NCBI GenBank assembly: GCA_017455665.1
Contig: JAFSZN010000066.1
Coordinates: 1-47,236, forward strand
Length of the DNA stretch: 47,236 nt
Source: Lentisphaeria bacterium
GTDB taxonomy: Bacteria; Verrucomicrobiota; Lentisphaeria; Victivallales; UBA1829
Direction of reading: 5' to 3'
A model generated the notes under the pieces. It saw only the letters and a program-made list of their open reading frames with translations, was not told the DNA's origin and did not search any database. The first letter of the stretch is position 1, and every line of letters begins with the position of its first letter. Positions 1 to 47,236 of this stretch are shown here, in pieces. The translations under genes and the position numbers were made by a program.

Positions 1-332
1 ATGACGCGGTCGAAGCTTTCCTCGGTCATGTCGAGCAGGTCCGCGCGCACGTTCGGCGCGACTCCGGCGTTGTTCACGAGCGCGTCGATGCCGCCGAAAT
101 CGCGGATGACCGCGCCGACCGTTTTTTCCCGGTCGTCCGCTTTCGAGATGTCGCAGACGTAGTAGCGGGCGGCGACGCCGTATTTCCGCGCGATTTCGGC
201 GCACTGCGCATCGCCGTCGGCCTGCGGCTTCCGCGCCAGAAGGGCGACGTCCCAGTGTTCCGAAGCGAGTTTTTCCGCGATCGCGGCGCCGATGCCGCGG
301 CTCGCGCCCGTGATGACGGCTGTTTTGCCCAT
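1..332 (-). CDS. Short-chain dehydrogenase/reductase (SDR), 5' part only
   Basis: The first 110 codons of an SDR-family NAD(P)-dependent oxidoreductase are present; the gene runs off the left edge. Visible residues begin MGKTAVITGASRGIG, where TGASRGIG (residues 8-15) is the Rossmann-fold cofactor loop. NNAG follows near residues 88-91, the second family hallmark. The catalytic YxxxK lies outside the window, so the substrate cannot be named; fatty-acid ketoreductases (FabG-like) and sugar or alcohol dehydrogenases share this start. An AAGGAGG ribosome site sits just upstream of the ATG. The gene is transcribed divergently from the ytfR operon from its own promoter at 392-420. Confidence 0.9.
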   Translation of the reverse strand, partial: MGKTAVITGASRGIGAAIAEKLASEHWDVALLARKPQADGDAQCAEIARKYGVAARYYVCDISKADDREKTVGAVIRDFGGIDALVNNAGVAPNVRADLLDMTEESFDRV

Positions 333-391
333 GGATGAAGCCTCCTTGCGTCAAAAAAAGATGGCAAAAAAGATACGTTTCGAATCACCAT

Positions 392-420
392 AATATAGTT
401 TCCGGAAGGTAAAAAATCAA
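392..420 (-). promoter_or_regulatory. Sigma-70 promoter for the SDR gene
   Basis: Read on the minus strand: TTGATT (415-420), a 17 bp spacer, TATATT (392-397). It points at the SDR gene about 60 bp downstream. Identified by eye only. Confidence 0.6.
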
Positions 421-492
421 GAAGAAAGTATGGATAAGGAAAAAATATTTGAAACTCGAAACAAATAATTCCGGAAAAAAAGAAAAACATGA

Positions 493-520
493 TTGAAAAA
501 CGCCGAATTTGTGCTATCTT
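493..520 (+). promoter_or_regulatory. Promoter of the ytf operon
   Basis: TTGAAA (493-498), 16 bp spacer, TATCTT (515-520) preceded by GTGC, which makes an extended -10 (TGN). The start site should be near 527, inside the palindrome at 524-537. Confidence 0.7.
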
Positions 521-523
521 TTC

Positions 524-537
524 TAGAACATATTCTA
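524..537 (+). promoter_or_regulatory. Candidate operator, inverted repeat at the ytf start site
   Basis: TAGAA-CATA-TTCTA is a perfect 5 bp inverted repeat with a 4 bp centre, lying directly on the predicted start site. Its position suits a repressor of the sugar transporter operon. No regulator gene is visible nearby, so the binding protein is unknown. Confidence 0.4.
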
Positions 538-575
538 AATGAATCGTCCACTCACACCCCACACAGGAAAGACGA

Positions 576-2069
576 ATGGATTTACTGCAAACCAAAGGCA
601 TTGAGAAGCAGTTTCTCGGAGTCAAGGCCCTGAAGGGCGTCGATTTCGCGGTGAAAGCCGGCGAAATCCACGCGCTCATGGGCGAAAACGGCGCCGGGAA
701 AAGCACGCTCATCAAGATCATCACGGGCGTTTACCCCGCCTCCGCGGGCTCGGTCTATTTCAACGGGAAGGAGTGCAAATTCCGGTCCCCGCTGGACGCC
801 GAACACGCCGGCATCAGCACCGTGTACCAGGAAGTGAACCTGCTGCCCGACCTGTCGGTCGCCGAAAACATCTGCATCGGCCGCGAACCGCGCACGAAAC
901 TCGGATTCATCGACAAGAAGGAACGCAAGGTGCAGGCCCGCAAGGCGCTCGCCCGGCTCGACATCGACATCAACGTCGGCGAAAACCTTTCCAGTTACTC
1001 CATCGCCATCCAGCAGCTCGTGGCGATCGCCCGCGCGCTGGACGTGGACTGCAAGCTCCTGATCCTCGACGAGCCGACCTCCAGCCTCGACGAAAACGAG
1101 GTGAAGGAACTCTTCAAGGTCATGAAGAAGCTCCGCGAGGAAGGCATGGCGATCATCTTCATCACGCACTTCCTCGACCAGGTCTACGAGGTCAGCGACC
1201 GCATCACCATCCTGCGCGACGGCCAGCTCGTCGGCTCCTATGATGCAAAGGACCTCCCGCGCATCGAAATGGTCGCGAAGATGATCGGCAAGACCCCGGA
1301 CGAGATCAACCAGATGCAGGCGGGGATCGTGAAGAACACCAAGTTCGGCGACACCGTCTACGAGGCGAAGGGCATCGGACGCGTCGGCACGATCAGCCCG
1401 GTCGACGTCAGCATCCGCGAGGGCGAACAGCTCGGCCTCGCCGGCCTGCTCGGGTCCGGACGCTCCGAGATCGCGCAGATCATCTTCGGCGTGGATCCGC
1501 ACGACTCCGGCACCATGACCATGTGCGGCAAGTCCGTGAACTTCAACAGCCCGCAGAAGGCGGTGAAGGCGAAGGTCGCCCTGATCGCCGAAGACCGCAA
1601 AGTGACCGGCATCATCCCCGACCTCACCATCCGCGAAAACATCATGCTCGCGCTCCAGGCGTCGAAAGGCATCTGGAAGACCATGACGCTGAAGCAGCAG
1701 GAGGAGATGGCGGAGAAATACATCAAGCTGCTCCGCATCAAGACCCCGAGCGGCGAACAGCTCATCAAGCACCTGAGCGGCGGCAACCAGCAGAAAGTCC
1801 TGATCGCCCGCTGGCTCGCGACCAATCCGAAGCTCCTGATCCTCGACGAACCCACGCGCGGCATCGACGTCGGCGCGAAGGCGGAGATCGAGGCGCTGAC
1901 CCAGCAGCTCTGCGGCGAGGGCATGGCAGTCATCTTCATCAGCTCCGAACTCGAGGAAGTCGTCCGCGACTGCGACCGCGTGATCGTGCTCCGCGACCGC
2001 AAGAAAGTCGGCGAGGTCGCGGGTTCCGACATCTCCCTCAAGAACGTTATGAAACTCATCGCAGGTTAA
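576..2069 (+). CDS. ytfR: Sugar ABC transporter ATPase, galactofuranose type
   Basis: 497-residue double-ATPase subunit of a carbohydrate-uptake ABC transporter of the RbsA/MglA/YtfR class; it powers import through the two following permeases. The first nucleotide-binding domain has Walker A GENGAGKST (36-44), a weak signature (SSYSIAIQQ) and Walker B LLILDEPTSSLD. The second has the degenerate loop GLLGSGRSE, signature LSGGNQQK and LLILDEPTRGID. Such asymmetry is normal in this family. The start at 576 is supported by AGGAAAG just upstream. First gene of a four-gene operon. YtfR is preferred over RbsA or MglA because the neighbouring permeases and binding protein match the Ytf set best. Confidence 0.9.
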   Translation: MDLLQTKGIEKQFLGVKALKGVDFAVKAGEIHALMGENGAGKSTLIKIITGVYPASAGSVYFNGKECKFRSPLDAEHAGISTVYQEVNLLPDLSVAENICIGREPRTKLGFIDKKERKVQARKALARLDIDINVGENLSSYSIAIQQLVAIARALDVDCKLLILDEPTSSLDENEVKELFKVMKKLREEGMAIIFITHFLDQVYEVSDRITILRDGQLVGSYDAKDLPRIEMVAKMIGKTPDEINQMQAGIVKNTKFGDTVYEAKGIGRVGTISPVDVSIREGEQLGLAGLLGSGRSEIAQIIFGVDPHDSGTMTMCGKSVNFNSPQKAVKAKVALIAEDRKVTGIIPDLTIRENIMLALQASKGIWKTMTLKQQEEMAEKYIKLLRIKTPSGEQLIKHLSGGNQQKVLIARWLATNPKLLILDEPTRGIDVGAKAEIEALTQQLCGEGMAVIFISSELEEVVRDCDRVIVLRDRKKVGEVAGSDISLKNVMKLIAG

Positions 2070-2081
2070 GGGACCCCCGAC

Positions 2082-3359
2082 ATGAATAAATCATCGAACA
2101 AATTCCGCCATCTCGTATGGCCCCTTGTCTCGCTCGCTTTGCTTCTGCTGTTCAATGCGATCTTCACCGACAACTTCTTCAAGATCGAGATCAAGAAACA
2201 GGATTCCGCCCAGGCGGTCCAGGCTCCATCCGGTACGCTCGAGTCCCCCCAGCCGGGCACGTCCTGGATCACCCCCGAAAAATATGAGACTGTGAACGGC
2301 TCCGCCGAAGCCGCCGCGAATGCCGCCGCGGAAGAAGCCGGGGCCGCCGCGCAGACCGTGCAGGATTCCGCCGGACAGCAGGCCGTCCCCGAGAAGAAGG
2401 ACGGCAAAGGCGTCTCCATTTTCGGCTACTACCTCTACGGCACCCCGATCGACATCCTGAACCAGGGCTCGAAGGTCATGGTCCTCGCCATCGGCATGAC
2501 GCTCGTGATCGCCACGGGCGGCATCGACATCTCGGTCGGCGCGGTCATGGCAATCGCCGGCGCGATCGCCGCGCTCCTCATTTCCATGCTCGACGCGGGC
2601 AACTGCATCGGCGCGGGGATGGGACCCTCCGTCTACTGGATTATTCCGGTCCTCGCAGCGCTGGTCCTGGCGACGCTTGCCGGGTTCTGGAACGGCATGC
2701 TGGTCGCGGGCTTCGGCATCCAGCCGATGGTCGCCACGCTGGTGCTGATGGTCGCCGGACGCGGCGTCGCCCAGCTGATCACCGATGGCCAGATCATCAC
2801 GTTCGACAACCCCGGACTGGTGTTCCTCTGCAACGGTCACGCGCTGTTCCTGCCGTTCTCGGTGTGGATCGTGGTCGCGATGTACGTGATCTTCGGACTG
2901 CTCACGCGCAAGACGGCGTTCGGGCTCTTCATCGAATCCGTCGGCAACAACGAGCGCGCCAGCCGCTACGCTGGCATCGAGGCGCGCCGCATCAAATGGC
3001 TCACCTACGTCATCTGCGGATTCTGCGCGGGCGTCGCGGGCCTGCTCGCCGCATCCAACATCAAGTGCGCCGACTCCAACAACGCCGGCCTCTACCTCGA
3101 ACTCGACGCCATTCTCGCCACCGTGATCGGCGGCACCTCGATGGCGGGCGGCCGGTTCTTCCTCTCCGGCTCGCTGGTCGGCGCGATCCTGATCCAGACG
3201 CTGACGACCACGATGTACATGAAGAACGTGAGCCCGGCGATCGTCGCCGTGCCGAAAGCGATGGTGGTCATCATCGTGTGCCTGCTCCAGTCGCCGGTCT
3301 TCCGCGCGAAAGTGCTTTCCATCTTCGCCTCGAAGGCTGCGAAAGGAGGCGTCCAATGA
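2082..3359 (+). CDS. ytfT: Sugar ABC transporter permease with an unusual N-terminal insert
   Basis: 425-residue inner-membrane permease of the galactofuranose-type importer. The core closely resembles E. coli YtfT as recalled, including TPIDILN, LAIGMTLVIATGGIDISVG and VAGRGVAQLITDGQI. The family is usually about 340 residues. The excess here is a hydrophilic stretch at about residues 38-110 between the first transmembrane segment (about 13-28) and the conserved core. This insert is rich in Ala, Gln and Glu and has no membrane segment, so it probably forms a periplasmic loop or flexible linker. The reading frame stays open and codon use looks normal, so it is not a frameshift. Its stop overlaps the yjfF start by 4 bp (ATGA), a sign of coupled translation. 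Confidence 0.88.
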   Translation: MNKSSNKFRHLVWPLVSLALLLLFNAIFTDNFFKIEIKKQDSAQAVQAPSGTLESPQPGTSWITPEKYETVNGSAEAAANAAAEEAGAAAQTVQDSAGQQAVPEKKDGKGVSIFGYYLYGTPIDILNQGSKVMVLAIGMTLVIATGGIDISVGAVMAIAGAIAALLISMLDAGNCIGAGMGPSVYWIIPVLAALVLATLAGFWNGMLVAGFGIQPMVATLVLMVAGRGVAQLITDGQIITFDNPGLVFLCNGHALFLPFSVWIVVAMYVIFGLLTRKTAFGLFIESVGNNERASRYAGIEARRIKWLTYVICGFCAGVAGLLAASNIKCADSNNAGLYLELDAILATVIGGTSMAGGRFFLSGSLVGAILIQTLTTTMYMKNVSPAIVAVPKAMVVIIVCLLQSPVFRAKVLSIFASKAAKGGVQ

Positions 3360-4342
3360 AAAAGTTCAAATTCCCGATGCGCTACGTGCCGATCTCGGCG
3401 ACGATCCTCGTTTTCTTTGTCGTCTATCTCATCGGCATCATCTCCTTTGAGAACTTCGGCTCCCCGAAGGTCTTCCTCGACCTCTTCGTCGACAACGCCT
3501 ACCTCGGCATCGCCGCCATCGGCACGGCGCTGGTGATCCTCACGGGCGGTATCGACCTTTCTGTCGGTTCCATCATCGCCTTCACAAGCATTCTGATCGC
3601 GAAGATGATCGCGTCCGGCAGCAACGCCCTCGTCGCGATCGCCCTCGCGCTCGCGATCGGCATCTTGTTCGGCATGCTCCAGGGCTGGCTGATCCACTGC
3701 TTCAGCCTGCCGCCGTTCCTCGTGACGCTCGCCGGCATGTTCTTCATTCGCGGCTGCGGCTTCATCGTGAGCGAGGAATCCATCGGCATCAAGAACGACC
3801 CGGTGTTCAATTTCATCCAGAACGACCTCACGATCAAGCTCGGCAAGGGCATGAACCTCCGCTTCATCGTGATCGTGTACATCGTCGTGCTGATCGCCGC
3901 CATCTTCTTCTCCCAGCGCACGCGCTCCGGACGCAGCATCTACGCCATCGGCGACAATGAACTCGCCGCGACGCTGATGGGCATCCCTGTCGGCCGCACC
4001 AAGATCATGACCTACACGATCGCCGGGTTCTGCTCCGCGCTCGCGGGCGTGGTCTACGCGATTTACCTGAAGGCAGGCAACCCGCTGAACTGCGTCGGCC
4101 TGGAAATGGACGCCATCGCCGCGGTCGTGATCGGCGGCACGCTGCTGACCGGCGGCGTCGGCTACGTCTTCGGCTCGCTCTTCGGCGTGCTCGTGCTCGG
4201 CCTGATCCAGACGCTGATCGTGTTCGACGGGCGCATCAACTCCTGGTGGACGCGCATCATCGTCGGCCTCCTCGTGCTCGCGTTCATCTTCATGCAGAAC
4301 CTGATCACGAAGATCTCCAAATCCAAATCGAAATCCCAATAA
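3356..4342 (+). CDS. yjfF: Sugar ABC transporter permease, second subunit
   Basis: 328-residue inner-membrane permease that pairs with the YtfT-like subunit. It resembles E. coli YjfF in length and in segments such as VILTGGIDLSVGSIIAF, LAGMFFIRG, SEESI and VIGGTLLTGGVG. The ATG at 3356 is chosen over longer upstream possibilities because it has GAAAGGAGG directly upstream, overlaps the ytfT stop by 4 bp, and gives the first hydrophobic segment right after a short basic start (MKKFKFPMRY). Multiple transmembrane helices run throughout. Expected function: one half of the pore for a furanose-form sugar. Confidence 0.88.
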   Translation: MKKFKFPMRYVPISATILVFFVVYLIGIISFENFGSPKVFLDLFVDNAYLGIAAIGTALVILTGGIDLSVGSIIAFTSILIAKMIASGSNALVAIALALAIGILFGMLQGWLIHCFSLPPFLVTLAGMFFIRGCGFIVSEESIGIKNDPVFNFIQNDLTIKLGKGMNLRFIVIVYIVVLIAAIFFSQRTRSGRSIYAIGDNELAATLMGIPVGRTKIMTYTIAGFCSALAGVVYAIYLKAGNPLNCVGLEMDAIAAVVIGGTLLTGGVGYVFGSLFGVLVLGLIQTLIVFDGRINSWWTRIIVGLLVLAFIFMQNLITKISKSKSKSQ

Positions 4343-4379
4343 CTTTTTCCTAACAACAACCTAAAGAAAGGCAAGCAAC

Positions 4380-5339
4380 ATGAACAAGTTTGCAACCGTC
4401 ATCATGGCCGCCGCGGCCGCGACGCTCCTCGTCACCGGATGCTCCAAGAGCGACAGCTCCAAGATCAAAGTCGGCTTCTCCCAGGTCGGCGCTGAATCCG
4501 ACTGGCGCAAGGCGAGCACCGAGTCCATCAAGGGCGAGGCCGAAAAGCGCGCCAGCATCGAGCTGACGTTCTCCGACGCCCAGCAGAAGCAGGAAAACCA
4601 GATCAAGGCGATCCGCAACTTCATCAGCAAAGGCGTGGACGTGATCTCCTTCTCCCCCGTCGTCGCCACCGGCTTTGAAGACGTCCTGAAGGAAGCCAAG
4701 GAAGCCGGCATCCCGGTCGTCCTCTTCGACCGCGCAGTCGACGTCTCCGAAGACGGCCTCTATGTCAGCTTCATCGGCTCCGACTTTGTGGAAGAAGGCC
4801 GCCGCGCCGCCCGCTGGGTCCTTGAAAACGTCGGCGAAAACGCCAACGTCGCCGAGCTCGTCGGCACCGTCGGCTCCGCCCCCGCCATCGACCGCAAGAA
4901 AGGCTTCGAGGAGATCATCAAGGATCACCCCGGCATCAAGATCATCAAGTCCCAGAGCGGCGACTTCACGCGCGCCAAAGGCAAGGAAGTCATGGAATCG
5001 TTCCTGAAGTCCCCTGAAGCCGACCAGATCCAGGTCCTCTTCGCCCACAACGACGACATGGCGCTCGGCGCAATCCAGGCGATCGAGGAAGCCGGCAAGA
5101 AGCCCGGCCAGGACATCAAGATCGTCTCCATCGACGGCGTCAAGACCATGTTCGAAGCCATCCTCGCCGGCAAGGCGAACTGCACCGTCGAGTGCAACCC
5201 GCTCATCGGCGCCCAGCTCTTCGACGTGGTCGAAAAGATCCACGCCGGCGAGACCGTTCCCGCCCGCATCCCCTCGCAGGAAGGCGTGTTCGATTCCAAG
5301 AACATCACGCAGGAAGTCGTCGACGGCCGCAAGTACTGA
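4380..5339 (+). CDS. ytfQ: Sugar-binding lipoprotein of the Ytf transporter
   Basis: 319-residue periplasmic binding protein of the type I sugar-binding fold. It starts with a lipoprotein signal (LLVTGC, Cys21), so it is probably anchored in a membrane rather than free as in E. coli YtfQ. Conserved YtfQ segments include VGFSQVGAES, QQKQENQIKA, PVVATG, VGSAPAIDRKKGF, SQSGDFTRAKGKEVMESF and AHNDDMALGAIQAI. E. coli YtfQ binds galactofuranose; the arabinose-releasing enzymes elsewhere in this window make another furanose sugar possible. AAAGG lies upstream of the ATG. Last gene of the operon, followed by a strong terminator at 5401; having the binding protein last differs from the E. coli order. 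Confidence 0.9.
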   Translation: MNKFATVIMAAAAATLLVTGCSKSDSSKIKVGFSQVGAESDWRKASTESIKGEAEKRASIELTFSDAQQKQENQIKAIRNFISKGVDVISFSPVVATGFEDVLKEAKEAGIPVVLFDRAVDVSEDGLYVSFIGSDFVEEGRRAARWVLENVGENANVAELVGTVGSAPAIDRKKGFEEIIKDHPGIKIIKSQSGDFTRAKGKEVMESFLKSPEADQIQVLFAHNDDMALGAIQAIEEAGKKPGQDIKIVSIDGVKTMFEAILAGKANCTVECNPLIGAQLFDVVEKIHAGETVPARIPSQEGVFDSKNITQEVVDGRKY

Positions 5340-5400
5340 TCGGCTGACGACCGCCTGAACGGGACCGGTTTTATCATCCGGTTCCCCGGCACTGATCCCG

Positions 5401-5433
5401 AACCGGGAAGGCTCCGCGCTTTCCCGGTTTTTT
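5401..5433 (+). terminator. Rho-independent terminator of the ytf operon
   Basis: AACCGGGAA (5401-5409) pairs perfectly with TTCCCGGTT (5421-5429), followed by a run of T. It lies about 60 bp after the ytfQ stop. Confidence 0.85.
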
Positions 5434-5467
5434 CGCGCCTTTTTTCCGGCTTTTTCCGGTTGCGGGG

Positions 5468-5496
5468 TTGTTTTTCAGGCGATTTCGGTGTATGGT
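5468..5496 (+). promoter_or_regulatory. Promoter of the SGNH esterase gene
   Basis: TTGTTT (5468-5473), 17 bp spacer, TATGGT (5491-5496) with TG just before the -10. Moderate match by eye. Confidence 0.5.
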
Positions 5497-5543
5497 ATCG
5501 CACTAAAAACATTTGAACTTATTTCCGTTTCAGGAGTCTCCCC

Positions 5544-6473
5544 ATGAAAAAACTGCTTGCCGCCGTCTTCGCTTCCGCCGTCTTCGCTTCCGCCGTCTTC
5601 ACCCTCGCCGCCGCCGACATCCACATGGCGGGCGACTCCACCATGATGACCTACCGCGGCAAGGACGCGCCGCAGCAGGGCTGGGGACAGCGCATGCAGG
5701 AGCTCGTGAAGGACGGCGTGGCCGTGAAGAACCGTTCCATCGGCGGGCGCTCGACGAAGAGCTTCAAGGCGGAAAAACGCTGGGAGGGTTTGCTCCGCGA
5801 GGTCAAGAAGGGCGACTTCGTGATCATCCAGTTTGGGCACAACGACGGCACGAAGGCGAAGCCGGAACGCTACACCGACCCGAAGACCGAGTACAAGGAG
5901 AACATGAAAGGCTTCGTGGAGGACGTGCGGAAGGCGGGCGGCATCCCGGTGATTGCCACGTCCATCCCGTTCGGCATCTACCTGGAGAACGGCTTGCTGA
6001 AGCCCGCCGGATTCCTGAATCCCTATCTGCAGTCCGCGCGCGAGGTCGCCGCAGAGACGAAATGCGACCTCGTCGATCTGTACGCGTACGCCGACAGGGA
6101 GCTGAACGCCGCCGGGGAGAAGAAGGGCACGCTGCTGTATCTGGAGCTGAAGCCCGGCGAATACTCGAATTATCCGCAGGGCAGGTCCGACCGCTGCCAC
6201 ATCAGTTTCCGAGGCGCGCTCTTCTACGCGAAGGCGTTCGCCCTGCTTGCGAAACAGAACAAGCTCCCGATCGCGGAGCTTTTCAAGGAGTCCGACGTGT
6301 CTCCGATGGACGCCGCGCTGAACGAAAAAGACATCTACATTGTGAAAAAGGACGAGGCGAAGGACAAGCCGGATGAGGCAAAAGCCTCAACTGAAGTCGT
6401 GCCTGGCTCCGCTCAGGCACAAGGCGAGGCGAAGCCGGATGCCGCGGAGAAGAAACAGCCCGAGGAAAAATAA
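5544..6473 (+). CDS. Secreted SGNH hydrolase, rhamnogalacturonan acetylesterase type
   Basis: 309-residue secreted esterase of the SGNH superfamily, closest in layout to rhamnogalacturonan acetylesterases (CE12, RhgT-like), which remove acetyl groups from pectin. A signal peptide covers about residues 1-24. Block I is GDST with the nucleophile Ser, followed by SIGGRS, GHND, and the late Asp/His pair in SDRCHIS. The catalytic domain ends near residue 255. The remaining tail is rich in Lys, Glu and Ala, and part of it (about residues 278-292) is encoded by a dispersed hairpin repeat at 6375-6420, so the tail is probably dispensable. AGGAG precedes the ATG. Monocistronic, with its own promoter and a terminator at 6509. 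The substrate is inferred from the family. Confidence 0.82.
   Translation: MKKLLAAVFASAVFASAVFTLAAADIHMAGDSTMMTYRGKDAPQQGWGQRMQELVKDGVAVKNRSIGGRSTKSFKAEKRWEGLLREVKKGDFVIIQFGHNDGTKAKPERYTDPKTEYKENMKGFVEDVRKAGGIPVIATSIPFGIYLENGLLKPAGFLNPYLQSAREVAAETKCDLVDLYAYADRELNAAGEKKGTLLYLELKPGEYSNYPQGRSDRCHISFRGALFYAKAFALLAKQNKLPIAELFKESDVSPMDAALNEKDIYIVKKDEAKDKPDEAKASTEVVPGSAQAQGEAKPDAAEKKQPEEK
6375..6420 (+). repeat. Dispersed two-hairpin repeat inside a coding region
   Basis: Two adjacent perfect hairpins: GAGGC-AAAA-GCCTC (6375-6388) and GTGCCTG-(8 nt)-CAGGCAC (6399-6420). The region between and around them (ACTG, then GTGCC, GCTCCGC loop, GGCAC) matches the hairpin repeats at 20408, 30082, 34928 and 46658. 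The 10 bp word AAGCCGGATG occurs on both sides (6366-6375 and 6432-6441), 66 bp apart, which keeps the host gene in frame. Confidence 0.6.
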
Positions 6474-6508
6474 GCTCGCGTTTCCCTCCCGTCTCCAACT
6501 GAAAACAG

Positions 6509-6549
6509 CGCCTTCCATCCATCCCGGACGGGAGGCGTTTCCTTTTTCG
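6509..6549. terminator. Terminator between convergent genes
   Basis: CGCCTTCC (6509-6516) pairs with GGGAGGCG (6530-6537; one G-T pair), followed by a T-rich tail. It ends the SGNH gene; read on the minus strand the hairpin is followed by CTGTTTT, so it may also serve the convergent operon ending at 6561. Confidence 0.7.
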
Positions 6550-6560
6550 CGGAGACGGAT

Positions 6561-8888
6561 TCAGTCTTTTTCCGGCGGCAGGTTCAGGAAGGCGCGGACC
6601 ACGCACCGGGCGAGCCGAGCGGCGCGTTCGTCCGGCTTGAGGTCGTTTTTGTTCGCGGCGTCGTCGAATTCGTGTGCCAGCTCCATAAACTCCGCGCCGT
6701 ACATCCGCCGGAACGTCCGGAGTTCCGCCGTCAGCTCGGCATCGCGTCGTGCCGAGGATTCCTCCGTGTCGAAGACGGGCGGCGGCGTCAGGACCGCGCC
6801 GGACACCCCGGAGCAGTCATGCACCGCCTGAAGCAGGAACGCGGCGATGCGGGATTCCTCGCGCGTGGAGAGGATGAGACGGCGCGGCGTCGAGGGCGGG
6901 ACGATCAGGACGCGGTCGGCGTGCGTCGTGCGGATGGCGTTGAAGAGGACGGGCAGGGATTCCAGCGTGTCGCGTCCTGACCGCGAACGTTTCCACGGGA
7001 TGAATTCGAGCCTGACGCCGTGCTTCGCGAATTCGTCTTTCAGCGCGTCGCCGAATCCGTCGCGGTCCTCCGCCGCGGCAAGCACGGTCCGCACGGGCGA
7101 AAGCCCCGCGGCGAGCGTTTTCGGCAGTTCCCACGCGCGCAGTTCGTGCAGGGTGGGACGGTGCAGCAGCGGGACGATCCGGCGTTTGCCGTCGCGGTCG
7201 TAAAGCCCGTCCGCGCCGACCGTGAAATCCTTCATGTTCCTGACCGGGACGACCGCGAATCCGGCGGAATCGAACACGAAGCCGGGGATGCTTGCCGTCC
7301 AGCTCAAATCGGGCGGCGTTTGCGCCATGGACGCGCCGTCGAGCGGGAAGGAGGTCTTCAAGCTCAGGTCCTGCGCGAACCGGTCGAACGATCCCTGTTC
7401 GAATTCGGGCAGGGGGATCACTTCGCGGGAGAGTTGTTCCGTTTCCGTGCCGTCCGCCGCGATGCTCCGTTTCGCCTCGGTCAATTCCAGGTGAAGCGGC
7501 ACGGGGACCCGTGAGCAGATTTCGCGCGTCAGCTCCAGCGTTTCGTCGTCGTACAGGAAAAGCGGCGCCCAGAGCGTCATGCTCACGGACGGGTCGATGG
7601 GGAAGAACCGTTTGTCGGGCGGCCTTACGCGGAACGCCATCCGCGCGAGACCGGAGCCTTCCGGCGGGATCAGGCGGAGTTCCGTGTCGGAGTCGTCCGG
7701 GACGGCGAAGAAAACCTGGTCTTCCGAGAATTCCTTTCCGTCGACGGCGATGCGGCAGCCTGCGGAAGCTTTGTCGAGCGGCGTCAGCTCGCGGAGCGCG
7801 GCGTGGCGCGTCTTGTCGATGTGGAACACGAACCGGATGTCCTGGCGGCACAGCGGATACATGCCGCCGTCTCTGTCCTCAAGCCTCAGCACGCGCACCG
7901 GCGGCGCGGGCGAGAAATCGCGTTCCGTGAGGAGCCGGAAATCCGTGTCGCCGGGTCGTTTCCACTCCACGGAAAAGACATAGTCGCCGGAGATCCTGTG
8001 GTAGACGGCGAGCAGCGGATGCAGCCCGGCGTCCAGGCGGGTTTCGACGGTGTCCGACGCCGGACCGGGCGATGCGCCGAACCTGCGAATCAGCGTCTTC
8101 CCGTCGAGATTCAGGATGCGCGTGGCGTTCGTGGTGATGCGGAACGCATAGTCGCCGGATTCGGGAATGACCAGCCCGCCTTTGTACGCGAGCGCGACAT
8201 GTTCGTATTCCTCATAAATCCTGTGGTCCAGGAACGTGTTTCCGGGGCGGATGTCCGTGGTGTCCGCGCCGAATTTTCCCCTCAGGTCGGCGTCGATGCG
8301 GTTTTCCAGTTCGTCCTTTTTGTCCTTCAGTGCTTCCAGCTCCTCGACGCGTTTCGCGGCGGCCTCGCGGTCCTTCGCCTCGGCCTTCTCGTCCGCCGCC
8401 TTGCTTTTCGCCGGGTCGAGGTTGTGCCGCCGCCAGTCCTCCGGCATCAGCCCGTAGTCGATGTGCGACTGCAGCAGGATCAGTGGATCGTTCTGGATCT
8501 TGCGTTCGAGCCCGCCGTTCGGGAAAGGCGGCTTCCGTCCGTTTTCGGGAAGCGGGAATCCGAAGTACACATACAGTTTGCGCGGCTCCTTCGCCCGGTC
8601 GAATTGGACGCCGCCGTTTCTGAAGCGGAAGAACTTCTGCTTCTGTCCGGCCTCGTCGTAGACTTCCATCCCGTCGTCCATGCTTGCCGGAAGGCACAGC
8701 ACGCGGTCGTCCAGGAACATCCAGGCGTCCGGTTTGTCCGCCTCAATGGTCAGGCGGTATTTCGCTTTTTCCGCGTGCCATGCCGTGGAGTCCGGTCGCT
8801 GCGATGGCGCGTCTTCCGCGCGAATGCCCGGAAACACGGTCAGCAGCGCGCAGAACGCGAGGATAAAACCCCATGCGGTGCGTTTCAT
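6561..8888 (-). CDS. Secreted protein with coiled coil and PA14-like domain, unknown function
   Basis: 775-residue protein with an N-terminal signal peptide (residues 1-24). Residues about 40-115 form a beta-rich module of unknown type. Residues about 160-200 are a highly charged coiled-coil stretch. Residues about 228-325 look like a PA14-type beta-sandwich: ESGDYAFRITTNATRILNLD, then GLHPLLAVYHRISGDYVFSVEW. Such domains usually bind carbohydrate. The C-terminal half has no motif I recognise. The ATG at 8888 overlaps the stop of the upstream hydrolase gene by 4 bp (ATGA), so the two are translationally coupled and probably act on the same substrate. Last gene of the operon that starts with the glycosyltransferase at 13945. 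Confidence 0.7.
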   Translation of the reverse strand: MKRTAWGFILAFCALLTVFPGIRAEDAPSQRPDSTAWHAEKAKYRLTIEADKPDAWMFLDDRVLCLPASMDDGMEVYDEAGQKQKFFRFRNGGVQFDRAKEPRKLYVYFGFPLPENGRKPPFPNGGLERKIQNDPLILLQSHIDYGLMPEDWRRHNLDPAKSKAADEKAEAKDREAAAKRVEELEALKDKKDELENRIDADLRGKFGADTTDIRPGNTFLDHRIYEEYEHVALAYKGGLVIPESGDYAFRITTNATRILNLDGKTLIRRFGASPGPASDTVETRLDAGLHPLLAVYHRISGDYVFSVEWKRPGDTDFRLLTERDFSPAPPVRVLRLEDRDGGMYPLCRQDIRFVFHIDKTRHAALRELTPLDKASAGCRIAVDGKEFSEDQVFFAVPDDSDTELRLIPPEGSGLARMAFRVRPPDKRFFPIDPSVSMTLWAPLFLYDDETLELTREICSRVPVPLHLELTEAKRSIAADGTETEQLSREVIPLPEFEQGSFDRFAQDLSLKTSFPLDGASMAQTPPDLSWTASIPGFVFDSAGFAVVPVRNMKDFTVGADGLYDRDGKRRIVPLLHRPTLHELRAWELPKTLAAGLSPVRTVLAAAEDRDGFGDALKDEFAKHGVRLEFIPWKRSRSGRDTLESLPVLFNAIRTTHADRVLIVPPSTPRRLILSTREESRIAAFLLQAVHDCSGVSGAVLTPPPVFDTEESSARRDAELTAELRTFRRMYGAEFMELAHEFDDAANKNDLKPDERAARLARCVVRAFLNLPPEKD

Positions 8889-11431
8889 GGCTCGCTCCTT
8901 TCCCCGCCGGAAACGCGCCGGAGCTTGAATGCGATGTCCACGCGGAACGGCGGCACGAGGATCTGCCGGGGCCTGCCGTCCGCCGTGAACTCGAGTTCCG
9001 CGACGGTCCCGCCCTGCCATGTGTCGTAGAACTCCGCGCGGTATTTCCCCGGGGGCAGGGCGGGCGGCACGTCCAGCAGGATGCCGGAGTGGAGCGGGGC
9101 GGCCTTCGGGTCGGCGGGCGCTTTGAAGAGGACCGGTTCGTCGTAGATCCAGCCGGCCGCGCCGAATCCGGGCAGAAGCATGGTCAGGCAGGGCAGGGCG
9201 TTTCCGCGCGGATTTGCGAAGATGTCGAACGGCGCATGGCCATCGTGCAGGAAGAGCGCGGCGGAAACGGGATCGGCTTCGACGTGGGCGGGGGCGTCCG
9301 GCATCATGGGGAAGGACACAAATCTGACCGCGGGCACCGCCTGAGGCCTGCTGTTTCCGGAGTCGATGTGCCCCGGCATGGCGGCGGACAGGATTTTCGT
9401 CCCGGACCCGGAGAGGTCGAGCTTCGAGGTCATGGTCCGGACCGCCTGTTTCGCGTTGCGGAAATCGAGGTCCCGGATGAATGCGGCGAACGGCGGATAC
9501 TGGGCGCCTTCCTCGCCGAGGAACAGCTTGTCGTGCCACCAGAGCATGGGGGTGCCCGCCTGGTTGAAGAACGGCGCGCCCCAGAGCCCGGCGTGGATGT
9601 CCGCGTGCACGGTCGAGGGCTCGCCGAACTCGGTGATGAGCACGGGCTTCTGCCGGAAGACCGCCATGACGCGTTCCTGGGCGGCGAGCTGCTTGAGGAA
9701 CGATATGTCCGTGCCGCGGTAGGCGTCGCCGACGACGTGCGTGTATTGCGGCAGGAGGAAGAGGTCGCGGTAGACGTTGTTCGTGTCCGCGTTGCCGGAA
9801 ACGTGCGTGGCGACCAGGTGTCCGCCCTGGTCGACGCTTTTCAGGTATGCGGCGGCGTCCTCCGTCCATTTTTTCAGCGTGCCGTCCTTGAGCATGGTCT
9901 CGGCGTAGTCCACGAGGTTGATCTCGCTCATGTATTCGTAGGCGAAGAGGTTCGGCATGGAGCCCCAGCGCGCGGCGATGTAGCGGGCGCGGTTCCGGTC
10001 CAGCCTGATCGCGGCGGGATCCGTCCAGTATTTTCTCGGCTCGTTCAGGAACGCGCCGTCGGCGATTTTGAACATCCGGCGGTCGTTGAACGGGTTTTCC
10101 TGCCATTCCGGGTCGACGCCGGTCGAGAGCTTGCCGTGGGAGTCGAACACGAGGTTGATGAGGACGCCGTTCCGCGCCGCCGCCTCGAACATGCGGTCCA
10201 GCCGCCAGGCGTTTGCCTGGTTGTAGCGTCCGACGCCGTAGAAATAATCCATCGCGGAGGTCCACTCGATGGCGCAGGTCCACGACGCCATCCAGATCTC
10301 CGCGAGGTCGATCCCGAATTTGCCGCATTTCTCGAAATAGTCGTCGTAGTCGTACGTCTTCCGGTCGGGGACGTGGTGCCACGGGAAATCCATCTCGCTC
10401 CGGAAATCCGCGTTCGCGTGGATGTTCAGTCCAAGCGGATAGTAGAACGTGCCGTCCGCATGCTCGAAATAACGCGGATCGGACGCGCATACGCGCACGG
10501 ATCCGTGCCGGTCCGAGGGAGTCGCCTCCACCGTGCGCCATTCCGTCTTCGCCTCCTCGGGATGCTCGGGATCGGAGTTGTCGGTCGCGACCAGGCGTAC
10601 GCGGAACTTCCCCTCGGCGTGAGGCGTCATTCGGAACGCCCAGTACGGCTGACCGGACGGGCGCACGGATTCCCGCGCGAAATGGAGCGACCGCGTGAAA
10701 TCCTGTGTGAAATAGGCTGGGTAGCGGTGCGTTTCCGTTGTTTTGCCGTCGGCGGAGAGCGTTTCGAGCTCGTAATCGACCCGGATCTCGTCGGGGTCGA
10801 ACGGGTTGAAATACTCGCGCGAAAGCCGGAAATGCGATTCCAGCAGGCATTCTCTGCCGACCGAGGCGGGCAGTTCCCAGTCGAGGATGCGGAGCGCGGG
10901 GCGGCGTCTGGCGCCGGAGAAGGCGGGCGGGCGGCATTCCAGCTCGATAACGCTGTCCTCTTCGCCGAAGAGCGTCACGCCGTATTCGAACATCGCGGAC
11001 GCGGCCTGCGCGGTCCATGCGCCGTTGTGCCCGACCGGGAGCATCGCGCCGGGTTCGTCCAGCGGCAGCTCCAGCACGGTCTCCGCGCCCGGCGGCACGG
11101 CGTACTCGCGTTCGCTCTGGAACCAGTTTCCCTCCTTGTCCTTCGCATAGATCCATGCTTTCACCGGATTCGCGCAGCCGGTCAGTTTGAGCGGGAACTC
11201 CAGCACGCCCGCCTGAAACGCCGTCCGGTCCGGCGCAAGCGTCTCGCGTTTCGCGCTCCGGTAGACACGCAGGTTGCCGGGCATGCGCGCGGACGCTTTG
11301 ACCGCGCCGTCCTGATCCGCCGCAAGCTCATGCGTGCCGTCCCGGTCCGCGGCAAACCAGGCATATTCGGCGGCGGACGAGGACAGGATGCAGGCGGACA
11401 GCAGCAGGATTGCGGCAAGATGCTTCAGCAT
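8885..11431 (-). CDS. Secreted glycoside hydrolase, DUF5060 plus GH5-like barrel
   Basis: 848-residue secreted enzyme. A signal peptide spans about residues 1-20. A DUF5060-like beta domain lies near residues 195-310 (FNPFDPDEIRV, then FRMTPHAEGKFRVRL). A TIM-barrel glycoside hydrolase follows: Glu503 in YEYMSEIN is the likely acid/base and Glu601 in PVLITEFGEP the likely nucleophile. A C-terminal beta module of about 150 residues closes the protein. The start at 11431 is preferred because it puts the signal peptide first; an ATG 45 bp further upstream would fall inside the hairpin at 11467-11502 and add an unlikely basic extension. The ribosome site is weak for both. The substrate is not readable from sequence. 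Confidence 0.75.
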   Translation of the reverse strand: MLKHLAAILLLSACILSSSAAEYAWFAADRDGTHELAADQDGAVKASARMPGNLRVYRSAKRETLAPDRTAFQAGVLEFPLKLTGCANPVKAWIYAKDKEGNWFQSEREYAVPPGAETVLELPLDEPGAMLPVGHNGAWTAQAASAMFEYGVTLFGEEDSVIELECRPPAFSGARRRPALRILDWELPASVGRECLLESHFRLSREYFNPFDPDEIRVDYELETLSADGKTTETHRYPAYFTQDFTRSLHFARESVRPSGQPYWAFRMTPHAEGKFRVRLVATDNSDPEHPEEAKTEWRTVEATPSDRHGSVRVCASDPRYFEHADGTFYYPLGLNIHANADFRSEMDFPWHHVPDRKTYDYDDYFEKCGKFGIDLAEIWMASWTCAIEWTSAMDYFYGVGRYNQANAWRLDRMFEAAARNGVLINLVFDSHGKLSTGVDPEWQENPFNDRRMFKIADGAFLNEPRKYWTDPAAIRLDRNRARYIAARWGSMPNLFAYEYMSEINLVDYAETMLKDGTLKKWTEDAAAYLKSVDQGGHLVATHVSGNADTNNVYRDLFLLPQYTHVVGDAYRGTDISFLKQLAAQERVMAVFRQKPVLITEFGEPSTVHADIHAGLWGAPFFNQAGTPMLWWHDKLFLGEEGAQYPPFAAFIRDLDFRNAKQAVRTMTSKLDLSGSGTKILSAAMPGHIDSGNSRPQAVPAVRFVSFPMMPDAPAHVEADPVSAALFLHDGHAPFDIFANPRGNALPCLTMLLPGFGAAGWIYDEPVLFKAPADPKAAPLHSGILLDVPPALPPGKYRAEFYDTWQGGTVAELEFTADGRPRQILVPPFRVDIAFKLRRVSGGERSEP

Positions 11432-11466
11432 GGCAGTTTCTTGAATTCGAGCATAAAAACGGTTCC

Positions 11467-11502
11467 GGCGGCGCATGGGGTGCCGTGTGTGGATGCGCCG
11501 CC
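11467..11502 (-). other. Long perfect hairpin between prepilin and hydrolase genes
   Basis: GGCGGCGCAT (11467-11476) and ATGCGCCGCC (11493-11502) form a perfect 10 bp stem. On the minus strand it follows the prepilin-like gene stop by 14 nt and is followed six bases later by a short T run. It may be a partial terminator or an mRNA-stabilising element that sets unequal expression within the operon. Confidence 0.5.
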
Positions 11503-11516
11503 GCGCGGAAGGGTGT

Positions 11517-12272
11517 TCATTGTCCGCCCCAGGTCCCTTCCTGCCACTTGGATTTGCTCAGGTAGATGTTGCCCTGCGTGGAGATGTTCATGATGACGTC
11601 CATGCGCTGGATGTCCGCGTGCCAGAAACAGCGGATCATCGGGATCTTGTTGATCCAGTCGTGGCGCACTGCGAGCACGTTTCGCTTCACGGACTGCCAG
11701 GTGCCGGTGTTGTCCGGGTTGACGGTCTGCGAGTTGCCGCCGTCGTCCGCCACGGAGTCGCCGCCCCAGCTGCTCGGCCAGAAACCCGCGCAGAACTCAT
11801 AGATGTAGCTCACATGGTCGACGTCCTTCGTGTTCGGCGGACCCCACGCCTTGTGGTAGGGCGCGAATCCGTCGAACGTGCATTTCACGGAGTCGAAATC
11901 GGGGCTGTTCGCGTGGCGGTTGGCGGACCGCACGCCCCATTTGTCGTTGTTCGGGTCCGGGTCCATCGGGCAGACGAAAAGCCGCGGATCGGAGACCGTT
12001 TCGTCGTTTGCGAGCGAGGAGAGCCACCCCGGGAAAAACTCGTCGTAGGCGTCCTGGTACATCCGGCAGCCCTGACCGATCTGGCGGAGGTTGGAGAGGC
12101 ACAGCGTCTGGCGGGCTTTCCGCTTCGCCGAGTTGACCGCGGGCACCAGGATGCTTGCCAGGATCGCGATGATCGCGATCACGATCAGCAGTTCGATCAG
12201 CGTGAATGCGCGGCGCATGCGTTTCGGTGTTCTCCTGAGGCGGAGGAACGGATTCTTTGCAGTGTGCGGCAT
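11517..12272 (-). CDS. Prepilin-like secreted protein with N-terminal methylation motif
   Basis: 251-residue pseudopilin-like protein of the large paralogous family typical of Lentisphaerota and Planctomycetes. A 22-residue basic leader precedes [20 protein letters not shown], a classical type IV prepilin/type II secretion helix with Glu at position +5. The residue before the cut is Ala (RRA|FTLIE) rather than the usual Gly. The mature domain has [20 protein letters not shown] and a C-terminal half rich in Trp, Asp and His. AAGGAAAGGAC lies upstream of the ATG at 12272, deciding the start. It lies between a glycosyltransferase and a glycoside hydrolase on the same strand. It may be a surface or secreted substrate-binding protein rather than a pilus subunit. 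Confidence 0.85.
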
Positions 12273-12331
12273 GGCAATGTCCTTTCCTTCTGTTGAGCTG
12301 TATGATAAATGAAAATGTGTTTGCGGCAGGT

Positions 12332-13945
12332 TCATTTTGCGGCGGCCTCCTTCGGGAGCTCGGACGACATTCTCCCCGAGGATGCGGGCGCTTTTTCCAT
12401 TTTTCCATGCGGCGCGGCGTCCAGCCCGTGAATGGTCTTTTCCCAGTAGAACGGCTTCGTGATGAGCTGGAGCGCGCCCTTCCACGCGCCGACGGAGATG
12501 AGGACCCAGTAGAACGGCATGAGCAGCGCCCATGGGATCAGGAAATAGAATCTGCGGCGCACGCAGGCCGCGACATGGACCAGGACCAGCAGGAAATTCG
12601 CCAGGAAGAGCGCGCACGAGCAGGCGAAGAAAATCTGCGAGGTCACGGCGAGGAACGGGTTTTCGTCCGGTCCGGCGTAGATCAGCGGCCACGCCTTCAG
12701 CGAGAACGCCCCGAGCGCGACGCCCCGGTAGAGCGTTTCGCCCGTGTGCGGCCCCACGATCTGCGAAAGCAGCGTCTCCCCGTGCAGGACGCCGTGGCAG
12801 AGCAGCGCCAGATACAGCGCCACGACGGGCCAGAACACGAGGTTCATCAGCATCATCAGGACCGAGCCGCCGACCAGGAAATAGCATCCGAGCGCGCCCC
12901 GGAGCGAAAGCCGCCGCACCGTGTCCAGCGGGTGCCGGTAGTGCACCAGATGCGTCTGCAGGAAGCCCTTCACCCAGCGCGACCGCTGGCGGATCCAGTT
13001 CCACAGGTCGGAGTTCGCCTCCTCCCATGTGGTCGAATCCAGCAGGACCGTGCGCCAGCCGTGTTCGTACAGGCGGATCCCGAGGTCGCAGTCCTCCGTG
13101 ACGTTGAACGGGTCCCAGCCGCCCAGCTCGCGCAGTTCCGCCGTCTTGAAGTGGTTCGAGGTGCCGCCGAGCGGGAGCGGCAGGCTGAACTCCTGGAGTC
13201 CGCCGAGCGTGAGGTCGAAATACGTGCTGTACTCCACCGTGAAGAATTTCGTGAGCCAGTTCTGTTTCGCGTTGTAGTAGTTCAGGCTCGCCTGCACGCA
13301 CAGAAGCCGTCCGTCCGTGTCCTCGCGCCGGAACGTCTCCACCGCCTTCTTCAGCTGGTCCGGCTCCGGCTTGTCCTCGGCGTCGTAGATCACGCAGTAG
13401 CGCCCGCGCGCCTCGGCAAGCCCGTAGTTGCACGCGCGCGGTTTCGTGCGGATGGGGCCGTCCGGGACCTCCACGACGGAGCAGTACGGCGGCAATGCGC
13501 ATGCGGCGAGCGCGCGCCGCGTCTCCGCGTCGTCCTGTTCCAGCAGAAGCTTCACATCGAGCCTGTCCTTCGGGTATTTCAGCGCGGCGATGCGCTTCAG
13601 GATCTTTTCCGCCACGGCGGATTCGCGGTACAGCGGCAGCAGGATCGTGTAGACCGGCAGGTCGTTGCAGCGGATTTTCGGTTTTTTCCCGGATTTTCCG
13701 GCACATCGTTTCCGAAGGAACGGCGCGGTCGCCGCCGCCAGCCGGAGTGCCGCCGAAACGCCGTAGCAGACGATCATCCACGCGGACACGGCGAAGACGA
13801 AGAAATCCCAGCGGTATTTGAGGAGGAAAAGCAGCGCTGCGGCGACCAGGATGTAGTAGACCTTCTGACCTGTTCCGGTCGTCTTCGCGGCGCAGAGGTC
13901 GCCGTGCTTTCTCAGGAATTGTTCTGTCAGCGGGTCGTTTTTCAT
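12332..13945 (-). CDS. Membrane-bound processive glycosyltransferase, GT2
   Basis: 537-residue inner-membrane glycosyltransferase of the cellulose/PNAG-synthase class. Two N-terminal transmembrane segments (about 29-43 and 48-68) are followed by a cytoplasmic GT-A domain with DAED (188-191), TED (283-285, catalytic base) and QRSRW (320-324), the hallmark of processive enzymes that extrude polymer. Several C-terminal membrane segments follow. The polymer cannot be told from sequence, and no accessory synthase subunit or PilZ domain is visible. First gene of a four-gene minus operon with its own promoter at 14011. Association with a secreted hydrolase and a PA14-like protein fits an exopolysaccharide locus, though that is inferred. 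Confidence 0.82.
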
Positions 13946-14010
13946 GCTTCGGGGATGCCGGGATGCGGTTTTGAGCTCAAAAGTAAGGTGTTATCTTGCT
14001 CTTTGGAATC

Positions 14011-14038
14011 AATATAGTTTCGATTCTAACTTTTTCAA
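14011..14038 (-). promoter_or_regulatory. Promoter of the glycosyltransferase operon
   Basis: On the minus strand: TTGAAA (14033-14038), 16 bp, TATATT (14011-14016). Good consensus match, about 65 bp upstream of the start codon. Confidence 0.7.
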
Positions 14039-14175
14039 GCCCGAAACAATAAAAAATGTGAAAAAACTTCCTTTCTGTTCAAAAAAAACAGGATAATCCT
14101 ATACTTTTAACGTTGCGTCCGTTCCGGGGAGAGATGCCGCCGATTCATATTTTTGGAAAAATGCACCGGAATTGC

Positions 14176-14204
14176 TTGAAAACGCACGGATTTTGCTGTA
14201 TAAT
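14176..14204 (+). promoter_or_regulatory. Strong promoter of the sensor-like gene
   Basis: TTGAAA (14176-14181), 17 bp spacer, perfect TATAAT (14199-14204). It is the best promoter in the window by consensus. Confidence 0.8.
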
Positions 14205-14247
14205 ATAGAATTACCTGAACGTGCTTTTCCTTAATTGGAGCTTGACC

Positions 14248-16071
14248 TTGAAACGTTTTGTGCTAAAACTGATTCTGATCCTGTTTGTGCTTTTGACCGG
14301 GCGGTCCGTGCTTGATTTCGGCATGCCCGCGAGGGCGGATCTGCTGCCTGAGCCGCTGCACTTCAAGCGCGTCCTGATCCTGTTCCCCGCCGAGGCCGGA
14401 CCGCGTGCCCAGGAGGAGTTCATGGCGGGACTGGCGGAGGTGCGCGAACGGCACGAGGCGGAATACCGCGAGCTCATGCGGAAGTGGCGCGAGACCGCGC
14501 CCGAACGCGAGCGCAAAAAGAAGGAAAATGAAGCCAAACTGGTCGAGAGTCTCGGCGAAAACTGGTGGGAGGGCTGGGAGGATCCCGACTTTTTCTCCAT
14601 GCTCCCCGAGGAACGGGAGATGATGTATGTGCATCCGTCTTTCCTGTACGAAACGGAAGTGTTCCCGGTTCGGATCGAAAACTCGTTCCATAGCAGCGAG
14701 GTCCTCCCCGACGATGAATTCAGAAAGTTATACGAGGCGAAAGGTCAGTACAGTGCCGTGATCGTCGTCGCGTCCGACGAGATCGCCAAATCGATCGCGA
14801 ATATGCTCGACGGGGATTACGACATCGATTTCAAAACGAAAAACCTGAACGACGAGCTCGCCGTGGTGTTCGCTGGCGTGAGCTCGTTCGATGAAAAACT
14901 CCGCAGGTACACCGATACAAGGGATTCGGAACGAAAGGAACTCAACAACTTCGCGATCGTGCATCCTGCGGATCCGTGGCCGAACGTGGATCTGGCGCTC
15001 CGGGCGTTCCCGAATACGAAGAAGGTCGTGCTGCTGGCGTCCCGCGTGAACTGGGACGAAAAGAAAGAGGCGGCGCTCCGCGACAAGCTCGGCCCGGGGA
15101 AAATGCTGAAGACCTTTCTGCTCCCCGATTCCGTCACGCCGTCCGAACAGGTGAGCGGAAACGATTCCCGGACGATGCGGCAGCAGTATCCGTCGCTTGC
15201 GGAGGTCCCCGGCGAGGAGATCGAGGAATTCCGCGCGGCGGTTCAAGCTGAAATGCAGCCGGACACGGTCATCGTCTCGCTGTCCTCGTTCGAGTGGGGA
15301 CTGGACCCCGTGGAATGGCTGCCCGCCGACTTCGACGCGTGCCCGGTCTTCGCGGACACGCCGCCGACGCGGAAAAACGCGGTCGGGGGCTTCTGCCGTT
15401 CCATGAAGAAGCTCGCGGTCCAGGCCGGCGACCTGCTGGAAGAGCTCGGAAAAGCGCCGCTGCAGTCGTCGCGGCAGGGGATCCCGACGACCATCGCGGA
15501 GAGCGATGACCTTTGGCTCAACGAGGCGGCGCTGAAGCGGTATCACCTGAAACTGTCCGATTTCCCGGAAAACGGCGTCCTGGCGAACACGGCGACGAAG
15601 AAAGCGCCGAAGATCCGTGTGTATCAGACATGGACCAGGAAACGCCTCTTTGCCCTGTTCTCTGCGAACGCCGCCGCATTGGGCGGACTGGCGCTGGTCA
15701 CACTGCTTTCCATCCGGGCGCGCCGCAGGAGGCGCCGCCTGTCCGAAGCCGTTTACGATTCCCTGCCTGTGCGCGTGCTGGTGACGGACCGCGAGGGGCG
15801 CATCATCGACTATCACATGCAGTTCGGCGAGGTGGAGCAGAAAGGCGAGATCCCTTGGAGGAACATCAATTCCGTGCCGTGGCTTCAGGCTGTCGACGCG
15901 GGCAGGGCGGTGCGCGAGGCGTTCGACACGGGCAGAACGATCATCCGCGAGTTCGAGATCGACGGCGAACGCCGTACCGTGGTGCTGTCCAGGATCCCGT
16001 CGGACGTCCTCGGCCGTGCCGCCGTTATCGCGGTCAGCAGCGATTCGCCCGAACGGAAGCCGCAGGCGTAA
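14248..16071 (+). CDS. Sensor-like protein: periplasmic binding domain, one membrane helix, PAS-like end
   Basis: 607-residue protein. A signal segment (about 1-30) leads into a periplasmic region resembling the ABC-substrate-binding-like sensor domain (PF04392 type) found in histidine kinases: KRVLILFPAEAGPRAQEEF near residue 40 and LALRAFPNTKKVVLLAS further on. A transmembrane helix lies near 467-489, an Arg-rich stop-transfer patch follows, and a PAS-like fold begins at SLPVRVLVTDREGRIIDY. The protein then ends: no kinase, GGDEF or methyl-acceptor domain follows, and only about 50 bp remain before mnmA. The TTG at 14248 is chosen because GGAG lies 7 nt upstream; a GTG at 14221 has no ribosome site and lies almost on the predicted transcript start. 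Confidence 0.65.
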   Translation: MKRFVLKLILILFVLLTGRSVLDFGMPARADLLPEPLHFKRVLILFPAEAGPRAQEEFMAGLAEVRERHEAEYRELMRKWRETAPERERKKKENEAKLVESLGENWWEGWEDPDFFSMLPEEREMMYVHPSFLYETEVFPVRIENSFHSSEVLPDDEFRKLYEAKGQYSAVIVVASDEIAKSIANMLDGDYDIDFKTKNLNDELAVVFAGVSSFDEKLRRYTDTRDSERKELNNFAIVHPADPWPNVDLALRAFPNTKKVVLLASRVNWDEKKEAALRDKLGPGKMLKTFLLPDSVTPSEQVSGNDSRTMRQQYPSLAEVPGEEIEEFRAAVQAEMQPDTVIVSLSSFEWGLDPVEWLPADFDACPVFADTPPTRKNAVGGFCRSMKKLAVQAGDLLEELGKAPLQSSRQGIPTTIAESDDLWLNEAALKRYHLKLSDFPENGVLANTATKKAPKIRVYQTWTRKRLFALFSANAAALGGLALVTLLSIRARRRRRRLSEAVYDSLPVRVLVTDREGRIIDYHMQFGEVEQKGEIPWRNINSVPWLQAVDAGRAVREAFDTGRTIIREFEIDGERRTVVLSRIPSDVLGRAAVIAVSSDSPERKPQA

Positions 16072-16125
16072 TCCATTTTTCCTTTTTTTGAACGGGGGGG
16101 GAGGGCACGTTTTTGTACCCTGAGC

Positions 16126-17211
16126 TCAAGAAATCCAGCCGCCGCCGAGAAGACGTTCGCCGTCGTAGATGACGGCCGCCTGTCCGGGCGTGACCGCGCG
16201 CTGCGGCGTATCAAACCGAATGAAGACCACACCGTTCGGCGAGAGCAGGACCGAGGCGTCCGCGGGGCGCGACCGGTAGCGTATCTGCACCTGCGCGCGG
16301 AATTCGGCGGATTCGGCGGGCTTCGTGATCCAGTGTGCGCACGGCAGTACGAGCGAATCGCGCATCAGGTCGTCCGGATTCGTCGTGAGAAAGACCTTGT
16401 TTTCGCCCGCGTCGATGCGGCTGACCCACGCCGGGACGCCCATCGCCACGCCCGTGCCCTTGCGCTGCCCGATCGTGTACGCGTAGATGCCGTCGTGCCG
16501 ACCGAGGATGCGCCCGTCGGACGCGGCGGCGAACGTCCCGCCTGGCACGGTCTCGCCGAAGTGTTCGTGCAGGAACTCCGCCGCGGTCCTGTCCGGCGGC
16601 ATGAAGCATGCGTCCTGGCTTTCCTTTGCCTCGGCGTTCGGGAGCCCGAGCTCGCGGGCGATTTCGCGCACCTCGGGTTTCGTCATGCCGCCGAGCGGGA
16701 AGACGATGCGCGCGAGCTGTTCCTGCGAGAGCCCGAAGAGGAAATACGACTGGTCCTTTTCTCGGTACGAGCCGCGCGCGAGGGTGGTTTCCCCGTTTTC
16801 GGCGTCGATCGCTTTCGCGTAATGCCCCGTGGCGAACGCCGCGCAGCCGTATTGTTGCATGAGCGGCATGAGCGCGCCGAATTTGACCTTCGGATTGCAG
16901 ATGGCGCACGGATTCGGCGTGAAGCCGGATTTGTACATGTCCCAGCACGGACGCAGGACGCATTGTTCGAACGCTTTCGAGCAGTCCGCGTGAACGAGTT
17001 CGATCCCGAGCTTCGCGGCGGTGTCGGCGGCCTTCTGTTGCGTGGATTCTCCGCCGGGGAGAAGCGTCATGTGGACGCCCGTGACCTGATATCCCGCGCG
17101 GAGCGCGAGGACGGCGGCGACGGCGGAGTCGACTCCGCCGCTGAACGCGAGCAGGATGCGGGAACCTTGCGGAAGGCTGCGAAAAGGCGCGTAGGAGGCG
17201 TTCTGAGGCAT
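16126..17211 (-). CDS. mnmA: tRNA-specific 2-thiouridylase
   Basis: 361-residue cytoplasmic enzyme that makes the 2-thio group of wobble uridine 34 in tRNAs for Lys, Glu and Gln. The PP-loop ATP site SGGVDSAV is near residue 25. The two catalytic cysteines are present in NPCAICN and SQDACF, and GQRKGTGVAMG is conserved. Length is typical. GGAG upstream of the ATG overlaps the end of the DUF167 gene, 3 bp away. It is the last gene of the operon FHA-ftsH-DUF167-mnmA. Confidence 0.95.
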   Translation of the reverse strand: MPQNASYAPFRSLPQGSRILLAFSGGVDSAVAAVLALRAGYQVTGVHMTLLPGGESTQQKAADTAAKLGIELVHADCSKAFEQCVLRPCWDMYKSGFTPNPCAICNPKVKFGALMPLMQQYGCAAFATGHYAKAIDAENGETTLARGSYREKDQSYFLFGLSQEQLARIVFPLGGMTKPEVREIARELGLPNAEAKESQDACFMPPDRTAAEFLHEHFGETVPGGTFAAASDGRILGRHDGIYAYTIGQRKGTGVAMGVPAWVSRIDAGENKVFLTTNPDDLMRDSLVLPCAHWITKPAESAEFRAQVQIRYRSRPADASVLLSPNGVVFIRFDTPQRAVTPGQAAVIYDGERLLGGGWIS

Positions 17212-17214
17212 GGC

Positions 17215-17517
17215 TTACTCCAGCGCGGCGGCGAGTGCGGCGGCCGTGACGCCCGGCAGGAAAACGACCTTGTCGCGCGAGGTCTGGCCTGAGACCAGCG
17301 AGACGGCGCTTTTCGGCAGTTTCAGTTTCTTCGCCAGAAACACGCACAGTTCCTTGTTCGCCTTGCCGTCGACGGGCGGCGCGGCGAGCGAGATCTTCAA
17401 TGCCGTGCCGTAGACGCCCGCGACCGCGGTGCGTTTCGCGCCGGGCTGGACGTGGCACGACAAAAACACCCCTGACTCGTTGACACGGATCAGGGGTGCG
17501 AGAGTTTCGACCGTCAT
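17215..17517 (-). CDS. DUF167 (YggU-like) small protein
   Basis: 100-residue protein of the DUF167/YggU family. The typical core is visible: LSCHVQPGAKRT near residue 20, then KISLAAPPVDGKANKEL and LVSGQTSRDKVVFL. The biochemical role of the family is not known. GGAG is found upstream of the start at 17517. It lies 14 bp after ftsH and 3 bp before mnmA, clearly in the same transcript. Confidence 0.9.
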   Translation of the reverse strand: MTVETLAPLIRVNESGVFLSCHVQPGAKRTAVAGVYGTALKISLAAPPVDGKANKELCVFLAKKLKLPKSAVSLVSGQTSRDKVVFLPGVTAAALAAALE

Positions 17518-17531
17518 GGGGCGCTCCGGGA

Positions 17532-19661
17532 TCAGGGCGCCTTCACGGTGATGATGTCGTCGCCGGACTTGGGCGGTTCGCCGCCGTCGTCCTTCTTCTC
17601 GGCGGGAGCGGAAGCGCCGTCGGCGGGCTTGCCGGAATCTTCGCCGGACAGGACGGGCGCTTTTTCCTCTTCGGGCGGTAGATCAAGCAGTTTGCGGATG
17701 TCCGCGCCGGAGATGGTCTCGCGTTCGAGCAGGGCGTTCGCGAGCTTGTCGAGGCGTTCACGCTGTTCGGTGATGATCTTCGTGGCGCGCATCTTGCACT
17801 CGCCGATGATGCGCTTGACCTCGTCGTCGATCTCGCGCTGGGTCTGCTCGCTGCAGGATTCGTTGCGCGTGATGTCGCGTCCGAGGTAGATGTGGTCGGC
17901 GCGTTCGCCGTACTGGACGGTGCCGAGCTTGTCGCTCATACCGTAGGAGCAGACCATGGCGCGTGCGAGGTTCGTGGCGTGCGCGATGTCCTGCGAGGCG
18001 CCGCTGGTGATGTCGCCGAGGGCGATCTCCTCCGCCACGCGTCCGCCGAGGTCGGTCGTGATGATGTCGAGCATCTCCAGGCGGCTGCGCGAATAGCGGT
18101 CCTCGTGCTCCATCATCATGGTCAGGCCGAGCGCCTGTCCGCGCGGGATGATCGTGACCTTGTGCAGCGGGATGCTGTTTTCGAGGAAGAGGTTGACGAT
18201 GGCGTGCCCGGACTCGTGCCAGGCGGTGAGCCTGCGGTCGCGTTCGGGTATCTTGCGGCTGCGGCGTTCGCGTCCGAAGCAGACTTTGTCGCGCGCCTCC
18301 TCCAGGTCGGACTGGGTGGCGGCGTCCTTGTTGTTGCGTGCGGCGAGCAGCGCGGCCTCGTTGATGAGGTTCGCGAGGTCTGCCCCGCTGAATCCGGGCG
18401 TGCTCTTCGCGACGGCGTCGAGGTCGACGTCCTTCGCGAGCTTGATGTTTTTCGCGTGGACGGCGAGGATCTTCCGGCGGCCCACGATGTCGGGCAGGTC
18501 GATGACGATCTGGCGGTCGAAGCGGCCGGGACGGAGCAGGGCGGGGTCGAGTACGTCGACGCGGTTGGTCGCGGCGATCACGATCACGCCTTCCTGGGTT
18601 TCGAGGCCGTCCATTTCCACGAGGAGCGCGTTCAGCGTCTGTTCGCGTTCGTCGTGTCCGCCTCCGATGCCGGAGAAACGGGAGCGTCCCACGGCGTCGA
18701 TCTCGGCGATGAAGTTGAGGCAGGGGGCGTTCTTGCGCGCCTGCTGGAACATGTCGCGGACGTGGCTTGCGCCGACACCGACGAACATCTCGACGAAGTC
18801 GGAACCGCTGATGGAGAAGAACGGCACGGAGGCCTCGCCGGAAACGGCTTTCGCCATGAGGGTCTTGCCGGTGCCCGGCGGTCCGGTAAGGAGCGCGCCG
18901 CGCGGGATCTTGCCGCCGAGGAGCTTGAACTTGAGCGGGTCGCGGAGGTATTCCACGATCTCCTTCATCTCTTCCTTCGCCTCGTCGCAGCCCGCCACGT
19001 CGTCGAACTTGGTGTGGTTTTCGTTGGGGTCGATCATGCGCGCGCGGCTCTTGCCGAACTGGATGGCGCCGGAGCCGGCGCCGTGGATCTGGCGTGTGAA
19101 GATGAAGTAGAAGACGAGCAGGATCGGAACCGCGATCGCGAGGTTCAGGAGCAGGGATTTCCACCATACGTCGCGTTCCAGGTAAACGGTCTGGACGCCT
19201 TTTTCCTCCAGCTTGGAGATGACGGCGTCGGTGGCGTAGATGCGCGTCTCGTATTTCAGCTTGAGCTTGGGAGCGGCCTTCTTTCCCGCAGCGGCGGATT
19301 CGGCGGGCTTCGTCAAATCCTTCTCGACGATTTCGGGAGCGGAATCCTTTTTGTCATCCTGCTTCGCATCGGCGTCGGCCTTCTTCGCGTCGGCTTTCGG
19401 GGCGTTTTTGAACTCGCCGGAGATCGCGAGGATCTTGTCGGATTCGGGCATGACCTCGGCGGAAACGATCTCGCCCTTCTCAAGATGGGCGAGGAACTCG
19501 TTCGCGCTCCATTCCTCCGTGGCGGCGAAATAGGGCGAGGACTGGAAGACGATGAGCGAGGCGAGGACGAGGAACGCAAGCAGCCAGAGGAAAAGGGACG
19601 CCGGCGGCTTGCGCTTCGAACCCGGAAGCGCTTTTTTCGGTGGGTCTTTCTTGTCGTTCAT
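17532..19661 (-). CDS. ftsH: FtsH membrane AAA+ zinc protease with altered Walker B
   Basis: 709-residue inner-membrane protease that extracts and degrades membrane and regulatory proteins. TM1 is about 22-40 and TM2 about 168-187. Between them the periplasmic domain carries a Lys/Asp/Ala-rich insert (about 86-134) that is larger than usual. The AAA module has Walker A GPPGTGKT (260-267) and arginine-finger region LLRPGRFDR. The zinc site is HESGH (482-486), with a third ligand in ASQDIAHAT. Walker B reads [12 protein letters not shown]; the family normally has IIFIDEIDAVG, so the Mg-binding Asp is Ala319 (codon GCC at 18705-18707). This should weaken ATP hydrolysis unless compensated or a sequence error. 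It starts 3 bp after the FHA gene. Confidence 0.95.
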
Positions 19662-19664
19662 GTA

Positions 19665-20237
19665 TTAAACAATCCGGGTCACGACGTCCTGCGCGGCGGG
19701 GATGAACGCGTTGGCGTTCTGGCCTTCCATGAAGCTCTTCACGAAGAGTCCGAGGATGGCGAGGAAGATGAGCGCGAGGAGGATGACGATGATGATCATG
19801 AGCTTGTTGGAAAGGCCGCTGCCCTGCTTGCGTTCGGTGAAGCCGGAGCTGGCGACGGACTTGATGGTCTGGGTCGTGCTGGCGGCGTTGATGTCGATGC
19901 CGGTCTGCGTCTTCTGGATCGACATGGTCATGGTCTTGTCCTCGGTGTCGAAGAGCAGCTCGAACGCGCCGATGCGCACGATGTCGCCGTTCTGCAGCTC
20001 GTATTCCTCGGTGAGCGGGTTGCCGTTGACCTTGGTGCCGTTGGTGGAGCCGGCGTCGGCGATGACGTACTTGTCGCCGTTGCGTGTGATCTTGCAGTGA
20101 AGCGTGCTGACGGTGGGATCCTTCAGGCAGATGGTGCGCTCGTCGGAACGTCCGACGGTGATCTCATCCTGCTTCAGTTCAAACATCTGACCGCGAAGCT
20201 GTTCGCTGAGAACGACGAATTTCGGAATAGCGGGCAT
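19665..20237 (-). CDS. FHA-domain protein with C-terminal membrane anchor
   Basis: 190-residue protein. Residues about 6-100 form a forkhead-associated domain, which binds phosphothreonine peptides: VGRSDE (28-33), STLHCKI with Ser/His, and GSTNGTKVNG. A polar linker follows. A single hydrophobic helix lies near residues 144-166 (MIIIVILLALIFLAILGLFV), leaving about 24 residues outside; it is therefore a tail-anchored membrane protein with the FHA domain in the cytoplasm. No Ser/Thr kinase is visible in the window. AGGAG precedes the ATG. It heads the operon with ftsH, suggesting a membrane protein quality-control or phospho-signalling link, which is inference. Confidence 0.85.
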   Translation of the reverse strand: MPAIPKFVVLSEQLRGQMFELKQDEITVGRSDERTICLKDPTVSTLHCKITRNGDKYVIADAGSTNGTKVNGNPLTEEYELQNGDIVRIGAFELLFDTEDKTMTMSIQKTQTGIDINAASTTQTIKSVASSGFTERKQGSGLSNKLMIIIVILLALIFLAILGLFVKSFMEGQNANAFIPAAQDVVTRIV

Positions 20238-20327
20238 TTCCAGATAAACTCCTGATTTGAATCGCTTCCGCCTGGTGATGGGGGCGGCGGAGGCAAAATG
20301 GTTGACGTAAGCCGATAGATGTCTTTT

Positions 20328-20355
20328 AATATATAGCTTGGAAACGGGATTTCAA
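20328..20355 (-). promoter_or_regulatory. Promoter of the FHA-ftsH-mnmA operon
   Basis: Minus strand: TTGAAA (20350-20355), 16 bp, TATATT (20328-20333). It lies about 90 bp upstream of the FHA start codon. Confidence 0.7.
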
Positions 20356-20407
20356 ACCCGAAACAAAAGATTTTCGGGATTATTTGTGTACATTCCTAAA
20401 GAAAGAT

Positions 20408-20468
20408 GAACGAGGGCAAGCACACCGTCGCAGTGTGCGCGAGCGGAGCCGCGCACGATATCAGCGCT
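20408..20468. repeat. Dispersed hairpin repeat
   Basis: Two hairpins: GCACAC-(7 nt)-GTGTGC, then GTGCGCG-(8 nt)-CGCGCAC, with GCAAGC and GCTTGC words at the two ends. The inner loop GCGGAGC is the complement of the GCTCCGC loop in the copy at 6375. It ends just beside the stop codon of the gene at 20476. Confidence 0.55.
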
Positions 20469-20475
20469 TGCAGTG

Positions 20476-21090
20476 TCAATCTTTCGGGATGATCTTGTGG
20501 TCCTGCGCCGCTTCCAGCAGGACTTTGAGCAGGATCGACTTCTCGGACGGGGTTTCCACGTGGAAACGCTCGGGCGCTTCGGCGAGCTCGCGCCAGTAGG
20601 CGCGGACCTCGGCGGATGCCGGGGAGCCGGAATTGTCCGGGAAGAGGTCGAGCAGGAAATCCAGGATCTGCCAGACGAGCTTGACCTGATCGTGCGTGAA
20701 GGACGAAATGAAGTCGTCCGTGACGCGCTTCATCTCCGGGTAGACCCAGCGGCCGCGGATCGACCACGCCAGCGGCATCATGCAGCGGAAAAGCATTTCG
20801 GGTTCGGGCAGGCGTGTGAGGTTTGCGCCGGGCAGGACCGGATTGCAGAAGACCTCCGGGTCGTCGTCGCTTCCGGCGCGTTCGTAGACGAAATCGAGGA
20901 TGCCGAAGAAGATCTCCGCGAGCTCCAGCCGACGGTCGGGCGGGTAGTAGCGCGGATTGTCGGAGATGGCGTCTTCGAGCTTCCGTTTCGTGTCGAAGAC
21001 GGGCGCTTCGTTGGGGCGTTTGAAGAGCTTGTCCAGCTCGTTCTGGAACGCCTCGATGTCGCGCTGGATGCCGTGTCTGTCAGCGGGCAT
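20476..21090 (-). CDS. Hypothetical protein, unknown function
   Basis: 204-residue soluble, mostly helical protein with no signal peptide or membrane segment. I do not recognise the family. It is rich in acidic and aromatic residues (PPDRRLELAEIFFGILDFVYERAG; DDFISSFTHDQVKLVWQILD) and ends close to a dispersed repeat. The ATG at 21090 lies 5 bp after the TSCPD gene, so the two are co-transcribed. No good ribosome site is seen, suggesting translational coupling. Confidence 0.7.
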   Translation of the reverse strand: MPADRHGIQRDIEAFQNELDKLFKRPNEAPVFDTKRKLEDAISDNPRYYPPDRRLELAEIFFGILDFVYERAGSDDDPEVFCNPVLPGANLTRLPEPEMLFRCMMPLAWSIRGRWVYPEMKRVTDDFISSFTHDQVKLVWQILDFLLDLFPDNSGSPASAEVRAYWRELAEAPERFHVETPSEKSILLKVLLEAAQDHKIIPKD

Positions 21091-21095
21091 GGTCG

Positions 21096-21356
21096 TCAGC
21101 CGAGTCTTCCCGCGAGGATCTCTTTCAGCGCCTTGGCGAGCTGGTCGGTGCAGGACGTGCCTTTGCCGCCGCAGTCGACGCCTTCGAGCATGTCGATGAC
21201 TTCCTGCGGCTTCTTGCCCTTCACGAGGATGCCGATCGCTGTGAGGTTGCCGGGGCAGCCGCCCGTGAACGCCACGTTGGTGATGACGCCGTTGTCGATG
21301 TCGATATCGATCTGGGAGGAGCAGACGAGCTGGCTGGTCTTGTAGGTGTAGTGCAT
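21096..21356 (-). CDS. TSCPD-domain protein
   Basis: 86-residue protein matching the small TSCPD-domain family (TIGR03905 type), related to a C-terminal domain of some vitamin B12-dependent ribonucleotide reductases. Visible signature: NVAFTGGCPGNLTAIGILVKG, then CGGKGTSCTDQLAKAL. Conserved cysteines (in GGCPG, DCGG, TSCTD) suggest metal or redox function, but the role is unknown. AAAGGA is upstream of the ATG. It is first in a two-gene transcript with an extended -10 promoter at 21401. Confidence 0.88.
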   Translation of the reverse strand: MHYTYKTSQLVCSSQIDIDIDNGVITNVAFTGGCPGNLTAIGILVKGKKPQEVIDMLEGVDCGGKGTSCTDQLAKALKEILAGRLG

Positions 21357-21400
21357 GGCGGAGTCCTTTCGGAATGTGTGAAAAAAGATTGCGGTCCCTT

Positions 21401-21410
21401 AATGTAGCAC
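21401..21410 (-). promoter_or_regulatory. Extended -10 promoter of the TSCPD gene pair
   Basis: Minus strand GTGCTACATT: the -10 TACATT preceded by GTGC, the same word as in the pdxJ promoter. No convincing -35 is seen at the right distance. Confidence 0.5.
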
Positions 21411-21458
21411 GAAAAACCAAAAAGACCAGTGCAAAGCGGAAAAAAGAAGGAAAAAGTC

Positions 21459-21486
21459 TTGCAATCGGAAAAAAACAAGCTATATT
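21459..21486 (+). promoter_or_regulatory. Promoter of ribD
   Basis: TTGCAA (21459-21464), 16 bp, TATATT (21481-21486), about 60 bp upstream of the ribD start. Confidence 0.65.
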
Positions 21487-21544
21487 TTCGAGGTGTTTTT
21501 TTCTGTGAATGAATCGGGCGTGCAATTCGCCCGGTCGAACCAAG

Positions 21545-22591
21545 ATGGAGCAGATTTTCGTGGACGGCGGAAACGACCAGATTTTTATGCGCGAGGCGCT
21601 GAACGAGGCCGAGCTCGGCGCGGGCTATACCAGCCCGAATCCGGCGGTCGGCGCGGTCATCGTGCGCGACGGACGGATCATCGGCCGCGGCCACCACAGG
21701 CGCTGCGGCGGTCCGCACGGCGAGATCGAGGCGTTCCTGAGCCTGCCGCACGAATCCGACGCCGCCGGAGCGGAGCTGTACGTCACGCTCGAGCCGTGCA
21801 GCACCACGGGGCGCACGCCGCCGTGCTGCAACGCGATCATCCGCAATAATATCCGGCGCGTGGTCATCGGCTGTCTCGACCCGAACCCGAAGCATGCCGG
21901 GCGCGGCGTCGAAATCCTGCGCGCCGCCGGGATCGAGGTGAAGACCGGCGTGCTGGAAGAGGAATGCCGCGTCCATCACGAGGCGTTTTTCAGGTGGATC
22001 ACGACGGGCCGTCCGTTCGTGCTGCTGAAGATGGCGGAAACGCTCGACGGGAAGATCGCCGCCGCGAACGGGGATTCCAAATGGGTTACTTCGGAGACCG
22101 CGCGGGAACGCGTGGCGTACCTGAGGCGGCTTTCGGATGCCGTGCTCGCGGGCGCGGAGACGTTCCGCACCGATTCGCCCCGGTTCACGGCGCGCACCCC
22201 GGACGGGACCGTCCTGAAGACACCGCGCCGGATCATCGCCACGCACCACCCGGAGATCCTGTCCGGGGCGGGCGAAGGCTGGGAAGCCGCCGTGCTCGAC
22301 ACGCCCGAAGAGTGGCGGGAGTTTCTCGTGCGGCTGGGGCGTGAGAACGTGACCATGCTGCTGATCGAAGGCGGCGGCGAACTGGCGGCGTCGGCGATTC
22401 GCGCCCGCGCCGTCGACAAGATCGAATTTCATATCGCGCCGAAACTGCTCGGCGGACGCGGCAGCCGTCCCGTGCTGGGCGGCCCCGATCCCGGTTCGCT
22501 GTCCGAGGCGGTCAAGCTCGACCGTCTGCGCGTGTCGGAACTGGGCTGCGATCTGCGGATCGAAGCGTATCCGCTGTACCCTGAATCTTGA
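21545..22591 (+). CDS. ribD: Bifunctional riboflavin biosynthesis deaminase/reductase
   Basis: 348-residue cytoplasmic enzyme with an N-terminal deaminase domain and a C-terminal reductase domain, catalysing two consecutive steps from the GTP-derived pyrimidine towards riboflavin. The zinc site is HGEIEAF with the catalytic Glu, and EPCSTTGRTPPC holds the two Cys ligands. The reductase half contains KMAETLDGKIA and LLIEGGGELAAS. I chose the ATG at 21545; an in-frame ATG at 21509 would add 12 residues not expected in the family, and neither has a strong ribosome site. Followed 22 bp later by ribE. No FMN riboswitch is seen upstream. Confidence 0.92.
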   Translation: MEQIFVDGGNDQIFMREALNEAELGAGYTSPNPAVGAVIVRDGRIIGRGHHRRCGGPHGEIEAFLSLPHESDAAGAELYVTLEPCSTTGRTPPCCNAIIRNNIRRVVIGCLDPNPKHAGRGVEILRAAGIEVKTGVLEEECRVHHEAFFRWITTGRPFVLLKMAETLDGKIAAANGDSKWVTSETARERVAYLRRLSDAVLAGAETFRTDSPRFTARTPDGTVLKTPRRIIATHHPEILSGAGEGWEAAVLDTPEEWREFLVRLGRENVTMLLIEGGGELAASAIRARAVDKIEFHIAPKLLGGRGSRPVLGGPDPGSLSEAVKLDRLRVSELGCDLRIEAYPLYPES

Positions 22592-22613
22592 GAAAATGTG
22601 AGGAGAGAATACG

Positions 22614-23261
22614 ATGTTTACAGGTTTGATCGAAAAGACCGGGATCCTGACCGGACGCGAAACCGGCGCGAAAGCCGGACGCCTGACCATAAAACCCGAC
22701 ACCCCGTGGACCGACCTTGAGGAAGGCGAGAGCATCGCCGTGAACGGCGCGTGCCTCACGTTCGAGAAGGAGTCGGGCGGGAACCTGACGTTTTTCGTGA
22801 TGAAGGAGACGCTGGATCGGACGAACCTGGGACAGATCAAAATCGGCGCGCGCGTCAACCTGGAACGCGCGCTGAGCCTGGGCAGCCGCCTCGGCGGGCA
22901 CATGGTCAGCGGACACGTCGACGCCGCCGTGAAGGTCGTTTCGTTCGGGAAGGTCGGCGACGATTACGAACTCCGCATGGAAATGCCGTCCGAGCTGCGG
23001 ATATTCTTCGTGACGAAGGGCAGCGTGTGCGTGAACGGCGTTTCCCTCACGCTTACGGACGTGACGGACGGGACGTTCGCGGTGCGGCTGATCCCGACGA
23101 CCCGGCGCGAGACCAACCTCGACGGTCTGAAGCCGGGCGACCTCGTGAACATCGAGACCGACCTGATCGGCAAGTACGTCTGCGAACAGCTCCGGCACAT
23201 GGACGACACGAAAAACGCGAAAACGATCTCCATGCGCGATCTGACGGAGGCGGGATTCTGA
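22614..23261 (+). CDS. ribE: Riboflavin synthase alpha chain
   Basis: 215-residue enzyme that converts two 6,7-dimethyl-8-ribityllumazine molecules into riboflavin. It begins MFTGLIEKTG, the usual start, and shows the two similar lumazine-binding halves: VNGACLTF with GHMVSGHVDA, and VNGVSLTLTDV. GAGGAG lies upstream of the ATG. It follows ribD and overlaps the next gene by 1 bp (TGATG). The ribBA and ribH genes are not in this window. Confidence 0.95.
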   Translation: MFTGLIEKTGILTGRETGAKAGRLTIKPDTPWTDLEEGESIAVNGACLTFEKESGGNLTFFVMKETLDRTNLGQIKIGARVNLERALSLGSRLGGHMVSGHVDAAVKVVSFGKVGDDYELRMEMPSELRIFFVTKGSVCVNGVSLTLTDVTDGTFAVRLIPTTRRETNLDGLKPGDLVNIETDLIGKYVCEQLRHMDDTKNAKTISMRDLTEAGF

Positions 23262-24076
23262 TGGAACCGGAAAAGATCGACTACAAGGCACTTCAGTTCG
23301 GGCTCGCGCTCGGACATGCCGCCATGGACCCGGCGTCCGTGCCGGATTTCCTCACGCCGGGCACGTTCGACGTCGTGGAGATCCCGACGGAGTGCTTCCT
23401 GCACCGGGATGCGGAGTTTCAGCGGCGTCTGGCGTCCTGCAAGTACAAAAGCGTGCGCGCCGGACACCTGATGGCGCCCGACCTCACGCGGGAGATACCG
23501 TTTCTGGCGGACAACTACCGCCGCGACTACGTGGAACAGGCTTCGATCATGGTCCGCACGCTTAAGGCGGCGGGCGCGTCCGGGGCGTTCCTCGGCCTCG
23601 ATATGAGGCGGATCCTGGGCGACGACGCGGCGGAAAAAGTCGCGCTGGAGATCGTTCGCCGTCTGGTCCCCGTGCTGTACCGCGAGAACTTCGAACTGCT
23701 GATCCCGTACCGGATCCCGTTCAAAAGCGAACGCGACATCATGACGACGCAGCTGACGGGCCGGTTCATGCGCGGCACGCTCAGTCCGTTCGTGAAACTG
23801 AGCGTGGAAATCCACCCGTTCGAGGTGAAGCCGGAGGAAGACAAGGCGGAGCTCCTCGGCCTGCTCGGATGCGAGGCGCATCAGGCGGTGCTGGTCTACG
23901 ACGCCGACAGCGGCCTCCACATCGCCCCGGCGCAGTTCCGGCCGTGGGCGGAGCTGCTGGAACGCCGTATGTTCCGCGGCCCGTACCTGCTGTGTCCGCG
24001 TTCGGTCCGCAACCGGATGGCGCTTCCGGAGTCGGATTTGTTCGCAAAATTGGTTTCTGACTTGCGAAATGAATAA
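23261..24076 (+). CDS. Hypothetical protein coupled to ribE
   Basis: 271-residue soluble protein with no signal peptide, family not recognised. Alternating hydrophobic strands and helices (FDVVEIPTECFL; ASGAFLGLDMRRI; FELLIPYRIPF; VKLSVEIHPFEV; QAVLVYDADSG) recall a TIM-barrel layout such as sugar isomerases of the xylose-isomerase type, but catalytic residues are not obvious. The ATG at 23261 shares one base with the ribE stop, so translation is coupled. The pdxJ promoter lies across its 3' end. Confidence 0.7.
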   Translation: MEPEKIDYKALQFGLALGHAAMDPASVPDFLTPGTFDVVEIPTECFLHRDAEFQRRLASCKYKSVRAGHLMAPDLTREIPFLADNYRRDYVEQASIMVRTLKAAGASGAFLGLDMRRILGDDAAEKVALEIVRRLVPVLYRENFELLIPYRIPFKSERDIMTTQLTGRFMRGTLSPFVKLSVEIHPFEVKPEEDKAELLGLLGCEAHQAVLVYDADSGLHIAPAQFRPWAELLERRMFRGPYLLCPRSVRNRMALPESDLFAKLVSDLRNE

Positions 24077-24090
24077 AAACGTGCTACATT
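24062..24090 (+). promoter_or_regulatory. Promoter of pdxJ
   Basis: TTGCGA (24062-24067), 17 bp, TACATT (24085-24090) with GTGC in front (extended -10). The -35 lies inside the end of the preceding gene. Confidence 0.65.
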
Positions 24091-24140
24091 ACTAGATTGC
24101 TTTTCTTTTTTCCGTATTTTTTTGAATTGGAGATTTGAAT

Positions 24141-24881
24141 ATGACCAGAACTTTGAAACTCGGTGTCAATATCGACCACGTGGCGACGGTCCGTCAGGCC
24201 CGCCTCGCCTCACAGCCGTCCCCGCTCGAAGCCGCGCAGCTCTGCATGGCTGCCGGAGCGGACGGTATCACCGCCCATCTTCGCGAAGACCGCCGCCACA
24301 TTCAGGACGCGGACGTGATCGCGCTTTCGCAGGCGGGGCTCCGCCTCAACATGGAAATGGCGCTGACCGAGGAGATGGTGCGCATCGCGAGCACGCTGGT
24401 GCGTCCTCAGAGCTGCTGCCTGGTGCCGGAGAAGCGCCAGGAGCTCACGACCGAAGGGGGACTCGACGCCGTCGCGAGCCTCGACAAGCTCATGCAGTGG
24501 GTGCCGGTGCTGAAGAACGCCGGGATCGCCGTCAGTCTCTTCATTGCGCCGGATTTCGCGCAGATCGACTGCGCAAAGCAGTGCGGCGCGGAGTACGTCG
24601 AGCTCCACACCGGTTCGTTCGCCAACGCCGTTTCCGCGTCCGAGCAGGCCGCCGAGCTCGACCGTCTGGCGAAGGGCGCGGAGTACGCGCATTCGCTCGG
24701 CATCGGCGTGAACGCCGGACACGGCATCGACTACGAAAACATCAAGCCGCTGCTCGCCGCCGTGCCGCATCTGCACGAGCTCAACATCGGGCACAGCATC
24801 ATCGCGCGCGCCATCATGAAGGGCGTCGGCGCGGCTGTCGCGGACATGCTCGACCTTATGCAAGATTACAAGGGCGAATAA
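24141..24881 (+). CDS. pdxJ: Pyridoxine 5'-phosphate synthase
   Basis: 246-residue TIM-barrel enzyme that closes the ring of vitamin B6 in the DXP-dependent pathway, using 1-deoxyxylulose 5-phosphate. The dxs gene lies in the same window. Conserved segments: LGVNIDHVATVRQAR, TAHLREDRRHIQD, NMEMALTEEM and VNAGHGIDYEN. The ATG at 24141 has GGAG 8 nt upstream; an in-frame TTG two codons earlier is less likely. Confidence 0.95.
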   Translation: MTRTLKLGVNIDHVATVRQARLASQPSPLEAAQLCMAAGADGITAHLREDRRHIQDADVIALSQAGLRLNMEMALTEEMVRIASTLVRPQSCCLVPEKRQELTTEGGLDAVASLDKLMQWVPVLKNAGIAVSLFIAPDFAQIDCAKQCGAEYVELHTGSFANAVSASEQAAELDRLAKGAEYAHSLGIGVNAGHGIDYENIKPLLAAVPHLHELNIGHSIIARAIMKGVGAAVADMLDLMQDYKGE

Positions 24882-24920
24882 GCCCGTTCGGAATTTACCC
24901 CAGCAGAAAGGATTTCAAAA

Positions 24921-26012
24921 ATGGCATCGGAGATCATCGAAACCTTCCATCAGATCCTCGCCCAGTGCGTGGAACACGGCGCATCGGACGTCCTGCTCAA
25001 GGAGGACGCTCCCGCCAACCTCCGCATCGCGGGCGCGCTCTATCCCGTCGACTTCGTCACGACGCACGAATTCCTCGACACGCTCCTGCACAGCATCATG
25101 GACGAACGCATGCTGAAGGAATACGAGCAGAACGGCGACGCGGACTTCTCCTACTGCGTGGAGGAGCTGGGGCGTTTCCGCATCAACGCGCACAAGCAGC
25201 GCGGCATGCACGGCATCACGCTGCGCTATGTGAAGAGCAAGATCAGCTCCATGGAAGAGCTTTCGCTCCCGCCTGTGCTCCGCACCATCGCGGAGACGCC
25301 GCGCGGCATCATCCTGGTCTGCGGCACCACCGGCAGCGGCAAATCGACCACGCTGGCGGCGATGATCCAGCACATCAACGAGCATTTCACGAAGCACATC
25401 ATCACGATCGAGGACCCGATTGAATACGAGTTCCGCGACGGCAAGTCGTTCGTGGAGCAGCGCGAAGTCGGGCTGGACTGCCCGTCGTTCTACAGCGCCC
25501 TCACGCACGCCATGCGCCAGGCGCCGGACGTGATCATGGTCGGCGAAATGCGCGACAAGGAAAGCTTCGAGGCCGCGCTTCAGGCCGCCGACACCGGCCA
25601 CATGGTCATCAGCACCGTGCATGCCGCCGACGCCTCCCAGGTCGTCGGGCGTATTCTCGACCTCTACCCGATCCAGGAACAGGACACCATCCTCGAGGCG
25701 CTCTCCGCCAACCTGAAGGCGACCATCGCGCAGCGCCTGCTCCCGAAGGCGCTCGGCAAGGGCGTGGTCCCGGTCGTCGAGGTCATGATCTGCGACCCGG
25801 TCGTTCAGCGCTACATCTCCAAGAAGGAATTCGAGAAGCTGCCCGAGGCGATGGAAAGCGCCCGCGAGGCCGGCATGCAGACGTTCAACATGGCGATCCT
25901 CGACCGCATCAACAACGGCGAGATCACAGAGGAAGTCGGCCTTGCCGCGTCCAGCTCGCCCACCGCCCTGAAGATGAACCTGAAGGGCATCTTCCTGAAC
26001 AGCTCGAAATAA
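24921..26012 (+). CDS. pilT: Type IV pilus retraction ATPase, PilT family
   Basis: 363-residue cytoplasmic hexameric ATPase that drives pilus retraction. It has the N-terminal PAS-like GASDVLL domain, Walker A GTTGSGKST (135-143), the Asp box IEDPIEYEF, Walker B VIMVGEMRD and the His box ISTVHAADA. Length and layout fit PilT or PilU; the C-terminal retraction motif of PilT is not clear, so PilU is a possible alternative. AAAGGA is found upstream of the ATG. No pilus assembly genes adjoin it. Confidence 0.88.
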   Translation: MASEIIETFHQILAQCVEHGASDVLLKEDAPANLRIAGALYPVDFVTTHEFLDTLLHSIMDERMLKEYEQNGDADFSYCVEELGRFRINAHKQRGMHGITLRYVKSKISSMEELSLPPVLRTIAETPRGIILVCGTTGSGKSTTLAAMIQHINEHFTKHIITIEDPIEYEFRDGKSFVEQREVGLDCPSFYSALTHAMRQAPDVIMVGEMRDKESFEAALQAADTGHMVISTVHAADASQVVGRILDLYPIQEQDTILEALSANLKATIAQRLLPKALGKGVVPVVEVMICDPVVQRYISKKEFEKLPEAMESAREAGMQTFNMAILDRINNGEITEEVGLAASSSPTALKMNLKGIFLNSSK

Positions 26013-26057
26013 CCTCAACGCACCCGGGCCGGCGGCTCGGACGGACTTGCCATAAGG

Positions 26058-26966
26058 ATGAAAACACTTGCTCAAAAGACGAAAACGGTCAGCGCCGTCG
26101 CCGCGATCATCTTATGCTGTATTCTGGCGGTCAAAGGCGCCACATTGGATTTGACCCTTTCTCTTCAGGCGTTTGTGCAGGGCATCGTGGAGGGCGTGAC
26201 CGAATTCCTACCGGTCAGCAGCACGGGCCACATGATCATCGTGGACAGCTTCTTCCCGATGAAGGACGAGGCGTTCGCCAAACTCTTCGAGGTCGTGATC
26301 CAGCTCGGCGCGATCCTGTCCGTGCTGGTGTATTTCTACAGGACCATTTTCCCGCAGAAGTGGAACGTCGAAGGATTCAAGGCGATGATCCCGCTGTGGT
26401 CGCGCGTGGTGGTCGGCGTGATCCCCGCCGCCGTGATCGGATTCCTCCTCGACGACTTCATCGAGGCGCACCTCTTCAATATCGTGGTGGTGTCCGTGGC
26501 ACTGGTCGTATGGGGCGTGGCGCTCGTGTTCAGCGGCCGCCTGGAGAAACGCGAATCCAGCACGGCGGAGATCGTGAAGATGAGCTACGGCAAGGCGCTC
26601 GCGGTCGGCTTCTTCCAGTGCCTCGCCATGGTCCCCGGGACCTCGCGGTCGGCAGTGACGATCCTCGGCGCGATGTGCCTGGGGTGTTCCCGCGCGTGCG
26701 CCGCCGAATTCTCGTTCTTCCTGGCGATCCCGACGATGTTCGGTGCTTCGCTGCTGAAGCTCGTGAAGGGCGGGGCGCACCTGACCTCGCCGCAGTGGAT
26801 CGCGCTCGCGATCGGCTTCGTGACCGCGTTCTTCGTGGCGTGGGGCGTGATCGCGTGGTTCATGGACTATGTGAAAAAGCACGATTTCAAGCTGTTCGGC
26901 TGGTACCGGATCGTGCTCGGCATCATCCTGCTGGTCCTGTTCTTCTGCGGCGTCGTGAAGATCTGA
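26058..26966 (+). CDS. uppP: Undecaprenyl-diphosphatase
   Basis: 302-residue inner-membrane enzyme that recycles the undecaprenyl carrier used for peptidoglycan and polysaccharide export. Both active-site regions are present: EGVTEFLPVSSTGHM (45-59) and PGTSRSAVTI. There are seven to eight membrane helices. The N-terminus is about 25-30 residues longer than usual and contains an extra hydrophobic stretch (VSAVAAIILCCILAV), possibly a signal-like segment or a start placed too early. AAGG directly touches the ATG, so the ribosome site is poor and a later start cannot be excluded. Confidence 0.9.
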   Translation: MKTLAQKTKTVSAVAAIILCCILAVKGATLDLTLSLQAFVQGIVEGVTEFLPVSSTGHMIIVDSFFPMKDEAFAKLFEVVIQLGAILSVLVYFYRTIFPQKWNVEGFKAMIPLWSRVVVGVIPAAVIGFLLDDFIEAHLFNIVVVSVALVVWGVALVFSGRLEKRESSTAEIVKMSYGKALAVGFFQCLAMVPGTSRSAVTILGAMCLGCSRACAAEFSFFLAIPTMFGASLLKLVKGGAHLTSPQWIALAIGFVTAFFVAWGVIAWFMDYVKKHDFKLFGWYRIVLGIILLVLFFCGVVKI

Positions 26967-27046
26967 ACGGAGTTCCTTCCTTTTTTCTGTCTCCTCCCGG
27001 CTTTCTTTCCGGCTTCTATCATCGGGCTGCCCGAAGCTGCCGAGGT

Positions 27047-27084
27047 AAAAAAATCCTGCACAGGCTCATTGCCGTGTGCAGGAT
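27047..27084 (-). terminator. Rho-independent terminator of the small secreted-protein gene
   Basis: ATCCTGCACA (27053-27062) and TGTGCAGGAT (27075-27084) form a perfect 10 bp stem, followed on the minus strand by a run of seven T. It lies about 40 bp after the stop at 27127. Confidence 0.85.
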
Positions 27085-27126
27085 GAATCTTGCCGCCGGA
27101 AACGAGGCGGACGATCCTTTTCCTTG

Positions 27127-27567
27127 TTACCAGTGCCGGTACCGGATGACGCGCTGACGGGGCACGACGACTTCATACGACGGACGCGTAACGGTCGTGG
27201 TCCTCGTTGTGGTGACAGTTCTGGTCACAGTCGTCGTGGTCTGGACCGGGGCAGGGGCGACGACTACGGGAGAGGGTGCGACGTAGACCGGCGCCGGGGC
27301 GACAACAACGGGTGCGGGCGCCGGAGCGACATAGACCGGAGCCGGAGTTGTGTAAACGGTTGTCGTGCCGGTCAGGAGCGCATCGGCGGTTTCCGCCACG
27401 CCCAGCGCGACGCCTTCCGCGACTGCAATGGGCAGCGTGAGCAGTGCGCCCGCCACGCCGACGAGGTCGGTGAGCACGCCGGGGCTTCTGTGCACAACGA
27501 CTGTTTGTGCATGTGCTGTGGTCATCAGCGCACACGCTGTCAGGATTGTGAGGATTGCTTTCTTCAT
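27127..27567 (-). CDS. Small secreted Val/Ala/Pro-rich protein, unknown function
   Basis: 146-residue exported protein. Signal peptide about 1-20 (ending THA). A short hydrophobic region (LVGVAGALLTLPIAVAEG) follows. The middle has low-complexity repeats of the APVYVAPAP type, and a Thr/Arg-rich stretch precedes a basic end (RQRVIRYRHW). Comparable small proteins in Verrucomicrobia-related bacteria are uncharacterised; an envelope or periplasmic spacer role is possible. AAAGGA lies upstream. It has its own promoter (27648) and terminator. Confidence 0.75.
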   Translation of the reverse strand: MKKAILTILTACALMTTAHAQTVVVHRSPGVLTDLVGVAGALLTLPIAVAEGVALGVAETADALLTGTTTVYTTPAPVYVAPAPAPVVVAPAPVYVAPSPVVVAPAPVQTTTTVTRTVTTTRTTTVTRPSYEVVVPRQRVIRYRHW

Positions 27568-27647
27568 GTTTGGGGGGTCCTTTCTGTTTGAATCTTTTTC
27601 TTTCTGAAAACTGGAGCGAAGACCGAATTGTTCAGCTTTCGAATAAT

Positions 27648-27675
27648 ACTATAGCACGATTTATTGTGATGTCAA
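27648..27675 (-). promoter_or_regulatory. Strong promoter of the Val/Ala/Pro-rich protein gene
   Basis: Minus strand: perfect TTGACA (27670-27675), 16 bp, TATAGT (27648-27653) preceded by GTGC (extended -10). Confidence 0.8.
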
Positions 27676-27846
27676 GGCTCAAAAAGAGTTTTTTTGGAAT
27701 TTTTTTGACCGGCCGAAATGATGAGGCGAAAAGATTTTTACGGTTCCCTGTTTTTTTGTTCGACAGGATCTTAAGCATACCTAAAACCTTTTTTCTGAAT
27801 CGGACCTTGACGAAGAGCTTTTTCCGGACTTTTTTTGGAAAACGGC

Positions 27847-27875
27847 TTGACAAAAACAATTCAGAAGTGTAAATT
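27847..27875 (+). promoter_or_regulatory. Promoter of the Pro/Gln-repeat protein gene
   Basis: Perfect TTGACA (27847-27852), 17 bp, TAAATT (27870-27875). About 90 nt of leader precede the ATG. Confidence 0.7.
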
Positions 27876-27974
27876 TTTAGAGAAGCGTATTGAACACAAC
27901 CTTTCCCGCGCTTTGCGAAACAATGCGTAAAAGCGGATCCGATGCGCGGAAATGTTTTTTCCAAGGAGGAATCC

Positions 27975-28676
27975 ATGAATCTGCCTCTGAAACGTTTTGC
28001 GGCGGTCGTTTTGACCGTGTGCCTGCTCGGTGTCGCGGCGGGATCCGTCTATGCCCGCGGGGGACGTTCCCCGGCGCCCCAACCTCAGCCCCAGCCTCAG
28101 CCCAAACCTCAGCCTCAGCCCAAACCTCAGCCCCAGCCCAAACCTCAGCCTCAGCCCGCGAAGCAATCCGGCGGGAGCAATATCATCGGCACGCTGAAAC
28201 CTGACAAACCCGGCCAGCAGCCTATGATCGGCACGCTGAAACCTGACAAACCCGGCCAGCAGCCCATGATCGGCACGCTGGCGCCGGACAAACCCGGCCA
28301 GCAACCCATGATCGGCACGCCGAAACCCGCCGTTGACAGACCGGTCTATGTCGAACCGATCATCGAGCCTGCGGATTCCAAGCCTCAGCCCCAGCCGCAA
28401 CCCCAGCCGCAGAAGCCTCCGCAGGACGATCCACCGCCGCAGAGCCGTCCGCAGGAACGTCCGGCGGCACAGCCGAAGCCTGCCGAACCGGGACCTCAGG
28501 TCATTCAGCCGGAACCCGCGGAACCGCCCAAGGCGCAGCAGGCGCAGGAACCGATCATCATCACGCCTCGTTCCGTGCGCGCGGGCAATGCCTCGGGCGG
28601 CGGAAGAAACACGTTCCAGGATACGCCCGGCTATTCCGGCGGCGACGGCACCGGCCCGCTGATCTACAATCCGTAA
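27975..28676 (+). CDS. Secreted Pro/Gln-rich repeat protein
   Basis: 233-residue exported protein, family unknown. Signal peptide about 1-27 (ending VYA). Residues 35-61 are PQPQ/KPQP repeats. Residues 71-112 are three tandem copies of IGTLKPDKPGQQPM, with a fourth partial copy. A second Pro/Gln-rich stretch runs from about 137, and the end is Gly-rich. It contains no globular domain, so it is likely an extended wall- or envelope-spanning or adhesive spacer. The ATG at 27975 is fixed by AAGGAGG (27963-27969). Confidence 0.75.
   Translation: MNLPLKRFAAVVLTVCLLGVAAGSVYARGGRSPAPQPQPQPQPKPQPQPKPQPQPKPQPQPAKQSGGSNIIGTLKPDKPGQQPMIGTLKPDKPGQQPMIGTLAPDKPGQQPMIGTPKPAVDRPVYVEPIIEPADSKPQPQPQPQPQKPPQDDPPPQSRPQERPAAQPKPAEPGPQVIQPEPAEPPKAQQAQEPIIITPRSVRAGNASGGGRNTFQDTPGYSGGDGTGPLIYNP
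28185..28310 (+). repeat. Tandem 42 bp coding repeat, three copies
   Basis: Three in-frame 42 bp units encode 14 residues each (IGTLKPDKPGQQPM; the third has LAPD). The first two differ at few bases, so the array may change length by slippage or recombination. Confidence 0.8.
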
Positions 28677-28712
28677 ATCCCGATCAAAATAGAATAACGC
28701 GCTGAATTTTCC

Positions 28713-28753
28713 GGCGGCGGATGCTCTTCAATCCCGGGCTTCGCCGCCGTTTT
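28713..28753 (+). terminator. Terminator of the Pro/Gln-repeat protein gene
   Basis: GGCGGCG (28713-28719) pairs with CGCCGCC (28742-28748), followed by GTTTTT. It overlaps the end of the convergent gene at 28728. Confidence 0.65.
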
Positions 28754-29222
28754 TCCGTTTCGCCTCGGACCAGGCACGCCAGACATGCGGATATTTTCGC
28801 ATGGCGCGTTCGAGCTGAGACGCGCTCACACCGCAGAGCGTGGCGGCATGTGCGAGGTCGAAATCACTTGCAGTCAGACGATCGAACAGCGCCGCCGTCC
28901 ACAGGATGAGGCGGGCATGGTTTTCCGGCGAGGGGGAGGGGAGCAGCGCGAAATCGTCCGCGCCGGGCGGGTCGGCATGCACGCGCAGTGCGATCCCGTA
29001 CCGGAGTTTCCGCAGGGCGATGTGACGGTTTTTCGCCTGGCTGCGTTCCTCGTTCGCGACTACGGCGATCCCGGTCGGACGGTGCCGCAGGCGCACGGCG
29101 GACGAGGTCTTGTTGATCTTCTGGCCGCCGTTTCCGGTGCCTTTCTGCATGATGAACTCGCAGTCGCGCAGGAGAACGGCGTCCTCCGCGGTCAGCATGG
29201 CGTTGCGTTCGGCGGCGGTCAT
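28728..29222 (-). CDS. GGQ release-factor-like protein
   Basis: 164-residue protein with the RF-1 catalytic domain that hydrolyses peptidyl-tRNA: CEFIMQKGTGNGGQKINKTSSAVRLRH, with GGQ near residue 33. No codon-recognition domain is present, so it is not RF1 or RF2. It resembles ArfB/PrfH-type rescue factors, but the C-terminal part (about 90-164) is a separate helical region with a basic end (RAWSEAKRKNGGEARD) rather than the classical ArfB tail. A role in ribosome rescue is likely but not shown. No clear ribosome site is seen; ATG codons at 29222 and 29198 are both possible. Confidence 0.78.
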   Translation of the reverse strand: MTAAERNAMLTAEDAVLLRDCEFIMQKGTGNGGQKINKTSSAVRLRHRPTGIAVVANEERSQAKNRHIALRKLRYGIALRVHADPPGADDFALLPSPSPENHARLILWTAALFDRLTASDFDLAHAATLCGVSASQLERAMRKYPHVWRAWSEAKRKNGGEARD

Positions 29223-29264
29223 AGGGGCGGATAAAAGTGTGCCGGATCTAGGCGGAAATCCGCC

Positions 29265-29705
29265 TCACTGGCGGCGTTTCTTCGAGATGCGGATGACCGG
29301 ATCGCCGTTCAGTTCCTTCGAGACGACGATGTCGAAGCCGTCATCGGTGGGGCCGGAGACGACCAGGCAGTAGTCGGAACCGTTTTTGACGATGGCTTCC
29401 GAGAGCAGCGAACGCATCACGCGGTCGGCGTAGATGGAGTTCTGCGGGCTGTACATGCCGGTCCCCGTGAGCCCCTTGCGCGTGAGCGCGAGGATCAGCG
29501 ACTGCGTGGCGGAGCTGACGAGCTGGTCATTGGTGAGCGTGACAGTTTCGGATGCGGGGTCCGGCGGGAGCGGATCGAACGCGGGGGTGTCCGGCGGCGG
29601 ATTGTCCCTGTTGCGCCAGTCGAACCATGTGTCGGCGCAGGAACAGAGGAAAACGGGTGCGAGAAGCGCGAGCGAAAGGGAAACGGTGAGCAGAGATTTC
29701 TTCAT
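29265..29705 (-). CDS. Small lipoprotein
   Basis: 146-residue lipoprotein, signal about 1-22 with lipobox LCSC (Cys23). A Pro/Asp-rich linker (about 35-52) leads to a small domain (LTNDQLVSSATQSLILALTRKG; YCLVVSGPTDDGFDIVVSKE) that somewhat recalls the LpoB/PenB-activator layout, though I cannot confirm this. AAGGAG upstream of the ATG at 29705 decides the start; a longer frame would read into the tRNA-Gly. Confidence 0.75.
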   Translation of the reverse strand: MKKSLLTVSLSLALLAPVFLCSCADTWFDWRNRDNPPPDTPAFDPLPPDPASETVTLTNDQLVSSATQSLILALTRKGLTGTGMYSPQNSIYADRVMRSLLSEAIVKNGSDYCLVVSGPTDDGFDIVVSKELNGDPVIRISKKRRQ

Positions 29706-29737
29706 GCGCGGGGCTCCTTCTGTGCGTTTAAAACAAA

Positions 29738-29812
29738 TGGAGCGGGCGAAGGGAGTCGGACCCTCGACAATCACGTTGGCAACGTGACGCTCTACCACTG
29801 AGCTACGCCCGC
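29738..29812 (-). tRNA. tRNA-Gly (anticodon GCC), copy 1
   Basis: 75 nt including encoded CCA. The acceptor stem GCGGGCG pairs with CGCCCGC, the D-arm contains TAGCTCAGTGGTAGAGC, and the anticodon loop is TTGCCAA. Identical to the copy at 29845 and 32 bp downstream of it on the same strand. Confidence 0.97.
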
Positions 29813-29844
29813 ATCATAAACCGCCAGCCGCTCCGAAAAAAGAA

Positions 29845-29919
29845 TGGAGCGGGCGAAGGGAGTCGGACCCTCGACAATCACGTTGGCAACGTGACGCTCT
29901 ACCACTGAGCTACGCCCGC
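29845..29919 (-). tRNA. tRNA-Gly (anticodon GCC), copy 2
   Basis: 75 nt including encoded CCA, identical in sequence to copy 1. It is the promoter-proximal copy, about 16 bp downstream of the -10 box at 29936. Confidence 0.97.
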
Positions 29920-29935
29920 ATCTGGCATGCTATTT

Positions 29936-29963
29936 AATCTAGCACTCATTCCGGAAAAATCAA
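29936..29963 (-). promoter_or_regulatory. Promoter of the tRNA-Gly pair
   Basis: Minus strand: TTGATT (29958-29963), 16 bp, TAGATT (29936-29941) with GTGC in front. Confidence 0.65.
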
Positions 29964-30081
29964 GCTCGAAACGCACATTTTTTTCAAAAAAGTTTGTTTC
30001 AGTTCGATTTGAGGCGGGAATCTGTATTATCCCAGGTTTTCCAGTGCTGGCCTAAGCAGCACTCTGCCCAAGTCGAGTCAT

Positions 30082-30215
30082 CCGCCTCGTGCCGTTGCGA
30101 AGCGAGGCACTGCTTGAAACACTCCGCCTCGTGCCGTTGCGAAGTGAGGGACTGCTTGAAATACTCCGCCTCGTGCCGTTGCGAAGCAAGGCACCACTCG
30201 GCACCGCTTGCGGTG
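30082..30215. repeat. Tandem 42 bp hairpin repeat next to tRNA-Gln
   Basis: Units begin at 30082, 30124 and 30166, exactly 42 bp apart. Each holds GTGCC, a GCGAAG core and GAGGCAC-like end able to form a hairpin; the third unit diverges after about 27 bp. A perfect small hairpin CACCGC-TT-GCGGTG (30202-30215) abuts the 3' end of the tRNA. Same family as the repeats at 6375, 20408, 34928 and 46658. There are no spacers, so it is not a CRISPR array. Confidence 0.75.
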
Positions 30216-30289
30216 TGGCAACCCTGTCAGGACTCGAACCTGAACTAAGTGGACCAAAACCACTTGTGCTGCCATTACACCACAGGGTT
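30216..30289 (-). tRNA. tRNA-Gln (anticodon TTG)
   Basis: 74 nt including encoded CCA. The acceptor stem AACCCTG pairs with CAGGGTT. The anticodon stem AGTGG/CCACT encloses loop TTTTGGT, giving anticodon TTG for CAA. T-arm TCAGG/CCTGA is perfect. Confidence 0.95.
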
Positions 30290-30309
30290 ACGTAAAACAG
30301 ACGCTTTTT

Positions 30310-30319
30310 ACTTTAGCAC
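30310..30319 (-). promoter_or_regulatory. Extended -10 promoter of tRNA-Gln
   Basis: Minus strand GTGCTAAAGT: -10 TAAAGT preceded by GTGC, 20 bp upstream of the tRNA. The -35 is weak. Confidence 0.45.
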
Positions 30320-30412
30320 GGATTTTCGAAAATTCCAGTTGAAAGCCCTAAAAAGAATGAATTTTATGAAGTGCGCGCCATTCGGTCCGGTGTGACGGGC
30401 GGACCGGGAAAG

Positions 30413-30450
30413 AAAAGCCTCCGCCGCTCATATTGAGGACGGAGGCTTTT
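30413..30450 (-). terminator. Terminator of the giant repeat protein gene
   Basis: AAAAGCCTCCG (30413-30423) and CGGAGGCTTTT (30440-30450) form a perfect 11 bp stem; its own end gives a T run in either direction. It lies 20 bp after the stop at 30470. Confidence 0.9.
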
Positions 30451-30469
30451 GCGTTTGCTGTTGTGAGGA

Positions 30470-33400
30470 CTATGCGAGGTTGGCGATGTTGGACCAGGTC
30501 GTGAGCTGTTTGTCGTTGATCTGCCAGTAGCCGGTGAGTCCGGTGTCGGTGTTGGCCCAGGCGATGTCGTCGGTGCCGTCGGCGTTGAAGTCGGCGACGC
30601 CTGCGAGCTGCCACTCGGAGGTAACCGCGCTGAGGATCGACCACGAATTGAGGTAGCCGTCGCCGACGCCCCAGATGCCGACCACGCCCACGTTGTTGAT
30701 CATGGCGATGTCGTGCGAGCCGTTGCCGTCGAAATCGCCGGAGCACAGGAAATTCCATTCCGCCGGATTCGCGACGCTGACCATGCGCCAGTCCACCGGA
30801 TCCTCGACGATCCAGGTGCAGTACGCGTTGTAAGTGCCGCCGCCATCGCCGATGAACTCGTTCTTCCACAGCATGTCGCACTTGCCGTCGCCGTTGAAGT
30901 CGCCGGTGGAGACGCATTCCCATTCGGCGGAATAGCCGTTGATGAGCGTCCAGGTCACGCCGCTCTCCCAGTAGCCGAGCAGGCCGACAGTCTCGGACGC
31001 TCCGGTCGGGTTCGCGATCAGGACGTCGTCGGAGCCGTTGCCGTTGAAGTCGCCAATGCCGAGGATGTCCCAGCCGGCGTTCTTCAGGTTCAGCACCTGC
31101 GGTGTGAATGTGCCGTTTCCGTTGGACATTTCGCCGACCACATAGCCTTCCGTGTTCACGCGCAGGAGGTCGTCGCGCCCGTCGGCGTTGAAGTCGCCGA
31201 CTCCGACAACATCCCAGCCAGGATCGAGCGTGAGCCCGAGGCCCCACGGCTCGCCGTTCTGGTAGATCGTAACCGAGGCGGTCGGGGCTGTGCCGGTCGC
31301 GTCGGATGTTTCGATCGCGAGCATGGCGAAGCCGTCGCCGTTGAAGTCGCCGTTGAAGAAAACCCAGTCCGGGGTCGGTGTCGGCGGTTCCGGTCCGGGC
31401 TCGCTGCCGACCGTGACCGAGAGCAGACCGTCGCCGTCCAGATTCAGCGTGTAGTCCGTTTCGCCGATTGTCACCGTTCTGCCGATCGTGAGCATGCCGA
31501 GCAGAACGTCCGATGTGTTCATCACGTTGATGGCCCTGTCAAAAGCCGCCGCGCCGGTCGCAAGCCTGTATGTCCCGTTCGCCTGCGAATCGGAAACCGT
31601 GAGCGTGAAGTTCGGTGTGCCCTGAACGATTGAGAGATCGTTCACGAGACTTGCGGCTCCTGCGGATGTCTTCGACAGGTCGAAATCAAGGACCGCTCCG
31701 GTATATGCGGAAACACGAGCTCCTGATTCGAACATCATCCTGCCTGTGAGCTTGCCGCCGCTGGAGACCGTCATATAACCACTCTCGTTGGTGATATTGC
31801 TTGCCGTGCCGCCGCTGCTGATTCGCAGCCATCCATGGACAGTGTAGTCGGAAACGAGCCCGTCCTTGATTTCGAACGCGCTGCCGGCGTACGTTCCTTG
31901 GATGTAGGTGTCCGGAGCGACAGTTAATTGCAGACTTGCCCCTTCGGGGGCGACGATGTTCGTGGCTGTGCCGCCGCCATCAATCTCTAGCTCGGTGTTG
32001 CTTCCGATCATCGTGATGCCGTTTGCTACACCGCCGCATTCAACGCCGAGTCCTCCTTCGTCGATGATCGTCGTGTCGTTTGCAATGCCGCCGAGGGAAA
32101 CGAATACGCTTCCGCCGGTGATCGAGGTGCTGTTCGCCGTGCCGCCGCTGGAGACATAAGCACGTGCATACTCATACCCATAATGATAAAATGAGGCTTT
32201 TACGGTCATGCGATTTGCCGTGCCGCCGCTGGCAATGTCAAGCCGGCAATAGTCGTTGACGGTGAAATCGTTGGCTAGACCGTCCCTGATTTCGAACGCG
32301 CTGCCGGCATACGTCCCCTGGACATAGGTGTCCGGCACGACCGAGATGACAAGAATGGCCCCATCGGCGGCAACGATATTCGTGGCGTTTCCTCCGCTGT
32401 CGATTTCCAGCCGGCCGCCGCTGAAGGGGTCTCCCCACTCCCACAAGCTGATGGAGGATATGGGAGCGCCCTCAAGAAACGTGCTGTCTGTGATGCCGCC
32501 GCTGGAGACCGTCATCCTGCCCAGGAGATTGACGGTGGTGCCGTTCGCGGTGCCGCCGATTTCGATTTCGAGCAAGCCGCCGTCGTTGACGGTGACGTCG
32601 CCGGCGCTGCCGCCGGAGGAAACATTGAGGACGCCGGCGGAGTTGATGTTCACGCTGCTGGCGTACATGCCGTCCAGGACGTCGACCGTTTCGTTGGTGA
32701 TGTCGCCGGTGATGACGTCGCTGCCGCTCCCGACCGTGACGGACAGGACGGAATCGGTGTCCAGGTTCAGCGTGTAGTCCACGCCGCCGATCTTGCTGGT
32801 CGATCCGACCGCGAGTGTGCCGAGTGTCGAGCCGGCGGCGTTCACCACGGAGATGGTCTTGTTGAATCCCGCCGCGTTTTTGGCGAGCACGTAGATGGCT
32901 TCCGTCTGGTCGTCCTTGACCGTGAGCGTGTAGGTCGGCGTCCCCGTGACAAGCGAAAGATCTTTCACGAGCGCGACGGCGTAGGTGGTCGAAGTCCTGG
33001 AGGTGATGTCGAAATCCAGGATGCCGCCGCTCTGGAAGGAAGCGGACCCGCCGGAGGCGAACGACAGTTCGCCGGTGACCTTGCCTCCGAGGGAAACGAC
33101 CAGGGTGCCGTTCGAGACGACGTTCACGCGGCTGGCGATGCCGCGGTAGCCCACGAGCATGGTGCCGAATGTGGTCGTGCGGACGGCGGAACCGCCGCTG
33201 GAGACGTTCAGGGTGCCGCCGGAGGAGACCGTGGCGGAACTCATTACGCCGTCGGAGAAGACATTGGCCTTGCCGAAGACCGTTGTTTCGTACGCCGTGC
33301 CGCCGGAGGAGACGTTCAGCGTGCCGGAGATGGTCGTGCGATGGTCTCTGCCGCCGTCGTAAAAATTCATCGTGCCGCCGTTGTTGACAAGGGTGTATTC

Positions 33401-34555
33401 CGCTGTGCCGCCGGAGGAGAGGTTCAGCGTGCCGCTGTTGTTGACCGTGGTGTTCATCGCCCTGCCGCCGGAGGAGACGTTCAGTGTGCCGGAGAAGTTG
33501 GCAAAGACACTGGTCGCCTCTCCGCCGCTCAGCACATTCAGCCTGCCGCCGGAGTAGACCGTTGCGGCGGACGCGACCGTGTATTTATGGACGGTGGCAT
33601 CATGGGTGATGTTCGCGGAGAAAGAGTGGGCCTGGAACCGCACGCTCGCGCCGCTCAGGACATTCACGTAGCCGCCGTTTTCCTTGATGCCCGAGCCCGT
33701 CGCGCCGGAGGAGAAGACTGCGTATCCGCCATTGTACACCGTGACCATGTCTGCCGTAGCGCTTTCGTTGACCACAAGGGTGCCGGAACTGAGCATGGTT
33801 TCGCTCGCGCTGCCGCCGGAGTAGACAACCACCCTGCCGCTGTCGTAGACCGTGGTGGAGAGCACGCGACCATCGTGGTTGATCCCGAGTTCGCCGCCGG
33901 AAGAGACATAGTTGTTGTACGCGAAGCCGCTGGGGGAGACATACATCATTCCGCCGGCCCTGACGAAAATGCCGTTCGCGCTGCCGCCGGAGTAGACCCA
34001 CATGATGCCGCCGGAATCGACGACGGTGTTGCTCGCCTTGCCCCCGGAGGAAACATCCAGGTGGCCGCTCAAGCCGATCGTGGTGGATTCCGCGATCCCG
34101 CAGAGAGAAACTATTCCCCAGTTGTTGATCAGCGTGTTGCTGATCGTGGCATATTGATTGGCAAACAGGGAACCGCCGCTCACGACCGTGTTGTACGCAT
34201 ACCCGCGGGTGATCCCGGCGGCGGACGACCTGCCGCTCACGTTCAGAAGTCCTCTTGACAGCACGACCGCGCTTCGGACGACGCCTTCATCGACGTTGAT
34301 CACTCCGCCGCTTGCCACGCGGGGGTTGACCGCGCTGCCGGAAAGGGCGATGCGCATGGACCCGTAGTAGTAGATGGATGCTCCGGAATCGATGCCGCCG
34401 CTGTAGATGTTCTCGTGTCCGCTGCTGTAGACGTTCGCGCTGACGACCTTGCCGCCGCTGGTGACCCAGACCGAGCCGGCTGACAGGATGCTGGGGGAAG
34501 ATAGGATCATGCCGGAGGAGACGGTGGAAGTGCCGCTGGAGATGATGACTGCCAT
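30470..34555 (-). CDS. Giant AIDA-repeat surface protein with FG-GAP C-terminus
   Basis: 1361-residue repetitive protein. From residue 1 to about 1050 it is a beta-helix made of AIDA-type repeats (SSGGTA..T.V.SGG.. pattern). A module of about 80 residues ending in DYTLNLD.D..LSVTVGS occurs twice (near 540-620 and 960-1045). A Pro-rich linker follows. The last 300 residues hold six FG-GAP/VCBS-type calcium motifs (GDFNGDG, GDFNADGRDD, GDFNGNGSDD, GDFNGDGKCD, GDFDGNGSHD, ADFNADGTDD). There is no signal peptide and no C-terminal beta-barrel, so it is not a classical autotransporter; type I or another export route is likely. It probably acts as an adhesin. AAAGGG precedes the ATG. Confidence 0.85.
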   Translation of the reverse strand: MAVIISSGTSTVSSGMILSSPSILSAGSVWVTSGGKVVSANVYSSGHENIYSGGIDSGASIYYYGSMRIALSGSAVNPRVASGGVINVDEGVVRSAVVLSRGLLNVSGRSSAAGITRGYAYNTVVSGGSLFANQYATISNTLINNWGIVSLCGIAESTTIGLSGHLDVSSGGKASNTVVDSGGIMWVYSGGSANGIFVRAGGMMYVSPSGFAYNNYVSSGGELGINHDGRVLSTTVYDSGRVVVYSGGSASETMLSSGTLVVNESATADMVTVYNGGYAVFSSGATGSGIKENGGYVNVLSGASVRFQAHSFSANITHDATVHKYTVASAATVYSGGRLNVLSGGEATSVFANFSGTLNVSSGGRAMNTTVNNSGTLNLSSGGTAEYTLVNNGGTMNFYDGGRDHRTTISGTLNVSSGGTAYETTVFGKANVFSDGVMSSATVSSGGTLNVSSGGSAVRTTTFGTMLVGYRGIASRVNVVSNGTLVVSLGGKVTGELSFASGGSASFQSGGILDFDITSRTSTTYAVALVKDLSLVTGTPTYTLTVKDDQTEAIYVLAKNAAGFNKTISVVNAAGSTLGTLAVGSTSKIGGVDYTLNLDTDSVLSVTVGSGSDVITGDITNETVDVLDGMYASSVNINSAGVLNVSSGGSAGDVTVNDGGLLEIEIGGTANGTTVNLLGRMTVSSGGITDSTFLEGAPISSISLWEWGDPFSGGRLEIDSGGNATNIVAADGAILVISVVPDTYVQGTYAGSAFEIRDGLANDFTVNDYCRLDIASGGTANRMTVKASFYHYGYEYARAYVSSGGTANSTSITGGSVFVSLGGIANDTTIIDEGGLGVECGGVANGITMIGSNTELEIDGGGTATNIVAPEGASLQLTVAPDTYIQGTYAGSAFEIKDGLVSDYTVHGWLRISSGGTASNITNESGYMTVSSGGKLTGRMMFESGARVSAYTGAVLDFDLSKTSAGAASLVNDLSIVQGTPNFTLTVSDSQANGTYRLATGAAAFDRAINVMNTSDVLLGMLTIGRTVTIGETDYTLNLDGDGLLSVTVGSEPGPEPPTPTPDWVFFNGDFNGDGFAMLAIETSDATGTAPTASVTIYQNGEPWGLGLTLDPGWDVVGVGDFNADGRDDLLRVNTEGYVVGEMSNGNGTFTPQVLNLKNAGWDILGIGDFNGNGSDDVLIANPTGASETVGLLGYWESGVTWTLINGYSAEWECVSTGDFNGDGKCDMLWKNEFIGDGGGTYNAYCTWIVEDPVDWRMVSVANPAEWNFLCSGDFDGNGSHDIAMINNVGVVGIWGVGDGYLNSWSILSAVTSEWQLAGVADFNADGTDDIAWANTDTGLTGYWQINDKQLTTWSNIANLA

Positions 34556-34632
34556 GGGAGTACCCTTTCGTATTGTGTGTTATGCTAATTTGAGTTCATT
34601 TTCAGGGGAGAAGGGAGCCCGTGTCCGGGCAC

Positions 34633-34671
34633 AAAAAAGCCCCCGGACGCCGGATAGCGGCGCAGGGAGGC
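34633..34671 (-). terminator. Terminator-like hairpin in the leader of the repeat protein gene
   Basis: Minus strand: GCCTCC, inner stem CGCCG/CGGCG, then GGGGGC and six T. It lies about 80-115 bp upstream of the start codon, so it could act as an attenuator or end a small RNA. Confidence 0.55.
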
Positions 34672-34927
34672 GCAGAGGATCGAATGGCGGGGAACGTTTC
34701 GCCCGGTAGGAAGTGAGACTTTATAAAATAAAGTCTTGCTTGCTTTTGGGTATAAACAGACCTGCATGTTCAAATAAGGCGGAGACGGGAAACGGTCAAC
34801 TGTTCCGGCAGGCGTCATAGTCGTTGTTCAGGGGACAGGCGAATGCAATTCTTGCAGATCTTTTCCAAAATATAGCATGCATAAAAACAAAAAGCAAATC
34901 GTTTTTTTCCGAAATACCTTTTTTTCG

Positions 34928-35085
34928 GGAGGCAAAGCCTCCACTGCGGTTGTGCCGGGCTTTGCTTCCGGCACTTAGGACGCGATGCGTCCCGCTTCGC
35001 TGGGGTCGCTTCGCTCCTCGGTGAACTCGTTTTGCACGAGTTCGACATATTACATTAACGCGAGACGCGCCAGGGCAAGCCCTGG
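34928..35085. repeat. Cluster of five short palindromes of the dispersed repeat family
   Basis: Perfect hairpins in a row: GGAGGC-AAA-GCCTCC (34928-34942), GTGCCGG/CCGGCAC (34952-34974), GGACGC-GAT-GCGTCC (34978-34992), GAACTCG/CGAGTTC (35023-35043) and CCAGGGC-AA-GCCCTGG (35070-35085). The first two match the pair at 6375-6420 in order, spacing and connecting ACTG word. Confidence 0.7.
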
Positions 35086-35122
35086 ACTGCAGAAGTGCTT
35101 GGTTGCGCTCCGTCAGGAATCG

Positions 35123-36994
35123 TTAATGGCTGGAAACGAGTTTCGCGGCGGCTTCGGCGATGGCATCGGGTGTGAAGCCGTGTTCCTCGCGGATCTTCGC
35201 GGTGGAGCCGTGGGGGATGATCTCGTCGGCGTCCCAGCCGTAGGAAAGCAGGGCGGGACATCCGCTGCCCGCGGCGAGCTCGGCGACGATGGACGCCAAA
35301 CCGCCCTGTTTCACATGGTCCTCGAGCGTGACGACGGGCTTGCCGAGATATTGTTTGAAGAGCGCGGTGTCGAACGGCTTCAGGAAACGCACGTTCACGA
35401 CGGCGGCACGGAGATCGTGCTTCTTTTCGAGGATGTCCGCGGCCGCCAGCGCCGTGTAGATCTCGCGTCCGGCGCACCAGAACGAGAGGTCGGAGCCCTC
35501 GCGGACGACGGCGGCCTTGCCCCATTCGATCGGGGCGGGCGCGGGATCGCCGTCGAAGCGACCGGAATTGCCCTTCGGGTAGCGGATGACGGCGGGGCAG
35601 GGGTGCTTCAGCGCGGCCTCCATCATCATGGGGAGCTCGTCCTCGTTGGCGGGCATCAGGACCGCCATGTTCGGGATGGCGCGCAGGAACGACACGTCGT
35701 AGATGCCGTGGTGCGTGGGGCCGTCCTCGACGAGTCCGGCGCGGTCCTCGCAGAGGAGGACCGGGAGATTCTGGAGCCCGACGTCGTGGAAGAGGCAGTC
35801 GAGGGCGCGCTGGGAGAAGGTGGCGTAGATGGCGGCGACGGGGTGGCAGCCGTTGGCGGCGAGCCCGGCGGCGAACGCGATGGCGTGTTCCTCGGCGATG
35901 CCGACGTCGAAGAAGCGTTCGCGGTATTTGCGGATGAATTCGTGGGGGATGCCGCATCCGAGCGCCATGGCGGCGGCGACGGTGACGAGCTTCGGGTCCT
36001 GCGCGGCGAGTTTTTCGAGCGTTTTGCCGAAGACGGCGGAGAAGGTCGGCTTCGCGCCGGCGCTGCGGATGAGCTCGCCGGTCTCCGGGTTGAACTTGCC
36101 GATGCCGTGGAAGAGCTCGGGATCCTCGTTCGCGAACTTGCAGCCGCGTCCCTTCTCGGTGATCACATGGACGATCACGGGCAGGTCGTTGTCCTTCACG
36201 CGGCGGAGCGTGCGGATCAGCTCGACGAGGTTGTGCCCGTTCACGGGGCCGATGTAGCGGATGCCCATCTCCTCGAAGAACACGCCCGGAACGAGCAGGC
36301 TTTTCAGGGAGTTTTCGAGCCCGCGGATGCCGCCGATCATGTTTTCGCCGTGGGGGAAGATGCGCAGGAAATACTTCAGCGCGGTCTTCGTCCGGTTGTA
36401 CAGTTTGGCGGTGATGATGCGGTTCAGGATGCGCGAGATCGCGCCTGTGCTGCGCGCGATGGACATCTTGTTGTCGTTCACGATCAGGATGAGGCCGCGG
36501 CAGGTGGACCGGAGGTTGTTCAGCGCCTCGAACGTGATGCCGTTGGTGAGCGCGCCGTCGCCGACCACCGCGACCACGCGGTTCTCTTTTTTCAGGAGAT
36601 GGTCGGCGACCTCGAATCCCATGGCGGCGGAGAGGGCGGTGCCGGAGTGGCCGGACCCGAAGCAGTCGTAGGGGGATTCGTCGATCTTGGTGAATCCGCT
36701 GATGCCGCCCTTCTGGCGGAGCGTGTCGAACCGGTCCGCGCGGCCGGTCAGGAGCTTGTGCGTGTACGCCTGATGGCTGACATCCCACAGGATCTTGTCC
36801 TCGGGGGCGTGGAACACCATGTGCAGGGCGATGGTGAGCTCGACGGTGCCGAGGTTCGGGGCGAGGTGGCCGCCGTTCCTGGAAACCACGTCGATGATCC
36901 GTTCGCGGATCTCCTCGGGCAGGGCGGTGAGCTCCTTGCCCGTGAGCTTCCGGAGGTCTTCCGGGGAATGAATGCGCTGAAGGATTTTTTCCAT
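35123..36994 (-). CDS. dxs: 1-deoxy-D-xylulose-5-phosphate synthase
   Basis: 623-residue thiamine-diphosphate enzyme that joins pyruvate and glyceraldehyde 3-phosphate, first step of the MEP isoprenoid pathway; its product also feeds PdxJ. Conserved segments: DVSHQAYTHKLLTGR, cofactor motif VVGDGALTNGITFEALNN, GIAEEHAIAFAAGLAA with catalytic Glu, and DRAGLVEDGPTHHG. The ATG at 36994 gives the usual start MEKILQRIHSPEDL; an in-frame TTG at 37039 would add 15 unlikely residues and lies on the -10 region. Followed by palindromic repeats. Confidence 0.96.
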   Translation of the reverse strand: MEKILQRIHSPEDLRKLTGKELTALPEEIRERIIDVVSRNGGHLAPNLGTVELTIALHMVFHAPEDKILWDVSHQAYTHKLLTGRADRFDTLRQKGGISGFTKIDESPYDCFGSGHSGTALSAAMGFEVADHLLKKENRVVAVVGDGALTNGITFEALNNLRSTCRGLILIVNDNKMSIARSTGAISRILNRIITAKLYNRTKTALKYFLRIFPHGENMIGGIRGLENSLKSLLVPGVFFEEMGIRYIGPVNGHNLVELIRTLRRVKDNDLPVIVHVITEKGRGCKFANEDPELFHGIGKFNPETGELIRSAGAKPTFSAVFGKTLEKLAAQDPKLVTVAAAMALGCGIPHEFIRKYRERFFDVGIAEEHAIAFAAGLAANGCHPVAAIYATFSQRALDCLFHDVGLQNLPVLLCEDRAGLVEDGPTHHGIYDVSFLRAIPNMAVLMPANEDELPMMMEAALKHPCPAVIRYPKGNSGRFDGDPAPAPIEWGKAAVVREGSDLSFWCAGREIYTALAAADILEKKHDLRAAVVNVRFLKPFDTALFKQYLGKPVVTLEDHVKQGGLASIVAELAAGSGCPALLSYGWDADEIIPHGSTAKIREEHGFTPDAIAEAAAKLVSSH

Positions 36995-37041
36995 AAAAAA
37001 GACCGGTTTCCTGTTTTTTGCGGCAAAAAATACAATCAATT

Positions 37042-37070
37042 AATTTACACCGGGAACGGGGCTTTTTCAA
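37042..37070 (-). promoter_or_regulatory. Promoter of dxs
   Basis: Minus strand: TTGAAA (37065-37070), 17 bp, TAAATT (37042-37047), about 48 bp upstream of the dxs ATG. Confidence 0.7.
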
Positions 37071-37095
37071 GCGGAAAACGTGTTTTGGCGGGAGA

Positions 37096-37132
37096 AAGAA
37101 AGCGCGGAAACGGCAGGAGACCGTCTCCGCGC
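37096..37132 (-). terminator. Terminator of the GH43 gene
   Basis: GCGCGGA (37102-37108) pairs with TCCGCGC (37126-37132), with an inner ACGG/CCGT stem. On the minus strand it is followed by TTTCTTTC. It lies about 30 bp after the GH43 stop. Confidence 0.7.
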
Positions 37133-37163
37133 GAAAGTGCGCGAACCGTTTTACGGGGCGGGA

Positions 37164-38264
37164 TCAATACTTTTCGATGCCGCAGTATTTGGCGAACGCT
37201 TCGGCCTCGTCCTTCGTGAGCATGATGACCGCGCCGTGCTTTGCGCCGGAGAAGTTCGTGGTCTTCATGACGCCCTGATTGAAGCGGCCGAGGTTCGTGA
37301 ACTCGCGGAAGTCGGTGGTCTCGCTGAACGCCATTTCGTTGGGGAAGGAATAGTTGTCGAACATGAGGACGTACTTGTCGGTTCCGATCCTGCGCCAGAC
37401 GTTCGGGGCTTCGACGGCGCCGCCTGTCTTCGCGCAGTTTTCGTCGCTGACATACTTGTAGCCGTAGAGCAGATGGTCGGATTCGGCGTGCTTGATGCCG
37501 CTGTCGTAGTCGAAGAGATGGAATTTGCCGTTGGCGTAGGAGAGGTCGCCGTCGATGTAGGAGTGGTAGCCCTGCGGCGGGTCGAACCCGAGGAGTTTCG
37601 GGGTGGTCACGAGCCGCGTGAAATCCTTGTCGGTGTAGGCGTAGTAGAGCTGCTTCAGTTCTCCGCCGTCAAGACCGAGGGTGAAGTAGACGAAGATCTT
37701 TCCTTCTTCGGGGTCGTAGGCTGTTTCCGGCGCCCATGCCTGGCTGATATCGCCGAGCTCCGGGAACGCTTCCGCGACGTTGAAGCTGGTGCTGGTCCAG
37801 TTGATGAGGTCCTTCGACTTCATGAGGACGAGACTGCGGTTGTTGCCCCAGCCGTACTTCTGGGCGTCGCGCTGCCACTGGGTGTCGCGCAGGCCCTGGC
37901 GCTGGGCGTGGATGTGCAGGTCGGTCGCCGCCAGGTAGAACCCGTCGGGTCCGCGGAAGATGTGCGGATCGCGGATGCCCTTCTGTTCGGCGAGGTCGAT
38001 GCCGAAGAGCACTGGCTTGTTGCCGTTGACGTCGGTGAAGGTGTAGCCGTCGCTGCTGAGCGCGAAGAAGATGTCGTGGTACTGTTCGCGGAACGAGACC
38101 ATGAGGTACGCGCCGAAATTGTCCTCCGTGACTTCGGGGATGAGGTCGGAGTCGTCGGAGGCGCAGCTGGCGCAGGAAGTGGCGGACACGGAGAGGAACA
38201 CTGCCGCGGACGCGACGGCGAGCGAGGCGAGGAGGCGGCGAAGAAGACTGCCGGTAGATTTCAT
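37164..38264 (-). CDS. Lipoprotein glycoside hydrolase, GH43-like
   Basis: 366-residue exported lipoprotein (lipobox-like SATSC, Cys31). It has the five-bladed propeller layout of GH43 arabinofuranosidases/xylosidases. IRDPHIFRGPDGFYLAATD (97-115) supplies the likely catalytic base Asp99, and QAWAPETAYDPEEGK the likely acid Glu. Typical blade phrases occur (SLVLMKSKDLINWTS, GTDKYVLMFDNYS). It probably removes arabinose or xylose from plant polysaccharide. AAGGG lies before the ATG. The glycosyltransferase gene upstream is 58 bp away on the same strand and may share its transcript. Confidence 0.82.
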   Translation of the reverse strand: MKSTGSLLRRLLASLAVASAAVFLSVSATSCASCASDDSDLIPEVTEDNFGAYLMVSFREQYHDIFFALSSDGYTFTDVNGNKPVLFGIDLAEQKGIRDPHIFRGPDGFYLAATDLHIHAQRQGLRDTQWQRDAQKYGWGNNRSLVLMKSKDLINWTSTSFNVAEAFPELGDISQAWAPETAYDPEEGKIFVYFTLGLDGGELKQLYYAYTDKDFTRLVTTPKLLGFDPPQGYHSYIDGDLSYANGKFHLFDYDSGIKHAESDHLLYGYKYVSDENCAKTGGAVEAPNVWRRIGTDKYVLMFDNYSFPNEMAFSETTDFREFTNLGRFNQGVMKTTNFSGAKHGAVIMLTKDEAEAFAKYCGIEKY

Positions 38265-38322
38265 GGTGAAAGCCCTTATGAAAAGTGGTCCTTATGAGTT
38301 CGAATCGGATTGTTTTGCCTCG

Positions 38323-39039
38323 TCAGAGGCGGAAAAGCCCGTACTGGACGATGCAGCGGAGCGCGGAGACGCCGTCCTTCCAGTTGATCTTCTTGCCTTC
38401 TTCGTAACTGCGCGGGGCGTAGGAGACGGGGACCTGCCAGGCACGGGGGTGGAGCCGTGCGATCTTGAGCGTGAATTCCGGCTCGAAGCCGAAGCGGTTT
38501 TCGTTCAGCTTGATCTTCTGCAGGAGGTCGCGGCGGACCATCTTGTAGCAGCACTCCATGTCGGAGAGCGCGAGGTTGGAGAACATGTTGCAGAAACGGG
38601 TGAGGAACTCGTTGATCTTCGAGTGCCAGTAGAGCATGACCTGCTGCGCGCCGGTGCGGAGAATGGACGTGCGCGCGCCGAACACGACGTCCGCCTTGCC
38701 GTCGAGGATGGGCTGGAGGACGGATGGGAGTTCTTCGGGGCTGTACTCGAAATCGGCGTCCTGGACCGTAACGACGTCGCCGGTCGCCATGGCGAACCCG
38801 GTATGGAGCGCGGCGCCCTTGCCGCCGTTGACTTCGTGCCGCTTGAGCTTGAATCCGCGCGCGTCCCACGCCTGGAGGCGTTCCCAGGTGTTGTCCGAGG
38901 AATGGTCGTCGACGGCGATGTATTCCAGCTCGACGCCTTCCTGAAAGCGGACGGCGCAGACCCGTTCGAGGATGGCGTCGATGTATCGTTCCTCGTTGTA
39001 GACCGGGATCACGATGGAGAGTTTGATTTTTTCGGGCAT
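38323..39039 (-). CDS. Glycosyltransferase GT2, dolichol-phosphate mannose synthase-like
   Basis: 238-residue cytoplasmic or membrane-associated GT-A enzyme. It begins LSIVIPVYNEE, then IAVDDHSSDNT, GKGAALHTGFAMATGD, and the metal-binding DAD (94-96). Later ECCYKMVRRDLL is typical of polyprenyl-phosphate sugar transferases. There are no transmembrane segments. The ATG at 39039 puts the first strand at residue 7, as expected; a longer upstream start adds a basic, unrelated stretch. Likely makes a lipid-linked sugar for glycan or protein glycosylation. Confidence 0.85.
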   Translation of the reverse strand: MPEKIKLSIVIPVYNEERYIDAILERVCAVRFQEGVELEYIAVDDHSSDNTWERLQAWDARGFKLKRHEVNGGKGAALHTGFAMATGDVVTVQDADFEYSPEELPSVLQPILDGKADVVFGARTSILRTGAQQVMLYWHSKINEFLTRFCNMFSNLALSDMECCYKMVRRDLLQKIKLNENRFGFEPEFTLKIARLHPRAWQVPVSYAPRSYEEGKKINWKDGVSALRCIVQYGLFRL

Positions 39040-39128
39040 TTTGTTTCCAAAGTTGGACCGAGCCCGTCGCGGGCGAGATGCTTTTTTGCAGGCGGCGCGG
39101 TCTTTTATGTTTCGAATATCCGGTAAAT

Positions 39129-39156
39129 AAGATAAGCCGGAAATGTTTTTTTTCAA
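39129..39156 (-). promoter_or_regulatory. Promoter of the GT2 (DPM-like) gene
   Basis: Minus strand: TTGAAA (39151-39156), 16 bp, TATCTT (39129-39134). Confidence 0.65.
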
Positions 39157-39185
39157 GTCCCGGTGGATTATTTTTCAAAATCCGC

Positions 39186-39214
39186 TTGCATTTCGGACGT
39201 TTCAGAGTTACATT
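39186..39214 (+). promoter_or_regulatory. Promoter of the lipoprotein gene at 39272
   Basis: TTGCAT (39186-39191), 17 bp, TACATT (39209-39214). Divergent from the promoter at 39129. Confidence 0.65.
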
Positions 39215-39271
39215 TTTAGGAGCATTTTTCTATAAATGGTAAGCGATCCGACTATTGAAAGGATTCCCGAC

Positions 39272-39919
39272 ATGAAATATTTCTTCCTCTCCGCCCTCCT
39301 GCTTGGCTTCCTCTGTTCCTGCGCCCATACGCCGGAGCCTCAACCGCTGTATATGAGCCGGTTCTATACGGAGAAAGACGCGCTGATGCCGAACGGCTGG
39401 CGTCTGTTCGAGGACGGTTTTTTCTCGAAGCCGCTTTCGTTCGAAGTGACGCCGTACCTCGGGCTGGACGAAAGCCACGACCAGTATGACGAGCGCGCCA
39501 ATCTGTTCACGGTCAGGACCGGCGAACGTCCGACCATGTATTGTTATTGTGGATATTACCCGGTGGAGGACGACTCCATCGTCGACGTCGTCGCGGACGC
39601 CGCGGGGAAAGGTTCGTTCAACCTTGGCGTGGAGTTTTACGACGCCGACCGGAACATCATCGGCGAACGCCACCAGGGATTCAATCTCCAGACCGCCACC
39701 GGCGACAAGCCGTTCAAGAACTACCGTTTCCGCCTGTATTTCCTTGCCAACGAGAACAAAAAAGCGCGGTATGTCCGCCTCATGTTCATCACGGATCCGT
39801 TCTCAGAGCTGAAACTCCGCAATATTTCGCTTGACATCACCCCGTACGATGTCGACCTGAATGACAGCTCGTACATCAAGTTCAAGGAAAAAGAGGCGAA
39901 GCAGAGCGGGAAAAAGTGA
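39272..39919 (+). CDS. Lipoprotein, unknown function
   Basis: 215-residue lipoprotein with signal MKYFFLSALLLGFLCSC and lipobox Cys at about 17. The rest looks like a beta-sandwich: VDVVADAAGKGSFNLGVEFY, then NYRFRLYFLANENKKARYVRLMF, similar in pattern to carbohydrate-binding jelly-roll modules, but no family is certain. It ends with a charged tail (KEKEAKQSGKK). AAAGGA upstream fixes the ATG at 39272. Followed 66 bp later by nrdR on the same strand. Confidence 0.75.
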   Translation: MKYFFLSALLLGFLCSCAHTPEPQPLYMSRFYTEKDALMPNGWRLFEDGFFSKPLSFEVTPYLGLDESHDQYDERANLFTVRTGERPTMYCYCGYYPVEDDSIVDVVADAAGKGSFNLGVEFYDADRNIIGERHQGFNLQTATGDKPFKNYRFRLYFLANENKKARYVRLMFITDPFSELKLRNISLDITPYDVDLNDSSYIKFKEKEAKQSGKK

Positions 39920-39985
39920 ACCGTCCCCCTCATCCTTTCTGACCCGTCTGTCTGAATCCCACGTTTTTTTCAGGAGATTTTTATT

Positions 39986-40477
39986 ATGCGCTGCCCCCGC
40001 TGCGGCTGCCAGGAAGACCGCGTGATCGACTCCCGCGCCTCGAAAGACGGCGCGGCCGTGCGCCGTCGCCGCGAATGCACGGCATGCGGACACCGGTTCA
40101 CCACGCACGAGGAGATCATCCAGGCGGAACTGAAGGTCGTGAAACGCGACAACTCGCGGGAGGATTTCGACCCGAACAAGATCCGCGCCGGGATCGAGAA
40201 AGCGTGCTGGAAACGCGACGTGAAACCCGAGGCGATCGACATGATCGTGTCGCAGGTGACGAGCGGCCTGGAGGCGGACTACGAACGCGAAGTGCCGTCC
40301 AGCGAGGTCGGCACGCGCACGATGGAGGCTCTGCGCCAGGTCGACAAGGTCGCGTATGTACGGTTTGCCTCCGTGTACCGCGATTTCAAGGACATCGACG
40401 AGTTCATCGACGAGATCCGGAGCATGGGACGCAACCGCGCGAAGAACGCGGCGCCCCGGGGCGGAAAGAGTATCTGA
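39986..40477 (+). CDS. nrdR: Ribonucleotide reductase repressor
   Basis: 163-residue transcription repressor of ribonucleotide reductase genes. The zinc ribbon MRCPRCGCQEDRVIDSR with RRRRECTACGHRFTT is complete, and an ATP-cone follows (about 48-138), which senses ATP/dATP. A short basic tail follows. AGGAG precedes the ATG. No ribonucleotide reductase gene or clear NrdR box was found in this window. The ClC gene starts 14 bp downstream. Confidence 0.95.
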   Translation: MRCPRCGCQEDRVIDSRASKDGAAVRRRRECTACGHRFTTHEEIIQAELKVVKRDNSREDFDPNKIRAGIEKACWKRDVKPEAIDMIVSQVTSGLEADYEREVPSSEVGTRTMEALRQVDKVAYVRFASVYRDFKDIDEFIDEIRSMGRNRAKNAAPRGGKSI

Positions 40478-40491
40478 AAGAAAGCCCGTCC

Positions 40492-42294
40492 ATGCGTTTT
40501 TCGTTCCTTTCCTGGCTTCACGGCCGTTTTCTCCGCATCGTCAACCCGTTCCAGAAGACGCTCGGCGAGCAGAACTACATCATCCTGCTGAGCGTGCTGG
40601 TCGGCCTGCTGTCCGGCGTGGCGGGGGCGCTGATGAAGACCGTGGAACACCTCGTTCAGTCGCTCGTGGCGTACATCCCCTCGGACGCCGGATGGGCGGT
40701 CTGGGTGCTGCCCGCCACGCCCGCGCTCGGCGTGTTCTTCTGCGTTTTCGTAACGCAGGTCGTCATGCGCGGCAAGTACGAACGCGGCCTCGCGGGCGTC
40801 ATCATGAGCGTGAAGAACCGGACCGGGGCCGTGCCGCTTCACAAGACGTTCTCGCACATCATCACCAGCGGCGTCAGCGTCGGATTCGGCGTGTCCGCCG
40901 GACTGGAAGCTCCCGTGGCGCAGACGGGCGCGGCGATCGGCAGCAACGTCGCACGCAGCCTGCTGCTGAACCACGAAAACCGCATCCTGCTGCTGGCGTG
41001 CGGCGGCGCGGCGGGCATCTCCGCCATGTTCAATACGCCCGTCGCCGGAGCGTTCTTCGCGATGGAGATCCTGCTCCCGAAGACCGCGAGCGCGATCCCG
41101 GCGATCATCCCGCTGATCCTGTCCTCGGCGACCGCGCTGCTCGTCTCGCAGCAGATCTATCCGGCGCGTCCGTACATCGACCTGCTGCAGTGGAACATGC
41201 GCGCGGTGCCGTACTATGTGATCCTCGGCGCGGCGGCGGGACTCGTCTCCGTCTTCGTGATCAAGATGTACACGCGCATCTCGAAGCGGTACGGACGCGT
41301 GAGCAATCCGTGGGTGAAGGCCCTGATTGGCAGCGCGATCCTCTACCTCGCGATCCTGATGTTTCCGGCGCTGCGCGGCGACGGCTACCACTTCATCCGC
41401 CATCTGCTGACCGAACCGGAGACGCTGTACTCCGGCAGTCCGCTCGCGGCGGTCTTCTCGAATCCGTGGGTGTTCCTGGCCTTGACGTTCCTGCTGGTGT
41501 TTCTGAAGGCGCTGACCTCGATCTCGAGCCTGGAGAGCGGCGCGGACGGCGGCATCTTCGCGCCGTCGATGTTCATCGGCGCGTTCCTCGGCTACTCCAT
41601 CTCGAAGCTCATCCACATGGTCGAGCTTCCGTGGGGCGGATACATCAGCGAAGCGAATTTCCTCGCCATCGGCATGGGCGGCGTGCTGGCGGGCGTGATG
41701 CACGCGCCGCTCACCGGCATCTTCCTGATCGCCGAGCTGACGGGCGGCTACATGCTCTTCATCCCGCTGATGATCGTGTCCGCGCTCTCCACGTTCGTCT
41801 GCCGCAAGCTCTGCACGCACAACGTCTACAAGACGATGATCCTGTTCCACGGCGGCGACCCGGACGGCACGCGCGACGCCGACGCGCTCACGCGGCCGAT
41901 TCCGGACGAGCTCATCGAAAAGGATTATCTGCCGCTGGCGGAGACCGATTCCATGCGGAGCGTTCTGAACTCGGTCATGAAGACGCACCGGAACGTGTTT
42001 CCCGTGCTCGACGGCGACGGGCGCCTCGCGGGCATCGTCACGCTCGACGACATCCGGCACTATCTGCTGGAGACGTCGCTTTACGACGTCGCGCTGGTCT
42101 TCGACATCATGCGCACGCCCGAGGCCATGCTGAAGCCGGGCGACACGCTCGGGCGCGCGATCGGCCTTTTTGAAAAGCATCAGGAAACGGAGGTCCCCGT
42201 GGTGCGCGACGGCGTGTACGTCGGATTCGTCACGAAGGACCGCGTGCTGGACCGTTACCGCTACCTGATCGAAAACCGCCCCGAACTCTTCTGA
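40492..42294 (+). CDS. ClC-family chloride channel/antiporter with CBS domains
   Basis: 600-residue membrane protein. The ClC core (about 1-440) contains AGLEAPVAQTGAAIGSN, equivalent to the GREGP loop with the gating Glu, and GADGGIFAPSMFIGA, the filter loop. Two C-terminal CBS domains (about 475-600) may sense nucleotides. It exchanges or conducts chloride or related anions. The ATG at 40492 is chosen because the hydrophobic core begins shortly after; the preceding frame belongs to nrdR. Weak ribosome site, likely coupled to nrdR. Confidence 0.9.
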   Translation: MRFSFLSWLHGRFLRIVNPFQKTLGEQNYIILLSVLVGLLSGVAGALMKTVEHLVQSLVAYIPSDAGWAVWVLPATPALGVFFCVFVTQVVMRGKYERGLAGVIMSVKNRTGAVPLHKTFSHIITSGVSVGFGVSAGLEAPVAQTGAAIGSNVARSLLLNHENRILLLACGGAAGISAMFNTPVAGAFFAMEILLPKTASAIPAIIPLILSSATALLVSQQIYPARPYIDLLQWNMRAVPYYVILGAAAGLVSVFVIKMYTRISKRYGRVSNPWVKALIGSAILYLAILMFPALRGDGYHFIRHLLTEPETLYSGSPLAAVFSNPWVFLALTFLLVFLKALTSISSLESGADGGIFAPSMFIGAFLGYSISKLIHMVELPWGGYISEANFLAIGMGGVLAGVMHAPLTGIFLIAELTGGYMLFIPLMIVSALSTFVCRKLCTHNVYKTMILFHGGDPDGTRDADALTRPIPDELIEKDYLPLAETDSMRSVLNSVMKTHRNVFPVLDGDGRLAGIVTLDDIRHYLLETSLYDVALVFDIMRTPEAMLKPGDTLGRAIGLFEKHQETEVPVVRDGVYVGFVTKDRVLDRYRYLIENRPELF

Positions 42295-42321
42295 ACGGAA
42301 CATGAAAAGGACGGACCACCC

Positions 42322-43308
42322 ATGATCGAACTTTCCGCACAGGCGATCTTCCTTCAGGATTCGCACGGATGTGCCGTGCCGTTCGCCCCGGACGACCTCG
42401 CCGCCCGGATCCGGTCCGTCCTGCCGGAAAACGGCGCCGAGTCCGACGCGCTCGCCCGCGACGCCGTCAGCGCCGTGGAATACGCTCTGCGCCACGCCGG
42501 GAAGCCGAAAAAAGGCCCGCTGTACGTGAAGGCAGCTGCGGTCGACGCCATGATCGCGAACATCCTGCAGTCGGTCGGCTTGCACGATGCCGCCGCGGCC
42601 TACGGGCGCACGAAGCGCATCGACGGCGAATCGGAGCATTTCCAGGACGCCCGGATTGCCGCGCTGCTGGGAGAACGCCTCGCCCTGAGCGGGGAACGCC
42701 TCGCGGCTGTCGCGCGGAAAGTCTCCAACACGCTGCGCTCCATCGGCGCGGACGCCTCCTCGACCGATCTCGTTTTCGAACTTGCGAAGCATTTCGCGGA
42801 TTCGCTCGACGCCGTCGGCTCCGTGAATCTGTCGCTCCCCGAGCCCGGCTGGAACGACAAGGGGTTCATCCTGCCGCCGGAGGAGTTCATCAGCCGGATC
42901 TCCGCCGCGTCCGCGCGCCTGCTGGATCCGCAATGCCGCGCGGTGAAGGTCCAGCCGGTCGACCTGCGCGTCTTCCCGGCGCTCCGCGTGGAACTCCGCT
43001 TCTTCCCGCTTCTGCGCGAATCCAGGCTGGAAACGCCGGTCACGGAGCTTGCCTTCGCGCCGCTTCTGGTCCCCGTCGCGGCGTGTGTGGACGAGCTGTG
43101 CATCGCTGCGGACGACGCCTGCGGACGGCATGGCGGCGAATCCGTCACGCCCCTGAAGCTCCTGCTGCATTTCGCCGACGCCGAGGTGTTCGCGTCCGAG
43201 GCGATGGGGTGTTCCGGCAGGAAAGCCTCCGCCGGGATCCTGAACGGAATTGCCTCGTTCTTCACCGGCATGATCACGCGCCGCCCGGAAAAGATCACCT
43301 GCGGCTAG
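42322..43308 (+). CDS. Protein with ATP-cone-like N-terminus, unknown function
   Basis: 328-residue soluble protein. Residues about 8-100 follow the ATP-cone pattern: AIFLQDSHGCAVPFAPDDLAARI, a helix ending AVEYALRH, then AAVDAMIANILQSVGLHDAAAAYGRTKR, which matches the L..G...A..Y..+R end of that domain. A similar helical stretch (about 108-165) may be a second, degenerate copy. The remainder is beta-rich and unrecognised, with no zinc ribbon or reductase domain. AAAGGA precedes the ATG. It lies two genes after nrdR, itself an ATP-cone protein, so a link to deoxynucleotide sensing is possible. Ended by the terminator at 43344. Confidence 0.6.
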   Translation: MIELSAQAIFLQDSHGCAVPFAPDDLAARIRSVLPENGAESDALARDAVSAVEYALRHAGKPKKGPLYVKAAAVDAMIANILQSVGLHDAAAAYGRTKRIDGESEHFQDARIAALLGERLALSGERLAAVARKVSNTLRSIGADASSTDLVFELAKHFADSLDAVGSVNLSLPEPGWNDKGFILPPEEFISRISAASARLLDPQCRAVKVQPVDLRVFPALRVELRFFPLLRESRLETPVTELAFAPLLVPVAACVDELCIAADDACGRHGGESVTPLKLLLHFADAEVFASEAMGCSGRKASAGILNGIASFFTGMITRRPEKITCG

Positions 43309-43343
43309 TTCGTTTCGCCGTTCGATCGCCGATACCATGCAAA

Positions 43344-43382
43344 AGCCTCATGGTCCCCGAGGGAGGGGCCATGAGGCTGTTT
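43344..43382. terminator. Bidirectional terminator between convergent genes
   Basis: AGCCTCATGG (43344-43353) and CCATGAGGCT (43369-43378) form a perfect 10 bp stem, followed by GTTTT on the plus strand and by TTTT on the minus strand. It serves both the ATP-cone gene and the GH51 gene. Confidence 0.88.
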
Positions 43383-43409
43383 TGACTTCAAACGGAATGT
43401 TTCAGCGGG

Positions 43410-45407
43410 TCATTTTTTGACCGGGATGCGGTAGACCATGAAGCTGAACGGCGCCTGTTTTGCTTCAAGGATGCCGGCGGCGATCTTCAGCGTGGATTCC
43501 TCCGGCTTGACGAGCTCGGGATTCGCGAGGTCGTTCTTGTTCGCGGGGTCCTTGCCCTTGATGCCGACCATGGAGACTTCCGCGCCGTCCTCCGCGCCGG
43601 GGATGCTGATGGAGATCGGGACGGCGGTCTTGCCGAGGTTGATGAACTTCACGATGACGCTGTTGCCGTCCTCAGATTCGTCGAGGACCGCGCCGCAGTA
43701 GCAGTCGGCGGGGAGCGCGCCGAGCCCGGAGAGGTCGAGCGTGTGCGTGCCGGCGTTGGTGCTGTAGAGTTTCTGCACGAAATAGCTCGGCGTCTTCACG
43801 ACCGTGGTGTTGTCGAACCAGATCATGTCGTGCGCCCACTGCCACGCGTAGTAGTTGGCGAGGAGCGGCGCGTAGGAGGTCATGCGCACGACGTCGGCGT
43901 TGCGCTCGATGCCGGTCAGGAACGCGGCTTCGCAGAGCGCGGCGCGGAGGGAGTTGGTCGGATTGTCGTGGCAGGCGTATTCGCCGGCGAAGACCTTCGG
44001 GCCGGTGCGGTCGTACTTGTCGTAGCGCCCGATGTTCTTCAGGAACCAGTCGGGATTGCGGTAGTAGTGCTCGTCGACGAGGTCCGCCTTGAACTCGCGC
44101 ATCTTCGGCCAGAGGTAGTCGAAGTCCGCGCCGTCCGGGTTCGGGCCGGAACTGCCGATGATCTTGATCTCGGGGTGCTTCGCGCGGATTTCCCTCAGGA
44201 AGATCGGGAGGCGGTCGGTGTAGAGTCTGCCCCACTGTTCGTTGCCGATGGCCATGTATTTCAGGTTGAACGGCTCGGGGTGGCCCATGTCGGCGCGGAG
44301 CTTGCCCCAGGTCGAGGTGACGGGGCCGTTCGCGAACTCGATGAGGTCGAGGCAGTCCTGGATGTACGGCCCGAGCTGGTCGAGCGCGACCTGCGCGGTG
44401 CGGTCGTTCGCGTCGTTCTGGAACTGGCACGCGAGGCCGATGTTCAGCACGGGCAGCGGTTCCGCCCCGATGTCCTCGCAGAACTCGAAGAACTCGAAGA
44501 AGCCGAGCCCGTAGCTCTGGAAGTAGTCCGGGGTCAGGTGGTCGACGAACGTGTTGTTCCAGCGGTTGCTGTTCAGCGGACGGTTGCCGACCGGGCCGAC
44601 GGAGTTCTTCCACTGGTAGCGGTCCTCGAGCTTGGTGCCTTCGATGATGCAGCCGCCGGGGAAACGGAAGATCTTCGGCTTGAGGTCGGCGATCGCCTGC
44701 GCGAGGTCGTTGCGGAGGCCGTTCGCGCGGCCCTTCCAGGTGTCCTCCGGGAAGAGCGAGATGTGGTCCATGTCGACCGTACCCCTGTGGCCGTTCAGGA
44801 GCAGACGGAACTTGCCGCGCGTCTGCGTGCTGACCGCCTTCACGTCCACCTTGTATTCCTTCCACTCGCGGCTGTTCACCGTGAACGGCGTGCGGGCTTC
44901 CATCGTGCCGTCCTCCCGGACGAATGCGGCGTCGAACCTGACCGGTTCCGTCGTGCCGGGCGCAAGGCGCGCCATCAGCGTCAGGTGGTACGTCTTGTCC
45001 TTCTCGAACGCGAGGCCGCGGAATCCGGCGTTGTCAAGCGCGGTCCACTGGTCGCGGTGGGATTCGGCTGTCAGACGCGCGAAATGCGGATTGCGCGGGA
45101 ACGGGACGTCGCCCTCGCTGCCTTTGACGACCTGGACCTTGCCGTCCGTCTCCCAGCCGGAAAGCCCGTTCGGGAACTCGAAGGAACGGTTCTTGATGAG
45201 CTCGGCGTAGAGTCCGCCGTCCGCCGCGAAATTGATGTCCTCGAAGAAGACGCCGTACATGGTCGGGCTGATGTCGAACTTGACCTTGGCGGGGTCGAGC
45301 GTGCCGGTCATGGTCTTCGGCGCGTTCTGGTCCTGCGCTTCCAGCCCGGCGCCGGTCGAGAGGATGGCGGCCGCGGCGGTGATGCCGATGAGAGCCTTGT
45401 GTTTCAT
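43410..45407 (-). CDS. Secreted alpha-L-arabinofuranosidase, GH51
   Basis: 665-residue exported enzyme that removes arabinofuranose from arabinan or arabinoxylan. Signal peptide about 1-24. A typical GH51 opening follows (ISPTMYGVFFEDINFAADGGLYAEL, 47-70). A CBM4/9-like beta-sandwich (about 75-220) is inserted before the TIM barrel. Glu390 in MAIGNEQWG is the likely acid/base, and Glu476 in KVFAGEYACH the likely nucleophile. A C-terminal beta domain ends with FSFMVYRIPVK. AAAGGA upstream of the ATG at 45407 fixes the start. Monocistronic. Confidence 0.92.
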   Translation of the reverse strand: MKHKALIGITAAAAILSTGAGLEAQDQNAPKTMTGTLDPAKVKFDISPTMYGVFFEDINFAADGGLYAELIKNRSFEFPNGLSGWETDGKVQVVKGSEGDVPFPRNPHFARLTAESHRDQWTALDNAGFRGLAFEKDKTYHLTLMARLAPGTTEPVRFDAAFVREDGTMEARTPFTVNSREWKEYKVDVKAVSTQTRGKFRLLLNGHRGTVDMDHISLFPEDTWKGRANGLRNDLAQAIADLKPKIFRFPGGCIIEGTKLEDRYQWKNSVGPVGNRPLNSNRWNNTFVDHLTPDYFQSYGLGFFEFFEFCEDIGAEPLPVLNIGLACQFQNDANDRTAQVALDQLGPYIQDCLDLIEFANGPVTSTWGKLRADMGHPEPFNLKYMAIGNEQWGRLYTDRLPIFLREIRAKHPEIKIIGSSGPNPDGADFDYLWPKMREFKADLVDEHYYRNPDWFLKNIGRYDKYDRTGPKVFAGEYACHDNPTNSLRAALCEAAFLTGIERNADVVRMTSYAPLLANYYAWQWAHDMIWFDNTTVVKTPSYFVQKLYSTNAGTHTLDLSGLGALPADCYCGAVLDESEDGNSVIVKFINLGKTAVPISISIPGAEDGAEVSMVGIKGKDPANKNDLANPELVKPEESTLKIAAGILEAKQAPFSFMVYRIPVKK

Positions 45408-45492
45408 ATAGGATCCTTTCTGTTGTGAAATGGATAGAGCCGGAATTCCGTTCGATAATGTAACAGCATTTTCCGCAAAAATCCAGTGAAAA

Positions 45493-45532
45493 CGGAAAAG
45501 AAAACGGAAAAAACCGGTTTTTCGCTTTTCCG
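45493..45532. other. Nested inverted repeats upstream of the GH51 gene
   Basis: CGGAAAAG (45493-45500) pairs with CTTTTCCG (45525-45532), and AAAAACCGGTTTTT (45509-45522) inside is a perfect 14 bp palindrome. It lies between two divergent genes, about 90 bp upstream of the GH51 start; possible operator. Confidence 0.4.
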
Positions 45533-45617
45533 CACGCGATCTCTCCGCCATAGTTGGCCGGACAAGGAGAGCATGAAGCTGATGCGACATTTTTCCCTGA
45601 AAAGCATCATTCGGACT

Positions 45618-45645
45618 TGATTTCCGGTTGGTTCGGCATATAGTA
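45618..45645 (+). promoter_or_regulatory. Promoter of the DUF3800 gene
   Basis: TTGATT (45618-45623), 16 bp, TATAGT (45640-45645), about 50 bp before the ATG. Confidence 0.65.
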
Positions 45646-45694
45646 TAGTCTGACTTTTAATAGGTATCTCAATCAACTTTTCAGGCGGCAGACC

Positions 45695-46495
45695 ATGTAT
45701 CTTTTCTACATAGACGAATCCGGAAACCGCGATGTCGGGCACATCGAACAGGAACGTTTTTATGTCCTCACGGCGGTCGGAATGTTCGAAGGTCATTGGA
45801 AACGTTTTTACCTCGACATCGCACGCCCCAAACGCAGTATCATTTCACGCATTGAAGCACAACAGGGCATTGCACTTGATTTCGCTGTGGATGCGGAGGT
45901 CAAATCAACGCTTTTGCGGAATGAAAAGGCGCGTCGGAGCCATCCGTTCTCCCTGTATCAGACCGACAAGGAGCGAATGGGCCTTGTCAACGAATTCTAT
46001 TCCCAGCTTGAGAGGTGTAACACCGTCTTGATCTCGGTCGTCATGGACAAAAAACGGATTATTCCCGGTTCACGCCTGGCAAACCAACAGGAGCTTCACA
46101 ACAAGGCGTGGGAATTGCTCTGCGAGAGGGTGGAGGATTTCATGAAAGAACGGCATCCGAAGCACAAGGCCATCCTGATAACGGACGATACCGACAAGCA
46201 GAAGAATCTGCAAACGACCCGTGCCCATGTGAACCTTTATCAAAAAGGTGCGTCATCAGGGCTTTCGTTAAGCCACATCATTGAAATGCCGATGTTTGTC
46301 AGCAGCGCGACATGTGTCGGCGTTCAGCTTGCGGATTTGTGCTGTTACATCGTCTACCGTAGATTCAAGGACGATAATCCAGACTATGAGTTCTTCAAAC
46401 GCATCGAACCCTTTTTCTACAACTCGGCTAACACAGATCCCGACAAGAAAGACGGATTGAAGGTGTTTCCTTCGGCGGGGGAAGTGGAACGGTAA
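45695..46495 (+). CDS. DUF3800 protein
   Basis: 266-residue protein of the DUF3800 family: YLFYIDESGNRDVGHIE at the start, a middle ILITDDTDKQKN acidic strand, and late QLADLCCYIVYRRF. The family is thought to have an RNase H-like fold with acidic residues and is often found in mobile or defence-rich regions; its function is not established. Lower G+C and different codon use from the neighbours suggest transfer. It stands alone, with hairpin repeats of the dispersed family downstream. Confidence 0.85.
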   Translation: MYLFYIDESGNRDVGHIEQERFYVLTAVGMFEGHWKRFYLDIARPKRSIISRIEAQQGIALDFAVDAEVKSTLLRNEKARRSHPFSLYQTDKERMGLVNEFYSQLERCNTVLISVVMDKKRIIPGSRLANQQELHNKAWELLCERVEDFMKERHPKHKAILITDDTDKQKNLQTTRAHVNLYQKGASSGLSLSHIIEMPMFVSSATCVGVQLADLCCYIVYRRFKDDNPDYEFFKRIEPFFYNSANTDPDKKDGLKVFPSAGEVER

Positions 46496-46657
46496 AAAAA
46501 AGAAGTTCGGCTGGGATGACCCATATCGAACTGCACAGCAGTACCGAACTATACCTTTACTATACACGCATTTTGAGCGATTTCAAGTCTCTTTTTGTTT
46601 TTTTTCCGTTTTTTCATGTTATGTATTTGTTTTTTACGCTCTCATACGCAATCTCAT

Positions 46658-46746
46658 CGTGCCGTCGCGGAGCACGGCACTGCTTGGCACACTCCGTGTT
46701 TGCCGTCGCAGAGCTCGGCACTGCCCACGTGGAGGGCTTGCCCTCC
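46658..46746. repeat. Dispersed hairpin repeat, two units
   Basis: Unit 1 forms GTGCCGT-(8 nt)-ACGGCAC (46659-46680). Unit 2 (46700-46721) is a similar, shorter copy about 41 bp further on. GGAGGGC-TT-GCCCTCC (46731-46746) then ends the element, followed by a few T. The linking CACTGCTTG...ACTCCG words match the tandem array at 30082. Confidence 0.7.
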
Positions 46747-46794
46747 CTTTTTGCGAAAAAGTCACGAAATGAGTGAAAAATAACGGAATCCAAC

Positions 46795-46822
46795 TTGAAT
46801 TTTCGGAAATATGGTCTATATT
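46795..46822 (+). promoter_or_regulatory. Promoter of prs
   Basis: TTGAAT (46795-46800), 16 bp, TATATT (46817-46822). The start site would be near 46829. Confidence 0.65.
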
Positions 46823-46849
46823 AATAAGACACGTTGAAACAGAAACCTT

Positions 46850-47046
46850 AATCCGTCTGTTCGGATTCGGTGGGTCGCAGGACCCGCATGACCGCGGGGT
46901 TTTCTTTCATGCACAGGGATTTCCGGCTGATATGCCGCCTCGTTTTCAGGATCCCGGCATGGCGCAGCGACGGGAGCATTTGCTCCGGCTGCGGGAAAAA
47001 AGGACTCGCGTTCGGCCGATTTCCGTACCGCGGACAGGGTGTCTGC
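46850..47046 (+). ncRNA. Candidate structured leader RNA upstream of prs
   Basis: Hairpins in order: AATCCG/CGGATT (46850-46867), GGGTC-GCAG-GACCC (46872-46885), GCATGA/TCATGC (46886-46912), CGGC/GCCG (46924-46937), CGCAGC and GGAGC with GCTCC and GCTGCG (46963-46993), and GCGGACA-GGG-TGTCTGC (47030-47046). ATGCCG (46932) can instead pair with CGGCAT (46955-46960), excluding the fourth hairpin, so two states are possible. No U run follows, so control, if any, would be translational. I cannot match it to a known RNA family. Confidence 0.4.
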
Positions 47047-47089
47047 CAAACATAACCCCTCAACCACGAACGGAAAGACACAGGACACC

Positions 47090-47236
47090 ATGGAAGGAAA
47101 CGCGAGAGACATCAGACTCTACAGCGGGACATCACATCCGAAACTCGCCGAATCGATCGCGCAGTGCCTGGGACAGCAGCTCGGCCACGTGACCGTGCAG
47201 AGATTCCCGGACGGCGAAATTTTTGTCCAGTACAAG
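47090..47236 (+). CDS. prs: Ribose-phosphate pyrophosphokinase, 5' part
   Basis: The first 49 codons of PRPP synthetase are visible; the gene continues past the window. It begins with the family's N-terminal strand and helix: IRLYSGTSHPKLAESIAQCLG, then VQRFPDGEIFVQ. The enzyme makes PRPP from ribose 5-phosphate and ATP for nucleotide, His and Trp synthesis. AGGA is 4 nt upstream of the ATG. The long structured leader upstream may regulate it. Confidence 0.92.
   Translation, partial: MEGNARDIRLYSGTSHPKLAESIAQCLGQQLGHVTVQRFPDGEIFVQYK

What the first reader, a model, noticed from the sequence alone, without database searches (positions are those of the whole stretch)
46829..47089. Long structured leader upstream of prs
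A good promoter is followed by about 260 nt without a gene, carrying six hairpins and two mutually exclusive pairings (ATGCCG with CGGCAT or GCCG with CGGC). Prs controls PRPP supply, a natural target for nucleotide-sensing RNA. It may be a new regulatory RNA or a separate small RNA.
Basis: partly seen in the sequence, partly recalled or inferred. Interest (0 to 1): 0.52.

Follow-up and report, generated by a model that had tools for sequence, protein, structure and literature searches.

The report
New conserved RNA before prs operon
The untranslated start of the mRNA for PRPP synthase in these Lentisphaeria bacteria carries a small three-armed RNA fold that evolution has kept in dozens of related species in front of this one operon, so it is very probably an undescribed gene-control RNA whose trigger is still unknown.

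Summary
Folded alone, the 261 nt are no more stable than shuffled sequence (z -0.59), and one of the two "mutually exclusive" pairings is not conserved. But its first part (window about 46842-46903) is a three-way-junction RNA, 5'-AACCUURAUCC-loop-GGAU-P3-CCRN-RAGGUU-3', conserved far outside the genus. A covariance model found 64 of 65 class-wide matches directly upstream of prs; a later model found 8 of 9 further matches upstream of prs in genomes that had not gone into it (four near-identical genus copies not counted). All three stems show compensatory changes; G.U exceeds A.C 105 to 25 on the + strand. Rfam 15 has no match. Confirmed members are all in one order (named ones: Lentisphaeria/Victivallales). 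The order prs-rplY(bL25) is constant, so gene linkage cannot separate a metabolite sensor for prs from a ribosomal-protein leader. Best reading: a new orphan cis-regulatory leader RNA, riboswitch-like, perhaps acting on translation; ligand unknown. The stretch downstream (46908-47089) is genus-specific.

The parts
46795..46822 (+). promoter-like site TTGAAT-16-TATATT; predicted start of transcription near 46829
   Evidence: consensus scan; conserved in the genus alignment; start not mapped
46842..46903 (+). element A: three-way-junction RNA (model matches cover 46836-46909 with flanks)
   Evidence: covariance models R1, R2, R3
46843..46849 (+). P1, 5' strand AAACCUU
   Evidence: pairs with 46896-46902; helix 1
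46850..46867 (+). P2 hairpin AAUCCG-UCUGUU-CGGAUU
   Evidence: helix 2; compensated in G045 and G073
46870..46887 (+). P3 hairpin GUGGGUC-GCAG-GACCCGC
   Evidence: helices 3 and 4; 40 of 41 members fold better than their shuffles; GGAUC/GAUCC in G005 and GGACC/GGUCC in G004
46888..46895 (+). junction J3/1 AUGACCGC with the invariant CC at 46892-46893
   Evidence: CC in 57 of 57, then a purine
46896..46902 (+). P1, 3' strand GGGGUUU (AAGGUUU in most other genera)
46908..46961 (+). genus-specific hairpin P4 (CAUGC/GCAUG, GGGAU/AUCCC, inner CGGC/GCCG)
   Evidence: RNAalifold on 12 genus sequences
46964..46992 (+). genus-specific hairpin P5 (GCAGC/GCUGC, inner GGAGC/GCUCC), with compensatory changes
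47082..47085 (+). probable Shine-Dalgarno AGGA of prs
   Evidence: direct reading
47090..47236 (+). prs, 5' part; continues on G000:C5 (L003:3-935)
   Evidence: 137-base overlap, ORF, Pfam

Best explanation
Element A is the folded sensing domain of a cis-regulatory leader RNA of the operon that begins prs-rplY-pth-rpsF-ssb. SHOWN: a three-way junction P1-P2-P3 with nearly invariant junction bases, encoded on the + strand soon after the promoter, found almost only in front of prs and once per genome. INFERRED: something binds at the junction and this changes how well prs (and the genes after it) is expressed, more likely at translation than by a terminator. INFERRED and least sure: the ligand is a small molecule that reports PRPP or nucleotide supply. 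The sign of the control is unknown.
For: Linkage: 64 of 65 R2 matches are upstream of prs; 8 of 9 R3 matches in genomes outside its training set; 21 of 22 Lentisphaerota or unlabelled pattern matches and 0 of 10 from other phyla. Structure: 89.0% of cells paired, 120 doubly changed cells against 44.2 in shuffles, slid controls 34-56% paired; P3 segment folds better than its shuffles in 40 of 41. Strand: G.U 105 against A.C 25. Not coding. SD region pairs with the leader better than with shuffled leader in 43 of 57, mean z -0.87.
Against: No ligand, no transcript data. The element was not found at any other nucleotide gene, which one might expect of a PRPP or purine sensor. No switch partner for P1 was found. 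The SD result is weak, its rows are related, and this window's own value is only -0.62. Terminator-like sites in 14 of 57 against 3.6 in mononucleotide shuffles leave transcriptional control open in some lineages. Families f3, f6 and f8 do without it.
Confidence: 0.5

Rival explanations
1. Autogenous ribosomal-protein leader: bL25 (second gene) or bS6, alone or with bS18 (rpsF is the fourth gene), binds element A and represses the operon, so PRPP synthase is co-regulated with ribosome assembly.
For: prs-rplY is adjacent in every locus with enough DNA held downstream; the element precedes one operon only, as r-leaders do; bL25 and S6:S18 are known r-leader ligands (passages of PMC7247131).
Against: No 5S-like word or loop-E-like piece seen in the element against 5S genes of relatives (only five exact words and the eye). 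bL25 here has two domains, while known rplY autoregulation is reported for species with the short form and sits directly before rplY (passages of PMC10931766). Families f3, f6 and f8 keep prs-rplY without the element.
Confidence: 0.3
2. A passive 5' structure: it stabilises the mRNA or aids translation without sensing anything.
For: It lies near the predicted 5' end; some f1 genera have a further short palindrome CCCGATATCGGG before it.
Against: Invariant unpaired CC and conserved junction bases are more than a stabilising hairpin needs.
Confidence: 0.12
3. A separate small RNA that ends before prs.
For: Terminator-like sites after the element in 14 of 57 leaders against 3.6 in mononucleotide shuffles; one overlapping P3/P1 in this window.
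Against: Absent from the other 43; linkage to one downstream operon is nearly perfect; 72-347 nt to the ATG with no second promoter looked for outside the window.
Confidence: 0.05
4. No functional RNA: promoter-proximal sequence conserved as DNA, with chance hairpins.
For: Single-sequence stability is not above chance.
Against: Covariation in three helices, G.U excess on one strand, free length only in P3 and loops.
Confidence: 0.03

Closest known systems
PRPP riboswitch (relative of the ykkC guanidine-I riboswitch)
   Same: A leader RNA concerned with PRPP would be a functional parallel
   Different: No Rfam match. The PRPP aptamer is a four-way junction of P0, P1, P2 and P3 (passage of PMC6031431); element A is a three-way junction with other conserved words
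E. coli L25 (rplY) leader
   Same: Possible autogenous control of an operon that holds rplY
   Different: That leader is an irregular hairpin just before rplY in species with short bL25 (passages of PMC10931766); element A is a three-way junction before prs and bL25 has two domains
S6:S18 leader of rpsF
   Same: rpsF is in the operon
   Different: The known structure directly precedes rpsF (recalled; start of abstract of PMC4647458); no Rfam match in L003 at E<=5
E. coli prs leader
   Same: A long untranslated leader before prs (recalled, no source read)
   Different: No comparison of structure was made; model hits outside the order are not at prs
Twister-sister ribozyme
   Same: The word ACCCGCAAGG occurs in some members and, as recalled, in twister-sister
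   Different: Here it forms J3/1 and the P1 3' strand; no Rfam match even at E<=5

Membership tests
Structured cis-regulatory leader RNA (general kind) | Covarying secondary structure | tested here: met
Structured cis-regulatory leader RNA (general kind) | Consistent position upstream of the same gene or operon | tested here: met
   64 of 65 matches; 8 of 9 outside the training set
Structured cis-regulatory leader RNA (general kind) | Transcribed as part of the mRNA | not testable with these tools
   promoter prediction only
Riboswitch | Aptamer-like conserved unpaired bases in a junction | tested here: met
   CC of J3/1 in 57 of 57
Riboswitch | Recognisable expression platform | tested here: inconclusive
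   weak SD pairing signal, terminator-like in 14 of 57, no P1 exchange partner
Riboswitch | Direct binding of a small molecule that changes expression | not testable with these tools
   needs probing and reporters
PRPP riboswitch (ykkC relative) | Match to the Rfam covariance models | tested here: not met
L25 r-leader | Match to an Rfam r-leader model | tested here: not met
L25 r-leader | Likeness to the 5S rRNA binding site | tested here: inconclusive
   five exact words absent from 10 loci with 5S genes; eye only for loop E
L25 r-leader | Binding of bL25 and repression by it | not testable with these tools
   needs purified protein
Twister-sister ribozyme | Match to the Rfam model | tested here: not met
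   E<=5

The most novel reading that the evidence does not exclude
Element A is a new riboswitch class that senses PRPP or a nucleotide made from it and feeds back on prs itself, and through the operon also on bL25, Pth, bS6 and SSB: one RNA that ties nucleotide supply to ribosome and replication proteins in a poorly studied phylum.
Probability: 0.35. Interest if true: 0.78.

Novelty: new member of a known kind. Interest (0 to 1): 0.62.

Why it matters
PRPP feeds purine, pyrimidine, histidine, tryptophan and NAD synthesis, so control of its synthase is a central decision of the cell. A compact RNA with near-invariant junction bases in front of one operon is a defined target for ligand tests, with natural versions of about 70 nt (for example L082) and a carrier with a complete genome (CP071032.1, strain zth2; loci L118 and L147). 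Whatever it binds, it is a candidate new family for Rfam; a metabolite ligand would make it a riboswitch, a ribosomal protein ligand an r-leader that reaches a nucleotide gene.

Tried and rejected
Whole-leader stability: not above chance, so it carries no weight. ATGCCG/CGGCAT as a switch: not conserved. Exchange of P1 strands with a downstream copy (AACCCC in this genus, ACCUU before the SD in some f1 genera) looked attractive by eye and failed a shuffle test on 57 leaders: mean z 0.21 for the 3' strand and -0.17 for the 5' strand. A universal terminator: only 14 of 57 leaders. A coding leader: ORFs differ in place and length among 13 genus members. Twister-sister: no Rfam support. 5S mimicry for bL25: nothing seen, but the test was shallow.

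Results against the reading, in full. Matches not at prs: R1 three of 51 (G009:C10, G102:C21, G117:C23), R2 one of 65 (G009:C10), R3 one of 54 (G321). No element by eye in the 10 prs leaders read of families f3 (3), f6 (4) and f8 (3), nor in f4 genomes G060 and G079; G048 has at most a degenerate form. For G102, G117 and G095 the script printed nothing; R3 later found G102 and G095 at prs. G013, G036, G081, G085, G090 and G100 have it by eye only and are in no count. In the species-wide pattern scan 10 of 32 records are from other phyla, none with prs near; my own arithmetic had expected about 11 chance matches. For L123 too little DNA was held to see prs; a contig of the same length in G125 has it.

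Dropped before counts. A2 used 23 of 31 members then known (near-identical genus copies and one g3 copy left out). A4 was discarded because three partial matches had entered; A5 (57, E<=0.001) replaced it. The R3 count of 9 leaves out four g1 genomes that were near-copies of training rows. The first alignment had minus-strand loci unturned and was redone.

Full report
Setting. The window is the end of contig G000:C6 of an unnamed draft genome, 69.84% complete. prs starts at 47090 and is cut by the contig end. The first 137 bases of contig G000:C5 repeat the window end, and that contig (L003, 3729 bases) carries the rest of prs, then rplY, pth, rpsF and ssb (Pfam). rplY follows prs in every relative's locus that holds enough downstream DNA (eight loci held 39 bases or fewer). 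Named relatives with the element are Lentisphaeria, several labelled Victivallales or Victivallaceae (lineage).

Observation. The promoter and the geneless stretch are as described. The stretch as a whole is not unusually stable as RNA. In the genus, BLAST finds leader DNA in 13 of 13 genomes and in none of the 48 other genomes of that search (in G001 only a short part). G011 has an insertion of about 170 bases just before the SD.

Element A. The prs leaders of other genera in the family share one block soon after the promoter: CCUURAUCC, a loop, GGAU, a variable hairpin, CCRN, RRGG. A simple expression finds it in 31 of 31 leaders (13 of the genus, 18 of other genera). A covariance model of 23 of these (R1) was run on 137 genomes of the order: 51 matches at E<=0.01 in 50 genomes. 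33 are at prs in the family itself (positions; G031 and G019). Of the other 18, 15 are upstream of prs in families f2, f4 and f7 and 3 are not. R1 had seen only family f1, so these 15 are an independent confirmation. R2 (41 members) on 197 genomes of the class gave 65 matches in 64 genomes, 64 upstream of prs, now also in f5. R3 (57 members) on 387 genomes of the phylum gave 54 matches, 53 in the same order. Of 9 matches in genomes outside its training set (four near-copies in g1 not counted), 8 are upstream of prs and one, G321 in another order, is not (prs of G038, G057, G095 and G102 placed). A strict pattern over one genome for each of 84,980 species gave 32 records: 21 labelled Lentisphaerota or below, one 'uncultured bacterium', 10 of other phyla. 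prs lies within 500 nt downstream in 20 of the 21, in the unlabelled one, and in 0 of the 10. That pattern matched only 17 of the 41 members then known, and it cannot match the window's own genus, so it shows specificity, not full range.

Structure. P1 joins (A)ACCUU with RRGGU(U), P2 is AUCC/GGAU with a loop, P3 is a hairpin of free sequence, sometimes branched. On 57 members 89.0% of cells pair; doubly changed cells number 120 against a shuffled mean of 44.2; slid controls pair 34 to 56%. That alignment was fitted to the model, which favours the structure. Free of that bias, the segment between P2 and the P1 3' strand folds better than its own mononucleotide shuffles in 40 of 41 members, mean z -1.88. 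Inner pairs that hardly vary also change together in single genomes: CCUC/GAGG in P1 (G052), CUCU/GGAG in P1 (G100, by eye), AUUC/GAAU in P2 (G073), AUCA/UGAU in P2 (G045, by eye). In the window's genus the UU/AA of P1 is UU/GG, which stays paired. G.U against A.C is 105 to 25, so the RNA is read from the + strand. J3/1 has CC in 57 of 57, then a purine.

Rest of the leader. 46908-46992 folds into two hairpins with a few compensatory changes inside the genus; nothing like them was seen in other genera. From element to ATG the leaders measure 72 to 347 nt. The SD region pairs with the upstream leader somewhat better than with dinucleotide shuffles of it: 43 of 57, mean z -0.87. This hints at control of translation, but rows are related and this window scores -0.62. 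Terminator-like sites occur in 14 of 57 (3.6 expected from mononucleotide shuffles). P1 strand exchange with downstream copies is not supported.

What it is. An orphan cis-regulatory leader RNA is by far the best fit: structure, strand, position and linkage are shown. Ligand and mechanism are inferred. My first choice is a small-molecule sensor of PRPP or nucleotide state, because prs is the first gene and the junction holds invariant unpaired bases. The strongest rival is an autogenous ribosomal-protein leader, since bL25 and bS6 follow in the operon and since the element is not found at other nucleotide genes. Families f3, f6 and f8 keep prs-rplY but the leaders read lack the element, so it is a lineage-specific regulator.

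Known or not. Rfam 15 has no match at gathering thresholds in the window other than tRNAs, only a chance snoRNA match in the leader at E<=5, only a tRNA in 12 loci at E<=1 and two chance matches in 16 loci at E<=5. Paper searches on prs leaders, prs motifs, Victivallales with riboswitch and structured RNA in Lentisphaerae listed nothing that describes it. Of papers I saw search listings, and passages of PMC2864571 ('prs' 0 times, Lentisphaerae once, for another motif), PMC7247131, PMC10931766 and PMC6031431. The paper on 224 candidate RNAs is not held. Supplements and most subscription papers were not searched, so prior description elsewhere cannot be excluded. Strain zth2 appears in PMC11361711 (search listing only).

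Noticed in passing
L172, L174, L175, L176 (family f6 prs leaders): These lack element A but share another pattern: UUGGGUC early in the leader and CUCCCCAAU just before the SD, which could pair (UUGGG/CCCAA). Possibly a second prs leader class.
   Followed up: no
window 46640-46760: Intergenic palindromic repeat with a terminator-like hairpin GGAGGGCUUGCCCUCC upstream of the prs promoter; 20 matches in the draft genome, most of them short pieces. Looks like a dispersed REP-like family.
   Followed up: partly
L010/L026 (G011), between leader and prs SD: Insertion of about 170 bases just before the prs SD in one genus member; its nature was not studied.
   Followed up: no
window 45695-46495: DUF3800 protein gene, same strand, just upstream of the prs promoter region.
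   Followed up: no
L030:1501-1537 (G001:C21): The prs promoter region resembles the promoter region of another gene in G001, whose product looks like acetate kinase (recalled).
   Followed up: no
L047, L048, L097 (genus g7) before prs: A tiny ORF AUGAAGGGAAAAUGA overlaps the prs start codon in this genus; possible translational coupling.
   Followed up: no
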